Origin: Spelaeicoccus albus
Lineage (GTDB): Bacteria; Actinomycetota; Actinomycetes; Actinomycetales; Brevibacteriaceae
DNA: 64,000 nt
NCBI RefSeq assembly: GCF_013409065.1
Contig: NZ_JACBZP010000001.1
Span: 2,170,001-2,234,000, forward strand
Direction of reading: 5' to 3'
Under the pieces are notes generated by a model. The model worked only from the letters and a program-made list of their open reading frames with translations. It was not told the DNA's origin and made no database searches. Numbering within the stretch: the stretch's first letter is position 1; every line of letters starts with the position of its first letter. The position numbers and the translations under genes are program-made. This document shows, one piece after another, positions 1 through 64,000 of the stretch.

Positions 1-527
1 AAATGATGACGTTCCTCAACGTGTTCCGCCGCATCGGCGGGGAGTTCGAGATCGACGAGAACGGGATCAAGTTCTCCCACCCCGGGTACGATTTGAACTC
101 GCTGGTACTCGAGACCGATGTCCATCCCGGCTTCATGACCGACTGGCAGCAACCCCTCGTCGTCGCGCTGACGCAGGCCGGGGGTCTGTCGATCATCCAC
201 GAGACCGTCTACGAGAACAGGTTCGGGTTCACCGACGCGCTCCGGGACATGGGCGCCGTCATCCAGGTGTACCGCGAATGTCTGGGCGGCACGCCGTGCC
301 GGTTCGGGCAAAGCAATTTCAACCATTCCGCGGTGGTCTCCGGACCGACCAAGCTGCAAGGCGGGTCAATCGTGGTGCCCGATCTGCGGGGCGGTTTCAG
401 CCACTTGATCGCTGCGTTGGCCGCGGACGGCGAATCAAAAGTTGAAGGAATCGAGTTGATCAACCGCGGGTACGAGAACTTCATGGGCAAGCTCGGCGCG
501 CTCGGCGCGGACGTCACCCTGGTATGA
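1..527 (+). CDS. murA: UDP-N-acetylglucosamine 1-carboxyvinyltransferase, C-terminal part
   Basis: This is the C-terminal part of the cytoplasmic enzyme that transfers enolpyruvate from PEP to UDP-GlcNAc, the first committed step of peptidoglycan synthesis. The window starts inside the gene, so about 175 of the usual 420-450 residues are present and the catalytic cysteine loop lies outside. Visible family signatures are DWQQPLVVALTQAGG, HETVYENRFGF, DLRGGFSHLIAAL and the terminal RGYENFMGKLGALGA. The stop codon overlaps the next start as ATGA, so murA, plsC and gpsA look like one translationally coupled unit. The identification is firm; the upstream extent is unknown. Confidence 0.95.
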   Translation, partial: MMTFLNVFRRIGGEFEIDENGIKFSHPGYDLNSLVLETDVHPGFMTDWQQPLVVALTQAGGLSIIHETVYENRFGFTDALRDMGAVIQVYRECLGGTPCRFGQSNFNHSAVVSGPTKLQGGSIVVPDLRGGFSHLIAALAADGESKVEGIELINRGYENFMGKLGALGADVTLV

Positions 528-1243
528 GCGTGACTTCTTCGGCTCCCGGTGACGACGCCGGCGTCAACCTCCTGGCCAACACGTTGCGCCCCGTCATGAA
601 CATGCTGGCCGGGCACGACTGGGCCGGCGCGCACAACGTGCCGCCGACCGGCCCGGTGATCGTTTGCCCCAATCACATCAGCCATCTCGACCCGATAGTG
701 GTCGGTCACTATTTGTACAACAACGGGCGCTCGCCGTACTTCTTGACCAAATCGGGGCTGTTCCGCTTCGGCCCGGCCGGGTGGGCGTTGCGCCGCGCCG
801 GGCAGATCCCGGTCATGCGGGGGACCGACCAGGCATCACACTCGCTCGGCTATGCGACTGAGGCGCTGGAGGCCGGCAAACTCGTTGTCGTCTACCCCGA
901 GGGCACGCTGACTCGTGATCCGAATCTGTGGCCCATGCGCGGCAAGACCGGCGCGGCCCGGCTGGCCCTGGAAACCGGGGCACCCGTCATCCCCATCGCT
1001 CATTGGGGAATTCAAGAGGTGCTCGGCCCCTACAAGAAGATCCCGAAGTTGTTGCCGCGCCGGCGCGTGCAAGTGCTGACCGGGCCGCCGATAGACTTGT
1101 CACGCTTTGCCGAACGATCGGCCGACGTCGCGACGCTCCACGAGATCACCGACGTCATACAAGCCGGTACCGTGGACTTACTGGCCAAGCTGCGAGGGGA
1201 GACCCCGCCCGAACGACTGTATGCAGGGGGAGAAAAATCGTGA
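524..1243 (+). CDS. plsC: 1-acyl-sn-glycerol-3-phosphate acyltransferase
   Basis: The gene encodes a 239-residue membrane-associated acyltransferase that adds the second acyl chain to lysophosphatidic acid, giving phosphatidic acid for membrane lipids. The HX4D catalytic motif is at H51-D56 (NHISHLD), the substrate-binding EGT motif is at 126-128 (PEGTLTRD), and the distal VIPIAHWG block is present. Length is normal for the family. The ATG overlaps the murA stop, and the plsC stop overlaps the GTG of gpsA (GTGA), so the sn-glycerol-3-phosphate-producing and acylating enzymes are coupled. Specificity for acyl-CoA or acyl-ACP cannot be read from the sequence. Confidence 0.93.
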   Translation: MSVTSSAPGDDAGVNLLANTLRPVMNMLAGHDWAGAHNVPPTGPVIVCPNHISHLDPIVVGHYLYNNGRSPYFLTKSGLFRFGPAGWALRRAGQIPVMRGTDQASHSLGYATEALEAGKLVVVYPEGTLTRDPNLWPMRGKTGAARLALETGAPVIPIAHWGIQEVLGPYKKIPKLLPRRRVQVLTGPPIDLSRFAERSADVATLHEITDVIQAGTVDLLAKLRGETPPERLYAGGEKS

Positions 1244-2253
1244 CACGTCAGGCACCACGCGTCGCCGTTCTGGCAGCCGGCAGCTGGGGGACGACGTTCG
1301 CGAAAGTGGTGGCGGACGCCGGCCACGACGTGACGCTCTGGGCCCGCCGGCAGGAGGTTGCCGAGGAGATCAATCAGCGGCACCGTAATACCGACTATTT
1401 GCCCGATATTGACCTGCCCGAATCGATCCGCGCCACCAGCGACATCGACAAGGCATTGGACGGCGCCGAGCTCGTCGTGCTGTCCATCCCGGCCCAGTCG
1501 GTGCGGGAGCGCCTTGGCGAATGGCGCGAGAAACTACCGAAGGACGCCGTCCTGGTCTCCTTGATGAAGGGCGTCGAACGCGGCACGCATATGCGCATGA
1601 GTCAGGTCATCGCCGAGGTAACCGGATGGCCGGACGACCGGATCGGCGTCGTCTCGGGACCGAACCTGGCCATGGAGATCGCGGGCGGCCAGCCGACAGC
1701 GACCGTTGTGGCGTCGACAAGTCAGCAAACTGCCGAACTGCTGGCGCACGTGTCGGCCGGATCGTACTTCCGGCCCTACACGAACACGGACGTCGTCGGC
1801 GTCGAGTTCGGCGGAGCCGTCAAGAACGTGATCGCCTTGGCCACCGGAATGGCCGAGGGGCGCGGGCTCGGGGACAATTCGAAGGCCTCCATCATCACCC
1901 GCGGGCTTGCCGAGACCACCCGCCTGGCCGCAGCGTTCGGCGCCGACCCGCAAACGATGTCGGGACTGGCCGGCCTCGGCGACCTGGTCGCCACCTGTGC
2001 CTCGCCGCTCTCGCGCAATCACACGGTCGGCGTGCTGCTGGGCCGCGGACTGTCCCTGGACGAGGTGATCGCCCGTACCAAGCAGACCGCCGAGGGCATC
2101 AAATCGTGCTCGGCAATCCTCGAACTCGCCGAAACGGCAAAGGTCGACATGCCCATCACGCAGGCGGTCGTCGCCGTGCTCGCCGGGAAACTTCCCGTCG
2201 ACGAACTCGGCACGCTGCTGCTGTCGCGTGCCCGGAAGGCCGAGCTCGAGTAA
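1240..2253 (+). CDS. gpsA: NAD(P)-dependent glycerol-3-phosphate dehydrogenase
   Basis: The 337-residue cytosolic enzyme reduces dihydroxyacetone phosphate to sn-glycerol 3-phosphate for phospholipid synthesis. Recognisable blocks are the N-terminal Rossmann segment, VVLSIPAQSVR, the SGPNLAMEIA segment, GVEFGGAVKNVIALA with the catalytic lysine, and the C-terminal GLAGLGDLVATC and NHTVG segments. The GTG start is chosen because it overlaps the plsC stop and gives the standard N-terminus. One oddity is that the dinucleotide-binding loop reads LAAGSWG where most relatives have LGAGSWG, so the first glycine of GxGxxG is alanine. The rest of the fold is intact, so the enzyme is probably functional. 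Confidence 0.95.
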   Translation: MTRQAPRVAVLAAGSWGTTFAKVVADAGHDVTLWARRQEVAEEINQRHRNTDYLPDIDLPESIRATSDIDKALDGAELVVLSIPAQSVRERLGEWREKLPKDAVLVSLMKGVERGTHMRMSQVIAEVTGWPDDRIGVVSGPNLAMEIAGGQPTATVVASTSQQTAELLAHVSAGSYFRPYTNTDVVGVEFGGAVKNVIALATGMAEGRGLGDNSKASIITRGLAETTRLAAAFGADPQTMSGLAGLGDLVATCASPLSRNHTVGVLLGRGLSLDEVIARTKQTAEGIKSCSAILELAETAKVDMPITQAVVAVLAGKLPVDELGTLLLSRARKAELE

Positions 2254-2326
2254 ATCCGCAGCGTCGTAGTCGGCCCGCACCGGAGCCCACCACGCGGGTC
2301 AACTCGATGAAAAGGGAGCGGGATCG

Positions 2327-3478
2327 TTACGCGCTCAAGGCGGCGTCGAGATCGGCCCAGATGTCCTCGACGTCTTCGATCCCGACGCTCAGCCGGATCA
2401 GCGAGTCCGGCACCGACTCCGGTTCGCCGTGCCGCGTGCGCCGTTCCCACATCGTCTCCACCCCGCCCAAACTCGTCGCCGACACGACAAGGTGTGCAGC
2501 TGCGATCACTGCGTCCGCCCGCTCGACCGAGGGGGTCCCGGGCTCGGCGACCAGAGTCAACGAGATCATTCCGCCGTAGCCGTCCCACAACCGGTCCGCC
2601 ACGGGCTTGCTCGGATCGCCATCCAGCGAGGGATGATGCACGGCGTCGACGGCCGGATGGTCGCGCAGCCGGCGCGCCAATTCCCGAGCGTTGCGCGCGG
2701 CCCGGTCAAGCCGGACGCCGAGGGTGCGGATGCCGCGATGGACCAGCCAGGCCTCGTGCGGGCCCAGGATGGCCCCGTACGCCGTCCGGTGGGCAAGCAT
2801 TCGCGAGGCGAGCTCCGGGTCGCTCGTTGCAGTAAGACCGGCGATCACATCCGAATGCCCGGCCAGGTATTTCGATGCCGAATGCACGACGACGTCAGCG
2901 CCGTGCGCCAGCGGCCGCACCGTCAGCGGCGTCGAGAACGTGTTGTCGACGACGAACAGCGCACCGAGACGCCGCGCCATCCGGGCAAGCGCCGGCAGGT
3001 CGATCGCCTCGATCATGGGATTGGTGCAGCTCTCGGCCCACAGCAATGCCGGACCGTCCACGACGAGGCCGGCCAGACTTGCCGGGTCGAGAAAATCGAC
3101 CCGGACGACGCGCACGTCGCGAGCTGCCGCATGCGCATCGGCCAGCGTGAACGTGCCTGCGTACCCGTGCCGGTGCATGATCACGGTGCCGCCGGGCTCC
3201 ACTAATGACAAGGCGGCGTCCATGGCGGCCGCGCCGGAGGAGAACGCGAACGCCGACTCGGCGCCCTCCAACTGCGCAAGCGTCGATTCGAGTGCTTCCC
3301 AGTTCGGCTGCGAGGCCCGCGCATAGACGCGACCGGGCGGCATCGACCCATCGGCGTCGGCAATATAGGTCGAGGTCAGCGTGACGGGCTCGGACAGGGG
3401 AGCGTCGGGCACTGCCCTGGGTCTGCCGGACGTGACGGCTGTCGTCGAGAGAGCCCGCCCGGTCGGTCGCGAAGTCAT
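2327..3478 (-). CDS. PLP-dependent trans-sulfuration enzyme (cystathionine gamma-synthase/lyase family)
   Basis: This 383-residue protein belongs to the Cys/Met-metabolism PLP enzyme family, which makes or cleaves cystathionine in methionine and cysteine metabolism. The PLP lysine is K203 in SASKYLAGHSD, preceded by VVDNTFSTP, and the C-terminus carries the usual LIRLSVGIEDVEDIWADL. The normally strict YxRxxNPT motif reads YARASQPN here. Synthase and lyase roles cannot be separated by eye. The gene is divergent from ddl. Its start codon lies 6 bases after a TACGAT box on the minus strand, which suggests leaderless transcription. Confidence 0.88.
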   Translation of the reverse strand: MTSRPTGRALSTTAVTSGRPRAVPDAPLSEPVTLTSTYIADADGSMPPGRVYARASQPNWEALESTLAQLEGAESAFAFSSGAAAMDAALSLVEPGGTVIMHRHGYAGTFTLADAHAAARDVRVVRVDFLDPASLAGLVVDGPALLWAESCTNPMIEAIDLPALARMARRLGALFVVDNTFSTPLTVRPLAHGADVVVHSASKYLAGHSDVIAGLTATSDPELASRMLAHRTAYGAILGPHEAWLVHRGIRTLGVRLDRAARNARELARRLRDHPAVDAVHHPSLDGDPSKPVADRLWDGYGGMISLTLVAEPGTPSVERADAVIAAAHLVVSATSLGGVETMWERRTRHGEPESVPDSLIRLSVGIEDVEDIWADLDAALSA

Positions 3479-3484
3479 TCAGCA

Positions 3485-3490
3485 ATCGTA
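3485..3490 (-). promoter_or_regulatory. -10 box of the trans-sulfuration gene, inside a direct repeat
   Basis: On the minus strand TACGAT lies 6 bases before the ATG of the trans-sulfuration gene, the spacing expected for a leaderless transcript. The 9-mer AATCGTATG (plus strand) that contains it is repeated exactly at 3484-3492 and 3498-3506. This could mean a regulator site or a second -10 box. Confidence 0.5.
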
Positions 3491-3552
3491 TGGCGCGAAT
3501 CGTATGCTGCGGCGCGCCGGGCCGGAAGCGGCGGACGTTTCGCTAGGCGCTA

Positions 3553-3558
3553 TAGGCT
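3553..3558 (+). promoter_or_regulatory. -10 box of ddl (leaderless)
   Basis: TAGGCT lies 7 bases before the ddl ATG, and there is no Shine-Dalgarno sequence between them. The transcript would start at or next to the start codon. No clear -35 element is visible. Confidence 0.55.
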
Positions 3559-3565
3559 TGGCGCG

Positions 3566-4678
3566 ATGAATAATTCTTCGAAGCCTCGCGTCGCGGTGGT
3601 GTTCGGCGGCCGCTCGAGCGAGCACGCCGTCAGCTGTGCCACGGCCGCAGGCGTGCTGGAAGCCATCGACAGGGACTCCTATGACGTGATTGCGCTGGGG
3701 ATCACCCGCAGCGGGCAGTGGGTGCAAGCGCCCGACCGTCCGCAGTACGCCTTGGAATCCGGCAATCTGCCCGAGGTGGACCCGGCGGCCGGCACCGTGC
3801 TGATGCCGCTGGACGCCGATACCAAGCAGGTCATCGTGACCGAGACCGGCCGCGTTCCCGAAACGCTCGGGTCGGTGGACGTCGTGTTTCCGCTGCTGCA
3901 CGGCCCGTACGGCGAGGACGGCACGCTGCAAGGCCTCTTGGAACTCAGCGACACCCGCTACGTCGGCGCCGGAGTCTTTGCATCGGCCGTCAGCATGGAC
4001 AAGCACTACATGAAAGTCGTGCTTGAAGCCGCGGGCCTGCCGGTCGGGCCCTACGAGGTCGTCACGGACCGCCAATGGCGCACCGACCCGGACGCCGCAC
4101 GCCGGCGGATCGCGGGATTGGGGTTCCCGGTGTTCGTCAAACCGGCCCGCGCCGGATCGAGCATCGGCATCAGCAAGGTCGCCGGGCCGGACGACCTCGA
4201 TGCGGCAATTGCCGAAGCCCACCGGCACGACCGCAAGGTCGTGATCGAGGCCGGCATCGACGGGCGAGAAGTCGAATGCGGCGTGCTGTCCGGGTTCGGC
4301 GACGACCCGCCGGAGACCTCGCTGCCCGGTGAAATCGTGGTGACGGGCGGACACGATTTTTACGATTTCGACGCGAAGTACTTGGACGAATCCAGCATCG
4401 AGCTGACCTGCCCGGCCGACTTGGATGCCGCGACCACCGCCGCGGTGCGGGATGCGGCGTCCCGCACCTTTGAAGCGGTAGGCTGCGAGGGCCTAGCCCG
4501 AGTCGACGTATTCGTCACGCCCGGTGGCGAGGTAGTGGTCAACGAGATCAACACCATGCCGGGCTTCACTCCGTTTTCCATGTTCCCGCGCGTGTGGCAG
4601 GCGTCCGGGCTGGACTATCCGGCGCTCGTCGACAGGCTCATCCGGCTGGCGCTCGATCGTCCCACCGGTCTGCGCTGA
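3566..4678 (+). CDS. ddl: D-alanine--D-alanine ligase
   Basis: The 370-residue ATP-grasp enzyme joins two D-alanines in the cytoplasm for the peptidoglycan stem peptide. The N-terminal VVFGGRSSEHAVSC and HGPYGEDGTLQGLLE blocks, the SMDKHYMK segment, the FVKPARAGSSIGISKV ATP-binding region and the C-terminal EINTMPGFTPFSMFPR metal- and substrate-binding region are all present. Length and order match class A Ddl enzymes. The ATG at 3566 fits both the conserved N-terminus and the upstream TAGGCT box. The gene converges with the DUF3515 lipoprotein gene downstream. Confidence 0.96.
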   Translation: MNNSSKPRVAVVFGGRSSEHAVSCATAAGVLEAIDRDSYDVIALGITRSGQWVQAPDRPQYALESGNLPEVDPAAGTVLMPLDADTKQVIVTETGRVPETLGSVDVVFPLLHGPYGEDGTLQGLLELSDTRYVGAGVFASAVSMDKHYMKVVLEAAGLPVGPYEVVTDRQWRTDPDAARRRIAGLGFPVFVKPARAGSSIGISKVAGPDDLDAAIAEAHRHDRKVVIEAGIDGREVECGVLSGFGDDPPETSLPGEIVVTGGHDFYDFDAKYLDESSIELTCPADLDAATTAAVRDAASRTFEAVGCEGLARVDVFVTPGGEVVVNEINTMPGFTPFSMFPRVWQASGLDYPALVDRLIRLALDRPTGLR

Positions 4679-4733
4679 GCCGGTCACGACGAGCGGACCA
4701 CGGTGCGCTGATCTGCGTCGGCCGCGCGGCCGG

Positions 4734-5198
4734 CTAGTTGGACACGTCCTTGGCGCCCACACAGTGCCTCTTTTGCGGCAGGCTCGACACGGCCGCGCTG
4801 AGCGTCGCTATCGCGTTCTGTCCCGAGACCTTTCTCTGATCGATGAGAACCTCGACGGCCGGGGTGCGTCCATATGTGACGAACCGCCAATGGTCGCCTT
4901 CGTCCTTCGACAGCCAATCGATCTTGTCCACGCTCACGCAGGGCGTCGTCGTCGGCCCCGGCGACGTGACGCCGCACCGCAGGATCACCGCGCTCGGATC
5001 ACCCCAGGCGGCAGTGGCCTGCGACGTCGTGGCCCGCTTGGCGTTGCCGCCCAGCTCGTCGGGCAGCGACAGCATGACGGCCGCGCATTTCGGGTCGGCG
5101 GCCCCGGCGGCCGGATCGACTTTCACTTTGCCGGTGCAGCCGGACAGCACGCACGCGCACAGCGCGACGACCGGTACGGCCGCCCACCTGAGTTTCAC
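4734..5198 (-). CDS. DUF3515-type lipoprotein
   Basis: The 154-residue protein has a lipoprotein signal peptide: a short basic start, a hydrophobic stretch and the lipobox LSGC with the modified cysteine at residue 21. The mature part carries three further cysteines (in DPKCAAVML, LRCGVTS and TPCVSVDKIDW), and LPDELGG and the closing HCVGAKD are typical of DUF3515 lipoproteins, which often lie between ddl and thiL in actinobacteria. The function is unknown; the protein should be anchored outside the cytoplasmic membrane. The GTG start directly follows GGAGGT with no spacing. The TAGCGT box 6 bases upstream therefore points to leaderless expression. Confidence 0.82.
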   Translation of the reverse strand: MKLRWAAVPVVALCACVLSGCTGKVKVDPAAGAADPKCAAVMLSLPDELGGNAKRATTSQATAAWGDPSAVILRCGVTSPGPTTTPCVSVDKIDWLSKDEGDHWRFVTYGRTPAVEVLIDQRKVSGQNAIATLSAAVSSLPQKRHCVGAKDVSN

Positions 5199-5204
5199 AC
5201 CTCC

Positions 5205-5210
5205 ACGCTA
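5205..5210 (-). promoter_or_regulatory. -10 box of the DUF3515 lipoprotein gene (leaderless)
   Basis: On the minus strand TAGCGT is followed by 6 bases and then the GTG start. The GGAGGT between them abuts the start codon and is too close to act as a ribosome binding site. Confidence 0.5.
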
Positions 5211-5262
5211 CCGCCCGCATCGTGATAGGCAAGAATGGACAGACCGACAAGAGAGGCCGCCA

Positions 5263-6309
5263 ATGACCAGCACCCGCACGTGCGCCGATGAGGGCGAGGA
5301 CGGCGTGTTGCACCGGATCATGCCGCTCTTGGGCCGTCGCGGGCCGGTCGTGATCGGGCCCGGGGACGACGCGGCAGTGCTCGACGTCGCCGGGAAACTC
5401 GTCGTGACCACCGACATGCTTGTCGAGGACGAGGACTTCCGGACGGACTGGTCCACGGCTCGGGACGTCGGCGTCAAGGCCGCCGCGCAAAATCTCGCCG
5501 ACGTGGCGGCAATGGGGGCCGAGCCGATCGGTCTGGTGGTGGCGCTCGGCGCCCCCGGCGACACGCCTGCCGACTGGCCGGAGGGGTTGGCCGAAGGACT
5601 CGACGCCGAATGTGCCCGCGCCGGCGTTTCAGTGGTGGGCGGCGATCTGTCGGCTGCGCCGCGCCTGACCGTGAGCGTGACGGCGTTCGGCCAATTCGCC
5701 GGCGGCCGCCCCGTGCTGCGCTCGGGAGCAGGCCCCGGCGAAGTAGTCGCGCTGGCCGGAACGTTGGGGCGTGCAGCCGCCGGTCTCGACTTGCTGGCCG
5801 CAGGTTTCGGCGATCGTGCCGGCACCCACGGACCGGTGGCCGAACTGATTGGCGTGCAACGCCGTCCGACGCCGTGCTACGAGGCGGGACGTGCTGCAGC
5901 CCGGGCCGGCGCCACGGCCATGTTGGACGTCTCCGACGGGCTCGTGCGCGATGCCGGACGCATTGCACAGGCAAGCGGCGTGCGCATTGATTTAGACGGG
6001 CCGTTCGAGTCGGATCTCGACGCCGTCCGTCCGGCCGCCGAAGCCCTGGACGCCTCCGGCCCGGCGGCCGGCGCGGACGGGGACCGCTCCTTCGACACCT
6101 GTGTGCGATGGGTGCTCACCGGCGGAGAGGATCACGGGCTGCTTGCCGTGTTCCCGGACGAAAAATCGGTTCCGGAGCAGTTCCGGGTCATCGGGAGCGT
6201 CGTGGCCGGCGACCCCGGCGTCACGACCGGCGGGCTGCAGCTGCCGGTCGGCACGGCGTCCGGCTGGGACCATTTCGGCGGCCGTTTCCGGGGCGGAGAC
6301 GGCGCATGA
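5263..6309 (+). CDS. thiL: Thiamine-monophosphate kinase
   Basis: The 348-residue enzyme phosphorylates thiamine monophosphate to the active cofactor thiamine diphosphate. The N-terminal GPGDDAAVLD and TTDMLVEDEDF motifs, which bind Mg-ATP and substrate, are present with NLADVAAMGAEP, SVVGGDLSAAP and the C-terminal LDVSDGLVRDAGRIA and GGEDHGLLAVFP blocks. ATG 5263 gives the normal N-terminus. The stop overlaps the next start (ATGA), and thiL leads a tightly packed run through rsmD. A TAGGCA box about 30 bases upstream may be its promoter. Confidence 0.95.
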   Translation: MTSTRTCADEGEDGVLHRIMPLLGRRGPVVIGPGDDAAVLDVAGKLVVTTDMLVEDEDFRTDWSTARDVGVKAAAQNLADVAAMGAEPIGLVVALGAPGDTPADWPEGLAEGLDAECARAGVSVVGGDLSAAPRLTVSVTAFGQFAGGRPVLRSGAGPGEVVALAGTLGRAAAGLDLLAAGFGDRAGTHGPVAELIGVQRRPTPCYEAGRAAARAGATAMLDVSDGLVRDAGRIAQASGVRIDLDGPFESDLDAVRPAAEALDASGPAAGADGDRSFDTCVRWVLTGGEDHGLLAVFPDEKSVPEQFRVIGSVVAGDPGVTTGGLQLPVGTASGWDHFGGRFRGGDGA

Positions 6310-7901
6310 GCCGGTTCACGGGCGAAACGGTCAAGCGGTGGGTGGCCGATATCGTCGACACGCTGGGCCGCGAACGCCGCAATATCGACGAATTGAACGT
6401 CTTCCCGGTAGCCGACGCCGACACCGGCACCAACATGTACTTCACTGTCCGCGCTGGCGCCGGCGCGGTTCGCGACCTGGCTGCCGACGCTCCCGTCGGA
6501 CACCTGCTTGACGCGTTCGCGGTCGGGGCCATGCGCGGTGCCCGCGGCAATTCCGGCCTCATCCTGGGGGTGGCGTTGCAAGGCTTCGCCCGCGCCTTCC
6601 GGGCCGACGCCGCACCCGCCGACGGCGAGTCCGATGGCGGGCCGGGCGCGGACGCCGCGGCAATCGCCGAGGCCCTGGAATCCGCCAACGCACGGGCGTG
6701 GGAGTCGGTGACCGAGCCGGTGAACGGCACCATGCTGACGGTGCTGTCCGAAGCCGCCCGCGCGGCGTCCGGCGCAGCGACCGAGGACGGCACGGCCGCC
6801 GTCCTGGCGTGCTGCGTGGATGCGGCACGGACGGCGTTGAACGCCACCGAAGTCCAGCTCGGCGTCCTCACCCGGGCGCACGTGGTCGATGCGGGCGGCG
6901 TCGGCGTCCTGCGGCTGCTTGAAGCGTTGGCCCGCAGCCTGGACGCCCCGGTGCCGCCCGGCAGCGTCCGGTTCTCGCGTGCCGTGACGGATACCGAGAC
7001 GGAATACGGGTACGAAATCATCGGCGAGCTGGGAGCGGCCGACACGTCGCGGTTGACAGCCGACCTGGTGCGTCTCGGCGGCACGTCGATGGTGGTGGCC
7101 GACGGGGGCGAGCGCGCCGCCACGGTGCACGTGCACGTGCCGGACCGGGACGCGGCCCGCGGGGGAGTCGAGGCCATCAACCGTTACGGCACGATCCGCC
7201 GCGTTCGCGTGTCGTCGCTGGTCGCCGGCCGCGGCGCCGCCGCCGACAAGGACCCCGGCTTGATCGCCGTCTCGAATGGCAGCGGCCTGACCGCGACGTT
7301 CGCCTTGGCCGGGGCCGAAGTGCTGCCGAGCGGCAAAGACCCGACGTCCATGGTCCGGCAAATGCGCGAGACAATAGAATCGCTCGGCGCCAGGGACGTC
7401 GTCGTCCTGCCCAACTCGCCCATCACCCTGGCCGTCGCGCTCGACATTCAGGCCAGGAACACGATCATCGACGGTCAAATCCGCGTCATCCCGTCCCGGT
7501 CGGATGTGCAGAGCCTCGCAGCGGCAGCAGTCTTCGACGACACGGCCCCGCTCGACACCGTCACGGCAGCCATGACCGACGCCGCCGAAGCGACCAGGCA
7601 CGGGGAAGTGCTCGTTGCCACAACCGCCGGCTGCAACGCGGTGGTGGGTTCGTGGCAAGCCGGCGACGTGCTGGGCCGGATCGACGCCACGGTGCGCATG
7701 CGCGGACGCCGTGTCGAGGAGATCGCCGGCGCCGTGCTTGCCGAACTGGCTGGCCGGGGAGCCGAACTCGTCACGTTCGTACGCGGCGAGGCCTGCCCGG
7801 ACGGGCTTGTCGCGGCGCTGGCCGACCGACAGGGGCCGGACGTCGAGATCACCGTGCTTGACGGCTCATCGGACTCGGCGCTGCAGATCGGGGTGGAGTG
7901 A
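6306..7901 (+). CDS. DAK2-domain, FakA/YloV-like kinase-related protein
   Basis: The 531-residue protein matches the two-part FakA/YloV family: an N-terminal DhaL-like (DAK2) nucleotide-binding domain and a C-terminal DegV-like half. The motif LNVFPVADADTGTNM at residues 30-44 carries the metal-binding aspartates D37 and D39, and MRGARGNSGLILG follows. In Firmicutes, FakA phosphorylates fatty acids held by a FakB protein; no FakB is seen here, so a fatty-acid kinase role is inference. It sits between thiL and recG, a common actinobacterial arrangement, and is coupled to both by overlapping start and stop codons. Confidence 0.85.
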   Translation: MSRFTGETVKRWVADIVDTLGRERRNIDELNVFPVADADTGTNMYFTVRAGAGAVRDLAADAPVGHLLDAFAVGAMRGARGNSGLILGVALQGFARAFRADAAPADGESDGGPGADAAAIAEALESANARAWESVTEPVNGTMLTVLSEAARAASGAATEDGTAAVLACCVDAARTALNATEVQLGVLTRAHVVDAGGVGVLRLLEALARSLDAPVPPGSVRFSRAVTDTETEYGYEIIGELGAADTSRLTADLVRLGGTSMVVADGGERAATVHVHVPDRDAARGGVEAINRYGTIRRVRVSSLVAGRGAAADKDPGLIAVSNGSGLTATFALAGAEVLPSGKDPTSMVRQMRETIESLGARDVVVLPNSPITLAVALDIQARNTIIDGQIRVIPSRSDVQSLAAAAVFDDTAPLDTVTAAMTDAAEATRHGEVLVATTAGCNAVVGSWQAGDVLGRIDATVRMRGRRVEEIAGAVLAELAGRGAELVTFVRGEACPDGLVAALADRQGPDVEITVLDGSSDSALQIGVE

Positions 7902-10102
7902 TGCCGGGCGCTCGGCCGGATCCGCTGGCGCAACCCTTGAAATCGGCGCTGGGGACGCGCGCGGCAAACCTCCTGGCCACGCTCGATCTCACCACCGTCG
8001 GCGACCTGCTGCGGCATTATCCGCGCCGGTACATCCAACCCGGTGAGCTGACCGATCTGAGCGCACTGCGTGAAGACGAGAACGTGACGCTGCAGGCCAC
8101 CGTCGTCAGCGTTGATTCACGCCGTATGCGAAACCGTCGCGGCAGCCTCACGAATGTGGTGATCTCGGACGGCGTGAGCACCGGACACGTCACGTTCTTC
8201 AACCAGCCGTGGCTGGACAAACAATTGCGCCCGGGGATGGCCGCCATCTTCAGCGGCAAGGTCGGCCGGTACCGCGGTAAGCTCCAGCTGGCCTCGCCCA
8301 TGTGGTTCAACATTGCAGACGATGAGAAGGAACCCGATCTGGCGTCGGATCCGTTGGCGGCCGGCGAGGCGACGGCACCCATTGCCGTCTACCCGGCCGG
8401 CGAAAAGATCAAGTCCATGCAGATCCGTAAGCAGATCCTCGGCCTGCTGCGCCGGCTGCGTCCGGCCGAGCTGGTCGACCCGATCCCGGGCGGCCTCATC
8501 GAAAGCCGCGACCTGCCCGGCCTTTACGAAGCGTTCGAAGCGGTCCACCGGCCGATGACCATCGAACAAACCCGATCCGGATTGGCGCGATTCAAATTCG
8601 AAGAAGCGCTCGCCTTGCAAACGCAACTTCTGCGCCGCCGCCACCGCGCCGCCGATCTGCCCGCCGTCCGTCGTCCCGGAAAAGACAGCGGCGGGCTGCT
8701 TGCCGCGTTCGATGCGCAGCTGCCGTTCGAACTGACCGGCAGCCAACGGACCGCCGGCGATGAGATCGCCGCCGACCTGGCCGGCGGACACCCGATGAAC
8801 CGGCTGCTGCACGGCGAGGTCGGATCGGGCAAGACGGTCGTGGCGGTGCGAGCCATGCTGCAAATCGTGGATTCCGGCGGCCAAGCGGCCTTGCTGGCCC
8901 CCACCGAGGTCCTCGCCGCGCAGCACTTCCGGTCCATCTCGCAGCTGCTGGGCGACTTGGGCGCCGGCACGCTGATGGCCGGCCTCGAGTCCGACGAAGC
9001 GCGCACTCGGGTCGGCCTGCTCACCGGCTCGCAGCAGACTGCCGAACGGCGGCGCATGCTGCTCGACATCATCAGCGGCGATATCGGCATCGTCGTCGGT
9101 ACGCACGCGCTGATTCAGGACGCCGTGAAATTCCACGATCTCGGACTTGTGGTGGTCGACGAACAGCACCGGTTCGGCGTCAAGCAACGCGATGCGCTGC
9201 GCGACAAGACCACCGCGGGAGTACGTCCGCACACGCTCGTCATGACTGCCACGCCGATTCCTCGGACCATCGCCATGACGGTGTTCGGCGATCTGGACAC
9301 GTCCACCCTCACCGAGCTGCCGAACGGTGAAAAGAAGATCGACACCTACCTGGTGTCGCTGAACGAACATGCGCATTGGTGGGACAGAATCTGGGAACGG
9401 GTCCGCGAAGAAGTCGACACCGGCCGGCAGGTGTACGTCGTGGCGCCGCGCATCGGCGACGAGGACACCGTCGACCCGGCCGCCGAGCCGGCCGCGTCAG
9501 TGAGCGAAACCGTAGCTCTCTTGCGCGGCCGGCCGGAGCTGGAAGGCACGACCATCGAGATGTTGCACGGCCGCATGAGCGCCGAAACGAAGAACCGGTT
9601 GATGACCGACTTCGCGGCCGGTCGGATCGACGTGCTCGTGTCCACGACCGTGATCGAAGTGGGAGTGGACGTGGCAAATGCCAAGGCCATGGTCATCCTC
9701 GACGCCGAGCGCTTCGGCGTCGCCGCGTTGCACCAACTTCGCGGGCGGGTCGGGCGCGGTAAAGACCCGGGGCTATGCTTCCTGGTGACAAGCTCCGAGC
9801 CCGGAACTCCGGGGTATTCGCGGCTCACGCATGTCGCCGCGACACTCGACGGATTCGAGTTGTCTAAACTTGACGTGGAGAGTCGGCGTGAAGGCGATGT
9901 TCTGGGCAATGCGCAGTCCGGTGGGAAATCCGGGCTGAAGCTCCTGCGGGTGCTCAAGGACGAACGGCTGATCGCGGATGCGCGCCGGGCGGCGGACGCA
10001 CTCGTCGCCGACGATCCCGAACTGGACAACCATCCTGCCTTGAACGCGTTCATCGGCGACGTGCTGGGCCATGAAGACGAGGAATATCTTGAGCGCGGCT
10101 AA
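7901..10102 (+). CDS. recG: ATP-dependent DNA helicase RecG
   Basis: The 733-residue helicase remodels stalled replication forks and branched recombination intermediates. The N-terminal wedge/OB region (LTNVVISDGVSTGHVTFFNQPW) precedes the helicase core with Walker A GEVGSGKT near residue 305, the DEQHRFG box near 420, MTATPIPRT, and the C-terminal STTVIEVGVDV and QLRGRVGRG motifs. The start is taken as ATG in the TGATG overlap with the previous gene; the GTG 3 bases earlier is equally possible. The 3' end overlaps the ABC ATPase gene by 32 bases. Confidence 0.96.
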   Translation: MPGARPDPLAQPLKSALGTRAANLLATLDLTTVGDLLRHYPRRYIQPGELTDLSALREDENVTLQATVVSVDSRRMRNRRGSLTNVVISDGVSTGHVTFFNQPWLDKQLRPGMAAIFSGKVGRYRGKLQLASPMWFNIADDEKEPDLASDPLAAGEATAPIAVYPAGEKIKSMQIRKQILGLLRRLRPAELVDPIPGGLIESRDLPGLYEAFEAVHRPMTIEQTRSGLARFKFEEALALQTQLLRRRHRAADLPAVRRPGKDSGGLLAAFDAQLPFELTGSQRTAGDEIAADLAGGHPMNRLLHGEVGSGKTVVAVRAMLQIVDSGGQAALLAPTEVLAAQHFRSISQLLGDLGAGTLMAGLESDEARTRVGLLTGSQQTAERRRMLLDIISGDIGIVVGTHALIQDAVKFHDLGLVVVDEQHRFGVKQRDALRDKTTAGVRPHTLVMTATPIPRTIAMTVFGDLDTSTLTELPNGEKKIDTYLVSLNEHAHWWDRIWERVREEVDTGRQVYVVAPRIGDEDTVDPAAEPAASVSETVALLRGRPELEGTTIEMLHGRMSAETKNRLMTDFAAGRIDVLVSTTVIEVGVDVANAKAMVILDAERFGVAALHQLRGRVGRGKDPGLCFLVTSSEPGTPGYSRLTHVAATLDGFELSKLDVESRREGDVLGNAQSGGKSGLKLLRVLKDERLIADARRAADALVADDPELDNHPALNAFIGDVLGHEDEEYLERG

Positions 10103-10781
10103 GAAGAAGAACTACGTCATCGAAGTCAGCGAACTTCTCGTCGGCTACAACCAGGGCACCGTGTGCGGGGAGCTGAACTTCGAGGTCGAGGCCGGCGACG
10201 TGCTGTCGCTGATCGGCGCCAACGGCGTCGGAAAGACAACTGTCTTGAAAGCGCTCATCGGGCTGCTCGAGCCGGAGGAAGGGGCGGTGAAACTGTTCGG
10301 CCGCCCGGTCGACGACAGGGAGCTGTGGTTCCGGCGCGACGTGGCGAGCGTCCTGGACGAGGACGCCTTCTTCCCGTCGCTGTCGGTGGCCGAGCACCTG
10401 ATCCTGATGGCCAAGGGGCACGCCGTGCCGAACCCCGAGGACGCCGTGATCGCCGAACTCGAAACGTTCGGCTTGACGGCCAGGGCCGAGGCGCTGCCCA
10501 GCGAGTTGTCCTCCGGACAACGCAGACGGATGCTACTGGCGTCGGCCTTTCTGCGGCCGTTCAAACTCCTGGTCCTGGACGAGCCCGAACAACGGCTCGA
10601 TCCGTCCACCCGCATCCAGCTGGGCGAGCGACTGCGCGCCCTCGGGGACGCCGGCACCGCAATAGTCATGGCCACCCACGACGGCGAGCTGATGAGCGCG
10701 GCGTCCGACTGGGCAATCCTGATCGGCGACGAACCCGAATCGATGTCGGTCGACGACGCATCGGAATTCTTAGGATCATGA
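10071..10781 (+). CDS. ABC transporter ATP-binding protein
   Basis: The 236-residue protein is a single ABC ATPase subunit. Walker A is GANGVGKTT, the signature is LSSGQRRRM (LSSGQ instead of LSGGQ), Walker B is LLVLDEPEQRLDP, and the switch histidine is in MATHDGEL. It overlaps recG by 32 bases and its stop overlaps the start of the DUF6297 membrane protein, which is almost certainly its permease partner. Substrate and direction are not evident. A TTG at 10089 is a possible alternative start, since the first six residues show no conserved feature. Confidence 0.88.
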   Translation: MKTRNILSAAKKKNYVIEVSELLVGYNQGTVCGELNFEVEAGDVLSLIGANGVGKTTVLKALIGLLEPEEGAVKLFGRPVDDRELWFRRDVASVLDEDAFFPSLSVAEHLILMAKGHAVPNPEDAVIAELETFGLTARAEALPSELSSGQRRRMLLASAFLRPFKLLVLDEPEQRLDPSTRIQLGERLRALGDAGTAIVMATHDGELMSAASDWAILIGDEPESMSVDDASEFLGS

Positions 10782-12430
10782 GCACCGACGAAACCGCGGC
10801 AGCGCCGGAGCGCCTGAACGCCGCCCAGATCCGCGCCCTGACGTCCCGGGCCAGCAAATCCCGCAGCGACAAGAGCCTCACCGACGTGGTCGGCGACTTC
10901 TACACGTCGATCTTCACGGCAATCATCGCGGTCACCATGATGGGCGGCGCCGTGACGGGCATCGAGAAATCCGCAGGATCCCCGTCGTCCGGCGGCCTTT
11001 TGCGCACCGTCTCGCCCGTCACACCCGTGCCGATCTTCTGGGCGTCCGTGCTGATGCTGCTGGTCGGGGTGGCCATCACCCTGGGCCTCCTTGCCCGGCT
11101 GGGCCCGATGAGCTCATCGGGGGACCAGGCCACGTGGTGGCTGTCGCTGCCGGTGGAACGCCGCGGATTCATGACGCCCGGTCTGACCCGGCTGCTGTCC
11201 GTCCTCTTCGCCACCGGACTGGCCGGGTCGCTGCTGGCGGTGCTCGGCTCGGGGACGGGATCGCCGATCGGCATGGTCTCGGGCGCCCTGGGCGGGATGG
11301 CGTTGGGCGGCATCGCCATCGGCATGCAAGTGCTGGGGCTGCGTTCGCTGCTTGTGATAGTCGCGGATATCGCCGCGATCGCGGCGCCTATCGTGCTTGC
11401 CGCGTACTTCTTCGTCGGCGGCATCCCGGCGTCCGGCCTCGGAACGGCAGGGCTTGCCGTTCCGGCGCTCTGGCCGCTTGCGGCCGGCACCGACGAATGG
11501 ATAGCAGCGGGACTCAGCGCCGTGTTCGCGGCCGCCACAATCTGGTTGGGTATTGCCGCGGCCGGACGGTTCCGCGTGCGCGAGCTCGTGGCGGCCGGCG
11601 GAGTGTCCAGCCGGGTGGCCTCATCCATCACGACGCTCGACACGCGCGAACTCTCCCGCGTGCTGGCCGGACCGGTCAAACGCCGGGCGCGCCGCAACAG
11701 CAAGTTCCGGTGGGTCGGCTCACCGGCCGCGGCCCTGCTGGCCAGCGAGATCACTTTGTTCGTCCGGTCGCCGCGGCGGATCGGCCAACTGGTGGTGCTG
11801 GCCGTCGTCCCGACGCTCGCCACGGTGATCCAAGGCGTGCTGTCGTCGATGGCCGTCGTGTTCCTTGCTTTCCTGGTGTGCGCGTTCTCGGCCGCCTTGA
11901 CGACTGTGGAATCGTCCCGTCAGGCCGAAATCAATCCGAGCCTCGACCGGCTGCTGCCGATGGAGGCCCGCACCGTGTACCGGATCCGGTCGGTACTGCC
12001 GCTGATCCTGCTGACGCTCTGGATGGCCGCCACGTGCATCATGCTGGGAATCGTCAGCGGCATGGGCGTGCAACTGGTACTGCTCGGCGTGCTCACGGTT
12101 CCGGGGTTCGCCGGCGCCGGTCTGCGCAGCGCCTACCGGCCCGCCCCGGACTGGTCGAGCCCGTCGATCTCGGGTCCGACCGGTCCGATCCCGACCGCAG
12201 CCATTTCGGCATTGCGGCGCGGCCCGGACTTCGCCTTGTTCAGCTCGCTCACGTTCGGCGTCGGACTGTTCCTCGGATTCGTGCCGAACTGGCTCTTTGC
12301 AGTCGACTTCGGCATCGCCCTGGGCTTGTGGGCCTTGGTGGTGCGCAGGCCCATGCCGCACAAGAAGTCGCTGATGGAACGGATGCAGGAAAGTCAGGAG
12401 CGGCTCAGCGAACAGCAGGCACGCCGTTGA
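10778..12430 (+). CDS. DUF6297-like membrane protein, ABC permease partner
   Basis: The 550-residue protein is strongly hydrophobic, with about a dozen candidate membrane segments in two clusters (roughly residues 45-270 and 345-520) separated by a basic, soluble loop containing RELSRVLAGPVKRRARR. Its position directly after an ABC ATPase (ATGA overlap) and its composition fit the actinobacterial DUF6297 family. The cytoplasmic C-terminus is charged (MERMQESQERLSEQQARR). The transported substrate is unknown. The stop overlaps the TTG start of rsmD. Confidence 0.75.
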   Translation: MSTDETAAAPERLNAAQIRALTSRASKSRSDKSLTDVVGDFYTSIFTAIIAVTMMGGAVTGIEKSAGSPSSGGLLRTVSPVTPVPIFWASVLMLLVGVAITLGLLARLGPMSSSGDQATWWLSLPVERRGFMTPGLTRLLSVLFATGLAGSLLAVLGSGTGSPIGMVSGALGGMALGGIAIGMQVLGLRSLLVIVADIAAIAAPIVLAAYFFVGGIPASGLGTAGLAVPALWPLAAGTDEWIAAGLSAVFAAATIWLGIAAAGRFRVRELVAAGGVSSRVASSITTLDTRELSRVLAGPVKRRARRNSKFRWVGSPAAALLASEITLFVRSPRRIGQLVVLAVVPTLATVIQGVLSSMAVVFLAFLVCAFSAALTTVESSRQAEINPSLDRLLPMEARTVYRIRSVLPLILLTLWMAATCIMLGIVSGMGVQLVLLGVLTVPGFAGAGLRSAYRPAPDWSSPSISGPTGPIPTAAISALRRGPDFALFSSLTFGVGLFLGFVPNWLFAVDFGIALGLWALVVRRPMPHKKSLMERMQESQERLSEQQARR

Positions 12431-13872
12431 CCCGGATCATAGCCGGCCGCTTTGGCGGCTTGACCCTGCGGACGCCGGCCGGCACCTCGACCCGCCCGAC
12501 CGGCGAGCGCGTGCGCGAGGCACTGTTCTCGGCTCTCGACCATGCCGGGCTGCTGGACGGCGCGCGCGTGCTGGATTTGTACGCCGGCTCCGGTGCGCTC
12601 GGGCTCGAAGCCCTCAGCCGCGGCGCCGCCGCCGTCACGCTCGTCGACAAGGCGGACGCCGCCGTGAAGACCATCCGGGCCAACGCTGCGGCGGCCGGCC
12701 GGGCCATCGGAAGCGGGGAGGCCATCTCGAGCGTCAAGAGCGCAGCCGACGCATTCTTGGGCCGCGCCGAGGAGCAGTTCGACGTCGTCCTGATCGACCC
12801 GCCGTACGCGGTCGGCGAGCGAGAGCTTGCGCGCACGCTCGAACTGGTGCGCTCGCGGCTGGACGACGATGGCATCGTCGTGGTGGAGCGTGCCACCAGG
12901 TCGTCGGAGCCGTCCTGGCCGGAAGGGCTGACCGGAACCCGCAGCAGGAAATACGGCGACACCACGCTGTGGTGGGCCGACGCGGCGACGCCCGAACCGG
13001 CCGGCCCGGCGTCCGACGCCGAGGTGGCGTCGTTTGCGCGACGACTCGGCCTGCCGGGGCTGTTCGACGTGCACACGCACTTCATGCCGACGCGCGTGCT
13101 GGACAAGGTGTGGCGGTACTTCGAGACGAACACCCGCTTCGACTGGCCGATCACGTATCGGCAGGACGAGGACGAGAGGGTCCGGCGGTTGCGGGATCTC
13201 GGCGTCCGGCGTTTCACCGCGATGCTGTACCCGCACAAGCCCGACATGGCCCACTGGCTGAACCGATGGGGAGCCGACTTCGCCGCGCGCACCCCGGACT
13301 GCCTGCACACCGCGACGTTCTTCCCGGAGCCCGGCAACGACGAGTACGTGCGCGAGGCGCTCGGCGCCGGGGCGCGGGTGTTCAAGGCGCACGTGCAGGT
13401 CGGCGGCTACGATCCGAGCGACCGATTGTTGGACGGCGTGTGGGCGCAGCTGGAGGATGCCGGAGTGCCCACCGTGATCCATTGTGGGTCCGGGCCGAAT
13501 CCGGGGAAGTTCACCGGACCGGAACCGATCCGCGCCGTGCTGCGCCGACATCCCCGCCTCCGACTGATCATCGCGCATCTGGGGATGCCCGAATACGAGG
13601 ATTTCGCCGCCCTTGCCGAAGGCCACGACGGCGTCTATTTGGACACGACGATGAACTTCACCGATTTCACCGAAAAACTCATGCCGATGCCCGACGAGCT
13701 GCTGCCGCGGCTGGCCGCCCTGCAGGACAAGATCCTGCTCGGCAGCGACTTTCCGAACATCCCGTACCCGTACGCACACCAGATTGACGCCCTGACCCGG
13801 CTGGGGTTCGGCGACGAGTGGCTGCGTGCCGTCCTCTGGCACAACGCGGCGGGCCTCTTCGCCGAGTACTAA
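12427..13872 (+). CDS. rsmD: RsmD rRNA methyltransferase fused to a metal-dependent amidohydrolase
   Basis: One uninterrupted 481-residue frame holds two enzymes. Residues 1-190 are RsmD, which methylates guanine N2 of 16S rRNA position 966 (E. coli numbering): MTRIIAGRFGG, the SAM motif LDLYAGSGALGLEAL at 49-63, and the DPPY catalytic motif at 124-127. From about residue 205 the protein is a TIM-barrel amidohydrolase with the HTH metal motif (H216, H218), VIHCGSG, LIIAHLGMPEYEDF and LGSDFPNIPY. RsmD relatives normally stop just after the LWWADA region; here no stop occurs. TTG 12427 overlaps the permease stop. An internal GTG at 13024 (residue 200) could start a separate hydrolase. Fusion versus two products is unresolved. 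Confidence 0.85.
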   Translation: MTRIIAGRFGGLTLRTPAGTSTRPTGERVREALFSALDHAGLLDGARVLDLYAGSGALGLEALSRGAAAVTLVDKADAAVKTIRANAAAAGRAIGSGEAISSVKSAADAFLGRAEEQFDVVLIDPPYAVGERELARTLELVRSRLDDDGIVVVERATRSSEPSWPEGLTGTRSRKYGDTTLWWADAATPEPAGPASDAEVASFARRLGLPGLFDVHTHFMPTRVLDKVWRYFETNTRFDWPITYRQDEDERVRRLRDLGVRRFTAMLYPHKPDMAHWLNRWGADFAARTPDCLHTATFFPEPGNDEYVREALGAGARVFKAHVQVGGYDPSDRLLDGVWAQLEDAGVPTVIHCGSGPNPGKFTGPEPIRAVLRRHPRLRLIIAHLGMPEYEDFAALAEGHDGVYLDTTMNFTDFTEKLMPMPDELLPRLAALQDKILLGSDFPNIPYPYAHQIDALTRLGFGDEWLRAVLWHNAAGLFAEY

Positions 13873-14028
13873 ACGGCCGGCCGGGTGGTTCCGGCTGCGG
13901 GGGCAGTTTGTTCGTTGTGGGGTGGTAAATATGGCACCGGGGGAGACAAACGACTCCGCCGATAGGGTGGATCGCGGACAACGCCCCGCCCCGAAGCCGT
14001 CCAGTCCGACGAGGCACCCCGACTTCCG

Positions 14029-14056
14029 TTGCCGTCGGCCCGAAGTGGGCTACCGT
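14029..14056 (+). promoter_or_regulatory. coaD promoter (leaderless)
   Basis: TTGCCG at 14029-14034 and TACCGT at 14051-14056 are separated by 16 bases and resemble -35 and -10 elements. The -10 box ends 7 bases before the coaD ATG, and no Shine-Dalgarno sequence is present. Confidence 0.5.
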
Positions 14057-14063
14057 ATGAGGC

Positions 14064-14543
14064 ATGCTTTGCGTATGCCCCGGCTCGTACGACCCGGTCA
14101 CCGTCGGCCACATCGACATCATCCGGCGCGCGGCGCGCTTGACCGACCAGGTCATCGTGGCAGTCGTGCACAATCCCGGTAAGGAAGGCACGTTCTCGAT
14201 CGAAGAACGCGTGGATCTGTTGTCCGAGTCGCTTGCCGACGTCGACAACGTGCGTCTGGACGAGCTCTCGAACGGCCTGTTGACGGATTTCTGCCGGGAC
14301 GTGGGCGCGGACGCCGTCGTCAAGGGGTTGCGCTCGGGCACCGATTTTTCGTACGAGCTGCCGATGGCGCTGATGAACCGTCATTTGACGGGGCTGGAGA
14401 CCATATTCATTCCGGGCGACCCGCGCTACGAGCACGTCTCGTCGTCCCTGGTCAAAGAGGTAGCGCGGTTTGGCGGCGACGTTTCCGGCCTGGTGCCCGG
14501 CCCCGTGCTCGATCCGCTGCTGCACCGCCTGCGTTCACTCTGA
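14064..14543 (+). CDS. coaD: Pantetheine-phosphate adenylyltransferase
   Basis: The 159-residue enzyme transfers AMP from ATP to 4'-phosphopantetheine, the penultimate step of coenzyme A synthesis. The N-terminal CPGSYDPVTVGHIDIIRRA contains the nucleotidyltransferase (T/H)xGH motif, and LRSGTDFSYELPMALMNR and the SSSLVKEVA segment are conserved. The length is typical. ATG 14064 is the natural start; any upstream start would fall within the promoter. The 191 bases between rsmD and this gene hold the promoter and no other supported gene. Confidence 0.96.
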   Translation: MLCVCPGSYDPVTVGHIDIIRRAARLTDQVIVAVVHNPGKEGTFSIEERVDLLSESLADVDNVRLDELSNGLLTDFCRDVGADAVVKGLRSGTDFSYELPMALMNRHLTGLETIFIPGDPRYEHVSSSLVKEVARFGGDVSGLVPGPVLDPLLHRLRSL

Positions 14544-14575
14544 CCGGCGTTTTGGCAGGCCGGACGCCGGTGCGG

Positions 14576-14581
14576 TACGCT
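14576..14581 (+). promoter_or_regulatory. Possible -10 box of the yceD-rpmF-rnc-mutM unit
   Basis: TACGCT lies about 70 bases before the DUF177 gene start. It would give a leader of roughly 65 bases ending in a GGGAGAG ribosome binding site. The assignment rests only on the match to TANNNT. Confidence 0.35.
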
Positions 14582-14652
14582 GGATAGTCGCCTGCAGCGG
14601 GTTTGTCGCGCGGGCCGCGGCACCCATCACACCGATCACGGGAGAGTTCACC

Positions 14653-15213
14653 ATGTCTGTTCACGCAGGCTCGCCTTTCGTGTTCAACATCCGCGAATAC
14701 GGCCTCGACCGCAAGCCCGGAGCGTCGCACGACGTCCGGCGTACCGTGCCGGCCCCGGCGGATCTGAAGAACGAAGTGATAGCGGTGCCGGAGGGCAGCG
14801 ACATCGACGTCAGTCTCAAGCTTGAATCGGTCGTGGAGGGCATTTACGTCTCCGGAACCGTGACGGCCGACGCGCACGGCGAGTGCGTGCGCTGCCTTGC
14901 CCCGTACTCCGAACGGATCGAAGCGGACGTGCAGGAGCTGTTCGTGTACGACTCCGAACCCGTCGGCCAGGACGAGGATTTGTACCAGCTGGAGGCCGAG
15001 AGGTTAGACTTTTCTCCGGTGCTGCGGAATAACGTCGTGATGGCACTGCCGCTCCGCCCGGTCTGCCGGCCGGAATGCGAAAACTTCGACGCCGTATCGG
15101 CCGATGGCGTCGTGTGGAATGCTGAACCGGAAGACACCGGCACAGGCGAAGGCCAGGGCGACCCGCGGTGGGCGGCCCTGCAGGATCTACTGAACGAGAA
15201 GAAAGAGAGCTAG
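14653..15213 (+). CDS. yceD: DUF177 (YceD-like) protein
   Basis: The 186-residue protein belongs to the DUF177/YceD family, almost always encoded just before rpmF and associated with large-subunit rRNA metabolism. The conserved centre is [22 protein letters not shown], with a second cysteine pair in [11 protein letters not shown] near the end and a final WAALQDLL helix. The ATG has a GGGAGAG ribosome binding site at a normal distance. The gene is 2 bases from rpmF. The biochemical role is not settled for the family. Confidence 0.88.
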
Positions 15214-15215
15214 TC

Positions 15216-15419
15216 GTGGCTGTCCCGAAGCGGAAAATGTCCCGCAGCAATACCCGGCATCGCCGTTCGCAGTGGAAGGCCCAGGTGCCCACACTGGTCA
15301 AGCGGCAAGAGAACGGGCGCACCGTGTACTCGCGCCCGCATCACGCCAACGTCGTCGAAGATTCGGCCGGCACCCCGATGTTCTTGGAATACAAGGGCCG
15401 TAAGGTCGCAGACGTCTGA
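15216..15419 (+). CDS. rpmF: 50S ribosomal protein L32
   Basis: The 67-residue basic protein is L32 of the large ribosomal subunit. The start [20 protein letters not shown] is diagnostic. The four zinc-binding cysteines of the C+ form are absent, so this is a C-minus, zinc-independent version. The GTG start (15216) follows AAAGAGAG and gives the conserved N-terminus. It lies between DUF177 and rnc. Confidence 0.97.
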
Positions 15420-15432
15420 GTCGGCCGGTTCG

Positions 15433-16134
15433 ATGAGTGAACCGACGGAGATTTTGGGGCGTCTCGGTGTCGATATCGACACCGAGACGCTTCGTCATGC
15501 GCTGACGCATCGCAGCTACAGCTATGAACACGGCGGCATCCCCACCAACGAGCGTCTTGAATTCTTGGGCGACGCGGTGCTGGGGGTCGTCGTCACTGTG
15601 GCGTTGTACACCGACAATCCGGACCTGCCCGAGGGCCAGCTGGCCAAACGCCGGTCCGCGGTCGTCAACACGCGCGCCCTGGCACAGGTGGGCCGCCGGC
15701 TCGGCCTCGGCGACTTCATCATGCTGGGCAAGGGCGAAGAGCGCAGCGGCGGACGCGACAAGGACTCGATCCTTGCCGACACCGTCGAGGCCCTGATCGG
15801 CGCCACGCAGGTGGGCGCCGGCATGGACGCGGCCTGGGCCCTCGTGCACCGACTGATCGACCCGCTGCTGGCCGACGCCGCGACGCTGGGCGCCGGCATG
15901 GACTGGAAAACATCGCTGCAGGAGGCCTCCTCGGCCGCGGGCCTCGGCACGCCGTCCTACGAGGTGACAGGCACCGGCCCGGATCACGCTCGCCGGTTCA
16001 CGGCCGACGCCCGACTGGGCAGCACAACCTGGGGCACCGGCGACGGCAGCTCCAAAAAAGACGCCGAGGCGGCCGCAGCCGAAGCGGCGTATCGCGCCGT
16101 GACGGCCGAGCACCCCGGCGCTGTCGCCGGCTGA
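15433..16134 (+). CDS. rnc: Ribonuclease III
   Basis: The 233-residue enzyme cleaves double-stranded RNA, including rRNA precursors. The catalytic signature [13 protein letters not shown] lies near residues 37-49, the second acidic site is in DTVEALIG, and the C-terminal double-stranded-RNA-binding domain (about 155-228) ends with the [18 protein letters not shown] helix. The ATG is 13 bases after rpmF. The stop overlaps the mutM start as TGATG. Codons 10-19 form a perfect 32-base palindrome (15459-15490), noted separately as a possible self-cleavage hairpin. Confidence 0.96.
15459..15490. repeat. 32-base perfect palindrome inside rnc
   Basis: The sequence from 15459 to 15490 equals its own reverse complement without a mismatch; the centre is GTCGATATCGAC. 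In the mRNA it can fold into a hairpin of about 14 base pairs with a tiny loop, starting 26 bases into the rnc coding region. The encoded residues (about [13 protein letters not shown]) are usual for the family, so the symmetry arises from codon choice. Confidence 0.85.
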
Positions 16135-17033
16135 TGCCCGAACTTCCCGAAGTCGAGGTCGTGCGCGCCGGACTTGCCCGCTGGGTCGTCGGCCGCCGGA
16201 TCGACTCCGTCGACGTGGTCGAGCCGCGCAGTTTGCGCCGCCATCGTCCCGGCCCCGAGCACTTCACGGCGACCCTGGCCGGCCGAGAGATCACGGACGC
16301 CGTCCGGCGCGGCAAATATCTCTGGCTGCTGCTGACGAGCGGCAACGATCCGGCCCCGCTTGCCATGCTTGCCCATCTGGGCATGAGCGGGCAGCTGCTG
16401 GTGAAACCACCGGAAGCTCCGGCCGAGCGGCACTTGCGCGTGCGCGTGACGTTCGACGACCGCGACCTGCAGCTGCGGTTCGTCGACCAGCGCATCTTCG
16501 GATCCCTCCAGGTGACCGAACTCGTCACGACGGCGGACGGCGGGCCCGGCGGACTCGGACGCACCGGCCTGCCGCTGCTTCCCCCGGAGGTGGCCCATAT
16601 CGCCCGGGACCCGCTCGATCCCGCATTCGACGACAGTGATTTCGCCGACCGCGTCAGGGCCCGGCACACCGGAATCAAACGGGCGCTGCTCGATCAATCG
16701 CTCATTTCGGGGATCGGCAACATCTACGCCGACGAAGCCCTATGGCGTGCCGCACTGCACTATGCCAGGCCGACCGAGACGCTGACGCGGACGGCCATTG
16801 CCCGGCTGACCGACGCCGTCCGGCAGGTGTTCGGCGAAGCGCTCGACGCGGGCGGCACCAGCTTCGACGCGCTCTACGTGAACGTGAACGGCGAATCCGG
16901 CTATTTCGACAGGTCGCTGGACGTGTACGGACGCGCCGGCGAGCCCTGCAAACGCTGCGGCACCCCGATAGTGCGGGAGAAATTCATGAATCGCTCAAGC
17001 CACTTTTGCCCGGTCTGTCAGCGGAAACGCTAG
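16134..17033 (+). CDS. mutM: Formamidopyrimidine-DNA glycosylase
   Basis: The 299-residue base-excision repair enzyme removes 8-oxoguanine and formamidopyrimidines. The N-terminal catalytic PELPEVE (P2, E3), the RGKYLWLLL lysine segment, [22 protein letters not shown] and the C-terminal zinc finger with cysteines 272, 275, 292 and 295 are intact. It overlaps rnc by one base. The last 116 bases are homologous to a decayed fragment at 20991-21122, on the far side of the exporter/oxidase/TetR unit. The intact 3' end may therefore have arrived with that unit. Confidence 0.97.
16918..16994 (+). repeat. Left copy of the mutM 3'-end direct repeat
   Basis: These 77 bases inside mutM match 20992-21068 at 74 positions in the same orientation and without gaps. 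The mismatches are at 16924, 16949 and 16965. Similarity continues at a lower level to the mutM stop. The two copies bracket the exporter/oxidase/TetR genes. Confidence 0.92.
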
Positions 17034-17218
17034 TCGATCGGGCCGCCCCGGGCATACCCGGAACGACGGTAGGTGCGGTCTCGCGGGGCTCCTCCGACTC
17101 GCCGTACGTCAACTGATAGCCCAATTCCGGCCAGCCCCGGCGATGATCGCCGGTGTTCAGATCTGCTCTGCCGACGATGGCGTGAGTCAGTCGGCGGAAC
17201 TTTTGAAGTCCGTACAGC

Positions 17219-17248
17219 TTGCTGAACAGACCAAGTGGTCTGTAAAGT
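17219..17248 (+). promoter_or_regulatory. Promoter of the exporter-oxidase operon
   Basis: TTGCTG at 17219-17224 and TAAAGT at 17243-17248 are separated by 18 bases. The -10 box ends 6 bases before the exporter ATG, so the transcript is probably leaderless. The spacer is filled by an inverted repeat that is a likely TetR operator. Confidence 0.6.
17226..17243. promoter_or_regulatory. Likely TetR operator
   Basis: ACAGACCAAGTGGTCTGT is an inverted repeat with perfect 8-base arms and a 2-base centre. It sits exactly between the -35 and -10 elements of the exporter promoter, where a bound repressor would block RNA polymerase. The TetR gene at the other end of the unit is the obvious candidate ligand. 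Confidence 0.65.
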
Positions 17249-17254
17249 AGAGAC

Positions 17255-18793
17255 ATGGTCACCTCATACTCGACTCGGCGCAGTGGGGCGCGCACCTGGG
17301 CGGGGCTCGGGATCCTCACGTTGGCGGTGTTGCTGCTCGCGATCGACGGCACGGTGCTTGCTTTGGCGATTCCGGCGCTGACTGCTGATCTTGCGCCGTC
17401 GTCGACGCAGATCCTGTGGATCGGCGACATCTATTCGTTTGCTCTTGCCGGTCTGCTGGTGGTGATGGGGAACCTGGCCGACCGGATCGGCCGTAAGCGA
17501 CTGCTGATGTTCGGTTCGGTCGGTTTCGGTCTGTCTTCCCTGGCTGCGGCGTTTGCGCCGACTCCGGAACTGCTCATCGTGGCGCGTACGGTGCTGGGGA
17601 TCAGCGGGGCGACGATCATGCCGTCGACGCTGGCGATCGTGCGCAATCTTTTCCCGGATGCGCGCGAGCGGACTCGTGCCGTGGCGGTCTGGGCCGCCGG
17701 GGCGACTGCGGGGGCGGCAATCGGTCCGATCGTCGGCGGGGCGCTTCTGGAGCATTTCCACTGGGGAAGTGTCTTCCTCATCAACGTGCCGATCATGCTG
17801 ATCGTCGTCATCGGCGGTCTGGCGCTGCTGCCGGAGTCGCGCGATCCGGGGAAGGGCAGGATTGACCTCCTGTCCGCCGTGTTGCAGTTCGCCGCGATAG
17901 TGCCGATCGTCTACGCGGTCAAGCACCTCGTGGCCGCGGGGTACGACGTGACCGTCATCGGCGGAATTATCGTAGGCGTTGCAGCGGGCTGGTGGTTCAT
18001 CGTGCGACAGAGGCGCTTGTCGACCCCGTTGATCGATGTGGCGCTGTTCCGCAGGCCCGCCTTCAGCGGAGCAGTGGTCGCGGACACGGTGACGATCTTC
18101 GGGTTCGTGGGTCTGCTCTTTTTCTTTTCGCAGTATCTGCAGCTCGTGCGCGGCCTCATTCCCTTGGAGGCCGGTCTCGTCGATCTCTCGGCGTCGGTGA
18201 CCTCCGTGATCGTGATCGCTCTGGCGGGTGCGGCAGTCGGCTGGTTGGGGCGCGGGCGTGCGATCGGTGCGGGGCTTGCACTGGCCGCGGCCGGCCTCAT
18301 CGTCCTCGCCGTCGCCGAGGGAGCGGACCATCTGATCTGGATCGTCGTCGCGTTCGCGGTGATCGGATTCGGCACCGGACTGTCGATGACCCTGAACACG
18401 GATGCGATCGTGTCCGCGGCCCCACCGAAGCGCGCCGGCGCTGCTTCCTCGGTCGCCGAGACCGCCTACGAGTTGGGGGCGGCACTTGGAATCGCCGTGC
18501 TGGGGTCGCTGCAGAATGTCTTCTATCGGGCTCATCTCCCTGTGATCGACGACGACGCCACGCGAACGGTGGTCGAAGACTCGCTGGCATCGGCGACGTC
18601 CCACCTTGACCCCTCGGTTCCCGGGGTGGCCGGTCTTCTTGAGCAGGCGCGTGAGGCGTTCACGATCGGGATGCAGTGGACCTCGGTCATCGCAGCAATC
18701 CTCGTCGTCGCTGCCGTCGTCATCGCCTGGATCGTCATTCCGTCAGGCCGCGAGGAATCTCGCTCCGAGGCATCGCAACAGGCGATCTCATGA
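17255..18793 (+). CDS. MFS drug exporter, 14-helix DHA2 type (QacA/SmvA-like)
   Basis: The 512-residue integral membrane protein is a proton-driven major facilitator of the DHA2 family. TM1 carries AIDGTVLALAIPAL, the next block STQILWIGDIYSFALAGLL and the loop GNLADRIGRKRLL match QacA/SmvA exporters of quaternary ammonium and other cationic compounds, and the antiporter motif C region (GAAIGPIVGGALLE) is present. About 14 hydrophobic segments are visible. It is first in an operon with the amine oxidase and lies downstream of a palindromic operator. Substrate is inferred from family resemblance only. The unit separates mutM from smc and appears inserted. Confidence 0.88.
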   Translation: MVTSYSTRRSGARTWAGLGILTLAVLLLAIDGTVLALAIPALTADLAPSSTQILWIGDIYSFALAGLLVVMGNLADRIGRKRLLMFGSVGFGLSSLAAAFAPTPELLIVARTVLGISGATIMPSTLAIVRNLFPDARERTRAVAVWAAGATAGAAIGPIVGGALLEHFHWGSVFLINVPIMLIVVIGGLALLPESRDPGKGRIDLLSAVLQFAAIVPIVYAVKHLVAAGYDVTVIGGIIVGVAAGWWFIVRQRRLSTPLIDVALFRRPAFSGAVVADTVTIFGFVGLLFFFSQYLQLVRGLIPLEAGLVDLSASVTSVIVIALAGAAVGWLGRGRAIGAGLALAAAGLIVLAVAEGADHLIWIVVAFAVIGFGTGLSMTLNTDAIVSAAPPKRAGAASSVAETAYELGAALGIAVLGSLQNVFYRAHLPVIDDDATRTVVEDSLASATSHLDPSVPGVAGLLEQAREAFTIGMQWTSVIAAILVVAAVVIAWIVIPSGREESRSEASQQAIS

Positions 18794-18900
18794 CGATGCT
18801 CATCGACCGGGTCGCGATGCGCCCGTCCGTCGGTGCAGTTTCTCGCCGCGAGACTGGTGGGACGCGCGACCTCTCGCCGGATCGAAAGGAGAAACAGTGA
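18790..18900 (+). CDS. Possible 36-residue coupled small protein
   Basis: An ATG overlapping the exporter stop (ATGA) opens a frame of 36 codons whose TGA overlaps the GTG of the oxidase gene (GTGA). The peptide begins MTMLIDRVAMRPSVGAVS and ends DLSPDRKEKQ; it is polar and has no recognised domain. The double overlap fits a real coupled gene. It could equally be an untranslated spacer, since the oxidase has its own AAAGGAG ribosome binding site. Confidence 0.25.
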   Translation: MTMLIDRVAMRPSVGAVSRRETGGTRDLSPDRKEKQ

Positions 18901-20306
18901 CTTTACCTGAAAAGCGCACGGTCGACGTCGTCATCGTGGGTGCCGGCCTGTTAGGTCTCACCGCCGCCGACCAGCTCACTCGGAACGGCTACGAGGTCGT
19001 CGTCTTGGAAGGACGCGATCGCGTGGGCGAACGAATCCGCAGGGCAGAAGTAGCGGGAAATTCCGTCGATGCCGGGGCAACGTGGGTTGCGCCGGACCAC
19101 GCGGCGTTGCGCGAGCTTGCCGCCCGTCTCGGCATCGAGTTCGTTGCCCAGTTCCACCAGGGGAAAGGCGTGATCTCACTTGGCGGCAAGCGCAGGGTCG
19201 AGGGCCTCACCGCACTCGCGCCGTGGGTCATGGCCGACATCGCCAGGGTCATGAGCGTCCTGCAGAAGCGCGTCGACGACCTGCCGCTCGAGAACCCGTG
19301 GACGCACCCGAGCGCGGCACGCCTCGACGCCATGTCCTTCGGTGAGTGGCTGCGCCGCACACGGGCGCTCAAGGGCACACGCGCGTTCATGAACATGATC
19401 TGTACCGTGCATTGGGGAGCACCCGTCGGCGATGTATCGCTGTTCAACGTGATGCGCTACATCAAGACGCTCGGCGGACTCGAGCACATGCTCGCCGTCG
19501 AGGGCGGCGACCAGCAGGATCGCATCCTCGGCACCGCGCACGGACTCGTCACGGCGCTTGCTGAGACGGTCGACTCGCATGCGCGCACCGACGCTTCGGT
19601 TGAGAAGTCGACTGCCGCCATCGATACCCCGCGCGTTCTGCTCGACGCACCCGTCGAACGCATCACCACCAGCGAGGACCGGGTCACCGTCGAGACCGGA
19701 ACTCATCGCATCGATGGTCGATACGTCATCGTCACGGCGTCCCCAATGCACCGTGCCACCATCGAGTTCTCACCGGCCCTGCCGGCTCAACACTACGGAC
19801 TCGCCCGCAGCTGGCGTCTGGGCGCGCTCAGCAAGGCCTTCGTCGCCTACGACCGCCCCTTTTGGCGTGACGACGGCCTGTCCGGCGAGGGCATGTCCGA
19901 CGACGACACCGTCTTCCTCACCTTCGACGTGAGCCCCGGCGCTGCCGGACCCGGCATTCTCATGGTTTTCTGCGATGCCCGCGGATTCGACGCATACACG
20001 TCCTTCGAACGACGACGTCGCGTCATTGGACACCTCGCCCACCTCTATGGAGAGCAGGCGCGAGACAGCATCGACTACACCGACTTCTCCTGGGGCAACG
20101 ACACCTTCGCACCCGGTGGACCGAACCCCGCCGTCGGGCCCAAAGCGTGGACCGCGTTCGGGCCCTACCTGCGCGAGCCGGTTGGGCGCATCCACTGGGC
20201 GGGATCCGAGACCGCAGGCCGGTTCTCCGGCACCATGAACGGCGCGATCCTGTCCGGCCAACGCGCCGCAACCGAACTCGTCACACGCCTCGAGGGCGAG
20301 AAGTAG
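18897..20306 (+). CDS. Flavin-containing amine oxidase
   Basis: The 469-residue protein is a flavin amine oxidase (monoamine/putrescine oxidase family), which oxidises amines to aldehydes with release of hydrogen peroxide and ammonia. The FAD-binding VVIVGAGLLGLTAA at residues 10-23, VVLEGRDRVG, DAGATWVAP and the C-terminal IHWAGSETAGRFSGTMNGA are present. The usual RVGGRT reads RVGERI. GTG 18897 follows AAAGGAG at a suitable distance. It is cotranscribed with the exporter and ends 12 bases from the convergent TetR gene. The substrate may be an amine also handled by the exporter; that link is inference. Confidence 0.85.
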   Translation: MTLPEKRTVDVVIVGAGLLGLTAADQLTRNGYEVVVLEGRDRVGERIRRAEVAGNSVDAGATWVAPDHAALRELAARLGIEFVAQFHQGKGVISLGGKRRVEGLTALAPWVMADIARVMSVLQKRVDDLPLENPWTHPSAARLDAMSFGEWLRRTRALKGTRAFMNMICTVHWGAPVGDVSLFNVMRYIKTLGGLEHMLAVEGGDQQDRILGTAHGLVTALAETVDSHARTDASVEKSTAAIDTPRVLLDAPVERITTSEDRVTVETGTHRIDGRYVIVTASPMHRATIEFSPALPAQHYGLARSWRLGALSKAFVAYDRPFWRDDGLSGEGMSDDDTVFLTFDVSPGAAGPGILMVFCDARGFDAYTSFERRRRVIGHLAHLYGEQARDSIDYTDFSWGNDTFAPGGPNPAVGPKAWTAFGPYLREPVGRIHWAGSETAGRFSGTMNGAILSGQRAATELVTRLEGEK

Positions 20307-20318
20307 TCTCGTTTCGAG

Positions 20319-20900
20319 TCAGGCAGACAGGTGCCCGCCCAGAGTGAGCGACAGAAGAAGCTCGCGCTGGACGGCCACCTCGTCGGCGGGCTGTCCGCCG
20401 TACGCCATCGCCGCTGCCAGGCCCTCGGCGGCTCGCCTCACCACGAAGATCCGATCGGCCGGCAAACCATCGATCGCGAACTGCTCAGCCCACCACCGCT
20501 CATCGGCCCGAGAAAGGTCCGCCACCTCGGGAATGTCATAGACACCGACCCAGGACGGGGCCGAGGTGAAGTACTCGACCGTCTCTTCCGCCCCCGAGCA
20601 CAGAGCCCGGACGTAGGCGCGGAGCATCTTCCCCGGCTGATTCTCGGACAGATCCAGATGGGACTGGACCGCGGCACGGAAGCGGCGGTTCGCGTCATCG
20701 ACCAACGCCACGATGAGCGCCTCGCGAGTTGGGAAGTGATGCAGCAGCCCGCCCTTGGAGACCCCGCCATCCTTCGCGATCGACGCGAGCGACACCCCCG
20801 TCCCCTTCTCCGCGAATGCGCGTACCGCCGCCGACAGCACGGCGGCCCGCGTGCGCTCGGAATTGCGCGACTGACGCGCACGATCTGAGACTGCGTCCAT
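20319..20900 (-). CDS. TetR-family transcriptional regulator
   Basis: The 193-residue repressor has the TetR N-terminal helix-turn-helix: TRAAVLSAAVRAFAEKG, then VSLASIAKDGGVSKGGLLHHF with the recognition helix near residues 45-55. The rest is a helical ligand-binding domain without an assignable ligand. It converges on the amine oxidase. The palindrome in the exporter promoter is the expected target. Its own start lies 6 bases after a TAGACT box, so the mRNA is probably leaderless. Confidence 0.9.
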   Translation of the reverse strand: MDAVSDRARQSRNSERTRAAVLSAAVRAFAEKGTGVSLASIAKDGGVSKGGLLHHFPTREALIVALVDDANRRFRAAVQSHLDLSENQPGKMLRAYVRALCSGAEETVEYFTSAPSWVGVYDIPEVADLSRADERWWAEQFAIDGLPADRIFVVRRAAEGLAAAMAYGGQPADEVAVQRELLLSLTLGGHLSA

Positions 20901-20906
20901 ACCGCC

Positions 20907-20912
20907 AGTCTA
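20907..20912 (-). promoter_or_regulatory. -10 box of the tetR gene (leaderless)
   Basis: On the minus strand TAGACT lies 6 bases before the ATG. Just upstream is an AT-rich stretch flanked by ACCGACCG and TTAGGT, an imperfect dyad that could serve autoregulation. Confidence 0.45.
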
Positions 20913-20990
20913 CCTAACAAGTAAATCGGTCGGTTGTGCCGACCCATAAGCTTGTAATTTCCTCGTAGCCGACTCGCAATTGCCCCGCCG

Positions 20991-21122
20991 TTGGACGGGT
21001 ACGGACGCGCCGGCGAGCCCTGAAAACGCTGCGGCACCGCGATAGTGCGGGAGAAATTCATGAATCGCAGCGCATATTTCTGCCCGAACCGCCAAAAAGT
21101 GCCAAGACGCGCCCGCTGGTGA
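20991..21122 (+). pseudogene. mutM: Decayed 3' end of a second mutM
   Basis: Read in the mutM frame, the fragment encodes LDGYGRAGEP, a TGA stop, then [16 protein letters not shown] followed by AYFCPNRQKVPRRARW and a stop. It is the MutM zinc finger region. The first cysteine codon has become TGA and the last cysteine is arginine, so it cannot function. The first 77 bases match mutM at 74 positions, while the tail diverges but stays homologous as protein. It abuts smc, where an intact mutM would be expected in many actinobacteria, and suggests the ancestral 3' end was displaced when the exporter/oxidase/TetR unit arrived. Confidence 0.88.
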
Positions 21123-21203
21123 CGTTAGGGTAAGGGCTGTAAGTTGACCACGCGGCCGCCGGCCCCTCCCGACGGCTGCCGATCGAACGAGTGAGGCCGA
21201 CAG

Positions 21204-24200
21204 GTGCATTTGAAGACTCTGACCCTCCGCGGGTTCAAGTCGTTCGCCTCGGCCACCACGTTTGAATTCGAACCGGGCGTGACCTGCGTGGTCGGTCCGA
21301 ACGGGTCGGGCAAATCCAATGTGGTCGATGCGCTCAGCTGGGTGATGGGCGAACAAGGCGTCAAGAGCCTGCGCGGCGGAAAGATGGAAGACGTCATTTT
21401 TGCCGGCACTTCCGGACGGGCGCCGCTGGGTCGCGCCGAGGTGTCGTTGACCATCGACAACACCGACGGTGCCCTGCCGATCGACTACACCGAAGTGACG
21501 ATCTCGCGCACCCTGTTCCGGTCCGGGGGCAGCGAATACGCCATCAACGGTTCATCGGCACGCCTGCTCGACGTGCAAGAGCTGCTCTCGGACTCCGGCC
21601 TCGGACGCGAAATGCACGTCATCGTCGGCCAAGGGCAGCTGGACGCCGTCCTGCACGCCTCACCCGAAGAACGGCGCGGATTCATCGAAGAGGCCGCCGG
21701 CGTGCTCAAGCACCGCAAGCGCAAAGAAAAAGCGGTCCGCAAGCTCGAAGCCATGCAAGCCAATCTGACGCGCTTGTCGGACCTGACGTCCGAGATCCGC
21801 CGGCAACTCGGACCGCTCGGCAGGCAGGCCAAGATTGCTCGGCGCGCCCAAACCGTGCAAGCAGACCTGCGCGATGCACGCGCCCGACTGCTGGCCGACG
21901 ATCTCGTCCAGCTCACGTCGCAATTCGAACAGGAAGCCGCCGACGAATCGGCGCTGAAGGCCCGCCGCGCCGAGGTCGAAAAAGCACTCGAGGAAGCCAA
22001 GACCCGGCAAAACCACGTGCAGCGAACCCTTGCCGAGGCCTCGCCGCGGCTCGCTGCGCACCGCGACACCTGGTACCGATTGTCGACCCTGCACGAGAGA
22101 CTCGGCAGCTTGAAGAACCTGGCCGGCGAACGCATCCGCTTGTTGGGAACCCAGGAGGAGAAGTCGGGATCGGGGCGCGACCCGGACGAACTCGACAAAC
22201 AGGCGGAGTCCTTGCGGGACGAGCAATCCCGGCTTGCCGAGGAGATCGACGGATTGAAGCGGGCGCTGGACGATGCGGCAGCGCACCGATCGGAGTCCGA
22301 AGACGCACACGCTCGGGAGGAAAAACGCGTGGCCGCGCTGCTGCGGGCGTCCGCCGACCGCCGCGAAGGGCTGGCACGCCTGGCCGGCGCCGTCCAGGCC
22401 CAACGGTCGAAGGTCGAAGCGGCGGAGGCCGAGATCGGCAGACAACGCGAATCTCTGCGCGAGACCGAACGCCGTCGCGACGACGCATCGGCCGAATTCG
22501 CGTCCGTCGAACAATCCGTGGCCGGGGTCGAAGAGGGCGAAGAAGGCCTCGACCGGGAGCACGAGAGCGCGCAAACCGAACTCGACGCGGCCGAGGCCGC
22601 ACTCGCCGAGCTCGACGCCACCACACGCGAGCTCGAGACCGAGCAGAACTCGCTCACGGCCAGGCTCGACGCATTGCAGATCGGGTTGGCCCGGCAAGAC
22701 GGTTCCGGCGTCCTGCTCGATTCCGGGAGTCCCGGCGTCCTCGGGTCCGTCACGTCGCTGCTCAGCGTGAAATCCGGCTACGAGAACGCCGTCACCGCCG
22801 CCTTGGGACGGGTCGCGGACGCGGTGGTCGTGGACTCGGTCGATTCGGCAGTGGACGCCGTCCGATATCTCAAAGACGGCGAGGCCGGCAGATCCGAACT
22901 CGTCATCGCGAACGGTGCGGACGGGCCGGCTCCGGCCCCGGCGCACGACGGCGGCACGCCGGCAATTGACGTCGTCACGCCGAAACCGGCGTTGAAATCC
23001 GCGATTGCGCGGCTGCTTGCCGGGACCGTCATCGTCGACGGCATCGCCGAAGCACGCGAACTTGTCGCGCGGTCCGGCGACGTCACCGCAGTGACGCGGG
23101 ACGGCGACGTGTTCTCGGCCTCCCGCGCGCTGGGCGGAACCGTGGGCGAGAGTCCGAGCCTGCTGGCCCTGCAAACCGCCGTCGACGAGGCTGGGGCCCG
23201 TCAGAGCGAGATCGAGCACGAGCTCGAGCGCGTCCGCTTTGCCCGTGCCGGCGCCGACGAACGCGTGCAGAAGGCCTCGGCCGACGTCGACGCCGCCATG
23301 GCGGAACTGCACGCGTCGGACGCGCGGCTCGCCGCGGTTGCCGAACAGCTGGGCAGGCTCGGATCACAGACCCGGTCCGCCGCCGCCGAAGCCGAACGGC
23401 TCGAGAAACAGGTGGCCACAACCGAGGAATCCCTCGAGACCGAGCGGAAGAAACTCGCCGACGTCACCGAGCGGCTCGCGGCGGCCGAGGACGCGGACGA
23501 GGGCGACCAGGAACCCGATACCGACGCGCGCGACGACCTTGCCGACAAGGCCCGGATGGCGCGCGCCGCGGAAATGGACGCGAAACTGGCGCTGCGCACC
23601 GGCGAAGAACGTGCGCACGCATTGGCCGGCAGGGTGAAATCGCTCGAGGCCGCTGCCCGCACCGAACGCAACGCCCGGGCCGAAGCTGCCCGGCGCGCCG
23701 AGATCCGCCAACAGCAATCACAACGGGCCCAGGCAGTGGCGTCCGCCGCGGACGCCGTCGCCGAGGCGCTCTCCGGGTCCATGACCCGCGCCGCCGAAGC
23801 GCGCGACGAGGCCGAGCGTGAACACGCGGCCGGTGAAGAGACGCTCGGCAAGCTGCGCACAACGGTCGACGAACTGCAGGGTGAATTGAACGAGCTCACC
23901 GACACCGTGCATTCGGGAGAGGTGGCGCGCACTCAGCAGCGGCTGCAGATCGAGGCATTGCAGTCCCGCGCCGTCGACGAGCTCGGCATCACGGCCGAAC
24001 ACCTTGTCGACGAATTCGGCCCGGACCGCCCGGTGCCGGTGGCTTCTCCGGGTAACGATTCCGCGGACGGCGGCCCGGAGGGCGGCAATGAACGGGACGA
24101 CGGGCCGGGGGCCGGCAACGAACGGGACACCGTGCCGTACGTCCGTGCCGAGCAAGAGAAACGACTGAAGAGCGCCGAACGCGATTTGAACAAACTCGGC

Positions 24201-24833
24201 CGCGTGAACCCGCTGGCGCTCGAGGAATTCAACGCGTTGGAAGAGCGGCACAAGTTCCTGGAGACCCAGCTGGACGATTTGAAACGCTCCCGCGGCGACC
24301 TGCTCGATATCGTCAGCGATGTGGACAAACGCGTCGAAGAGGTCTTCACCGAGGCGTTCCACGATACTGCCGAGCAGTTCACCGTCGTCTTCGACAGACT
24401 GTTCCCGGGCGGCGAGGGCAAGCTGGTGCTGACAAATCCGGACGACATGCTCACGACCGGTATCGATGTCGAGGCTCGTCCGGCGGGCAAGAAGGTCAAA
24501 CGGCTGTCGCTGCTGTCCGGCGGCGAACGATCGCTCACGGCCGTCGCACTGCTCGTGGCGATCTTCAAGGCGCGGCCCAGTCCGTTCTACGTGATGGACG
24601 AGGTCGAGGCGGCGCTGGACGACACCAACCTGTCTCGGCTGATCACGATTTTCGACGAACTGCGCGAATCGAGCCAGCTGATAGTGATCACCCACCAAAA
24701 ACGCACCATGGAGGTCGCCGACGCGTTGTACGGCGTCTCGATGCGCGGCGACGGCGTCAGCGCCGTCATCAGCCAGCGCCTCGATGGTCGTCACGACGCA
24801 GCTGCCGGGCAGGAAACTGTCAGCGAATCGTGA
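21204..24833 (+). CDS. smc: Chromosome segregation protein SMC
   Basis: The 1209-residue ATPase compacts and segregates chromosomes with ScpA and ScpB. Walker A GPNGSGKSN is at 31-39, the signature LSGGERSLTA near 1104, and Walker B FYVMDEVEAALDD near 1125-1137. Long coiled coils (about 170-500 and 680-1020) flank a hinge (about 505-670, GVLGSVTSLLSVKSGYENAV). A polar insert near 945-975 contains the repeated GNERD motif just before the C-terminal coil. The GTG start gives the conserved MHLKTLTLRGFKSFA N-terminus. The gene normally follows mutM directly in relatives; here an inserted unit intervenes. Confidence 0.97.
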   Translation: MHLKTLTLRGFKSFASATTFEFEPGVTCVVGPNGSGKSNVVDALSWVMGEQGVKSLRGGKMEDVIFAGTSGRAPLGRAEVSLTIDNTDGALPIDYTEVTISRTLFRSGGSEYAINGSSARLLDVQELLSDSGLGREMHVIVGQGQLDAVLHASPEERRGFIEEAAGVLKHRKRKEKAVRKLEAMQANLTRLSDLTSEIRRQLGPLGRQAKIARRAQTVQADLRDARARLLADDLVQLTSQFEQEAADESALKARRAEVEKALEEAKTRQNHVQRTLAEASPRLAAHRDTWYRLSTLHERLGSLKNLAGERIRLLGTQEEKSGSGRDPDELDKQAESLRDEQSRLAEEIDGLKRALDDAAAHRSESEDAHAREEKRVAALLRASADRREGLARLAGAVQAQRSKVEAAEAEIGRQRESLRETERRRDDASAEFASVEQSVAGVEEGEEGLDREHESAQTELDAAEAALAELDATTRELETEQNSLTARLDALQIGLARQDGSGVLLDSGSPGVLGSVTSLLSVKSGYENAVTAALGRVADAVVVDSVDSAVDAVRYLKDGEAGRSELVIANGADGPAPAPAHDGGTPAIDVVTPKPALKSAIARLLAGTVIVDGIAEARELVARSGDVTAVTRDGDVFSASRALGGTVGESPSLLALQTAVDEAGARQSEIEHELERVRFARAGADERVQKASADVDAAMAELHASDARLAAVAEQLGRLGSQTRSAAAEAERLEKQVATTEESLETERKKLADVTERLAAAEDADEGDQEPDTDARDDLADKARMARAAEMDAKLALRTGEERAHALAGRVKSLEAAARTERNARAEAARRAEIRQQQSQRAQAVASAADAVAEALSGSMTRAAEARDEAEREHAAGEETLGKLRTTVDELQGELNELTDTVHSGEVARTQQRLQIEALQSRAVDELGITAEHLVDEFGPDRPVPVASPGNDSADGGPEGGNERDDGPGAGNERDTVPYVRAEQEKRLKSAERDLNKLGRVNPLALEEFNALEERHKFLETQLDDLKRSRGDLLDIVSDVDKRVEEVFTEAFHDTAEQFTVVFDRLFPGGEGKLVLTNPDDMLTTGIDVEARPAGKKVKRLSLLSGGERSLTAVALLVAIFKARPSPFYVMDEVEAALDDTNLSRLITIFDELRESSQLIVITHQKRTMEVADALYGVSMRGDGVSAVISQRLDGRHDAAAGQETVSES

Positions 24834-24923
24834 TGTTGGCCTCCGACGGGCCGGCCGGGCACCCCGCTATCATAGGGAGGTACCCCACGTCGACGACAGA
24901 CAGACATTTGGAGAGCTCCGCCA

Positions 24924-24965
24924 GTGCACACCGCGCAACAACCACCCGCTAGGCAGGATCGATGA
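24924..24965 (+). CDS. Possible 13-residue leader peptide
   Basis: A GTG preceded by TTTGGAGAG opens a 13-codon frame (MHTAQQPPARQDR) whose TGA overlaps the ATG of the next gene as ATGA. It could couple translation of the downstream membrane protein, or it may be chance. Confidence 0.2.
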   Translation: MHTAQQPPARQDR

Positions 24966-25603
24966 GCATCGTCATCATCGGCCTCGTGGTATGCGTGGCT
25001 ATTGCCGTGCTGATCGTGCTCCTTGTCGCCTTGCCGGGGCTGCGATCCGAAGGTCGCATCCCCGACAACGAGACTCAGAATTTCCGCCTGCCCGGATCGT
25101 GGACGGGATTCGACGACGAGGACTCGGTCGACGACTTGTTCACCGGCGACGGTGACGAATTCGAACCGGCCGGGCTCGTGGCGGCCGACGAGAAGGAATC
25201 GCGAGAAGCCAAACGCGCCAGAAGGCAGCGTGCGAAGGCCGAACGGGCAATCGCCGAGAAACGCTCCGAGGAGCCCGGACCGGACGAGCGCGGGACGGGC
25301 GGCGACCAAGAACTGCCGAAAAAGGCGCCGGCGGAAAAATCGCGACGGCCCGAGCCGGCGGTTGCCGCGTCGTCCGACGCTCAACCCGTTGCCGCTCGTG
25401 TTGCCGAATCGCCGGACGCAGAGCAGGACGCCAAGCAGAACACCGAGGCGGGCCGGGGCGCCGAGCCCGAATACGTGCCGCGACTGCAATCGATGCGCCA
25501 TGCCATGCCGCCGGTATGGGCGGGCCGACCGCGCACCCGGCACTGGCGTGCACCGGAATCCGGCGAGGGATTGAAAACCGCCGCAAAGCTCCTGATCGGC
25601 TGA
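24962..25603 (+). CDS. Membrane-anchored protein of unknown function
   Basis: I do not recognise this 213-residue protein. It starts with one strong membrane segment (IVIIGLVVCVAIAVLIVLLVA, about residues 3-23). A long, highly charged, probably disordered part rich in Glu, Lys, Arg, Ala and Pro follows (SREAKRARRQRAKAERAIAE), with a slightly conserved-looking end containing PRLQSMRHAMPPVWAGRPR and GLKTAAKLLIG. The reading frame has normal high-GC codon structure. It lies between smc and ftsY, so a link to segregation or membrane targeting is conceivable but unsupported. Confidence 0.7.
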   Translation: MSIVIIGLVVCVAIAVLIVLLVALPGLRSEGRIPDNETQNFRLPGSWTGFDDEDSVDDLFTGDGDEFEPAGLVAADEKESREAKRARRQRAKAERAIAEKRSEEPGPDERGTGGDQELPKKAPAEKSRRPEPAVAASSDAQPVAARVAESPDAEQDAKQNTEAGRGAEPEYVPRLQSMRHAMPPVWAGRPRTRHWRAPESGEGLKTAAKLLIG

Positions 25604-25698
25604 CGCCGCGGACCACCGCCGGGTCGGCCCGGCGTCGACTCCGCTCCGGCTCCCTCCGATGCAGGGAAGCCCTTCTATCCATGAGAGACTGACCAACC

Positions 25699-26883
25699 GT
25701 GGACGCTACCGAACTTCTCGTATTCATCATTGTCTTCGTCGTCGTGGTGGCGGGTGTCGCCACGACGCTCGTCACCGGCGCCAAGCGGCGTGCCAAGAGC
25801 GCGCTGCAACGCCGGCCCCGTGGCGGCACTGCGACCGCCGAGGACGAGTCCGGCACGGTTCAAGAAGAGCGTGCCGCCGGTGACGAATCCGCCTCGGAGC
25901 CCGGCGACACACTGACCGCGCCGACCGAACCGGCCCCTCTCGAAACACCCACCGAGCCGCGAACCAGGCTGGCACGCCTGCGCGCCCGTTTGGCGAAGTC
26001 CAACTCGGGCCTGGGCCGTGGGTTGCTGGCGTTGTTGTCCCGGGACACGCTTGACGAAGAGACGTGGGAAGAGATCGAGGACACGCTGCTCCTTGCCGAT
26101 GTGGGCGTCGACCCGACCACCGAACTCGTCGACACGCTACGCGAACGAGTCCGCGTGCTCGGCACGAAGGAGCCCGACCAGCTGCGCGCCCTGCTGCGCG
26201 AAGAGCTCATTAAACTCGTCGACCCGACGATGGAGCGCGAACTGAGCGTCACGGCCGCGCCGGGCCGGCCCGCCGTCGTCCTCGTCGTCGGCGTGAACGG
26301 CACCGGAAAGACCACGACCGTCGGCAAGCTTGCCCGCGTACTCGTGGCGGAGGACAAGGACGTCGTGCTGGGCGCGGCCGATACATTCCGAGCCGCCGCC
26401 GCCGATCAGCTGCAGACGTGGGGCGAACGCGTCGGCGTGCCCACGGTTCGTTCGGACAAGGAAGGTGCCGACCCGGCGTCCGTGGCGCACGACGCAGTGC
26501 GTGCCGGCATCGACGGCGAATCGGACGTCGTACTGATCGACACCGCCGGGAGGCTGCAGAACAAGGTCGGGCTCATGGATCAGCTCGGCAAGGTCAAGCG
26601 CGTGGCCGAACGGGCGCTGGACGGCGGCACGATCGATGAAGTGCTGCTGGTGCTCGATGCGACGACGGGCCAGAACGGGATGCAGCAGGCCAAGGTCTTT
26701 TCCGAAGTCGTCGACATCAGCGGGATCGTGCTGACCAAATTGGACGGAACGGCGAAGGGCGGCATAGTCGTCGCGGTCCAGCGGGCGCTCGGCGTCCCCG
26801 TGAAGTTGATCGGTCTGGGAGAAGGGCCCGACGACCTGGCCCCGTTCACTGCCGAAGAATTCGTCGACGCGCTGCTGGACTGA
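25699..26883 (+). CDS. ftsY: Signal recognition particle receptor FtsY
   Basis: The 394-residue GTPase docks ribosome-SRP complexes at the membrane. It has an N-terminal membrane segment (LLVFIIVFVVVVAGVATTL), an acidic linker, and the NG domain: G1 GVNGTGKTTTVGK near 198-210, DTFRAAAADQLQ, DTAGRLQNK and the TKLDGTAKGG guanine-specificity block. The membrane anchor is usual in actinobacteria. The GTG start includes the anchor. A long hairpin repeat cluster (26906-27009) follows the gene before ffh. Confidence 0.96.
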   Translation: MDATELLVFIIVFVVVVAGVATTLVTGAKRRAKSALQRRPRGGTATAEDESGTVQEERAAGDESASEPGDTLTAPTEPAPLETPTEPRTRLARLRARLAKSNSGLGRGLLALLSRDTLDEETWEEIEDTLLLADVGVDPTTELVDTLRERVRVLGTKEPDQLRALLREELIKLVDPTMERELSVTAAPGRPAVVLVVGVNGTGKTTTVGKLARVLVAEDKDVVLGAADTFRAAAADQLQTWGERVGVPTVRSDKEGADPASVAHDAVRAGIDGESDVVLIDTAGRLQNKVGLMDQLGKVKRVAERALDGGTIDEVLLVLDATTGQNGMQQAKVFSEVVDISGIVLTKLDGTAKGGIVVAVQRALGVPVKLIGLGEGPDDLAPFTAEEFVDALLD

Positions 26884-26905
26884 CCCGCCCGCGCGCCTCA
26901 CCTTC

Positions 26906-26968
26906 CGCCGAGTGGTGGCGAATGGCTGCGAAATCGCCGATTTCGCAGCCGTTCGCCACCACTCGGCG
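26906..26968. repeat. Long intergenic hairpin repeat, copy 1
   Basis: Two 30-base arms (26906-26935 and 26939-26968) are complementary except for one T-G pair and flank a 3-base loop GCC. The outer arm reads CGCCGAGTGGTGGCGAA. The same element, with compensating base changes, occurs after proS at 58362-58424. No T-run follows, so it is not a standard terminator. Confidence 0.85.
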
Positions 26969-26987
26969 AAGTGCGAGGGGGCATAAC

Positions 26988-27009
26988 AGCCGTTCGCCAC
27001 CACTCGGCG
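26988..27009. repeat. Lone arm of the hairpin repeat
   Basis: These 22 bases repeat the right arm 26947-26968 exactly, 41 bases further on, and could pair with the left arm of copy 1 as an alternative. They end about 57 bases before the ffh -10 box. Confidence 0.8.
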
Positions 27010-27040
27010 CAGCGTTTTCCTCGCGGCTGTCGCGGCGCGA

Positions 27041-27071
27041 TTGGAGGGGCCGGGCCCGGCGATTGTAGGCT
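27041..27071 (+). promoter_or_regulatory. ffh promoter (leaderless)
   Basis: TTGGAG at 27041-27046 and TAGGCT at 27066-27071 are 19 bases apart. The -10 box ends 6 bases before the ffh ATG. Confidence 0.5.
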
Positions 27072-27077
27072 TGAGGA

Positions 27078-28661
27078 ATGTTCAATTCGCTTTCCGACCG
27101 TCTCACGACGACGTTCAAGAATCTTCGCGGCAAGGGCCGGCTGTCCGAGGCCGACGTCGATGCGACGATTCGCGAGATCAGGCGTGCTCTGCTGGACGCG
27201 GACGTCGCGCTGCCGGTTGTGCGCGGATTCACCGGGAAAGTGCGTGAACGGGCGCTGTCGGCCGAGGTCTCGGCAGCGCTGAATCCGGCTCAGCAGATCG
27301 TCAAGATCGTCAACGACCAGCTGGTCGAGGTCCTCGGAGGGGAAACACGGCGGCTTCAATTCGCCAAAAACCCGCCCACCGTCATCATGCTGGCCGGCCT
27401 GCAAGGCGCCGGTAAGACGACCCTGGCCGGCAAGCTCGGCAAATACCTGGCGGCCGAGGGGCACACGCCGCTGCTGGTGGCCAGCGACCTCCAACGGCCG
27501 AATGCCGTCACGCAGCTGCAGGTGGTCGGCGAACGGGCGGGCGTGCCGGTTTACGCCCCCGAGCCGGGCAACGGCATCGGCGATCCGATCGCCGTGGCCG
27601 AAGGCGGAGTCCGGCATGCCGTGGAGAAGCAGCACGACATAGTCATCGTGGACACTGCCGGCCGGCTCGGTATCGATGAAGAACTGATGCAGCAGGCGGC
27701 CGACATCCGCAATGCGGTGACGCCCGACGAGGTGCTGTTCGTCATCGACGCCATGATCGGCCAAGATGCCGTGCGCACGGCCGAAGCCTTCGCGGACGGC
27801 GTCGGATTCACCGGCGTCGTCTTGTCGAAGCTGGACGGCGATGCCCGCGGCGGCGCCGCACTGTCCGTTGCCGAAGTCACCGGTAAGCCCGTCATGTTCG
27901 CATCCACGGGTGAGAATCTTGGCGATTTCGAGCCGTTCCACCCCGACCGGATGGCGTCACGCATCCTCGACATGGGCGATGTGCTCACGCTCATCGAACA
28001 GGCCGAGAAGGCGTTCGACCAAGACGAAGCCGAAAAGATGGCGGCGAAGATCACCTCAGGTGAAGACTTCGACCTCAACGACTTCCTCAAGCAAATGGCG
28101 AGCCTGCGCAATATGGGCTCGTTGAAGAAGATGATCGCCATGATGCCGGGCGCCGCGTCGATCCGCGAGCAGCTCGACAACTTCGACGAACGGGAAGTCG
28201 ACAGGGTCGAGGCGATCGTGCGGTCGATGACTCCTGCCGAACGCACTAATCCGAAGCTCCTCAACGGCTCGCGCCGCTCCCGCATCGCCCGGGGCTCGGG
28301 AGTCACGGTGACGGATGTCAACCAGCTGATGGAACGCTTCGGCCAGGCCCAAAAGATGATGCGCCAAATGCGCGGCGGCGGAGGCGGCATGCCCGGTATG
28401 GGTGGTATGCCCGGAATGGGCGGCGGCATGCCCGGTATGGGCGGCCTGCCGGGCGGTAAGAAATCGAAGGGTAAGTCGTCGTCCTCGAAGAAGAAAAAGG
28501 GCAAATCGGGCAATCCGGCCAAGCGGGCCATGGAAGAGCGCGGCGAAAAGACGAAGCCCGCCCCCGTCCAGGACGGTTCGGCATTCGGGTCCGATGAGCC
28601 AAAGGACGCGTTCGACCCGGCCAATCTGCCGGACGGATTCGGCAAGTTCCTCGGCCGGTAG
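27078..28661 (+). CDS. ffh: Signal recognition particle protein Ffh
   Basis: The 527-residue GTPase binds signal sequences and 4.5S/SRP RNA and delivers ribosomes to FtsY. The N domain starts MFNSLSDRLTTTFKNLRGKG. The G domain has GLQGAGKTTLAGKL near residues 107-120, DTAGRLGIDEEL and SKLDGDARGGAAL, and the M domain (about 310-440) has the methionine-rich signal-binding and RNA-binding helices (SRRSRIARGSG). The C-terminus is extended by Gly-Met-Pro repeats (GMPGMGG, 28386-28455) and a lysine-rich segment. Its start directly follows a TAGGCT box. Confidence 0.97.
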   Translation: MFNSLSDRLTTTFKNLRGKGRLSEADVDATIREIRRALLDADVALPVVRGFTGKVRERALSAEVSAALNPAQQIVKIVNDQLVEVLGGETRRLQFAKNPPTVIMLAGLQGAGKTTLAGKLGKYLAAEGHTPLLVASDLQRPNAVTQLQVVGERAGVPVYAPEPGNGIGDPIAVAEGGVRHAVEKQHDIVIVDTAGRLGIDEELMQQAADIRNAVTPDEVLFVIDAMIGQDAVRTAEAFADGVGFTGVVLSKLDGDARGGAALSVAEVTGKPVMFASTGENLGDFEPFHPDRMASRILDMGDVLTLIEQAEKAFDQDEAEKMAAKITSGEDFDLNDFLKQMASLRNMGSLKKMIAMMPGAASIREQLDNFDEREVDRVEAIVRSMTPAERTNPKLLNGSRRSRIARGSGVTVTDVNQLMERFGQAQKMMRQMRGGGGGMPGMGGMPGMGGGMPGMGGLPGGKKSKGKSSSSKKKKGKSGNPAKRAMEERGEKTKPAPVQDGSAFGSDEPKDAFDPANLPDGFGKFLGR

Positions 28662-28844
28662 CGTCCGGGCGTTCAAGGAAAGTTGGGCAATTGTCTGCCC
28701 ATCTGGCACAATTATTCAGTACTCGCGCGGGCCCGGGCCCTCTCACCCGGAACCGCGTCGCGTCCAAGTAGCTGGCCGTCCCGTCCAACCCCACGGATCC
28801 GACGTGCAGCTCGACACTGACAAGAACCAGGAGACACCACCCAA

Positions 28845-29306
28845 GTGGCAGTCAAAATTCGTTTGAAGCGATTCGGCAAGATTCGCAGCCCCTTTTACCG
28901 CGTCGTCATCATGGACAGCCGCCAAAAGCGTGACGGCCGCTCGATTGAAGAGATCGGTCTGTATCACCCGCTGCGCGAGCCGTCGCTGATCGAGATCGAT
29001 TCCGATCGCGCTCAGTACTGGCTCGGCGTTGGCGCCCAGCCGAGCGAGCAGGTCTTGGCATTGCTCAAGATCACCGGCGATTGGCAGAAGTTCAAGGGGC
29101 TCCCGGGCGCCGAAGGCACTCTGCGTCGTCCGGAGGAAAAGAAGCCGTTCGAAGCTCCGGAAAGCAGCTCTGCTCCGAAGGAAGCCGTCACGCCGAAGTC
29201 CAAGAAGGCCGAAAAGCCCGAGGAAAAGGCCGAGGACAAGGCCGAGGAAAAGCCGGCCGACGAGAAGGCGGCTGCGGAGCCTTCCGAAACCGGCGCCGAG
29301 GCGTAA
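28845..29306 (+). CDS. rpsP: 30S ribosomal protein S16
   Basis: The first 80 or so residues of this 153-residue protein are S16 of the small subunit: [24 protein letters not shown] and [13 protein letters not shown]. The remaining half is an acidic-basic Glu/Lys/Ala tail ([16 protein letters not shown]), an extension common in actinobacteria. The GTG start gives the conserved N-terminus. The 183-base upstream region has TTGGGC (28683-28688) and CACAAT (28707-28712) as a weak promoter candidate and a leader of over 100 bases. khpA follows after 3 bases. Confidence 0.96.
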
Positions 29307-29309
29307 CCG

Positions 29310-29543
29310 ATGCTTGGTGAGGCTCTCGAGCATCTGGTCAAGGGGATCGTCGATAATCCGGACGACGTGCGGGTACGGCCCAAGGACCTGCGCCGCGGCC
29401 AGTTGCTGGAAGTTCACGTGCACCCGGACGATCTCGGCCGCGTGATCGGCCGCTCCGGTCGCACCGCCAAGGCATTGCGCGCCGTGATCGGTGCGCTGGC
29501 CGACGGCGAGCCGGTCAGGGTCGACCTGATGGAAGCGCGCTAA
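29310..29543 (+). CDS. khpA: KH-domain RNA-binding protein
   Basis: The 77-residue protein is a single KH domain. The GxxG RNA-contact loop is GRSGRTAKALR, and the start LGEALEHLVKGIVDNPDDV is typical of KhpA/YlqC, which in other bacteria acts with KhpB in RNA metabolism and cell elongation. Its place between rpsP and rimM is conserved. A strong terminator-like hairpin follows it. Confidence 0.92.
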   Translation: MLGEALEHLVKGIVDNPDDVRVRPKDLRRGQLLEVHVHPDDLGRVIGRSGRTAKALRAVIGALADGEPVRVDLMEAR

Positions 29544-29560
29544 ACGCCAAGCAAACCCGA

Positions 29561-29615
29561 TGACGGCCTTGGATCCGCCGGATGCACATCCGCCGGAGGC
29601 AAGGCCGTCATTTTT
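29561..29615 (+). terminator. Terminator between khpA and rimM
   Basis: TGACGGCCTTG (29561-29571) pairs perfectly with CAAGGCCGTCA (29600-29610) and is followed directly by TTTTT. The loop region holds two copies of ATCCGCCGGA. It would end or attenuate rpsP-khpA transcription before rimM. Confidence 0.8.
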
Positions 29616-29653
29616 CGTCCCGGAAGAATCCAGCTCGACAGAAAAGAGCCCAG

Positions 29654-30175
29654 ATGAACGTAGTGGCCAGGATCGGCCGGCCGCACGGCATCCGCGGTGA
29701 AGTGAGCGTCGAGGTGCTCACCGACATGCCGCGCGAGCAATTCGTCGTCGGCGCCGAATTCGCCACCGAGCCGGATATCGGCGGATTGCACCTGACCTCG
29801 GCCCGTTACGGCAACGGCCGGCTGCTGCTCGCCTTCGAGGAGATAACGGACCGGACGAGGGCCGAGGAAATTCGCAACACCCGCCTCCTGGCCGCCTCGA
29901 TCGATGCCGAAGACGACGACGCGTGGGATCCGGCCCAGCTCGTCGGCCTGACTGCGAAGCTGGCGTCCGACGGCAGCATCGTCGGCACAGTGGCCCGGCT
30001 CGAACACGGGCCGGCGCAGGACCTACTCGTCGTCAGCGAGCCGTCCGGGGCCGAGGCCCTTGTCCCGTTCGTGCACGCGATCGTTCCGGTCGTCGACATC
30101 GAAGCGGGGAATGTGCTGCTCGACCCGCCCGGCGGTTTGCTGACGGACGGCGATCGGTCCGGAAACGACGTCTGA
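29654..30175 (+). CDS. rimM: 16S rRNA processing protein RimM
   Basis: The 173-residue factor assists maturation of the 30S head by binding S19. The N-terminal [22 protein letters not shown], the [21 protein letters not shown] segment and the PRC-barrel part ending [26 protein letters not shown] are all family hallmarks. ATG 29654 is used because it gives this N-terminus and lies after the terminator. trmD starts after one base. Confidence 0.95.
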
Positions 30176-30176
30176 C

Positions 30177-30962
30177 ATGCGCTTTGACGTCGTCACGATC
30201 TTCCCGGACTACCTGGCACCGCTGAACCTGTCGCTCATCGGCAAGGCCCGGGCCAAGGGACTCATCGATCTGCGCGTGCACGACCTGCGCGATTTCACCA
30301 CCGACCGCCACCGCACCGTCGACGACACCCCGTACGGCGGCGGCGCCGGGATGGTCATGCGCCCGGAGCCCTGGGGCGAGGCCATCGACCACGTACTCGC
30401 CTCGAGCACCCGGCCGGAGTCGGCGCCGACACTCGTCGTGCCGAGCCCGGCCGGTGTGCCGTTCACCCAGGAACTGGCCAAGACTTTGGCGCGCACCGAA
30501 TGGGTGGCGTTTGCGTGCGGCCGGTACGAGGGCATCGACGAACGGGTGCTGGATGACGCCCGTCAGCGCATCCGTGTCATGCCGGTGAGCCTCGGCGACT
30601 ACGTGTTGAACGGCGGCGAGGTGGCGGTCATGGCGATGATCGAGGCCATGGGACGGCTCGTGCCCGGGGTCATCGGCAACCCGGAATCCCTCGTGGAGGA
30701 GTCCCACGAAGCAGGCATGCTGGAATATCCGGTGTACACGAAACCCGGCACGTGGCGCGGCAGGGCGGTGCCCGATGTCCTGCTGTCGGGTAATCACGCG
30801 GCGATCGCCCGCTGGCGGCGGGACGAAGCGTTGTCTCGCACGGCCGAGCGGCGTCCGGACCTGATTGACGGCGCGCCGTCCGCGCAGTTCGACGAGTCCG
30901 ATCTTGCCGCGCTGGCCCGATTGGGATGGAAGCCGGACGGCGACGTGCTGCGCCGCGGCTGA
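30177..30962 (+). CDS. trmD: tRNA (guanine-N1-)-methyltransferase
   Basis: The 261-residue knotted SPOUT enzyme makes m1G37 in tRNAs, which prevents frameshifting. The start [40 protein letters not shown] and the knot region [20 protein letters not shown], which binds SAM, are intact. It is packed against rimM. The C-terminal domain ends normally, and a 201-base leader region to rplS follows. Confidence 0.96.
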
Positions 30963-31163
30963 CGATTTCTGTCCGCGGCCCGATTTATGGCAGAATGACT
31001 AATCGTGCCTATGGGTTGCGCCCTGCCATGGGGGAGCCGGCAATCGCACGCCGCAGACGCTTGCGGCATAGGCAAATATTTTTCGCTAGCCCGGTCGGGA
31101 CGTTCGGTCCCGGGCGGACGGATCACATCAGGTGACCTGTGGCACCTGGAAGGAAGAGACAAC
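30963..31163 (+). other. rplS leader region
   Basis: The 201 bases before rplS contain CAGAAT (30991-30996) as a possible -10 box. A GCCGCA/TGCGGC hairpin (31050-31067) is followed 11 bases later by a T-run (31079-31083), and a CGGGAC/GTCCCG hairpin lies near 31095-31111. The arrangement could be an attenuator for L19 synthesis. A short open frame starting at 31005 reads in frame into rplS but lacks family similarity. Confidence 0.4.
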
Positions 31164-31505
31164 ATGCAGAAGCTCGACGCGCTTGACGCAGCATCGCTCA
31201 AGCAGGACATTCCAGAATTCCGCGCCGGCGACACCCTGAAGGTGCACGTCAAGGTCGTTGAAGGCACCCGCTCGCGCGTGCAGGTCTTCCAGGGCCTCGT
31301 TATCCGCCGTCACGGCGCCGGCGTTCGCGAGACCTTCACGGTCCGCAAGATCAGCTTCGGCGTCGGAGTGGAGCGCACCTTCCCGGTCCACTCGCCGGTC
31401 ATCGACAAGATCGAGCTGGTCTCCCGCGGCGCCGTCCGCCGCGCCAAGCTCTACTACCTGCGCGGCCTGCACGGCAAGGCCGCCAAGATTCGCGAGAAGC
31501 GCTAA
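31164..31505 (+). CDS. rplS: 50S ribosomal protein L19
   Basis: The 113-residue protein is L19 at the subunit interface. [23 protein letters not shown], the [16 protein letters not shown] core and the C-terminal [20 protein letters not shown] are diagnostic. ATG 31164 follows GGAAGGAAGAG at normal spacing. A strong hairpin terminator lies 26 bases after the stop, inside the next gene. Confidence 0.97.
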
Positions 31506-31511
31506 GGCTAG

Positions 31512-32192
31512 TTGCCCGGCAACACGTCAGAGAAAACCCCCAGCGGAAATCCGCGGGGGTTTTCTTGGCGGCGCACTTTCCTCTTCTTCGCGGTCTGTAT
31601 CGTCGTGGCGGCCCTGGTTCGCGGATTTCTCATCCAGATGTACATGATCCCGTCGGGATCGATGGAGCCCACCTTGGACGTCGGCGATCATATCGCCGTC
31701 TACCGGCAGTCCTATCTGACGCATCCGCCGCGGCGCGGCGACGTCGTCGTGTTCGACGGGCGCGGCACGTTCTACCCGAACCGGGTCGAGCCGACGGGAC
31801 TGAAGGCCGTCGGCACCGAAATCGGCTCCTGGTTCGGCCTGGCGAACCGCAATGCGTATATCGTCAAACGCGTCATCGGCGTCGGCGGCGACCACGTGCG
31901 CTGTTGCAACACTGCCGGCAAGATCGTCGTGAACGGGAACCCGGTCAATGAGCCTTACATCATGCCGGGCAACGCGCCGAGCGCCGGCAAATTCAACGTC
32001 AAGGTTCCGCCCGGCCACCTGTGGTTGATGGGCGACCATCGCAGTGATTCCGCAGACTCCCGCGCACACTTGGGCGACCCCGGCGGGGGCATGCTGCCCG
32101 ACTCGCGAGTGGTCGGTAAGGTGGTATTACGCATTTGGCCGCCCAGTCGGTTCGGCTCCATCGACCACGGCGGAGATCGCCGTGCCGGTTGA
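31512..32192 (+). CDS. lepB: Signal peptidase I (first of two)
   Basis: The 226-residue membrane protease removes signal peptides at the outer face of the membrane. One N-terminal membrane segment (FLFFAVCIVVAALVRGFLI) precedes the catalytic serine S50 in PSGSMEPTL and lysine K119 in IVKRVIG; GDHRSDSADSR follows. The only usable start is TTG 31512, because a stop codon lies immediately upstream and no ATG or GTG occurs before the membrane segment. No good ribosome binding site is seen. Codons 7-18 form the terminator hairpin of rplS, so expression is likely limited by read-through. A paralogue follows. Confidence 0.88.
   Translation: MPGNTSEKTPSGNPRGFSWRRTFLFFAVCIVVAALVRGFLIQMYMIPSGSMEPTLDVGDHIAVYRQSYLTHPPRRGDVVVFDGRGTFYPNRVEPTGLKAVGTEIGSWFGLANRNAYIVKRVIGVGGDHVRCCNTAGKIVVNGNPVNEPYIMPGNAPSAGKFNVKVPPGHLWLMGDHRSDSADSRAHLGDPGGGMLPDSRVVGKVVLRIWPPSRFGSIDHGGDRRAG
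31531..31565 (+). terminator. Terminator of rplS, inside the lepB reading frame
   Basis: AGAAAACCCCC (31531-31541) pairs perfectly with GGGGGTTTTCT (31555-31565). An inner GCGG/CCGC stem extends it to about 15 pairs around an AAAT loop. The arms end in A and T runs, so it could act in both directions. It lies wholly within codons 7-18 of the first signal peptidase gene. Confidence 0.85.
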
Positions 32193-32249
32193 CCGACGCC
32201 GCATCCAATTTCGCCGACCGACGGCGCGACGACAACAGGGGGACACCGC

Positions 32250-32936
32250 GTGGACGCAGAGGTGAACTCCGAACGCGAGGAAAAGCCGGGCAACTCGTTT
32301 CTCGGCTGGCTGCGGGAAATTGCGTTCGTGATAGTCGCGGCGCTCATCCTCTCGTTCCTCATCAAGCTCTTCTTGATGCGCGCGTTCTACATTCCCAGCG
32401 AATCCATGATGAACACTCTCGACGTCAACGACCGCATCATGGTCAGCGAGCTCACGCCCCGGTTCTTCGACTTGGAACGCGGCGACGTCGTCGTCTTCAA
32501 CGATCCCGGCGGCTGGCTCTCGCCTGCCGACAAGCCGCAGCACGAATGGTGGCGGACGGCGCTCATGTACGTGGGCCTGTACCCGCAGAACGCGGGGGAG
32601 CAGGTGGTCAAACGCATCATCGGAATGCCCGGCGACCGGGTCAAATGCTGTTCGCCGCAGGGGCGGATCGTCGTCAACGGCACTCCCATCAAGGAGACGT
32701 ACCTGCCGCCCGGCATGGCGCCGTCGCAAAAGAAGTTCAACGTGAAGGTGCCGGCCGGCCACCTGTGGGTGATGGGCGACAACCGTTCGAACTCGGCCGA
32801 TTCGCGTTATCCCGGGCACGGGGCGATCCCGGAGGACGACGTCGTCGGCAGAGTCTTCCTCATCAACTGGCCGCTCGATCGCATACGCATCCTGCACACG
32901 CCGTCCGCGGTCTTCGCCAAGGTACCCAATCCATGA
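32250..32936 (+). CDS. lepB: Signal peptidase I (second of two)
   Basis: The 228-residue protein is a second type I signal peptidase with one N-terminal membrane segment (IAFVIVAALILSFLIKLFLM), catalytic serine S52 in IPSESMMNTL, lysine K121 in VVKRIIGMPGD and the conserved MGDNRSNSADSRY box. It resembles its upstream neighbour throughout, which suggests local duplication. The GTG start follows CAGGGGGACA at suitable distance. The stop overlaps the rnhB start (ATGA). Division of labour between the two is unknown. Confidence 0.93.
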   Translation: MDAEVNSEREEKPGNSFLGWLREIAFVIVAALILSFLIKLFLMRAFYIPSESMMNTLDVNDRIMVSELTPRFFDLERGDVVVFNDPGGWLSPADKPQHEWWRTALMYVGLYPQNAGEQVVKRIIGMPGDRVKCCSPQGRIVVNGTPIKETYLPPGMAPSQKKFNVKVPAGHLWVMGDNRSNSADSRYPGHGAIPEDDVVGRVFLINWPLDRIRILHTPSAVFAKVPNP

Positions 32937-33658
32937 CGGGGGCACAGGCGCCGACCCTCGACGTCGAGCGCGAGCTGATGCGCGGCGGTTTCCGCTTCAT
33001 CGCCGGCATGGACGAAGTCGGTCGAGGTGCGCTTGCCGGACCGGTATCGGTCGGCGTCGTCATGATCGACGCGACCTGCGCCTCGGTGTTGCCCGGCGTG
33101 CGCGATTCGAAACTGCTCAGCGCAGCCCAACGCGAGGCATTGATCTCCGACATTGAAAAATGGTGCGTGTCCTCGGCCGTCGGCCACGCCGGCCCGGCCG
33201 ACATCGACCGGATGGGCATCACCCGCGCACTCGGCCTGGCCGGACGGCGGGCCCTTGCCGAGTTGGACGCCGTGCCGGACGTCGTCCTGCTCGACGGAAA
33301 CGCCGATTGGCTATCCGGGCGCGGCGTCCAGCTCGGGCTGGCAGAAGCCGCCGAGTCGGCGGGCGCCGCTGACGGGGATGACGGACGTCTGCCCCCGGTG
33401 CGCACCCGCGTGAAAGCCGACCTCACCTCGGTCACGGTCGGCGCGGCCAGCGTGCTGGCCAAGGTGTGCCGCGATGCGTTGATGGCCGGGCTTGCGCCGG
33501 AATTCCCGCACTTCGACTGGCAGCTCAACAAGGGGTACGGCACCGCCGCGCACCGCGCCATGATCTCCCGGCACGGGCCGTGCCGACATCACCGGACAAG
33601 TTGGCGGCTGCCTTCATCGGCGGGCCGGGATGCGTTGCCCACGGCCGGCGAGGCATGA
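32933..33658 (+). CDS. rnhB: Ribonuclease HII
   Basis: The 241-residue enzyme cuts RNA in RNA-DNA hybrids and removes misincorporated ribonucleotides. The N-terminal FIAGMDEVGRGALAGPV carries the first catalytic Asp and Glu, and RDSKLLSAAQRE, VLLDGNADWL and VKADLTSVTVGAASVLAKVCRD supply the others. An acidic, low-complexity stretch near residues 140-152 (EAAESAGAADGDDG) is an insert. It overlaps the second lepB and ends 7 bases before the DUF2469 gene. Confidence 0.94.
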   Translation: MTGAQAPTLDVERELMRGGFRFIAGMDEVGRGALAGPVSVGVVMIDATCASVLPGVRDSKLLSAAQREALISDIEKWCVSSAVGHAGPADIDRMGITRALGLAGRRALAELDAVPDVVLLDGNADWLSGRGVQLGLAEAAESAGAADGDDGRLPPVRTRVKADLTSVTVGAASVLAKVCRDALMAGLAPEFPHFDWQLNKGYGTAAHRAMISRHGPCRHHRTSWRLPSSAGRDALPTAGEA

Positions 33659-33659
33659 T
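33654..33659 (+). promoter_or_regulatory. -10 box of the DUF2469 gene (leaderless)
   Basis: CATGAT lies 6 bases before the GTG start and overlaps the rnhB stop codon. No ribosome binding site is present. Confidence 0.4.
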
Positions 33660-33665
33660 GAGACT

Positions 33666-33986
33666 GTGAGCACCGAGGATCTCGAGAACTACGAAACCGA
33701 TATGGAGCTCAAGCTCTATCGGGAGTACCGGGACGTCGTCGGCCTATTCAGCTACGTGGTCGAAACCGAGCGGCGTTTTTACCTGGCCAACCATGTCGAC
33801 CTGCAAGCGCGCAGCGATCACGGCGGCGAGATCTATTTCGAGCTGACGCTGCGCGACGCGTGGGTCTGGGACGTGTATCGCTCGGCCCGGTTCGTCAAGG
33901 TCGTGCGAGTTGTGACCTTCAAGGACGTCAACGTCGAAGAGCTGGCGCAAAGCGATCTCGAAGTGCCCAAGACGCTCGACGACTGA
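33666..33986 (+). CDS. DUF2469 family protein
   Basis: This 106-residue acidic protein belongs to the highly conserved actinobacterial DUF2469 family: YETDMELKLYREYRDVVGLF, VVETERRFYLANHVDL and ARFVKVVRVVTFKDVNVEEL. Its function is unknown. The position between rnhB and yraN is conserved in actinobacteria. GTG 33666 gives the family N-terminus, and a CATGAT box at leaderless spacing lies just before it. Confidence 0.9.
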   Translation: MSTEDLENYETDMELKLYREYRDVVGLFSYVVETERRFYLANHVDLQARSDHGGEIYFELTLRDAWVWDVYRSARFVKVVRVVTFKDVNVEELAQSDLEVPKTLDD

Positions 33987-34040
33987 CGAAGGCCACTGCC
34001 GTGCCTCCCGCCGTCGCGCGGGGGCTCGGGGACGACACTT

Positions 34041-34077
34041 GCGTCCACAACCGGGGCGGCGCCCGCGGTTATCCACA
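34041..34077. promoter_or_regulatory. Paired DnaA-box-like element, site 1
   Basis: TTATCCACA at 34069-34077 is a perfect DnaA box. The related GCGTCCACA lies at 34041-34049, 28 bases away start to start and in the same orientation. The same pair with the same spacing occurs on the opposite strand at 39332-39368. It lies in the 159-base gap before yraN. Confidence 0.55.
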
Positions 34078-34145
34078 ATTTGCCCGTGCCGAGTTTACCC
34101 CGGTCGGCCCCGCGTCCACGCTGGAGTCGGACCGGAAGGAAACCG

Positions 34146-34505
34146 ATGCGGCGCAAAGACGAACTGGGCCAGTGGGGCGAAAAGTGCGCGGCCGACCATT
34201 TGGCCGCCCAGGGCTTCGATCTGCTCGACCGCAATTGGCATTGTCGCGACGGCGAGATCGATCTGGTGGCGCGGGACGGCGACTGCCTGGTCATCGTCGA
34301 AGTCAAGACGAGGCGTACGGGGTCGGCCGGCCACCCGCTTGAAGCCGTCACCGCCAAGAAACTGGCCACCCTCAGACGGCTTGCGGCGCTGTGGCTGCGC
34401 GGCCACCCGGTTGCTGCGGCCACCATCCGCATCGACGTGGTCGGCGTGTTGTGCGCAGGCGAGGGACGGGCGGCCATCGAGCATGTGCGGAACGTGAGCC
34501 TATGA
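34146..34505 (+). CDS. yraN: UPF0102 (YraN-like) protein
   Basis: The 119-residue protein has the restriction-endonuclease-like fold of the YraN family: LGQWGEKCAADHLAAQGF, NWHCRDGEIDLVARDG and VIVEVKTRR, which form a D/E-ExK-type putative nuclease site. The function is unproven; it is regularly encoded before comM and dprA. ATG 34146 is chosen for its GGAAGGAAA ribosome binding site. The stop overlaps comM as ATGA. Confidence 0.9.
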   Translation: MRRKDELGQWGEKCAADHLAAQGFDLLDRNWHCRDGEIDLVARDGDCLVIVEVKTRRTGSAGHPLEAVTAKKLATLRRLAALWLRGHPVAAATIRIDVVGVLCAGEGRAAIEHVRNVSL

Positions 34506-36049
34506 GCATCGTCGGCCGCAGTCTGGCCGTGACGTTGAACGGACTGGCCGGCGCCCTCGTCGAGACCGAAGCGGCGTTTTACGACGGTCTTCCGGGGTTC
34601 GCTCTCGTCGGCCTTCCCGATACCGCCGTCGGCGAATCCAAACAACGCGTACGGGCCGCGTTGTCGGCGACGTCCGTCACGCTCCCGGCGCGCCGACTGA
34701 CGGTCAATCTCCGCCCGGCGTCAGTGCGCAAGGCCGGAACCGGGTTCGACTTGAGCATTGCCGTGTCGATCCTCGCGGCCATCGGCCTCGTCGACCCGGA
34801 CAGCACGGCCCGGACAGTGCACCTGGCCGAACTGGGCCTTGATTCGCGGTTGCGGCACGTGCGCGGCGTGCTCCCGGCGGTCTTGGCGGCCCGCAAGGCC
34901 GGATTCACCAAGTTCGTGGTGGCGCCCGACGACGAGGCCGAGGCGCGTATCGCCGGCGGAGTGTCGGTGCGGGCCGCCGAGAGCCTTGCCGATGCGGCGA
35001 ACCTGCACGCCGGATCGTTCGTGCCGCCGCCGCTTCCGCGTGTCGTCGCGGCCCGCTCGGCCGGCGCGGCGTCGCCCGGGCCGGCCGGCGCCGATCTGTC
35101 CGAGGTGACGGGCCAGCCCGAAGCGCGCCGGGCGTTGGAGATCGCGGCCGCCGGCGCCCATCATCTGCTCATGGTCGGCCCGCCGGGAGCGGGTAAGACG
35201 ATGCTTGCCTCGCGCCTGCCCGGGCTGTTGCCGGACCTCGACCGGCCGTCGGCCGAAGAGGTCACTGCGATCCGATCGATAGCGGGCAGTTTCGACCCGG
35301 CACGCGGGCTCGTCAGCAGACCGCCGTTCGAGGCGCCCCACCATCTCTCCTCCGCGGCAGCGGTGATCGGAGGCGGCACCGGCGTCGCTGCACCCGGAGC
35401 GGCGTCCCGAGCGCACCGCGGTGTCCTCTTTCTCGACGAGGCGCCCGAGTTTGACCGTCGCGTATTGGAAGCGTTGCGGCAGCCCCTTGAACACGGCGTC
35501 CTGAAAATTCAACGTACGGCAGGCACCGCTACGCTCCCGGCCCGGTTTCAGCTGGTCCTTGCTGCGAACCCGTGTCCGTGCGGCAAATCGACGGGCAAGG
35601 GTATCGACTGCACGTGTACGCCGCAGGCCAAACGCCGCTACCTGGCCAAGCTTTCCGGGCCGCTTCTCGACAGGGTCGACATCCGACTCGAAGTGCTGCC
35701 CGTGAAGGCCGCGCAATTGCGGGCCGAGACCGGTGGTGAGGACTCGGCGAGCGTTGCAGCGCGTGTCGAAGCGGCTCGGGCGCGCCAAGCCGACCGATAC
35801 GACGGGCACCCGTGGGCCACGAACGCCGAAGCGCCGGGAACCTGGCTGCGCGGTGACGCCCGGCTGCCCCGCGAAGACACCATTGACGTCGAACGGGCCC
35901 TGGAGACCGGCGGCCTGACGGTACGCGGATTTGACCGGGTCCTGCGCTGCGCCTGGACCATCGCCGATTTGCGGTCCGCCGACCGGCCGACGCGCGACGA
36001 CGTTGCCGCCGCATTGCTGCTGCGGCAGAACGGGGAGGGATCGATATGA
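34502..36049 (+). CDS. comM: ComM/YifB-type AAA+ ATPase (Mg-chelatase-like)
   Basis: The 515-residue protein has an N-terminal Lon-protease-like domain (GLPGFALVGLPDTAVGESKQRV) followed by an AAA+ module with Walker A VGPPGAGKTMLA near residues 223-234, Walker B GVLFLDEAPEF and the NPCPCGKS loop, and the C-terminal Mg-chelatase domain. ComM is a branch-migration helicase that aids integration of transformed DNA in other bacteria. It is coupled by ATGA overlaps to yraN and dprA, so this is a DNA-uptake/recombination unit. Confidence 0.94.
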   Translation: MSIVGRSLAVTLNGLAGALVETEAAFYDGLPGFALVGLPDTAVGESKQRVRAALSATSVTLPARRLTVNLRPASVRKAGTGFDLSIAVSILAAIGLVDPDSTARTVHLAELGLDSRLRHVRGVLPAVLAARKAGFTKFVVAPDDEAEARIAGGVSVRAAESLADAANLHAGSFVPPPLPRVVAARSAGAASPGPAGADLSEVTGQPEARRALEIAAAGAHHLLMVGPPGAGKTMLASRLPGLLPDLDRPSAEEVTAIRSIAGSFDPARGLVSRPPFEAPHHLSSAAAVIGGGTGVAAPGAASRAHRGVLFLDEAPEFDRRVLEALRQPLEHGVLKIQRTAGTATLPARFQLVLAANPCPCGKSTGKGIDCTCTPQAKRRYLAKLSGPLLDRVDIRLEVLPVKAAQLRAETGGEDSASVAARVEAARARQADRYDGHPWATNAEAPGTWLRGDARLPREDTIDVERALETGGLTVRGFDRVLRCAWTIADLRSADRPTRDDVAAALLLRQNGEGSI

Positions 36050-37299
36050 CGACGGGATCACGGCAGGCGGAATCATGCGAGCCGGACGCCGAGCGTGTGG
36101 CGCGTGCCGAGCTCACGCGGCTTGTCGAGCCGTGCGACACGGTCGCGTCGACGCTGGTGGGAGTGGCCGGCGCAGTGGAGACCGTCCGATGGATCCGCTC
36201 CGGCAGGCCGGCGCCGCAGGAGTGGCAGCGGGCGGTCGTGGGCACGTTGATGTCGGAGGGGCAGGCCGGAGCGGGCGCGCGATTCGCGGCGGCCGCCTCC
36301 CGGTGGCGGGCCCGCGCGTCGGACGTCGACGGCGCTCGCGATCTGCGCAATGCCGCACTGCTCGGGGCCCGGCTCGTCATCCCGGGCGACGACGAATGGC
36401 CGTCCGGGATGGCTGACCTCGGATCGGGAGCGCCCCTGGCGTTGTGGGTACGCGGAACCGCCCATTTGGCCGGATCGCTGACTGCGGCCGTCTCGATCGT
36501 CGGGGCGCGTGCGGCAAGCGCTTACGGCGTGCGCGTGGCGGGTGACATTTCCGATGGCCTCATCGGGCGAGGCGAGTGCATTGTGTCGGGAGGGGCGTAC
36601 GGAATCGACTCGGCAGCACACGGCGCCGCGTGTCTGACCGGGGGATCGGGCGAGCGCGCGGCAACTGTTGCCTTCCTGGCCGGCGGGATCGACCGCCTGT
36701 ATCCGCCGGGCAATGCGCAGGTGTTCGAGCGCGTGCTGCGCGATGGCCTGATAGTGGCCGAGGTCGCGCCGGGTAGTGCCCCCATGAAGTCGCGCTTCCT
36801 GCTGCGCAACCGACTGATCGCCGCGGCGTCCAGAGCCACGGTGGTGGTGGAAGCCGGCTGGCGGTCCGGCGCGTTGAGCACTGCCAATCGGGCGGCCGAG
36901 CTGATGCGTGACGTCGGCGCGGTGCCCGGCTCGGTCTTTTCGGCCACGTCGGCCGGGTGCCACCGCTTGATCCGGGACGGCGTCGCCACCTTGGTGTCGG
37001 ATGTCTCCGACGTCATCGAGCTGGCCGGGCGGATGGGCGCCGATCTGGCCCAACCGCCACAGTCGCCCGTCGCCGATTACGACAATCTGATGCCCGTCGA
37101 CAGACAAGTACTCGATGCGCTGCCGCTGCGCCACGGCGCCGGAATCGAGGCGCTGACACGAGTCGCCGGGCTCGGGGACACCGAAGTGCGCTCGGCGATC
37201 GCCAGGCTTGAACTGGCCGGGCTCACGCGGCGCGACGGGGCGGGATGGAAGAAGGCCGGGCCGATGAAATCAGCCGGATCCGAGGGCGCCGCGGGTTAA
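36046..37299 (+). CDS. dprA: DNA-processing protein DprA
   Basis: The 417-residue protein loads RecA on single-stranded DNA in transforming bacteria. The extended Rossmann fold is visible as VSIVGARAASAYG, IVSGGAYGIDSAAHGAA, FLAGGIDRLYPPGN and FLLRNRLIAAASRATVVVEA. A C-terminal winged-helix region (about 345-400, DRQVLDALPLRHGAGIEALT) follows. The N-terminal 130 residues are less conserved. It overlaps comM and ends 9 bases before the xerC start. Confidence 0.94.
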   Translation: MTTGSRQAESCEPDAERVARAELTRLVEPCDTVASTLVGVAGAVETVRWIRSGRPAPQEWQRAVVGTLMSEGQAGAGARFAAAASRWRARASDVDGARDLRNAALLGARLVIPGDDEWPSGMADLGSGAPLALWVRGTAHLAGSLTAAVSIVGARAASAYGVRVAGDISDGLIGRGECIVSGGAYGIDSAAHGAACLTGGSGERAATVAFLAGGIDRLYPPGNAQVFERVLRDGLIVAEVAPGSAPMKSRFLLRNRLIAAASRATVVVEAGWRSGALSTANRAAELMRDVGAVPGSVFSATSAGCHRLIRDGVATLVSDVSDVIELAGRMGADLAQPPQSPVADYDNLMPVDRQVLDALPLRHGAGIEALTRVAGLGDTEVRSAIARLELAGLTRRDGAGWKKAGPMKSAGSEGAAG

Positions 37300-37302
37300 G
37301 CT
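37297..37302 (+). promoter_or_regulatory. -10 box of xerC (leaderless)
   Basis: TAAGCT overlaps the dprA stop codon and ends 6 bases before the xerC GTG. Confidence 0.5.
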
Positions 37303-37308
37303 TGCCGT

Positions 37309-38235
37309 GTGGCCGACAACCCGATTCCTTTCGAATTCGAGCGAGCCCTCGACGGGTTCGTGCGATACCTCAGCGCTGAACGCGACAGGACCGACAACAC
37401 GGTTCGCGCATATGTCGGCGACGTGTCGGCTCTCCTGGAATTCGCATCGGTGCACGGCGTGGACGAGCTCGAGCTCGTCGATCTTTCCCTGCTTCGAGCC
37501 TGGCTGGGCGACATGGCCGAGCGCAGGATGGCACGCAGCTCGATCGGCCGGAGGTCGGCGGCGGCCCGGACGTTCTTCGCCTGGTGCAAACGGGAACACC
37601 TTGTCGAGGTCAACCCGGCAGCCCGGCTGCGAGCGCCGAAACAGGCCAAGCATCTGCCGCACGTGCTGAAGTCGGAGCAAGCCGATGCGCTGATGGACGT
37701 AGCGGCCGAGGCGGCGCACGACGCCGGGCCGGAGCACCTCCGTGATCGCGCAGTCCTCGAATTGTTGTATGCGACAGGCATCCGCGTGTCCGAACTCGTC
37801 GGCATCGACGTCGACGATCTCGATAGCGACCGCAATACCGTCCGTGTGCTGGGCAAGGGGCGTAAAGAACGCGTCGTGCCGTATGGAGCGCCGACGGTGA
37901 CCGCCATTGACGACTGGCTGCGCCGCGGCCGGCCGGCCCTGGCGGGGACGCGATCCGGTCCGGCTTTGTTTCTGGGCGTGCGCGGCGGCCGCCTGGACGT
38001 GCGACAAGTGCGCCGCGTCCTGGACGCGCTCGTTCGCCGGGTGCCGGACTCCGGGCACCTGTCGCCGCACGGGCTGCGGCATTCCGCTGCCACGCATTTA
38101 TTGGACGGCGGCGCAGACCTGCGCAGCGTCCAAGAACTGCTCGGCCACTCCAGCCTTGCCACGACCCAGATCTATACGCACGTGTCGGCCGAACGACTCA
38201 AGGCCGGGTACCGGCAAGCCCACCCCCGCGCCTAG
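37309..38235 (+). CDS. xerC: Tyrosine recombinase XerC
   Basis: The 308-residue recombinase resolves chromosome dimers at dif. It has the SAM-like core-binding N-terminus (FVRYLSAERDRTDNTVRAYVGDV) and the catalytic domain with R159 (ATGIRVSEL), H254 and R257 (HGLRHSAATHLLDGG) and the nucleophile Y289 (QIYTHVS). Its location near dprA and rpsB is the usual XerC place in actinobacteria, so it is not a phage integrase. It converges on the double-peptidase gene. Confidence 0.95.
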   Translation: MADNPIPFEFERALDGFVRYLSAERDRTDNTVRAYVGDVSALLEFASVHGVDELELVDLSLLRAWLGDMAERRMARSSIGRRSAAARTFFAWCKREHLVEVNPAARLRAPKQAKHLPHVLKSEQADALMDVAAEAAHDAGPEHLRDRAVLELLYATGIRVSELVGIDVDDLDSDRNTVRVLGKGRKERVVPYGAPTVTAIDDWLRRGRPALAGTRSGPALFLGVRGGRLDVRQVRRVLDALVRRVPDSGHLSPHGLRHSAATHLLDGGADLRSVQELLGHSSLATTQIYTHVSAERLKAGYRQAHPRA

Positions 38236-38286
38236 GCAAGCGGTGACGCCGCCACCGGAAGGCCGCACGCGCAGGGCCGGCAGCTG

Positions 38287-39279
38287 TCAGCCGAATTCCC
38301 AATGCCACGGCTCCGGCTTCGATGACCCCTGCTCCGCCCACGAGGGATGGTGCCATCCGAACCGGCCGGCGTGGCGCTTCATCCACCGGTACGATGCCGA
38401 TCCGAATCTGTTGATCCCGGTGCCGAAATCGACGGCCACGCCCCACCCGTGATTGGACGTGCCGGGAGTGGCCGCCAGATATCCCTTTTCCCGCTTCAAC
38501 CGCACTTGGCTCGCGTAGTCCCGGTACGCGTCGGTAATGCCGATATGGATGCCGAATCGTGCCCGGAAAGCCCGGTCCAGTCCGACGACCGACCGGGCGG
38601 CATCGCAGCGCAGTCGCTCGGCCGGCGCGTGCCGGAGCGGGCACAGGGCACGTTCCGGAATCCTCCCGTTCGTGAACCCGCCCCATCGATTCGACTCCGA
38701 CGGCCCGGATCGGCCCGGTCGCCGACGGGGCAGGGGTTGAGGGGCGCGGCTCATCGGCAGCAGCATCGACGGGGCCGTGTCCATGGTGAATTCCAGCGGA
38801 TCAACATAGCCGTCGCCCAGGCGAACTCCCCAATGCAGGCATGTGGTGCCGTCGCAATGCCGCGGGGAGGCCGCAACCGTCCCGAGCACGTCGCCGCGGC
38901 CGACGTGCGTGCCTTGCCGGGCCCTGTGGGTGATCGGAAGGACAGTGCTTTTGTAGCGGCCGATCCGCACCGTGATGATGCCCCGCCCCGCGACCATTCC
39001 GGAAAAGGTGACGACGCCGGCGTCCGGCGCTCGCACTTCGGTACCGGCGGGCACGTCCAGGTCCACGCCGCGATGCCCGGCCAGCCACGGCTCGTCCGGT
39101 GGATCGAACGCCCGGACGACGACCGGGTACGGCCATACCGGCCAGTCCCAGGCGGACGTGCCGCGCAGCTTTGCGCTGCTTGCCGGCCCCGGCTCGGCGC
39201 GGCCGGCTGCCGTCAGGGGCGAGGACGCCGAACCGGGCAGCACGAGTGCCGCCGCTGCCGCGAGGACAAAGAGCTTCAT
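38287..39279 (-). CDS. Exported M23-VanY (M15) double-domain peptidase
   Basis: The 330-residue protein has a signal peptide (MKLFVLAAAAALVLPGSASS) and two peptidase modules. Residues 55-165 are M23/LytM-like: HRGVD at 69-73 supplies the first zinc ligands and CLHWG at 147-151 the last histidine; the first His of the usual HxH is Cys. Residues 235-330 are VanY/M15 D-Ala-D-Ala carboxypeptidase-like, with SNHGWGVAVD (H277, D284) and EPWHWEF (E323, H326). A basic, proline-rich linker joins them. Genes here usually encode only the M23 part. It probably acts on peptidoglycan cross-bridges and stem peptides outside the membrane. The weak box AAGGCT lies 7 bases before the start. Confidence 0.85.
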   Translation of the reverse strand: MKLFVLAAAAALVLPGSASSPLTAAGRAEPGPASSAKLRGTSAWDWPVWPYPVVVRAFDPPDEPWLAGHRGVDLDVPAGTEVRAPDAGVVTFSGMVAGRGIITVRIGRYKSTVLPITHRARQGTHVGRGDVLGTVAASPRHCDGTTCLHWGVRLGDGYVDPLEFTMDTAPSMLLPMSRAPQPLPRRRPGRSGPSESNRWGGFTNGRIPERALCPLRHAPAERLRCDAARSVVGLDRAFRARFGIHIGITDAYRDYASQVRLKREKGYLAATPGTSNHGWGVAVDFGTGINRFGSASYRWMKRHAGRFGWHHPSWAEQGSSKPEPWHWEFG

Positions 39280-39331
39280 GCACGCCAGCCTTCCCGGCCC
39301 GCGCCCCGCATGCCACCGCGGGCGACCCAGT

Positions 39332-39368
39332 TGTGGATAAGTTTTGCGCGCGGCCGGGCTGTGGACGA
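39332..39368. promoter_or_regulatory. Paired DnaA-box-like element, site 2
   Basis: TGTGGATAA at 39332-39340 is the reverse complement of the perfect DnaA box TTATCCACA, and TGTGGACGA follows at 39360-39368, 28 bases away start to start. On the minus strand this repeats the order and spacing of site 1 (34041-34077). Confidence 0.55.
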
Positions 39369-39409
39369 GAGCGGGGACGGCCGAGTGGCCGGAATGCGGC
39401 AGATGCGGC

Positions 39410-39415
39410 TAAGAT
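39410..39415 (+). promoter_or_regulatory. -10 box of rpsB
   Basis: TAAGAT fits the TANNNT pattern and would give a leader of about 226 bases. No canonical -35 is visible. Confidence 0.35.
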
Positions 39416-39648
39416 GGTCGCAGCGGCGATATGCGGTCTTGTCCGTTGTCGCCGACTACGCGTGTCCGAAACACGCTCGATCCCAACGGTGCGTCCCGCG
39501 ACACCGGCTGAACAGCCGGGACTGCCGCGGAATGTAGGGAATCGTGCCGGGCACCAGGAGCATCAGCTAAGTAACCGAAACGTGCGCCGAATTTATTGGC
39601 GCACCAACCGCGTGCACTCACCCTGCGCGCCGAAAGGAGTGCGTCGGC

Positions 39649-40698
39649 ATGGCCGTCGTCACCATTCGCCAGCTGCTCGACAGCGGCGTCCACTTTGGAC
39701 ATCAGACCCGCCGCTGGAACCCGAAGATGAAGCGCTTCATCTTCACCGAGCGCAACGGTATCTACATCATCGACCTGCAGCAGTCGCTGTCGTACATCGA
39801 CAGCGCTTACGAATTCGTCAAGGAGACGGTTGCCCACGGCGGAACCATCCTCTTCGTCGGCACCAAGAAGCAGGCACAGGAAGCTATCGCCGAACAGGCT
39901 CAGCGCGTCGGCCAGCCGTACGTGAACCAGCGTTGGCTCGGCGGCATGCTCACCAACTTCCAGACTGTGCACAAGCGTTTGGCTCGCCTGAAGGAACTCG
40001 AAGAAATCGACTTCGACGACGTGGCCGGCTCCGGTCGGACGAAGAAGGAACTGCTCCTTCTCAACCGCGAAAAGACCAAGCTGACCAAGACGCTCGGCGG
40101 CATCCGGGATATGGCGCGCACGCCGTCCGCCATCTGGATCGTCGACACGAAAAAGGAACACCTCGCCGTCGACGAGGCCAAGAAGCTGGGAATCCCGGTC
40201 ATCGCCATCCTGGACACGAACTGCGATCCCGATGAGGTGGACTACAAGATCCCGGGCAACGACGATGCCATCCGCTCGGTTGCACTCTTGACCCGCGTCG
40301 TGGCCGACGCCGTCGCCGAAGGTCTCATCACCCGCCACAACCGCGCAAGCGGCGAGGGTGAGAAGAACGCCTCGGCCGTCGAACTCGAGCCGCTGGCCGA
40401 ATGGGAGCGCGAACTCCTCGAAGGCAGCGCCGGATCGGAAGCCAAGCCGGAAGGCGCCGGCGCCGACGAGGCGAAGCCGGCAGAGGCAAAGGCGGACGAG
40501 CAGAAGGCCGAGTCGGCCGAGGTTCCGGCCGCCGAGCCTGCCGCCGCTGCCGCCGAGCCCGCCGCCGCTGCGGCCGAGCCCGCCGCCGAATCGGCCGTGG
40601 AATCGGACGCCAAGCCCGGCGCTGCGGCGGAGCCTGCCGCGACCGAGGCTGCGTCCGCCGAGCCGGAGACCGCCGAACCGGCCGCCGACGAGAAGTAG
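39649..40698 (+). CDS. rpsB: 30S ribosomal protein S2
   Basis: The first 245 or so residues of this 349-residue protein are S2: [40 protein letters not shown] and [20 protein letters not shown]. The last 100 residues are a low-complexity Ala/Glu/Pro tail encoded in part by three 21-base repeats (40531-40593). Tails are frequent in actinobacterial S2, but this one is long. AAAGGAG precedes the ATG by 9 bases. tsf follows after 64 bases. Confidence 0.97.
40531..40593 (+). repeat. Three 21-base tandem repeats in rpsB
   Basis: Three consecutive 21-base units starting GCCGAGCC encode AEPAAAA-type heptads in the S2 tail. The third unit diverges at its end. The copy number may vary between strains. 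Confidence 0.8.
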
Positions 40699-40762
40699 TC
40701 GGGCCGCAACGATCGGGCCGCATCAACCGGCCCATCCCTCACACCTAAGGAGAACACTGTAG

Positions 40763-41590
40763 ATGGCGAATTTCACCGCCGCAGACATCAAGTCGTTGCG
40801 TGAAAAGACGGGCGCCGGAATGCTCGCCGTGAAGAACGCTCTCGATGAGGCCGACGGCGATCAGGCCAAGGCTATCGAGATCTTGCGCGTCAAAGGCCTC
40901 AAGGGCGTCACCAAGCGCGAAGATCGCTCGACGACCGACGGTCTCGTCACCGCCCATGTGGACGGCGGCACCGGCGTGCTGATCGAGCTGAACTCGGAAA
41001 CCGACTTCGTGGCGAAGTCCGACAAGTTCATCGAACTGGCCGAGAAGGTGCTCGCGTACGTCGTCGAGGCGGGCCAGTCCGACGTCGAGGCGTTGCTGGC
41101 CGCCGAATTCGACGGCAAGACGCTCAAAGCGCACATCGACGAAGGCGGCGCGGCACTGGGCGAGAAGGTCGCGCTGCGCCGAGTTGCCCGCGTCACGGGC
41201 GGCAGCATCGAGCAGTACATGCACCGCACCAACCCGGACCTGCCTCCGCAGGTCGGCGTGCTGCTCGGGTTCGACGGCTCCGATCAGGCCGCCGCGCACG
41301 ACGTCGCGGTCCACGTGGCAGCGATGGCGCCGAAGTACCTGACGCGCGACGAAGTGCCCGAGGCCGACGTCGCCAACGAGCGCCGCATCGCCGAAGACAC
41401 GGCGAAGAACGAAAACAAGCCCGAGCGCGCCATCCCGAAGATCGTGGAAGGCCGCGTCAACGGATTCTTCAAGGAGAACGTGCTGCTCGACCAGCCGTTC
41501 GCCAAAGAGCCGAAGAAGACAGTCGGGGCGATCGTCGAAGAAGCCGGAGTCACGCTGACCGGCTTCGCTCGTTTCCGCGTCGGGTCCTGA
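40763..41590 (+). CDS. tsf: Elongation factor Ts
   Basis: The 275-residue factor exchanges GDP for GTP on EF-Tu. The N-terminal UBA-like domain (IKSLREKTGAGMLAVKNALDEA and AIEILRVKGLKG) and the EF-Tu-binding core (ELNSETDFVAKSDKF) are present, and the coiled-coil and C-terminal GFARFRVGS ends are normal. AAGGAG lies before the ATG. A strong terminator follows the stop codon. Confidence 0.97.
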   Translation: MANFTAADIKSLREKTGAGMLAVKNALDEADGDQAKAIEILRVKGLKGVTKREDRSTTDGLVTAHVDGGTGVLIELNSETDFVAKSDKFIELAEKVLAYVVEAGQSDVEALLAAEFDGKTLKAHIDEGGAALGEKVALRRVARVTGGSIEQYMHRTNPDLPPQVGVLLGFDGSDQAAAHDVAVHVAAMAPKYLTRDEVPEADVANERRIAEDTAKNENKPERAIPKIVEGRVNGFFKENVLLDQPFAKEPKKTVGAIVEEAGVTLTGFARFRVGS

Positions 41591-41615
41591 GCGCGGTCGA
41601 CGTTCATCACGAGAC

Positions 41616-41648
41616 AAGGGGCGGACACGCACAGTGTCCGCCCCTTTT
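41616..41648 (+). terminator. Terminator after tsf
   Basis: AAGGGGCGGACAC (41616-41628) pairs perfectly with GTGTCCGCCCCTT (41634-41646) around a 5-base loop and is followed by more T. It separates rpsB-tsf from pyrH-frr-cdsA. Confidence 0.88.
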
Positions 41649-41650
41649 CG

Positions 41651-41656
41651 TAAGCT
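41651..41656 (+). promoter_or_regulatory. -10 box of pyrH
   Basis: TAAGCT lies just after the tsf terminator and about 34 bases before the pyrH GTG. It would give a short leader with a GAAGGGAA ribosome binding site. Confidence 0.5.
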
Positions 41657-41689
41657 TGGCCGCAAAGCCTCACGTCGAAGGGAACAGTT

Positions 41690-42424
41690 GTGTCTGACAA
41701 CCGCACGTACCGGGAAGGGCATCGTCGCCGCGTACTCTTGAAGCTCTCCGGGGAAGTGTTCGGCGGCGGCGAAGTCGGCGTGAATCCGGACGTCGTGTCG
41801 CGGGTGGCGCGGGAGCTCGCGGCTGCCCACGAGGAAGTGGAGGTCTCCGTCGTCGTCGGCGGCGGCAACTTCTTCCGGGGCGCCGAACTGGCGCAGCGCG
41901 GCATGGAACGTACCCGCGCGGACTATATGGGCATGCTCGGCACCGTGATGAATTGTCTGGCACTGCAGGACTTCCTGGAGCAAACTGGCGTCGACACCCG
42001 CGTGCAGACCGCAATCGCCATGGGGCAAGTTGCTGAAAACTACATTCCGCGCCGCGCGATCCGGCATATGGAAAAAGGACGCGTGGTCATCTTCGGTGCC
42101 GGTGTCGGCCTGCCGTTCTTCTCCACCGACACCGTGGCAGCGCAACGGGCCCTCGAAGTCGGCGCCGAACAGGTCCTGATGGCCAAGAACGGCGTGGACG
42201 GCGTGTACACGGCCGACCCGCGCCGGGACCCTTCGGCCGAAAAGATCGATGAGATCACCTACAGCGAAGCCCTGCAGCGCGACCTCCAGGTGCTCGACCG
42301 TACGGCGTTCTCGTTATGCATGGACAACAAACTCCCCATGGTGGTGTTCGGGATGGAAGGCGACGGCAATCTGTCCCGCGCACTCAAAGGTGAGAAGATT
42401 GGCACGTTGGTATCTGTCGGTTAG
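41690..42424 (+). CDS. pyrH: Uridylate kinase
   Basis: The 244-residue amino-acid-kinase-fold enzyme phosphorylates UMP to [46 protein letters not shown] and [19 protein letters not shown] are its hallmarks. The GTG start follows GAAGGGAAC at suitable distance. It has its own promoter after the tsf terminator and is followed by frr at 42 bases. Confidence 0.97.
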
Positions 42425-42466
42425 ACCGGCGCAAGCCCCACCCGAGTTTTGTAAGGAGCACGAATA

Positions 42467-43024
42467 GTGATTGCCGAAACACTCGCCGAAGCCCGCGAAA
42501 AAATGGGCAAGGCCGTCGACGTCGCCAAAGAGGATTTTTCGAACATTCGGACTGGCCGGGCCAATCCGTCGCTATTCGCCAAGGTTCTCGTTGAATATTA
42601 CGGCGCTATGACGCCGTTGCAGCAGCTCGCGTCGTTCCAGAACCCGGAGGCTCGCACGCTGCTCATCACCCCGTACGACCGCAGCTCCCTGAGCGCCATC
42701 GAGGACGCCTTGCGCAAATCCGACCTCGGCGCCAACCCGGCGAACGACGGCAACGTCATTCGCGTCGTCCTGCCGGAGCTGACCGAGGAGCGCCGCAAGG
42801 AATACGTGAAGGTCGTGCGTACCAAGGCCGAAGACGCCAAGATTTCGATCCGCAGCATTCGCCGCAAGGCCAAAGAAGAACTCGATCGCATTCAAAAAGA
42901 CGGCGAAGCCGGTGAAGATGAAGTCACCCGCGCGTCCGGCGAGCTGGAGAGCACCACGAAGAAGCACGTGGACGTCGTGGACGACCTGCTCAGCCGCAAG
43001 GAGGACGACCTGACCGAGGTCTAG
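42467..43024 (+). CDS. frr: Ribosome recycling factor
   Basis: The 185-residue factor splits post-termination ribosomes with EF-G. The [51 protein letters not shown] and [16 protein letters not shown] blocks are characteristic. The GTG start follows AAGGAG. cdsA begins two bases after the stop. Confidence 0.97.
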
Positions 43025-43026
43025 GT

Positions 43027-43971
43027 ATGAATCCCCGCCCCGAAGCGCGGAATGCCGCGGCGTCCGCCGAACCGCACGCAGCGCCGGAAGGTCCACCGCT
43101 GACCCGGCGCGAGCTTCGCGAACGCGAAAAGCACCGGGACGCGGAATCGGTCGCAGTACCCCCGCGCGCCGGCCGCGATTTGCGCGCCGCGATCCCGGTC
43201 GGCCTGGTCATTGGCGCCGCGTTTGTCGCGTCCTTGGTCTTCAACCCCGTCTATTTCGTCTTCATCGCCGGCATCGCGGCCGGAGCGGCATTGTGGGAAT
43301 TCGGGACGGCGCTGCACCGCACCGGGGTGGCAGTGCCGCGGTTGCCGCTCGTCGTCGGCGGTGCCCTGATCGTCATCGCCACGTATTTCGGCGGGCAGGA
43401 AGCGCAGTGGCTCACGTTTGCGCTGGCGGCCGGCGCCGTCCTGCTGTGGTGCGTGCTCGACCGCAGCCCCGGCCCCATCGTGCAAGCAGGTCTCGGGGTG
43501 TTTGCGCTCGGCTACATCGGGCTGCTGGCGAGCTTTGCCACGCTGATGGTCGCGCACTTCGACGGGTCCCGGCAGGTCATCGTGTTCTTGGCGATGGTGG
43601 TGGCCAACGACGTCGGCGGATACGTTCTCGGCGTCTTGATCGGCAAGCATCCCATTGCGCCGTCGGTGAGCCCGAAGAAATCGTGGGAAGGGTTCCTCGG
43701 ATCGGCGGTGCTGGCAGTAGCCGTTGGAATCTGGCTGATCGTGTGGCTTTTGGACGGGCCGGTGTGGACCGGCGTCGTATTCGGCATCGTCATTGCGATC
43801 ATCGCGACCCTTGGCGACTTCTCCGAGTCGATGATCAAACGCGACCTTGACCTCAAAGACATGGGAACCCTGCTCCCCGGCCACGGCGGCGTGATGGACC
43901 GGCTCGACTCGATTCTGCCCGTGGCGCCCATCGCTTACCTCTTGTTTCTCATACTCCCCGGATTGAGCTGA
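43027..43971 (+). CDS. cdsA: Phosphatidate cytidylyltransferase
   Basis: The 314-residue integral membrane enzyme makes CDP-diacylglycerol from phosphatidate and CTP. A charged N-terminus of about 50 residues is followed by roughly eight membrane segments. The CdsA signature SPKKSWEGFLGS and the downstream GDFSESMIKRDLDLKDMGTL block with GHGGVMDRLDS are intact. It closes the pyrH-frr-cdsA unit. Confidence 0.94.
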   Translation: MNPRPEARNAAASAEPHAAPEGPPLTRRELREREKHRDAESVAVPPRAGRDLRAAIPVGLVIGAAFVASLVFNPVYFVFIAGIAAGAALWEFGTALHRTGVAVPRLPLVVGGALIVIATYFGGQEAQWLTFALAAGAVLLWCVLDRSPGPIVQAGLGVFALGYIGLLASFATLMVAHFDGSRQVIVFLAMVVANDVGGYVLGVLIGKHPIAPSVSPKKSWEGFLGSAVLAVAVGIWLIVWLLDGPVWTGVVFGIVIAIIATLGDFSESMIKRDLDLKDMGTLLPGHGGVMDRLDSILPVAPIAYLLFLILPGLS

Positions 43972-43975
43972 CCGC

Positions 43976-44530
43976 ATGCATATCCACCTTGTCCGCCACG
44001 GCACCCCGCTGATCGACCTCAACCGTCAGCCGTCCGAGTGGGACCTCGACCCGAAGGGCCTTGCGGAGGTCGACCGGCTCGCGTCCTCGGGAGTGCTGCC
44101 CGGCGACGCCCGATGGGTGTCCTCCAATGAGCCAAAAGCCGTGCAGACCGCCAACCGGCTCACCGATAAGACGGTCGAAACCGACTCGCGGCTGTGCGAG
44201 CAAAAGCGTCCGAGCAGCTGGGTGAAGGATTTCGCCATCCACATTCATCGCACCCTCGTAACCGAAGCGGCAAGCGTTGCCGACGGGTGGGAGCCCGCTG
44301 CCGAAACCCGCTCGCGAGTTGCCGAGGCCGCCCGCGCCATCATGGAATCGACGCCGGGGCGCGACCTCGTACTGGTCGGCCACTCGACCCCGTGGCTGCT
44401 GCTGGTGAGCGAGTTGACGGGGCGGCCGGTCGACCTTGCCGCATGGGAACGGATGATGATGCCCGACTACTGCATGCTTGACGATTCTTCGTTGACGGTT
44501 CCGTGGGGATCGTGGGCGGCCGCCGCATGA
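43976..44530 (+). CDS. Histidine phosphatase superfamily protein
   Basis: The 184-residue protein has the catalytic RHG motif at residues 7-9 (MHIHLVRHGTP) and the second histidine at H136 in LVLVGHSTPW, as in phosphoglycerate-mutase-like phosphatases. The usual SSxxxRAxQT segment reads SSNEPKAVQTA. The substrate is unknown. It lies 4 bases after cdsA and overlaps the flavoprotein gene that follows (ATGA), so it may be cotranscribed with both. Confidence 0.85.
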   Translation: MHIHLVRHGTPLIDLNRQPSEWDLDPKGLAEVDRLASSGVLPGDARWVSSNEPKAVQTANRLTDKTVETDSRLCEQKRPSSWVKDFAIHIHRTLVTEAASVADGWEPAAETRSRVAEAARAIMESTPGRDLVLVGHSTPWLLLVSELTGRPVDLAAWERMMMPDYCMLDDSSLTVPWGSWAAAA

Positions 44531-45900
44531 GCGTGGCATCCGACCTGCGCGCCATCGTCACGGCCGGCGTGGTCGTCGACGATCCGGACGTGCTGGGGTC
44601 GTACTCGCACGACGACGCCGAATGGGCGCCGTACGGCCGGCCGGCCGCCCTGGTACGGGCCGCGACAACCGCCGATGTGGCGGCCGTCGTGACCTACTGC
44701 GCAGAGCACGGCGTGCCGGTCGTGCCGCGCGGCGCAGGCACCGGCTTGTCCGGCGGCGCCAATGCGCTGGCCGGATGCGTCGTCGTCAGCCTCGACGGCA
44801 TGACCGCCGTGAAGGAGATCAATGCCTCCGAGCGCTTGGCGGTGTGCGAGCCCGGGGTGATCGGCGACGACCTTCGGGCCGCCGCCGGCGACCACGGCCT
44901 GTGGTATCCGCCGGACCCGGCGAGCGCGCCCTGGTCGACAATTGGCGGAAACGTCGCCACCGGCGCCGGGGGAGTGTGCTGCGTCAAATACGGCGTCACC
45001 CTCGACTACGTGCTCGAACTCGAAGTCGTGACCGGAACCGGCGCCGTCGTCCGGTTGGGCCGCCGCACGGCCAAGGGAGTTGCCGGGTACGACTTGCGCG
45101 CGCTGATGGTCGGCTCCGAGGGCACGCTCGGCATCGTCACCGAGATCACCGTCAAACTGCTTCCGGCCCGTGCGCCCGAACGCACAATTGCCGGCTATTT
45201 CGACACGGTCGTGGACGCCGGCCGGGCGGTTGCGGCAGTTGCCGACGCCGGCCTCGTCCCGTCGGCCCTGGAACTGGTCGACAAGGAATGCCTGGCGGCC
45301 GTCGACAAGTGGAAGAACATGGGGCTGTCGGTGGACGCCGACGTCGTCCTGCTCGGTCGGATCGACACGCCCGGCAGCGAAGGCGACGACGAGGCCGAAC
45401 GGATGCGCCGCGCATTCGAATCGGGCGGTGCGACGTTTGCCGTGGTGTCCGCCGATCAGCAGGAGGCCGACGCGTTGTTCGCTGCGCGGCGGCTGGCGTA
45501 TCCGGCGCTGGAACGGCTGGGGCCGGTGCTGACCGAAGACGTGGTCGTGCCGAAGGCGAAGGTTCCCGAGATGTTGGCCAGTATTCAGGCCGCAGCCGCC
45601 CGGCACGACACGCATATCGCCAATATCGCCCATGCCGGCGACGGTAATCTGCATCCGCTGCTCATCACGCCGGTCGGCGACGAGGCGGCCCGGACCCGCG
45701 CGCAGGCCGCGTTCGACGACATCATTGCGGCGGCTCTCGAGCTGGGCGGCACCGTGACGGGCGAGCACGGCGTCGGGCTGCTCAAGCGGGACGGGCTGCG
45801 CCGCGAGCTCGGCCCCGACGTGCTGGCCATGCAGCAGGCGGTGCGCCGGGCACTCGATCCGCACGGCATCATGAACCCGGGCAAGGTATTTCACGCCTGA
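44527..45900 (+). CDS. FAD-linked oxidase (glycolate/D-lactate dehydrogenase-like)
   Basis: The 457-residue flavoprotein resembles GlcD and D-lactate dehydrogenases. The PCMH FAD-binding domain has [36 protein letters not shown] and [21 protein letters not shown]. The C-terminal domain has [11 protein letters not shown] with a probable active-site histidine, and [13 protein letters not shown] 44527 overlaps the phosphatase stop. The oxidised 2-hydroxyacid cannot be told. No iron-sulfur partner subunits are adjacent. Confidence 0.86.
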
Positions 45901-45939
45901 GCGTCGGCGCCCATTCCGGTCCGGCGGGTGCGTTCATGA

Positions 45940-45945
45940 AACAAT
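45940..45945 (+). promoter_or_regulatory. Possible -10 box of rlmN
   Basis: AACAAT lies 7 bases before the ATG, matching leaderless spacing. The AGGAA between them is only 2 bases from the start, too close for a normal ribosome binding site. Confidence 0.35.
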
Positions 45946-45952
45946 AGGAACA

Positions 45953-47116
45953 ATGTCTCCAGTCCAGCCTCAAGTCGCCCCTGAGCCGGCGGGCCGTCCG
46001 CTACTGCAATTCAAGTCGCCGCGACGGAAACAGCCGCCTGCCCACTTGGCAGACCTCGACATGGATGCGCGTGCGGCCAGGGCCGAGGAACTCGGCGTCC
46101 AAGCCTATCGCGCCAAGCAACTCTCCATGCACTATTTCGAGCGGGGCATCGTCGAACCGGAGCAGATGACCGACCTGCCTGCCGGCGCCCGCGAGCAGTT
46201 CGTCCCCGAGATGTTGCCGACGCTGCTGACCAAAGTCCACGAACTGCGCACGGACGACGGGCGCACCATCAAGTTCTTGTGGCGTCTCTTTGACGGCGCG
46301 CTCGTCGAGTCGGTGCTCATGCGGTATCCCGGACGCATCACGCTGTGCGTGTCGTCGCAGTGCGGATGCGGGATGAATTGCCCGTTCTGCGCGACGGGCC
46401 AGGCAGGCCTGACCCGCAATATGTCGACTGCCGAAATCGTCGATCAAGTCGTGCAGGCCAACCGCGTCATTGCCGCCGGAGGGCTCGGCCCCGCCGAACA
46501 CGACGGCGAAAAGGTCACCAACATCGTCTTCATGGGCATGGGGGAACCGCTCGCCAACTATAAGCGCGTCATCACGGCGGTGCGCCGATTCACCGAAGAA
46601 GCGCCGTCGGGCCTTGGCATGTCGGCCCGGCACGTCACGCTGTCGACCGTCGGCCTCGTGCCGGCCATCCGCAAGCTGGCTGCCGAGGACATCCCCGTCA
46701 CTTTTGCGCTGTCCTTGCACGCGCCGGACGACGAACTGCGCGACAAGATCATCCCGGTCAACACCCGGTGGAAAGTCGATGAGGCCATCGACGCGGCACA
46801 CGAATATTTCGAGATCACCGGCAGGCGCGTGAGCATCGAGTACGCTCTGATCAAGGATATGAACGATCACGGATGGCGGGCCGATCTGCTGGCCAAAAAG
46901 CTCAACGCGCGCGGCCGCGGTTGGGTGCACGTCAACCCGATCCCGTTGAACCCGACGCCCGGAAGCATTTGGACGGCGTCGGACCCGCGGGTGGAGGAAG
47001 AGTTCATCCGCCGGCTGCGCGCCGGCGGCATTCCGACGACGCTCCGGGACACCCGGGGACGCGAAATCGACGGCGCGTGCGGTCAGTTGGCCGCCGATCC
47101 AAGAGGAGAAGAGTAA
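45953..47116 (+). CDS. rlmN: Dual-specificity RNA methyltransferase RlmN
   Basis: The 387-residue radical SAM enzyme methylates C2 of A2503 in 23S rRNA and A37 in some tRNAs. The cluster-binding CxxxCxxC is C139, C143 and C146 ([12 protein letters not shown]); [38 protein letters not shown] and the C-terminal GACGQL with the methyl-carrying cysteine are present. The DivIVA-domain gene begins immediately after the TAA. Confidence 0.96.
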
Positions 47117-47674
47117 GTGAGCTCCACGTTTCCAACTGTCACGGGCATGAAAAACGGGTACGACCCCCAGCAGGTCGATGACTTCTTTGCCCGTGCCCGG
47201 GACTCGTTCGAACGCGACGACCCCGCCGATGGTGATGTGGACGCGCACGACGTGCGAACAGCCGGATTCGACTTGATTCGCCGCGGCTACCATGTGGCGG
47301 TCGTCGATGCCGCGCTCGACCGGCTCGAGGACGCGTTCGCGGCCCGCAACCGCGAGCGCATCATTGCCGAAAAGGGCGAGGACGCGTGGCTGAGCTATCT
47401 CGGCCGCTCTGCGGCCACGTTACGCGGGCGACTCGACCGGCCGGACGGCGAACGGTTCGATTACGCCGACCGATCGGCTCCCGGTTATGAACCGGCCGAC
47501 GTGGACGCTTTGTGCGCCAAGCTGTCCGGCTATTTCGCCGAGGGAGTGCCCATGAGCGTCGACGAAGCACGACGAGCCGTGTTCCGCACGCGCAAGGGGC
47601 CGAACGGGTACCGGGAAAGCCAGGTTGATGCGTTCCTCGACCGCGTCGTGGAGATCATGGCCGCCGTCGACTAG
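47117..47674 (+). CDS. DivIVA-domain protein
   Basis: The 185-residue protein contains short DivIVA-like motifs at both ends: FPTVTGMKNGYDPQQVDDFFARA and FRTRKGPNGYRESQVDAFLD. The middle part is rich in Arg, Asp and Glu. Such proteins are common in actinobacteria and are thought to associate with membranes or polar growth machinery. The exact role is unknown. Its GTG directly follows the rlmN stop, with the AGAGGAGAAG ribosome binding site inside rlmN. Confidence 0.8.
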   Translation: MSSTFPTVTGMKNGYDPQQVDDFFARARDSFERDDPADGDVDAHDVRTAGFDLIRRGYHVAVVDAALDRLEDAFAARNRERIIAEKGEDAWLSYLGRSAATLRGRLDRPDGERFDYADRSAPGYEPADVDALCAKLSGYFAEGVPMSVDEARRAVFRTRKGPNGYRESQVDAFLDRVVEIMAAVD

Positions 47675-47680
47675 CGGCTG

Positions 47681-47686
47681 TAAGGT
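47681..47686 (+). promoter_or_regulatory. -10 box of prpE
   Basis: TAAGGT lies about 20 bases before the ATG, followed by a strong AGGAGG ribosome binding site (47694-47699). Confidence 0.4.
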
Positions 47687-47706
47687 CTTTCTCAGGAGGT
47701 AGGTCG

Positions 47707-49587
47707 ATGTCATCGTATTCCGGGCAGTACCGCGAAAGCATGGACGATCCCGAAGGATTCTGGGCCCGCGCCGCGGACGACATCAGATGGATCCGCCGGC
47801 CCGAGAAGATCTTGGATCGATCGAACGCGCCGTTCTACCGCTGGTTCCCGGACGGAACGTTGAATGTCGCCTATAACGCTCTCGACAGGCACGTCATCGA
47901 AGGCCGCGGAGATCAAGCCGCGCTGATCTACGATTCGCCGGTGACCGGCACCAAGAAGACCTATACGTACGTCGACCTGCTCGACAGGGTCGCCAAATTC
48001 GCCGGCGCCCTGCGCCGCCTCGGCGTGGACAAGGGCGACCGCGTCGTCATCTACATGCCGATGGTCCCCGAAGCCGTGATCGCCATGCTGGCAAGCGCCC
48101 GGCTCGGCGCCGTCCACTCCGTCGTCTTCGGCGGATTCGGCTCGCACGAGCTGGCCAGCCGCATCGACGACGTGCAGCCGGCAGTCGTTGTTGCGGCGTC
48201 CTGCGGGGTCGAACCCTCCCGAGTGGTTCCGTACCGGCCCATGCTCGACGACGCGCTCGAGCTCGCCGCGCACAAACCCGGCGCCATAGTGATGCTTCAG
48301 CGCGAACAGTGCACCGTCGAGCTGCACGATGGCGAATACGACTTCGAACGGCTGCAGCGCGACGCGTCGATCGACCCCGCCGAAGCCGTCGAGGTCGCGG
48401 CCACCGACCCGTTCTACGTGCTTTACACGTCCGGATCGACGGGCAAGCCGAAAGGAATCGTGCGCGACGGCGGATCCGCCGTCGCGCTGCGCTGGTCCAT
48501 GACGAACCTGTACAACATCCGCCCGGGTGACGTGTTCTTCACGGCAAGCGACATCGGCTGGGTCGTCGGTCACAGCTATATCGTGTATGCGCCCTTGCTG
48601 ATTGGCGCGACAACAGTCCTGTTCGAAGGCAAGCCCGTCGGCACGCCCGACTCGGGAACGTTTTGGCGCATCATTTCCGAATACGGAGTCAAGGCCATCT
48701 TCACGGCGCCCACCGCATTCCGCGCCATCAAACGCGACGACCCGGACGGCGAACGGATCGGCGACTACGACCTCGGCTCGCTGGAAACGGTGTTCCTGGC
48801 CGGTGAACGACTCGACCCGGGCACGTACCACTGGGCGCGGGAGGTCCTGGACCGGCCGGTCATCGACAACTGGTGGCAGACCGAGACCGGCTGGCCGGTG
48901 GCCACGAACCCGCGCGGCATCGAGCCGCTCCCGGTCAAGCCGGGATCTCCCACGGTGCCGGTTCCCGGGTACGACCTGCAGGTGTTGGCCACCGACGGGC
49001 GGCAGGCCGAACCGGGGGCCGAGGGCGCTCTGGTGATCAAACTCCCGTTGCCGCCCGGCACGCTCACCACGGTCTGGGGCGACGACGACCGATACGTGAG
49101 CAGCTACTTGTCGGCATTCGACGGCTACTATCTGACCGGCGACGGCGGCTATTTCGACGACGACGGATACGTGTACGTGATGGGGCGCACCGACGACGTC
49201 ATCAATGTGGCGGGACACCGCTTGTCGACGGGGCAGATCGAGGCGGTACTTGCCGACCATCCGGCCGTTGCCGAATGCGCCGTCATCGGGGCGGCCGATC
49301 CGCTCAAGGGCCAGTTGCCGCGCGGATTCGTCGTGCTGAAACGCGGTCTGGACGGCGATGTCGAAAGCCGAGTCCCGGACGAGCTGGTCGCGGCCGTGCG
49401 CGAACGCATCGGCGCCGTTGCGGCGTTCAAACGCGTGGACGTGGTGGACGCATTGCCCAAGACGCGGTCCGGCAAGATTCTGCGGCGCACCATGCGGCAG
49501 ATGGCGGACGGCGACGCGGCGGCCCCGCCGGCGACCATCGAGGACCCGGCGGTCCTCGAATCGCTGGCGCCGCTCTTCGGCGACTGA
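47707..49587 (+). CDS. prpE: Acyl-CoA synthetase, propionate--CoA ligase type
   Basis: The 626-residue AMP-forming ligase activates short-chain acids. The ACAS N-terminal domain (YRESMDDPEGFWA), the P-loop YTSGSTGKPKGIVRDGG, WWQTETGWP, GRTDDVINVAGHRLSTGQIE and the C-terminal KTRSGKILRR with the acetylatable lysine are present. IVRDGG and the overall length favour propionyl- over acetyl-CoA synthetase. It converges on the acyl-CoA dehydrogenase gene, so the neighbourhood may deal with acyl-CoA breakdown. Confidence 0.88.
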   Translation: MSSYSGQYRESMDDPEGFWARAADDIRWIRRPEKILDRSNAPFYRWFPDGTLNVAYNALDRHVIEGRGDQAALIYDSPVTGTKKTYTYVDLLDRVAKFAGALRRLGVDKGDRVVIYMPMVPEAVIAMLASARLGAVHSVVFGGFGSHELASRIDDVQPAVVVAASCGVEPSRVVPYRPMLDDALELAAHKPGAIVMLQREQCTVELHDGEYDFERLQRDASIDPAEAVEVAATDPFYVLYTSGSTGKPKGIVRDGGSAVALRWSMTNLYNIRPGDVFFTASDIGWVVGHSYIVYAPLLIGATTVLFEGKPVGTPDSGTFWRIISEYGVKAIFTAPTAFRAIKRDDPDGERIGDYDLGSLETVFLAGERLDPGTYHWAREVLDRPVIDNWWQTETGWPVATNPRGIEPLPVKPGSPTVPVPGYDLQVLATDGRQAEPGAEGALVIKLPLPPGTLTTVWGDDDRYVSSYLSAFDGYYLTGDGGYFDDDGYVYVMGRTDDVINVAGHRLSTGQIEAVLADHPAVAECAVIGAADPLKGQLPRGFVVLKRGLDGDVESRVPDELVAAVRERIGAVAAFKRVDVVDALPKTRSGKILRRTMRQMADGDAAAPPATIEDPAVLESLAPLFGD

Positions 49588-49651
49588 CCGGACGACGGCT
49601 TCACCCATGCGCCCACGCGGAACGGGGCGGCGCGGAACGGGGCTGCGCGAA

Positions 49652-50857
49652 TCAGGCGAACGCGTTGATGCCGGTCAGCGCACGTCCGACACTGAGCTGG
49701 TGAACCTCATGCGTGCCTTCATAGGTGAGCACCGTTTCAAGGTTCACGGCGTGCCGGATCGGGGAGTAGTCGGCAGTGATACCCGCGCCGCCCAGCACGG
49801 CACGCAGGTCGCGCGCAATGTTCATGGCCGTGTCGACGTTCGTCATCTTCCCGAGGCTGACCTGATCGGGCGTAATGGTGCCGGCATCTTTGAGCTTGCC
49901 CAAGTGAGCAGCCATCAGCGTGATCGCCGAGTACTGCGAAGTGGCATTCGCCAATTTGGCCTGGGTCAGCTGGAAGCCGGCAATCGGCCGGTTGAACTGC
50001 TCACGCGTTCCCGCATAGTCGATGGCCGTGGTCAACGCGTCACGGGCCGCGCCGGTGACGCCGAAGACTATGCCGAACCGTGCTTCGCTCAGGCACGTCA
50101 GCGGGCCGCGGAGGCCGCGCGCCTCGGGCAGCATGGCACTTGCCGGAAGCCGGACGCCGTCCAGCGTCACCTCGCCGGTGATCGAGGCGCGAAGCGAAAT
50201 CTTGTCGTGGATCTCGGCAACCGACACGCCGGGAGTGTCGGTGGGCACCACAAATCCGCGGATCGTCGGGTTTCCATTTTTGTCGGGCTCGTCGGTCTTG
50301 GCCCACACGATGACGACGTCGGAGACCGGCGCGTTCGTGATCCACATCTTGACGCCGTCCAGCACCCAGTCGGCGTCGTCGCCGGAACCGTCGCGCTTGG
50401 CCTTGGTGCGCATGCCGGCCGGATCCGATCCGGCATCGTGCTCGGTCAGGCCGAAGCAGCCGATCGCGTCGCCCGCGGCCAGCTTGGGCAGCCACTCCTG
50501 TTTCTGATCTTCCGAACCGAATCGGTGGATGGCGAACATGGCAAGTGATCCCTGCACCGACACCATGGACCGAAGCCCCGAGTCGACTGCTTCGAGCTCG
50601 CGGCACGCCAAACCGTACATGGTCGCCGACGTTCCCGCGCAGCCATAGCCTTCCAAGTGCATGCCGAGCAGCCCCAAGTCACCGAGCCCCTTCGACAGTT
50701 CACGGACGGGGAGAGTGCCTTCTTGGAAATAGCTGCCGATCTGCTCGCGGACGTGTTCGCCGAGCCATTGCCGCACGACTTTCGCCGAGTCGAGGTCTTC
50801 GCCGTCGAATACCGAGTCGATTCCGAGCAATTCATCCGGGGTCTGCGTCTTCGTCAT
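49652..50857 (-). CDS. Acyl-CoA dehydrogenase, glutaryl-CoA dehydrogenase-like
   Basis: The 401-residue flavoenzyme oxidises acyl-CoA thioesters. IGCFGLTEHDAGSDPAGM, WVLDGVKMWITNAPVSDVVIVWAKT, SEARFGIVFGVTGAARDAL, AREQFNRPI-like TREQFNRPIAGFQLTQ and the catalytic glutamate in TYEGTHEVHQL match glutaryl-CoA dehydrogenases better than medium-chain enzymes. Exact substrate remains inference. The start at 50857 lies 6 bases after an AACAAT box on the minus strand. It is divergent from dxr with 60 bases between the starts. Confidence 0.86.
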   Translation of the reverse strand: MTKTQTPDELLGIDSVFDGEDLDSAKVVRQWLGEHVREQIGSYFQEGTLPVRELSKGLGDLGLLGMHLEGYGCAGTSATMYGLACRELEAVDSGLRSMVSVQGSLAMFAIHRFGSEDQKQEWLPKLAAGDAIGCFGLTEHDAGSDPAGMRTKAKRDGSGDDADWVLDGVKMWITNAPVSDVVIVWAKTDEPDKNGNPTIRGFVVPTDTPGVSVAEIHDKISLRASITGEVTLDGVRLPASAMLPEARGLRGPLTCLSEARFGIVFGVTGAARDALTTAIDYAGTREQFNRPIAGFQLTQAKLANATSQYSAITLMAAHLGKLKDAGTITPDQVSLGKMTNVDTAMNIARDLRAVLGGAGITADYSPIRHAVNLETVLTYEGTHEVHQLSVGRALTGINAFA

Positions 50858-50863
50858 GAACCC

Positions 50864-50869
50864 ATTGTT
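50864..50869 (-). promoter_or_regulatory. -10 box of the acyl-CoA dehydrogenase gene (leaderless)
   Basis: On the minus strand AACAAT lies 6 bases before the ATG. The divergent dxr -10 box is only 36 bases away, so the two promoters overlap in their upstream parts. Confidence 0.4.
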
Positions 50870-50905
50870 GCGCATTCGCCTCAGCTGGCGCACAAGCAGG
50901 GATGG

Positions 50906-50911
50906 CAAGAT
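50906..50911 (+). promoter_or_regulatory. -10 box of dxr (leaderless)
   Basis: CAAGAT lies 6 bases before the GTG of dxr. No Shine-Dalgarno sequence is present. Confidence 0.4.
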
Positions 50912-50917
50912 GGTCGC

Positions 50918-52117
50918 GTGAGTTCCAAGAACATCGTGCTGCTCGGATCGACCGGATCCGTGGGCACGCAAACTGTCGACGTGGCGTTGGCAAATCCCGA
51001 CCGGTTGGCCATCACGGGCTTGGCCGCCGGCGCCAATGTCGAGCTGCTTGCCGAACAGGCGGTCCGGGTCGGCGCGCGCAGCGTGGCGCTTGCCGAGCCG
51101 ACGGATGAGGACGCCGTCCGGGCCGCCGTGAGTGCGGCGGCCGCACGTCAGGGCCTCCCCGACCCCCGCCCGTCCGTGACGACGGGGCCGGACGCGGCAG
51201 CCCGGTTGGCTGCCGATCCGCGGACTCGCGCCGACGTCGTCCTGAACGCCATTACCGGATCGGTCGGCTTGAAGCCGACTCTCGACGCTCTCGCCGCGGG
51301 TATCGACGTGGCCCTGGCCAATAAGGAATCGCTCATCGTGGGCGGCGACCTCGTGCTTGACGCCGCCGCGGCGTCCGGCGCTACGCTCATCCCCGTCGAC
51401 TCCGAGCATTCGGCAATCGCCCAAGCGCTCCGCGCCGGCACCGACGCGGAAGTCGACAGGCTGATCGTGACGGCGTCCGGCGGACCGTTCCGGGGCATGA
51501 GCCAAGACGAGATGCGGCACGTGACGCCGGCGCAGGCTTTGGCCCATCCGACGTGGGACATGGGCAAGGTCATCACCACGAATTCCGCCACACTCGTCAA
51601 CAAGGGACTCGAAGTCATTGAAGCGCACCTGCTGTTCGGCGTGCCGTTCGACCGGATCGACGTGGTCGTGCACCCTCAGTCGCAAGTGCATTCCATGGTG
51701 CAATTCGTGGACGGCGCGACTATCGCGCAGGTGTCGCCGCCCGATATGCGCCTGCCCATCGCCTACGCGCTCGGCACGCCGCAGCGCATTGCCGGTGCGG
51801 CACCGGCCAACGACTGGCGGGCGGCGTCCACCTGGACCTTCGAGCCGGTGGACGACGCGGCATTCCCGGCGCTCGGTCTGGCCCGGACCGTCGGGGCGGC
51901 CGGCGGCACGTTCCCGGCGGTGTTCAATGCTGCCAACGAGGAATGCGTGCTGGCGTTCCATGACGGCCGGCTCGGTTTCCTCGACATCATCGACACTGTC
52001 GCACGGGTCGTCGACAAGCACGAGCCGGACGGCGAGCTGACCTACGAGTCGGTATTGGCTGCCGAGGACTGGGCACGTGATCGGGCCCGCTCCCGCGTTG
52101 CCGAGGTGGCGTCATGA
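50918..52117 (+). CDS. dxr: 1-deoxy-D-xylulose 5-phosphate reductoisomerase
   Basis: The 399-residue NADPH enzyme makes 2-C-methyl-D-erythritol 4-phosphate, the committed step of the non-mevalonate isoprenoid pathway. VLLGSTGSVGTQTVDV binds NADPH. ANKESLIVGG, VDSEHSAIAQ, TASGGPFRG and HPTWDMGKVITTNSATLVNKGLE form the active site. GTG 50918 gives the conserved N-terminus. It overlaps the site-2 protease gene and lies just before ispG, another enzyme of the same pathway. Confidence 0.96.
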   Translation: MSSKNIVLLGSTGSVGTQTVDVALANPDRLAITGLAAGANVELLAEQAVRVGARSVALAEPTDEDAVRAAVSAAAARQGLPDPRPSVTTGPDAAARLAADPRTRADVVLNAITGSVGLKPTLDALAAGIDVALANKESLIVGGDLVLDAAAASGATLIPVDSEHSAIAQALRAGTDAEVDRLIVTASGGPFRGMSQDEMRHVTPAQALAHPTWDMGKVITTNSATLVNKGLEVIEAHLLFGVPFDRIDVVVHPQSQVHSMVQFVDGATIAQVSPPDMRLPIAYALGTPQRIAGAAPANDWRAASTWTFEPVDDAAFPALGLARTVGAAGGTFPAVFNAANEECVLAFHDGRLGFLDIIDTVARVVDKHEPDGELTYESVLAAEDWARDRARSRVAEVAS

Positions 52118-53457
52118 CCATCGCGCTGTACGTCCTCGGCGTCTTGCTGCTCCTGCTCGGCGTGGCAATCTCGATCGCCCTGCACGAAATGGGGCACCTG
52201 CTGCCGGCCAAGAAGTTCGGCGTCAAGGTGAATCAGTACATGATCGGGTTCGGCCCCACAGTATTCTCCCGCCGGCGCGGCGAAACCGAATACGGCGTCA
52301 AGCTGTTGCCGCTCGGCGGGTACATCGCCATGATCGGCATGTTCCCGCCGAAGCCGGGCGGCGGCGTGCGCCGGTCGTCGACGGGCATGTTCCAGACCAT
52401 GATCGACGACGCTCGCAAGGTCTCGGCCGAGGAAATGGAACCCGGCGACGAAAAGCGTGCGTTCTACAACTTGTCGGTACCCAAAAAGCTCGTCGTGATG
52501 ATGGGCGGCCCGACAATGAACCTCGTGATAGGCATTGTGCTGCTGGCCGTCGTAGTCTGCGGCATCGGTTTCAAAACGCCCACCACCACCGTCGAGACGG
52601 TGTCGCAATGCGTCGTGGGAGCGCAACAGGCCGCGGCTCGGCAAAAGGACGGGGGCGCCGGCTGCAAACCGTCCGATCCGCGGTCGCCGGCCGTCAGCGC
52701 GCACGTGAAACAAGGCGATACGATCGAATCGATCGGCGGCACTCCCACCCCGACGTGGCAATCGCTCTCCCGAACGATTGAAAAGTCCGCCGGCGAAACG
52801 GTGCCGGTCGTCGTCGAACGATCGGGCCGCACGATCACGCTGCACGCGCACATCGCTACGAACAAGGTCGCCGAATACGACGCCGACGGCAATTACAAGA
52901 AGAACGCGGACGGCACCATCAAGACGCGCGAGGCCGGATTCTTTGGCGTGGGGCCGACGTATGACTACCACGGGCAACCGGTCACGGCGTTGCCGGCGGT
53001 CGTCGGGAACGACTTGGTGCGGATCTTCGACGCACTCGTGCATTTGCCGCAGCGGCTCACCGGAGTCGCGCAGTCCGCCTTCACATCCGCGCCGCGGGCG
53101 CAGAACAGCCCGGTGGGCATGATCGGCATTGGCCGTGCCGCCGGCGAGATCGCCACGACGCACACGATCGACGTGGAAGGAAAGATCGCCATCGGCGTCA
53201 ATCTGCTTGCCACGTTGAACATGTTCCTGTTCGCGTTCAACCTGGTACCGCTGTTGCCGCTGGACGGCGGCCACATTGCCGGCGCGCTCTTCGAGGGCAT
53301 TCGCCGCCGCATGGCCGCGTGGTCCGGTCGGGCCGATCCCGGGCCGGCGGACGTGGCCAAACTGATGCCCGTGACCTATGTCGTCGTCGGGCTGATGTTA
53401 GCGATGACACTCCTTTTGGGCTACGCCGACATCGTCAAACCGATCAAGCTCTTCTAA
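52114..53457 (+). CDS. rseP: Site-2 (RseP/Rip-like) membrane metalloprotease
   Basis: The 447-residue intramembrane zinc protease has HEMGH (H24, E25, H28) in its first membrane segment, a PDZ region (about 195-270, KQGDTIESIGGTPTPTWQSL) and the third-ligand motif PLLPLDGGHIAGAL. Additional membrane segments lie at both ends. Such proteases cut anti-sigma factors and other membrane proteins. It sits between dxr and ispG, the standard arrangement in actinobacteria, and overlaps dxr by ATGA. Confidence 0.93.
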   Translation: MTIALYVLGVLLLLLGVAISIALHEMGHLLPAKKFGVKVNQYMIGFGPTVFSRRRGETEYGVKLLPLGGYIAMIGMFPPKPGGGVRRSSTGMFQTMIDDARKVSAEEMEPGDEKRAFYNLSVPKKLVVMMGGPTMNLVIGIVLLAVVVCGIGFKTPTTTVETVSQCVVGAQQAAARQKDGGAGCKPSDPRSPAVSAHVKQGDTIESIGGTPTPTWQSLSRTIEKSAGETVPVVVERSGRTITLHAHIATNKVAEYDADGNYKKNADGTIKTREAGFFGVGPTYDYHGQPVTALPAVVGNDLVRIFDALVHLPQRLTGVAQSAFTSAPRAQNSPVGMIGIGRAAGEIATTHTIDVEGKIAIGVNLLATLNMFLFAFNLVPLLPLDGGHIAGALFEGIRRRMAAWSGRADPGPADVAKLMPVTYVVVGLMLAMTLLLGYADIVKPIKLF

Positions 53458-53460
53458 ACT
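53455..53460 (+). promoter_or_regulatory. -10 box of ispG (leaderless)
   Basis: TAAACT includes the stop codon of the preceding protease gene and ends 6 bases before the ispG GTG. Confidence 0.45.
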
Positions 53461-53466
53461 GGGGGA

Positions 53467-54624
53467 GTGAGTGTCAATCTTGGAATGCCCGCCAGCCCCC
53501 CACCGGTACTGGCGCCGCGCCGCAAAACCCGCAAGATCAAAGTCGGCAAGGTAGAAGTCGGCGGCGATGCCCCGATCAGCGTGCAGTCGATGACCACGAC
53601 GAAGACTACCGACATCAACGGCACGTTGCAGCAGATCGCCGAGTTGACCGCTGCCGGGTGCGATATCGTCCGGGTGGCCTGTCCGAGCGCGGACGACGCC
53701 GAAGCGCTGCCGGCCATCGCGCACAAGTCGCAGATCCCGGTGATCGCCGATATCCACTTCCAGCCGAAGTACGTGTTTGCGGCGATCGATGCCGGATGCG
53801 CCGCCGTCCGCGTCAATCCGGGCAATATCCGCAAGTTCGACGACCAGGTGAAGGAGATCGCCGCTGCGGCCAAGGACGCCGGCGTGTCCATTCGGATCGG
53901 CGTCAATGCCGGCTCGCTGGATCGGCGGTTGCTGGAAAAGTACGGCAAGGCCACCCCGGAGGCTCTCGTCGAGTCGGCGGTCTGGGAGGCGTCGCTGTTC
54001 GAAGAGCACGGTTTCCACGACTTCAAGATTTCCGTCAAACACAATGATCCGGTCGTCATGGTGCGGGCCTACGAGCTCTTGTCCGAGCGCGGCGACTGGC
54101 CATTGCATTTGGGCGTCACCGAGGCAGGGCCGGCCTTCCAAGGAACCATCAAATCGGCTACCGCGTTCGGCGCGTTGCTCTCCCAGGGCATCGGCGACAC
54201 GATCCGTGTCTCCCTGTCGGCCCCGCCCGTTGAGGAAGTGAAGGTCGGCGCGCAGATCCTGCAATCGCTGAACCTGCGTCCGCGCAAGCTGGAAATCGTG
54301 TCCTGCCCGAGCTGCGGACGTGCGCAAGTCGACGTGTATTCGTTGGCCGACAAGGTCACGGCCGGGCTCGAAGGCATGGAGGTGCCGTTGCGCGTGGCGG
54401 TCATGGGCTGCGTCGTCAACGGCCCAGGAGAGGCCCGCGAGGCCGATCTCGGCGTCGCATCGGGCAACGGAAAGGGACAGATCTTCGTCAAGGGCGAGGT
54501 CATCAAGACGGTGCCGGAGTCGCAGATCGTCGAAACGCTCATCGAAGAGGCCGGCAGGCTCGCGGAAACCATGGACGTGCCGGAAGGCTCGGATGCCGCC
54601 GCGCCGCAGGTGCAGGTCGGATAA
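53467..54624 (+). CDS. ispG: 4-hydroxy-3-methylbut-2-en-1-yl diphosphate synthase
   Basis: The 385-residue [4Fe-4S] enzyme makes HMBPP in the non-mevalonate pathway. [41 protein letters not shown], the cluster ligands SCPSCGR and the [11 protein letters not shown] segment are intact. The GTG start leaves a short proline-rich N-terminal extension typical of actinobacteria. It is separated from the protease by 9 bases but has its own -10 box. Confidence 0.96.
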
Positions 54625-54627
54625 GCT
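54622..54627 (+). promoter_or_regulatory. -10 box of the GNAT gene (leaderless)
   Basis: TAAGCT overlaps the ispG stop codon and ends 6 bases before the ATG. Confidence 0.45.
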
Positions 54628-54633
54628 TCGGCC

Positions 54634-55518
54634 ATGACGGCAGAAGTTCGGGTCGGGACGGAGCTGCGGCTCTTGACGCGTGCCGACACGCCCGCCGTCC
54701 GGAGACTGTGCGATCTCGATCCGGTGTCGAACGTGTTCCTTGCCGGGCGCCTGGAGCTGACGGGTAGCGCGGACGCCGGAGCTCTCGGCGGGCAACTCTG
54801 GGGCTTCTTCCGGTCGGGACAGCTGGCGTCGGCGTTGTGGTACGGAGCCAACATCATCCCGGTGAATGCGCAGCCGGACGGCGTCGAAGCGTTTGCTCAG
54901 ATGCTCGACGCCCGCACCACCCACCCGTCGTCGATAGTGGGTCCGGCCGGGCCGGTGCTGGACCTGATCACCCGGCTGCCGCACTGGCCGTCGCCTCGGG
55001 AGGTTCGCGGCAACCAGCCCGTCATGGTGCTCTCCGGGCCACCGGCCGTCGCCGCCGATCCGCAGGTCCGTCGAGCCGTGCCGACGGACGCCGACGTCAT
55101 CTACCCGGCTAGCGTCGCCATGTTCACCGAAGAAGTCGGCTACTCGCCCGTCGCCGGCGATCGCAGGGGCGACTACCGGCGCCGGGTCGATTATCTGATC
55201 TCGCGCGGGCACACGTTCGCTCGAATCGACGAGATGTCCGAGGAATGGCCGGCCAAGGGCCACCGACAAGCGACCTTCAAGGCGGATCTGGGCGCCGTCA
55301 GCCGTTCGGTCGCTCAAGTGCAGGGCGTGTGGGTGCATCCCGCCTATCGCGGCCGCGGGCTGAGCGAATCCGGCATGGCAGCCGTCGCGTTCGCCGCCCG
55401 GAGAGACGTGGCGCCCATTGTGAGTCTCTACGTGAACGATTTCAACGACGCGGCAAGGGCGGCGTACCGGCGGGTGGGATTTACGGACGTCGGCACGTTT
55501 GCGACGGTGCTCTACTAG
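54634..55518 (+). CDS. DUF4081-GNAT family acetyltransferase
   Basis: The 294-residue protein has an N-terminal DUF4081-like half (LDPVSNVFLAGRLE, GFFRSGQLASALWYGANIIPV) and a C-terminal GNAT domain with the acetyl-CoA-binding loop VWVHPAYRGRGLSESGM and the closing YVNDFNDAARAAYRRVGF. This pair is regularly found after ispG in actinobacteria. The acetyl acceptor is unknown. Confidence 0.88.
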   Translation: MTAEVRVGTELRLLTRADTPAVRRLCDLDPVSNVFLAGRLELTGSADAGALGGQLWGFFRSGQLASALWYGANIIPVNAQPDGVEAFAQMLDARTTHPSSIVGPAGPVLDLITRLPHWPSPREVRGNQPVMVLSGPPAVAADPQVRRAVPTDADVIYPASVAMFTEEVGYSPVAGDRRGDYRRRVDYLISRGHTFARIDEMSEEWPAKGHRQATFKADLGAVSRSVAQVQGVWVHPAYRGRGLSESGMAAVAFAARRDVAPIVSLYVNDFNDAARAAYRRVGFTDVGTFATVLY

Positions 55519-55550
55519 CGCGACGTCCCGCCCGCCGAGTGGTGATGTAC

Positions 55551-55556
55551 TAGCAT
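55551..55556 (+). promoter_or_regulatory. -10 box of the RHH gene (leaderless)
   Basis: TAGCAT lies 7 bases before the ATG of the 46-residue RHH gene. A 12-base fragment of the hairpin-repeat arm (CGCCGAGTGGTG, 55533-55544) lies just upstream. Confidence 0.5.
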
Positions 55557-55563
55557 TCTAGAC

Positions 55564-55704
55564 ATGGCGGAAAAGAAGACGCAGTTCAACGTGTATTTGC
55601 CTCCCGATCTTGTCAAACGCATCAAACACCGCAGCATCGATGAAGAGCTCAGCCTGTCGGCGCTCGTCCAAAAAGTCTTCGAAGACTATCTGAGGCAGCG
55701 ATGA
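55564..55704 (+). CDS. Small ribbon-helix-helix protein
   Basis: This 46-residue protein is a minimal ribbon-helix-helix (CopG/Arc-like) DNA-binding protein. [19 protein letters not shown] forms the beta strand and first helix, and [18 protein letters not shown] the second helix. Its stop overlaps the ATG of the VOC gene (ATGA), so the two are coupled. It may regulate its own operon. No toxin-like partner follows, so an antitoxin role is not indicated. Confidence 0.8.
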
Positions 55705-56456
55705 GCGGCATGAACGAACTCACCGTCCGGCCGGTTCGGTTCACCGCCCATCCGGATGTGTTTCACGGCCTGTTGGAGGCTTTGGGCGCCGTGACGCTGG
55801 CTCGCCACGGGTCGACTGCGCTCTACCGGACCGGATCCGGCTTGCTGGAGATCCGTGGTACCGACGAGGTCGACCCGCTGACCGGCTTGACGGCGATGGG
55901 ATTCGTCACCGCGAACCTCGCGCAGCTGCCGGCGCCGTCGCGGTTTCTCGACAAGGCCCGGCTGACCGCGGACGTCGGCCCGGCAAAAGGCGCAGCACTG
56001 GAACTGACCGCCGGTGACGGCCTGACGATAGCTATCGACCTTGCGCCGTCCGGCGACCGGGATCCGGCGCGATCCGGCGACGCGGACCCCGAGCTGTCCG
56101 TCGTGCCGATCTGGATGACCACCCAAGTGTCGGCGGCGGCCGAGGCGTTGCAGACCCTCGGATTCGCCCGCCGGCTCAGCGCCGACAGCGGCGTGTGGGT
56201 CGATCTCGTCGGGCGCGGCGCTGCCAACGGCCTCGTCGCCGTCCACTACGAGGACGGCGATCCCGACGTCATTCTGGCCTTTGAATACGCCGGCGACCTT
56301 GGCGAACTCCAAAGCCGGATGCGCTCTCACGGCATTGTGACGCCGATAGTTGACGAGAACTACGCCCGGACGCTCCGCCTTCTCGATCCCGACAACGAAG
56401 CGGAAATCTGGGTCAACGAGGTCATGACCGACACGTACGGCTATCAGCGCGGCTGA
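55701..56456 (+). CDS. VOC (glyoxalase/bleomycin-resistance fold) protein
   Basis: The 251-residue protein looks like a two-module VOC-fold protein: [22 protein letters not shown] begins the first module and [21 protein letters not shown] the second, which ends [24 protein letters not shown]. The metal ligands are not obvious by eye. A short Asp/Arg/Ser linker separates the modules. It is translationally coupled to the RHH gene, which suggests specific regulation. The substrate is unknown. ATG 55710 is an alternative start. Confidence 0.72.
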
Positions 56457-56475
56457 CCGGCGTCCGCGTGTCCGA

Positions 56476-56481
56476 TAGGCT
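56476..56481 (+). promoter_or_regulatory. -10 box of proS
   Basis: TAGGCT lies about 43 bases before the proS ATG and would give a leader of some 35 bases ending in CGGGAGAA. Confidence 0.45.
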
Positions 56482-56523
56482 ACTGCTGGGTCAATCACCG
56501 CGCCAACTTTCCGGGAGAACTGC

Positions 56524-58323
56524 ATGCCGATGCGTCTATCAACCCTCTTTGTCCGCACGTTGAGGGAGGATCCGGTCGACGCCGAAGTCGCCAGTCACAA
56601 GCTCCTGGTTCGTGCCGGCTATATCCGCCGCGCCGCGCCGGGTATCTACACATGGCTGCCGCTCGGGTTGAAAGTGCTGGGCAAAATCGAGCAGATCGTG
56701 CGTGAGGAGATGGCAGCCGCCGGAGCGCAAGAGGTGCATTTCCCCGCGCTATTGCCGCGCGAACCGTACGAGGCCAGCGGCAGATGGACCGATTACGGCG
56801 ACAATATGTTCCGGCTGAAGGACCGCCGCGGCAACGACTATGCGCTGGCTCCGACCCATGAAGAAGTCTTCGCCTTGCTGGTCAAGGATCTCTTCTCGTC
56901 GTACAAGGACCTGCCGACGACGATTTACCAGATCCAGACGAAATATCGCGATGAGGCCCGTCCCCGTGCCGGACTGCTGCGCGGGCGCGAATTCATCATG
57001 AAGGATGCCTACAGCTTCGATATCGACGATGCCGGGCTGGACGAGTCGTACCGCAAGCAGCGCGAGGCATACGTGCGTGCCTTTGACCGGATTGGTCTCG
57101 ACTACGTCATCGTCAAGGCGACCTCCGGCGCCATGGGCGGCTCGCGCAGTGAGGAATTCCTGCACCCCAGCGACATCGGCGAGGATTCATTCGTCCGCTC
57201 GCCGGGCGGGTACAGCGCGAATATCGAAGCGGTGACCACACCGGTGCCGCCAACCATCACGCTGGACGACGCTCCCGCCGCCCACGTCGAGGACACTCCC
57301 GATACGCCGACGATCGATACGCTCGTTGCCGCCGCCAATGCCGCGCATCCTCGTTCCGACCGGGCCTGGACGGCCGCCGACACGCTGAAGAACGTCGTGG
57401 TTGCCGTGACGCACCCGGACGGCAAGCGCGAGATAGTTGTGATAGGTGTGCCGGGGGACCGCGGAGTCGACCTCGACAGGGCAGAGGGATCGGGGCAGTT
57501 CGGTGCCGGCGAAGTCGAAGTCGAACCGGCGACGCCCGACGATCTGCAGGCCAATCCCGAATTGGTGAAAGGGTATATCGGGCCGACCCTCTTCACCTCG
57601 GACGGGGCGCAGGCGGTGCTTGGATCGGAAGGCACATCGGGCCTGCGCTATCTGGTCGATCCGCGAGTCGTGTCGGGCACGCGGTGGATCACCGGCGCCA
57701 ACGAACACGGACGCCACGTGTTCGAGCTGACCGCCGGGCGCGACTTCGTACCCGACGGCACTGTTGAAGCAGCCGAGGTGCGTGAAGGCGACGCTGCTCC
57801 CGACGGATCCGGGCCCCTGGAGATTGCCCGCGGCATTGAAATCGGACACATCTTCCAACTCGGGCGTATTTACGCCGAGGCACTGGACTTGAACGTCCTT
57901 GATGAGAACGGCAAACAAGTGGTGCCCACCATGGGGTCGTACGGCCTCGGGATCACCCGGGCGCTCGCAGCGGTGGCCGAGGGAAATCACGACGCCAAGG
58001 GCCTGATCTGGCCGAAGAATCTGGCGCCGGCCGATGTACACCTCATCGCCACCGGCAAGAATCCCGATATCGTCCCGGCGGCCGAAAAACTGGCCTCCGA
58101 CCTGGAGACAGCAGGCGTCGAGGTGCTTTTCGACGATCGTCCGAAGGTCTCGCCAGGCGTCAAGTTCGGCGACGCCGAACTGCTGGGCGTGCCGACTATC
58201 GTGGTCGTGGGCCGCGGATTGGCCGACGGCGTCGTCGAAGTGCGCGATCGCCGTACCGGCGAGGCCGAGAACGTGCCGGTCGACGAAGCCGCCAATGCGA
58301 TCACCCGCCGCGTCACCGCATAA
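56524..58323 (+). CDS. proS: Prolyl-tRNA synthetase
   Basis: The 599-residue class II synthetase charges tRNA-Pro. Motif 1 is around [18 protein letters not shown], motif 2 around [29 protein letters not shown], and motif 3 around [16 protein letters not shown]. The long insert between motifs 2 and 3 (about residues 225-400) is the editing domain that clears Ala-tRNA-Pro. The C-terminal anticodon-binding domain ends the protein. GGGAGAA precedes the ATG. Hairpin repeats follow the stop codon. Confidence 0.96.
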
Positions 58324-58330
58324 GCTGCTT

Positions 58331-58353
58331 CGCCGAGTGGTGGCGAACGGCTG
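58331..58353. repeat. Lone arm of the hairpin repeat near proS
   Basis: CGCCGAGTGGTGGCGAACGG and the next three bases equal the outer and middle part of the left repeat arm. It is the mirror counterpart of the lone arm at 26988-27009. Confidence 0.8.
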
Positions 58354-58361
58354 ACCCGGCG

Positions 58362-58424
58362 CGTCGAGTGGTGGCGAGTGGCTGCGAAATCGCCGATTTC
58401 GCAGCCACTCGCCACCACTCGGCA
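58362..58424. repeat. Long intergenic hairpin repeat, copy 2
   Basis: Arms 58362-58391 and 58395-58424 pair around the same GCC loop as copy 1 and share its inner 8 bases (GCGAAATC/GATTTCGC). Only the outer tip has mismatches. Where copy 1 has A-T in the middle of the stem, copy 2 has G-C, so pairing is kept although sequence changed. It lies between the convergent proS and folE genes. Confidence 0.85.
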
Positions 58425-58457
58425 GGCGGTGAATCGCGGCAGCGGGAGGACCGGCTG

Positions 58458-59117
58458 TTATTTCACCAACGACAGGAACTCGGCTCGAGTGCTCGGATCG
58501 GTGCGCATGGCTCCGTGCAAGCTCGAGGTCAGTGTGCGTGCGCCGCGCGCTTGCACTCCGCGGATCGACATGCACATGTGCTCGGCCTCGATCACGACGC
58601 CCACGCCCCGGGGCCGGAGCGTCTCATCGAGCCAATTGCTGATTTGAGTCGTGAGACGTTCTTGAACCTGCAGACCGTGCGCGAAGAGCTCGACGGCCCG
58701 TGCCAGCTTCGACAGGCCGACTATCCGATCGCCGGGCAAATACGCCACGTGCGCGATGCCGGTGAACGGCAGCATATGGTGCGCGCACAGCGAATGCACC
58801 GGAATATCGCGGACCACGACCATCTCGTCGTACTTCTCGGTATTGGCGAACGTCGTGAGCGAGAACAGCGGCGGGGACAGCATCTCCGTCAGCGCATCGG
58901 CGACCCGCCGGGGTGTTTGCTCCAGCTCGGGGTCGTCGACGTCCTGCCCGAGTGCCGTCAGCAGATCGCGGACGGCGTCCTGCGCCGCCTGTCGCTCAAT
59001 GGCCGGTGCCGCACGAAGCAGTGCGGACTCGCCGTCCACGCCGGATCCGGCCTCGGCACCGGCGGCGGACCGCAGATCGCGCCGACCGTCGAACTCGGTC
59101 TCGGTGACTGTGCTCAT
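58458..59117 (-). CDS. folE: GTP cyclohydrolase I
   Basis: The 219-residue enzyme converts GTP to dihydroneopterin triphosphate for folate synthesis. The zinc site is in SLCAHHMLPF and IEAEHMCMSIRGVQ, and GDRIVGLSKLARAVELFA and QVQERLTTQIS complete the active site. The variable first 35 residues have no conserved feature. ATG 59117 overlaps the stop of the flavoprotein gene (ATGA), so folE is the second gene of that transcript and not in a fol cluster as is common. Confidence 0.95.
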   Translation of the reverse strand: MSTVTETEFDGRRDLRSAAGAEAGSGVDGESALLRAAPAIERQAAQDAVRDLLTALGQDVDDPELEQTPRRVADALTEMLSPPLFSLTTFANTEKYDEMVVVRDIPVHSLCAHHMLPFTGIAHVAYLPGDRIVGLSKLARAVELFAHGLQVQERLTTQISNWLDETLRPRGVGVVIEAEHMCMSIRGVQARGARTLTSSLHGAMRTDPSTRAEFLSLVK

Positions 59118-60340
59118 AGCGACTCCAGCGGCACATCGGAGTCGGCAAGCCGGGAGTCGTCGACCGAGCGGCCGGACGCGATCAACGCCTGCAGCGTCTC
59201 GTTGACGTCCCAGACATTCACGTTCATGGCAGCCGTGACGCGGGAGCCGGACAACCAGAATGCGATGAATTCGCGGGAACCGGTGTCGCCCCGCACCACG
59301 ACTCGGTCCCAGGGGACCGGATAGCCGCAGTATTCGAGACCGAGATCGTACTGGTCGGAGAAGAAGAACGGAACGTTCATGTACGCCTCGCCGGCGCCGA
59401 GCATATTGCGCCCGGCCGCCTGGCCTTGCGTCAGCGCGGTCGCCCAATGTTCGACGCGCAAGTCGATCCCGATGTCGGGACGCGTCACCGACGCCACGTC
59501 TCCGGCCGCGTAAATGCCCGGGACCGAGGTCTGCAGCGACGTGTCCACGGTGATGCCGTGCGTTGTGGCCGAAATCTCGAGGCCGGCCGACTCGGCCAGC
59601 TCCGTCCGAGGGGACGCGCCGATGCCGACAACCACGACGTCGGCGTCCACTCGTCCGTCGGCCGTTTCAATGCCGACGACCCGGCCGTTGTCGCTACCGA
59701 CGAAGCCCTTCACGTTGGCGTTCATCGTCAAGGTGACGCCGTGCTCGCGGTGCAGATCGGCGAAGACCTCGCCAATCTGCCGGCCGACCACCGCCTCGAG
59801 CGGAGTGGCGGCCATGTCGATGATTGTGACGTCGAGTCCGAGTTGCCGAGCAGAGGCGGCGACCTCGGAACCGATCCAGCCGGCGCCGACTATCGCAACG
59901 CTCGAGCTCGACTTCAATGCCGACCGCAGCTCCGTCATGTCCTCGAACGTGCGCAGATAGTGGATGCCCGCAAGATCGGCGCCCGGCAGCGGCAAATGCC
60001 GCGACGTGGACCCGGTGGCCACCAGGAGCCGGTCGAAGGGGATGGCATTGCCGCCGGCGTGTACGACCCGGGCATCGGTATCGATCTCGGTGACTTCGGT
60101 ACCCGTCATGAGTTCGATCTCGTGCGACGTGTAGAAGTCCGCCGGCAATGCGTCGGCCGATTCATCCGGATCGTCGCCGCGCAGGATCCCCTTCGACAAC
60201 GGCGGCCGCTCGTACGGAAGTCGCGGCTCATCGCCGATCAGAATAATGCGGCCGGTGAACTCGCTGTCGCGCAACGACTGCGCGGCTTGGGCACCGGCAA
60301 GCCCCCCGCCGACGATAACGAAAGTCGGTGAACTGTCCAT
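59114..60340 (-). CDS. Ferredoxin reductase-like FAD/NAD oxidoreductase
   Basis: The 408-residue flavoprotein matches rhodocoxin/putidaredoxin reductase-type enzymes. FAD binds at VIVGGGLAGAQAAQSL (residues 8-23), NAD at VAIVGAGWIGSEVAA, and YAAGDVAS and the C-terminal reductase domain (SDQYDLGLEYCGYP) follow. It would pass electrons from NAD(P)H to a ferredoxin, but no ferredoxin or P450 gene is adjacent. AGGAGAAGATC precedes the ATG. A SufR-like regulator is divergent, with an inverted repeat between them. Confidence 0.9.
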   Translation of the reverse strand: MDSSPTFVIVGGGLAGAQAAQSLRDSEFTGRIILIGDEPRLPYERPPLSKGILRGDDPDESADALPADFYTSHEIELMTGTEVTEIDTDARVVHAGGNAIPFDRLLVATGSTSRHLPLPGADLAGIHYLRTFEDMTELRSALKSSSSVAIVGAGWIGSEVAASARQLGLDVTIIDMAATPLEAVVGRQIGEVFADLHREHGVTLTMNANVKGFVGSDNGRVVGIETADGRVDADVVVVGIGASPRTELAESAGLEISATTHGITVDTSLQTSVPGIYAAGDVASVTRPDIGIDLRVEHWATALTQGQAAGRNMLGAGEAYMNVPFFFSDQYDLGLEYCGYPVPWDRVVVRGDTGSREFIAFWLSGSRVTAAMNVNVWDVNETLQALIASGRSVDDSRLADSDVPLESL

Positions 60341-60370
60341 GATCTTCTCCTGACCCGCAAATCGAATAGC

Positions 60371-60402
60371 TTTCTAAACTAACGTAACATTGATTTTAGA
60401 AA
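60371..60402. promoter_or_regulatory. Inverted repeat between divergent oxidoreductase and SufR-like genes
   Basis: TTTCTAAA (60371-60378) and TTTAGAAA (60395-60402) are perfect complements 16 bases apart in a markedly AT-rich 87-base gap. The position between two divergent starts suggests an operator of the regulator encoded on the right. Confidence 0.55.
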
Positions 60403-60427
60403 TGGTACATGCGACACTGGAAGAACG

Positions 60428-61177
60428 ATGACTGACGATCGAACTGCGACGAGCGACGACGTATCGCTGATTGGCGAATTGGCCGAGCCGACACGGCGCG
60501 CCGTCTACGAATTCGTCGCGGCCGGCGACGACTGGGTCAGTCGTGACGGTGTCGCGGCGGCAGTGGGACTCGGGCGGGCGGCCGTGGCGCGCCATTTGGA
60601 CCGGCTCGTCGACGTCGGACTGCTTGATCAGCGCTCGAAGCGACTGACCGACCGGACCGGGCCGGGCGCCGGAAGGCCCTCCAAGCAGTACCGGCGGTCA
60701 AGCCGCGAGGTTGGGGCATCGCTGCCGGCCCGCGACTATGAGTTGGCCGGCGAGCTCTTGGCCCGAGCCGTTGACGACGTCACGCGGAGCGGCAAGAATC
60801 TTCAAACGGCGTTGGACGACGAGGCGCGCGCGCTGGGCACGCAATTGGCCGGCGAGATGCGCGGCGCCGATGGCGGCGAGTTTGCGCGGACGGCGGATGG
60901 AACGGGTCGGGTGCGCAAGATGCTTGCCGTCTTGTCCGATCACGGCTATGAGCCGGTGCAGGTGGGCGAGGACGAGATCCAGCTGCGCAATTGTCCATTC
61001 CACCGGCTTGCCCGTGCGCATCCGGAACTGGTGTGCGGATTGAACGATGCATTACTGGAATCAGCCGTTGACGGCTACGGAAACACCGGGTACCGGGCAC
61101 GCTTCGAGCCGGAGGCCGGATTATGCTGCGTTCGGTTGCGCCGACAGTCGAGTTCCGGTCGGTCTACCGGCCGGTAA
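60428..61177 (+). CDS. SufR-like winged-helix regulator (COG2345 type)
   Basis: The 249-residue protein has an N-terminal winged helix (LAEPTRRAVYEFV, VSRDGVAAAVGLGRAAVARHLDRLVDVGLL) and the family wing GAGRPSKQYR. The C-terminal half carries cysteines in LRNCPFHRLARAHPELVCG and LCCVRL, the region that holds an iron-sulfur cluster in SufR-type regulators. Cluster binding here is inference. It is divergent from a ferredoxin reductase gene, which fits redox or iron sensing. GGAAG precedes the ATG. Confidence 0.83.
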   Translation: MTDDRTATSDDVSLIGELAEPTRRAVYEFVAAGDDWVSRDGVAAAVGLGRAAVARHLDRLVDVGLLDQRSKRLTDRTGPGAGRPSKQYRRSSREVGASLPARDYELAGELLARAVDDVTRSGKNLQTALDDEARALGTQLAGEMRGADGGEFARTADGTGRVRKMLAVLSDHGYEPVQVGEDEIQLRNCPFHRLARAHPELVCGLNDALLESAVDGYGNTGYRARFEPEAGLCCVRLRRQSSSGRSTGR

Positions 61178-61212
61178 CCCGGCAACAACTCCACTCTCGG
61201 CGTGCTCGGCTC

Positions 61213-62205
61213 TCACACCAAGCGGGCCAGTGACCTCGCATCGGTGCGGCCCACGTCGGCACCCGCCAGGGCCCGGCAGACCCACAGCGAGCGCGCAGCG
61301 TCCGCCTGCGCGTTATCGGCGAGCGCCCAAAACATGTTCTCCAGTTCGCGGGCGATCGACAGCCGCCTCGTCAGCTCGACGTCAAGTCCGGCGCTGACGG
61401 CCAGGGCCGCGGATCGGGCGCGTAAGGCATCGGATTGTTCGGCCGGCGTATGCCCGGGCAGCTCATACAGCCGGTTCCACAGCATTGGTGCCACTGCGTA
61501 TTCGGGTGGGCCGACTATCGGCTTGGGGTCGATGGCCCGCCAGCCGGCACCATTCAGTTCGGACAGCACGTTGTAGTAGTGCAAATCGCCGTGCACCAAC
61601 AGAGCCGTTCGGCAGCCGGTGAGCATGTCGGCGGTTTCGAGTGCGGTCCGGAGGATCGAGTGGTCGGCGGCCCGCCACTCGGCGAACGCGGGCAACAAGG
61701 CGGCGGCCTTCCGTGGAAAGTCCGCCAACCAACCGCGGGCCGAGTCGGCAACCGTTGGGAGACCGGCCGGCGGGACGATGCTCAAAGTGCGTACCAAAGC
61801 GCCCCAGACCGGAATGGCGTCCGCGATCGGAACGGTCCCCAAATTCCGCGTTGCGTCAAGGCGTTCGAGCAGCGATGCACGGCCCGCTTCGTCGTCGGCC
61901 AAGAGCCGTACGCTGCCGCGACCCCGCCAAGCATTCAGCGCGGCGCGCTCGAGCGGGTGCGCCCGAATCGGCTCGGGACACGGGGCCGCGATGCGCAGCG
62001 CCAGCGGTACGCCGGCCCGGCCCGCGACAGGGATGACGATCGACTGATAACCGTGCCACGGCTGCGGAAACGCCGGATCGGGTACGAGTCCCCAGGCGCC
62101 GAGGAAGCGGTCGATCAGCCCGGGTAGTTCAAAGATCCACTGCCCGCCCAGCGTGGGCCCGCAGTCCTTCAGTACATTGCCGGCAAGGTGATCGGGGATG
62201 TTCAC
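61213..62205 (-). CDS. APH(6)-like streptomycin/hydroxyurea kinase family protein
   Basis: The 330-residue protein has the aminoglycoside-phosphotransferase fold. VHGDLHYYNVL is the catalytic loop and AIDPKPIVGPPEYAVAPMLWNRL the metal-binding block typical of the APH(6)/hydroxyurea kinase branch. Chromosomal members often have unknown substrates, so resistance is not implied. ATGA overlap couples it to the DUF4439 lipoprotein gene upstream, and it converges with the SufR-like gene. Confidence 0.82.
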   Translation of the reverse strand: MNIPDHLAGNVLKDCGPTLGGQWIFELPGLIDRFLGAWGLVPDPAFPQPWHGYQSIVIPVAGRAGVPLALRIAAPCPEPIRAHPLERAALNAWRGRGSVRLLADDEAGRASLLERLDATRNLGTVPIADAIPVWGALVRTLSIVPPAGLPTVADSARGWLADFPRKAAALLPAFAEWRAADHSILRTALETADMLTGCRTALLVHGDLHYYNVLSELNGAGWRAIDPKPIVGPPEYAVAPMLWNRLYELPGHTPAEQSDALRARSAALAVSAGLDVELTRRLSIARELENMFWALADNAQADAARSLWVCRALAGADVGRTDARSLARLV

Positions 62206-63263
62206 GCGCCGTTCTCCGAGTTCGGGTGCTTCGTGTCCGTCGAGCCGGACGGCGCGGATCCGGCCCGGCGAACCTTCCGGGGAAGCGTGGATCCGGGCAC
62301 GGCCGGCAGGGTCTTGGCAAGACGCCAGCCGGCAAGCGTCGATTCGAACAGCCAGTGGGCGGCGTCGTAGCGGGTGCCGGCCGGCAAATCGGTGACTGCT
62401 TTGCCAAGGTGCATGCCGAGCCGGCGCTCGAGCGTTGCGGCCAGTTTGAGAGCCGATTTCGCGTCCTCCACCGAGTAGGGCAGCGAATAGCCGGCGCGGG
62501 GTCGGGCCGGCTCGGCGCCGCCACCGCGCAGTTGTGTGTTGACCTCGCCCACCGTCGTGCGCAATTTGTCCAGCCGTCCGGCGGCGCGCCGCCGGGCGTC
62601 TCCGGTCAGGCGGACTGTCAGCACCTCGTATCCGTAAATTGCGGCGTACAAACCGTCTCCCAGCGCCTCCAGAGCCGTTGCGGCTCCGGACGACGGGGTC
62701 GACACCGGGGACGGGCTGGGGGACGGCGGTTTTGCCGTTTCTTCCGGCGGCGGCAGGGGCCTGGCAGCGGACGGGACGTGAAGATCTGCGGCCGCGCCGA
62801 CGACGTGCGCCGCCCCGGCGCTGCCGGCGGCGACCCCGGCCAGGCGGCGGGCGAACACGCCCGAGACGCGGTCGAGTCGGCGCAAGGACGAGTCGCGGAC
62901 GGCGGCGACGTGAGTCATCAGCGCCCGGGGGGTCGGGGATTTCACGGCGCGGGTCGGTTGCGCCGTCGCAGCTCGGCCGGGTCGCGCTCCCAGGGCGGCC
63001 AGCTGGACGGCCAGCATGGATCGGACCCTGTCCAGCTCATTGGAGAAGTCGTGCCCGGCGTTCATGCGGTGAGCCACGTCGTCCGCAGCGCGTAAGCGAC
63101 GGACGACGGCGCGCCGTGCCTTCTCGTCGGTATCGGGGACGGCGGGGGAGTCGGCCCCTTCCAGGCGAATTCCGCATCCGGACAGAGCCGGAACCGCGGT
63201 GGCGGCGATGAGGCCGGTGAGCACTATGCGGCGGGGAACCGGCACGGAAACGTCAAGGGTCAT
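62202..63263 (-). CDS. DUF4439 ferritin-like lipoprotein
   Basis: The 353-residue protein starts with a lipoprotein signal (PRRIVLTGLIAATAVPALSGC, lipobox LSGC), preceded by two arginines. A helical, Arg/Ala-rich part and a Pro/Ser linker lead to a C-terminal ferritin-like domain (about 190-325, ALEALGDGLYAAIYGYEVLTVRL and YDAAHWLFESTLAGWRLA) matching DUF4439. Function is unknown. It is divergent from rimP, the usual actinobacterial place. Confidence 0.83.
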   Translation of the reverse strand: MTLDVSVPVPRRIVLTGLIAATAVPALSGCGIRLEGADSPAVPDTDEKARRAVVRRLRAADDVAHRMNAGHDFSNELDRVRSMLAVQLAALGARPGRAATAQPTRAVKSPTPRALMTHVAAVRDSSLRRLDRVSGVFARRLAGVAAGSAGAAHVVGAAADLHVPSAARPLPPPEETAKPPSPSPSPVSTPSSGAATALEALGDGLYAAIYGYEVLTVRLTGDARRRAAGRLDKLRTTVGEVNTQLRGGGAEPARPRAGYSLPYSVEDAKSALKLAATLERRLGMHLGKAVTDLPAGTRYDAAHWLFESTLAGWRLAKTLPAVPGSTLPRKVRRAGSAPSGSTDTKHPNSENGA

Positions 63264-63317
63264 GGTGTACCAATCATTTCATGAATGGTGGAGATGCTGA
63301 CGCGGCACCGAAACCTC

Positions 63318-63323
63318 TAGGCT
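63318..63323 (+). promoter_or_regulatory. -10 box of rimP
   Basis: TAGGCT would start transcription near 63330, downstream of the ATG at 63325. The rimP start is therefore taken as GTG 63370. Confidence 0.5.
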
Positions 63324-63369
63324 GATGAGAAAGGAAACGCAGTCGCCGGACGGCGGGAAGGAGCACGGA

Positions 63370-63834
63370 GTGCGAACCGATGAAGAGGCCGCGTTGGCGG
63401 ACAGGCTCGGACCGCTCGTGCATGGGCACGGGCTTGTCGTTGAGGATCTGAAGATCGGCGTGAATGGCTCTCGCCGCTCGGTGACGGTGACGGTGGACTT
63501 GCCGGAGGATCAGACGGGCGCTGCCGATTTGGACACCATTGCGCAAGTGTCGAAGGAGGTGGGCGCCCATTTGGATGATGACGAGCCGTTTGACGGTCGG
63601 GCGTACACGCTCGAGGTCTCGTCGCCCGGAGCGACGCGGCCGCTGACCGAGCCCCGGCACTGGAAGCGCGCCCGCGGGCGGCTCATCGCCGTGAAGCTGG
63701 CCGGCGGCGACTCCCTCACGGGACGCTTGATCGACGTTGCCGACGACGGGCCGCAGCTCGACGTGGGCGGCGCGTCGCGCCGGCTCGCCTACGGCGAGAT
63801 CGCCTCGGCACGCGTCGAGGTGGAATTCAAATAG
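63370..63834 (+). CDS. rimP: Ribosome maturation factor RimP
   Basis: The 154-residue factor assists 30S assembly. GLVVEDLKIGVNGSRRSVTVTVDLPED, YTLEVSSPGATRPLTEPRHWKRARG and the C-terminal RLAYGEIASARVEVEF are family blocks. GTG 63370 has AAGGAG 6 bases upstream (63358-63363) and lies downstream of the predicted transcription start; an ATG at 63325 would fall before it. It leads the rimP-nusA operon. Confidence 0.94.
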   Translation: MRTDEEAALADRLGPLVHGHGLVVEDLKIGVNGSRRSVTVTVDLPEDQTGAADLDTIAQVSKEVGAHLDDDEPFDGRAYTLEVSSPGATRPLTEPRHWKRARGRLIAVKLAGGDSLTGRLIDVADDGPQLDVGGASRRLAYGEIASARVEVEFK

Positions 63835-63842
63835 CCGGCCGG

Positions 63843-63907
63843 TAGACTGGGGCGTTCGCCCGGTGGACATAACAACCGGCGAAAGACAACTGAACAGACA
63901 ACTGAAC
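63843..63907 (+). promoter_or_regulatory. nusA promoter and leader with tandem 12-mer
   Basis: TAGACT (63843-63848) fits a -10 box. The leader contains an exact tandem duplication of AGACAACTGAAC at 63884-63895 and 63896-63907, just before the GGAG ribosome binding site of nusA. Confidence 0.4.
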
Positions 63908-63927
63908 ATGCGAAACGGAGCACCACC

Positions 63928-64000
63928 ATGGATATCGACCTGGCAGCCCTGCGGCTACTCGAGCGAGAAAAGGAAATTCCGCTCGACCTACTGATACCCA
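63928..64000 (+). CDS. nusA: Transcription termination/antitermination protein NusA, N-terminal end
   Basis: The window ends 24 codons into this gene. The translated start MDIDLAALRLLEREKEIPLD is the typical actinobacterial NusA N-terminus, which binds RNA polymerase. Its place directly after rimP supports the call. CGGAG lies before the ATG. Nothing can be said of the S1 and KH domains, which lie outside. Confidence 0.9.
   Translation, partial: MDIDLAALRLLEREKEIPLDLLIP

Follow-up and report, generated by a model that had tools for sequence, protein, structure and literature searches.

A cargo island behind mutM in Spelaeicoccus albus, a probable member of an island family with its docking site near the mutM 3′ end

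The window is a stretch of 64,000 nucleotides from Spelaeicoccus albus (contig NZ_JACBZP010000001.1, positions 2,170,001 to 2,234,000). In front of smc it contains an intact mutM gene followed by a 4-kb unit, which encodes a TetR regulator in addition to an exporter and an amine oxidase, and then by a second, decayed copy of the mutM 3′ end (Table 1). The models nearest to the exporter were LfrA, QepA and SmvA, and all matches were below the model cut-offs. The amine oxidase gene lies within an open frame from 18606 to 20306, and its start is likely the GTG at 18897. The palindrome upstream of the exporter gene is, by its sequence, a probable operator bound by the TetR regulator, and the three genes probably form a regulated efflux unit.

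Table 1. Features of the mutM-smc interval in the window (positions in the window).
Feature	Position	Strand	Basis
mutM, intact	16134..17033	+	Pfam Fapy_DNA_glyco, H2TH, zf-FPG
23-bp mutM stretch TTCGACNNNCTNTACGTNAAYGT, proposed docking motif	16863..16885	+	0 mismatches
Place matching the SGYF-codon crossover	16894..16902	+	analogy with L151:1738-1739
Left copy of 80-nt repeat	16915..16994	+	self-comparison of locus
Element-type tail of intact mutM, 12 residues	16995..17033	+	sequence, C-part comparison
Left-end copy of docking motif, 59 nt past mutM stop	17093..17115	+	4 mismatches
Palindrome ACAGACCA-AG-TGGTCTGT, upstream of exporter	17226..17243	+	sequence reading
Cargo: DHA2-type MFS exporter	17255..18793	+	profile/Pfam matches
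Cargo: flavin amine oxidase	18897..20306	+	PF01593, E 3.4e-59
Cargo: TetR-family regulator	20319..20900	-	PF00440, PF17937
Right copy of repeat, decayed	20989..21068	+	self-comparison of locus
Remnant tail SAYFCPNRQKVPRRARW and stop, native type	21069..21122	+	sequence; stop 21120-21122
smc	from 21204		

The two copies of the repeat are direct, align without gaps and are identical at 76 of 80 positions (95%), which is consistent with the 74 of 77 identical bases that the initial annotation had reported from 16918 onwards. The remaining direct-repeat families of the same 6 kb were 20-34 nt long with identities of 71-90%, and thus the 80-nt repeat is far above this background. With the region 16850-17080 as a query only two places were found at the DNA level in the whole 4.03-Mb genome. 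Reading of the sequence verified that two zinc-finger cysteines are gone from the right copy, one codon being TGA and the other encoding Arg, and a survey of the family also counted one TGA in this copy. Tails ending in RW were also present in G002, in G037 and in the remnant of G003.

That the mutM 3′ end might be an insertion hotspot had been suggested from the window alone, and related genomes, sampled with one genome per species, bore this out. Extra mutM 3′ fragments were found in 11 of 60 genomes of the window's family, in 4 of 47 genomes of a second family, in three further families (G435, G627, G407), in one Nocardiaceae MAG (L082; 80 loci examined), and on a scaffold filed as phage, which had been followed from a match in a phage collection and looked bacterial. 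As predicted, in genomes of several families a complete mutM and a 3′ remnant enclose cargo unlike that of the window. This cargo includes mer, cad, ars, chr, ApeA, AbiD, CBASS, restriction and PDH genes, and many islands at the mutM end hold metal-resistance or anti-phage genes. A near-empty site, which had also been predicted, is present in G008, where the MutM match stops 35 bp short of smc. Two islands lie in series in G026, and several modules are spread over two contigs in G059; the arrays of G006, G059 and G073 extend across contig ends. By eye, ORFs of G225 resemble IS3-type transposases.

Some islands supply a new 3′ end for mutM, others the complete gene. In genus g2, which we take to be Brevibacterium, chimeric MutM proteins were found in G026, G031, G060, G028, G023 and G024, with identities to the window of 43-49% in the N-part and 76-83% in the C-part; the respective values for 21 other genomes of this genus that were read are 43-50% and 59-70%. 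Of 15 remnants, 13 were nearest to native ends, in a test that was run without G255, G372, G435, G627, G407, L082 and the second G006 remnant, that used a native reference (G009) which itself has a remnant, and in which two G031 margins were small (68 versus 61 and 70 versus 66). The chimeras and the native-like remnants together showed that the element brings its own mutM 3′ end and displaces the resident one, as had been proposed for the window. The last part of the window mutM, the C-part of which is of the element type, was thus probably supplied by the island. Less in keeping with this, the remnant of the window most resembles the intact end in the window itself rather than a native end, it begins about 90 nt past the place where crossovers usually lie, and it shares a long tract of near identity with the intact copy; the two 3′ copies have probably been homogenised.

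In the well-resolved islands of relatives the SGYF codons are the place of crossover, and by analogy a crossover around position 16897 is proposed for the window. The repeat marked in the initial annotation is real, and the usual crossover lies upstream of it. At four loci a dyad with 24-27 of 35 matching positions has its centre no more than one base from the left boundary, compared with 15-17 at the next-best centre. A hairpin or single-strand mechanism, with the left junction as the dyad, was considered and rejected, as paired protein sites are simpler. The proposed docking motif was found with at most one mismatch solely in mutM or at island ends in the 16 genomes scanned, and a reversed control pattern yielded five matches in all with two mismatches allowed. 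Other islands have the left-end motif at the same position as the window. It lies 46-63 nt past the stop codon at 10 of 22 left ends (window included) versus 1.25% of random stretches, an interval that was picked after the data had been seen and a count in which G026_E1, G069 and G067 are one element. At 12 of the 22 left ends the motif is weak or missing, and at 12 of 19 right ends it has more than six mismatches or is located elsewhere. The right end of the window island has no motif (9 mismatches), neither a type-A nor a type-B right end was recognised, and the small helix-turn-helix gene of other islands had no homologue in the window island at E 1. The window island is therefore regarded as a probable, partly decayed member of the mutM-docking family.

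Evidence for movement came from an island shared by G069 and G372, which is 99.5% identical over 5.7 kb and 98.3% identical over the last 0.76 kb. The two genomes belong to different families and have unlike flanks, indicating that the movement is site-specific. The ends of this island have about 11 bp in common with mutM and no extended homology to either flank. Neither tyrosine recombinases (PF00589, 20 genomes) nor serine recombinases (PF00239, 16 genomes) were found in the mutM intervals, in scans that were run without G435, G627, G407, G225, L082 and L177. A recombinase acting in trans is thus the best reading. The earlier proposal had named homologous recombination between mutM alleles or a mobilising gene in trans; the G069/G372 ends favour the latter, as a site-specific recombinase, for the family as a whole, and recombination between alleles is the weaker option, with which the window copy alone is compatible. 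Serine recombinases near the G006 and G372 loci were rejected as candidates, because they lie outside the mutM intervals and have neighbours that are, by eye, of the conjugation type. The use of Xer was considered and not adopted. No conjugation genes were noticed in the islands in ORF lists and Pfam scans (one listing comprised 25 of 75 families). Searches of plasmids with the window cargo, the MutM C-terminus and pieces of the G069 island yielded only MFS or mer matches below 90% identity or mutM homologues, and the 266-base left end had no plasmid match. Viral contigs contained no exact motif match; six matches to the inverted motif were all in one coding gene of related contigs and were attributed to chance.

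Overall, we assign a probability of about two thirds to the reading that the window island belongs to a family of cargo islands for which the 3′ part of mutM is the docking site and which are moved by a recombinase encoded outside them. This enzyme would act at the SGYF codons of mutM, where the junctions with the islands are seen. The left end of the island provides the replacement mutM 3′ end, with zinc finger and stop codon, or else the complete gene, which leaves the host with a mutM that is complete in sequence and presumably active. The resident 3′ end is displaced to the far side, where it is observed as the remnant, and islands that dock later at this place generate tandem arrays, as seen in G026 and, across two contigs, in G059. 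In the window, the island seems to have kept its left-end features and to have lost its right end by decay.

It is unlikely, although the best of the alternatives, that the islands are decayed ICEs or IMEs that have lost their own mutM-specific integrase and are now stranded as CIMEs that no longer move. Their architecture and tandem accretion fit CIMEs, and a small helix-turn-helix gene, which is weakly excisionase-like, is located close to the right end of many islands and is disrupted in some of them. However, the G069/G372 island has no recombinase match and a frameshifted helix-turn-helix gene, and yet its 98-99.5% identity in two families suggests that it moved in this condition; furthermore, no integrase-bearing parent was found in the tested intervals or in the ORF lists of G435, G627 and G407. 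There is a still smaller chance that the window unit arrived on DNA bearing the mutM 3′ end of a close relative and was integrated through RecA-mediated exchange within the 80-nt tract, with no site-specific enzyme involved. The high identity of the tract followed by abrupt divergence would agree with this, as would the remnants of G003, G255 and the Nocardiaceae MAG L082, in which a portion of the intact end recurs nearly unchanged, but it would leave unexplained both the one-codon junctions of islands that share about 11 bp with mutM and the left-end motif in the window. That the mutM 3′ end was simply duplicated in tandem, independently of the cargo, would account for the high identity of the two copies and is nevertheless very improbable, because the tail of the remnant differs in type from that of the intact copy and remnants with differing cargo recur in many genomes.

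Docking by a recombinase in trans could, as a more tentative generalisation that may well prove too broad, amount to a cassette-like actinobacterial system with the chromosomal mutM as docking site. For islands devoid of a recombinase, the entry ticket would be either the 3′ end of mutM or the complete gene; they would stack in arrays, and the recombinase in trans would read the motif located in the FDxLYVNV codons together with the copies of this motif that the island ends carry. Already as observed, a conserved DNA-repair gene is an integration hotspot through which genes for metal resistance, efflux and phage defence pass from one family to another. Among the matches listed from one open-access library, none described integration at mutM. 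The motif, the ends and the crossover offer concrete targets for finding the trans-acting recombinase, and the swapping of the MutM zinc finger by mobile DNA in these lineages matters for trees and for annotation.

In integron cassette arrays, cargo units devoid of a recombinase line up at one anchor. The mutM islands likewise align at one anchor without a recombinase of their own, but they are multi-gene units, each of which must restore mutM, and no integron integrase is present at the anchor (no PF00589 in the intervals of the genomes searched). In contrast to ICEs and IMEs, no site-specific recombinase of their own was found in the mutM intervals (PF00589 in 20 genomes, PF00239 in 16). The ssrA-specific islands of Dehalococcoides, for which the relevant section of PMC3146451 reports an integration module in 16 of 31, are similar in that diverse cargo accumulates at one conserved gene and many islands have no integration module, and differ in that the target is a tmRNA gene and some carry integration genes. 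In Brevibacterium casei 13A, one predicted island lists fpg1, merR1, merA and merB, and the next lspA, ctpG, cmtR, cueR, fpg1 and a chromate transporter (PMC12467314); as far as gene lists can be compared, these correspond gene for gene to the G059/G073 array. The island passages of that paper see the glycosylase in terms of DNA repair capacity, and mutM goes unremarked there as an insertion site. The closest known kind are CIMEs, cis-mobilizable elements, with accretion, as defined together with ICE/IME accretion in the respective part of PMC5704250. Measured against that description, the mutM islands are unusual in that the loci read contained no parent with an integrase, the ends are common to islands with unrelated cargo in several families, the complete target gene is part of some islands, and the target-site motif is copied at the island ends. 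Like CIMEs as described there, they have att-like flanking junctions derived from the 3′ end of a gene, with attL and attR at the target-gene end kept in G069, G067, G372, G059 and others and the left side alone recognisable in the window, they have no integrase of their own in the searches made, and they accrete in tandem at one site, as in G026 and G059.

The initial annotation had suggested that the 3′ end of mutM may be an unrecognised insertion hotspot, and this was borne out: extra mutM 3′ fragments recurred with different cargo in several families. The 59-residue MutM C-terminus was used to query 60 genomes of the window's family, and an extra 3′ fragment was found in 11 of them (G000, G003, G006, G009, G026, G031, G059, G067, G069, G073, and G080; G numbers denote comparison genomes). 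The G003 fragment is only 17–19 residues long, and the assemblies of G006, G059, and G073 place some fragments on other contigs than mutM. Four further genomes (G060, G028, G023, and G024) had an element-type MutM tail, i.e., one supplied by the island, without a clear remnant; in G060 a weak mutM fragment (E 0.003) was located about 100 nt upstream of smc. An extra fragment was also present in 4 of the 47 genomes searched from a second family (G221, G372, G427, and G255). When 394 class-level and 396 order-level genomes were searched with the island-borne MutM of G069, the closest matching places were in G372 (100%), G435 (87%), and G225 (82%), followed by G407 (81%, partial), G627 (80%), and G313 (78%, partial). 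A native mutM, an island MutM, and a downstream remnant were all present in G435, G627, and G407, and no remnant was seen in G225 up to the contig end. Among 80 loci from named genomes, some non-actinobacterial and with flanks of at most 8 kb, one remnant was detected, in a Nocardiaceae MAG. A near-empty site was found in G008, where the MutM match stops 35 bp short of smc. The scaffold MT835574, filed as 'Bacteriophage sp.', contains mutM, an AbiD-like ORF, and a remnant. Under this label, loci L177 and L192 (MT835574.1) show a mutM neighbourhood of bacterial type with island and remnant, and the record looks like a bacterial contig.

Two groups of right island ends were distinguished, type A and the less uniform type B; both join mutM at the GYF codons and are kept over about 80–150 nt upstream of the remnant despite unlike cargo. 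In 396 order genomes the type-A end (136 nt) was found at full length in two, G372 (100%) and G026 (99%), the remaining three matches covering only 21–35 nt. The type-B end (156 nt) matched G026, G313, G006, and G221 at 77–100%, and two other matches covered 23–34 nt. The islands of G069 and G372, which belong to different families, were 99.5% identical over 5.7 kb and 98.3% over the last 0.76 kb; identity extended from CGGCTACCTCGACATTG to AAGTCGGG, and the mutM flanks were unlike on both sides. Islands of this type have a whole mutM aboard and interrupt the resident mutM at the SGYF codons. At the left junctions of G069, G067, G372, and G059 a dyad (24–27 of 35 matches, next-best centre 15–17) was centred at most 1 base from the island boundary, its arms being the mutM stretch TTCGACNNNCTNTACGTNAAYGT and its inverted copy inside the island. 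In 16 genomes, matches to the 23-bp motif at up to 1 mismatch were confined to mutM or island ends, and a reversed control motif at 2 mismatches yielded 5 matches in total. Weaker direct copies were present 46–63 nt 3′ of the mutM stop at 10 of 22 left ends, including that of the window (7/19 and 3/3 in two separate scans; random-stretch rate 1.25%). Degenerate copies (up to 6 mismatches) lie 23–49 nt upstream of 7 of 19 right junctions, the window's not being among these.

Islands can be stacked. Two occur in tandem in G026, where the first has a type-A right end and the second a type-B one. In G059 several modules are spread across two contigs, and in G313 a type-B right end directly abuts a type-A left end. 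The contig with the latter joint (L184, G313:C27) has aconitase and dUTPase-like ORFs instead of smc, and represents either a second location in the chromosome or a break in the assembly.

The origin of the mutM 3′ ends was addressed by sequence comparison. In 21 genomes of genus g2, probably Brevibacterium, that have native-type ends, identity to the window MutM was 43–50% in the N-part and 59–70% in the C-part. In six further g2 genomes (G026, G031, G060, G028, G023, and G024), whose element-type tails end in CQRKR or nearly so, the C-part reached 76–83% versus 43–49% for the N-part; this C-part is of outside origin. Each of 15 remnants was matched against a set of 13 native and 11 element-type ends. 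The nearest end was native for 13 remnants, the exceptions being G006a and the window remnant; the G067 remnant matched the G005 native end at 100%.

Features of the window and of further loci (L numbers)
Feature	Sequence	Position	Remark
mutM, intact	window	16134-17033	
Palindrome	window	17226-17243	directly 5′ of exporter gene
mutM 3′ remnant	window	20989-21122	between TetR gene and smc
smc start	window	21204	
Small helix-turn-helix gene	L113	5742-6146	
Small helix-turn-helix gene	L117	8118-8504	
Small helix-turn-helix gene	L227	13817-14158	
Large cargo ORF	L177	9628-10986	453 aa
Large cargo ORF	L185	13087-15126	680 aa
G427 island cargo	L189	5609-6241	

In the window, mutM is followed by genes for a DHA2-type exporter, a flavin amine oxidase, and, on the opposite strand, a TetR regulator. 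The palindrome ACAGACCA-AG-TGGTCTGT is probably the TetR operator. The direct repeat of 80 nt matches at 76/80 positions and is present in only two copies in the genome; beyond it the copies diverge, and the intact mutM tail differs from the remnant tail SAYFCPNRQKVPRRARW. In the remnant one Cys codon is TGA and another Cys is replaced by Arg, and the last two residues of its tail are RW, as in the G003 remnant and in the native tails of G002 and G037. In the window copy, the intact mutM has a tail of the element type, the motif is present at the left end, and the tail of the remnant is of native type. A right end of recognisable type was not found in it, the remnant begins about 90 nt beyond the usual crossover, and the near-identical tract is long. 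The main rival explanation for this copy is an exchange within the 80-nt tract. We take this copy for an older island member, in which the copies would have been homogenised and the right end would have decayed.

Neither a tyrosine recombinase (20 genomes) nor a serine recombinase (16 genomes) was found between mutM and the remnant, and G221, G313, and G080 yielded zero resolvase-family matches. A recombinase acting in trans is the best reading, because the G069/G372 island is near-identical in two families without a recombinase of its own. Paired half-sites flanking the crossover would be compatible with either a tyrosine or a large serine recombinase. By eye, genes for large serine recombinases, flanked by genes of conjugation type, were noticed at a distance of about 20 kb from mutM in L199/L200 (G006:C51) and L202 (G372); these regions are probably other integrative elements. 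Many islands of types A and B carry, close to their right end, a helix-turn-helix gene of 113–134 residues, which possibly encodes an excision or directionality factor. It weakly resembles excisionases (HTH_17, E 1.6e-4, one of three copies, below the cut-off; PHROG 66, E 0.003 and 0.05) and had no NCBIfam match; it is frameshifted in the G069, G372, and G026 islands, and no homologue was present in the window at E 1.

The cargo was diverse. For 53 insert ORFs, Pfam and PADLOC searches revealed, among the best 25 of 75 families each, MerB, metal-type E1-E2 ATPases, ArsR, and LMWPc, as well as ApeA, AbiD/Abi_2, a type IIG enzyme, and an oligonucleotide cyclase. Single-locus domain scans added MmeI domains, a T5orf172 protein, SMODS with AGS_C, SLATT_4, CueP, a multicopper oxidase, and a Na/Ca exchanger, and PDH subunits, ChrA, and type I restriction genes were identified by eye from translations. 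The exporter, oxidase, and TetR genes of the window are one further cargo type. The two large ORFs of L177 and L185 adjoin defence-type genes, had no Pfam match at 1e-3, and are candidates for new defence genes. The G427 island encodes small secreted-type proteins, one of which by eye resembles phospholipase A2.

Among the literature matches listed, no paper relevant to mutM as a site of integration appeared, and mutM is unmentioned in the main text of a paper on actinobacterial ICEs (PMC3218068). For B. casei 13A, an island with fpg1, merR1, merA, and merB and another island with lspA, ctpG, cmtR, cueR, fpg1, and a chromate transporter have been described (PMC12467314). Their gene content equals that of the G059/G073 array; the relevant passages of that report take the glycosylase as DNA repair and name no insertion site. 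The closest known kind of element is the cis-mobilizable element (CIME), described together with accretion in PMC5704250, and islands at ssrA (PMC3146451) offer a comparison.
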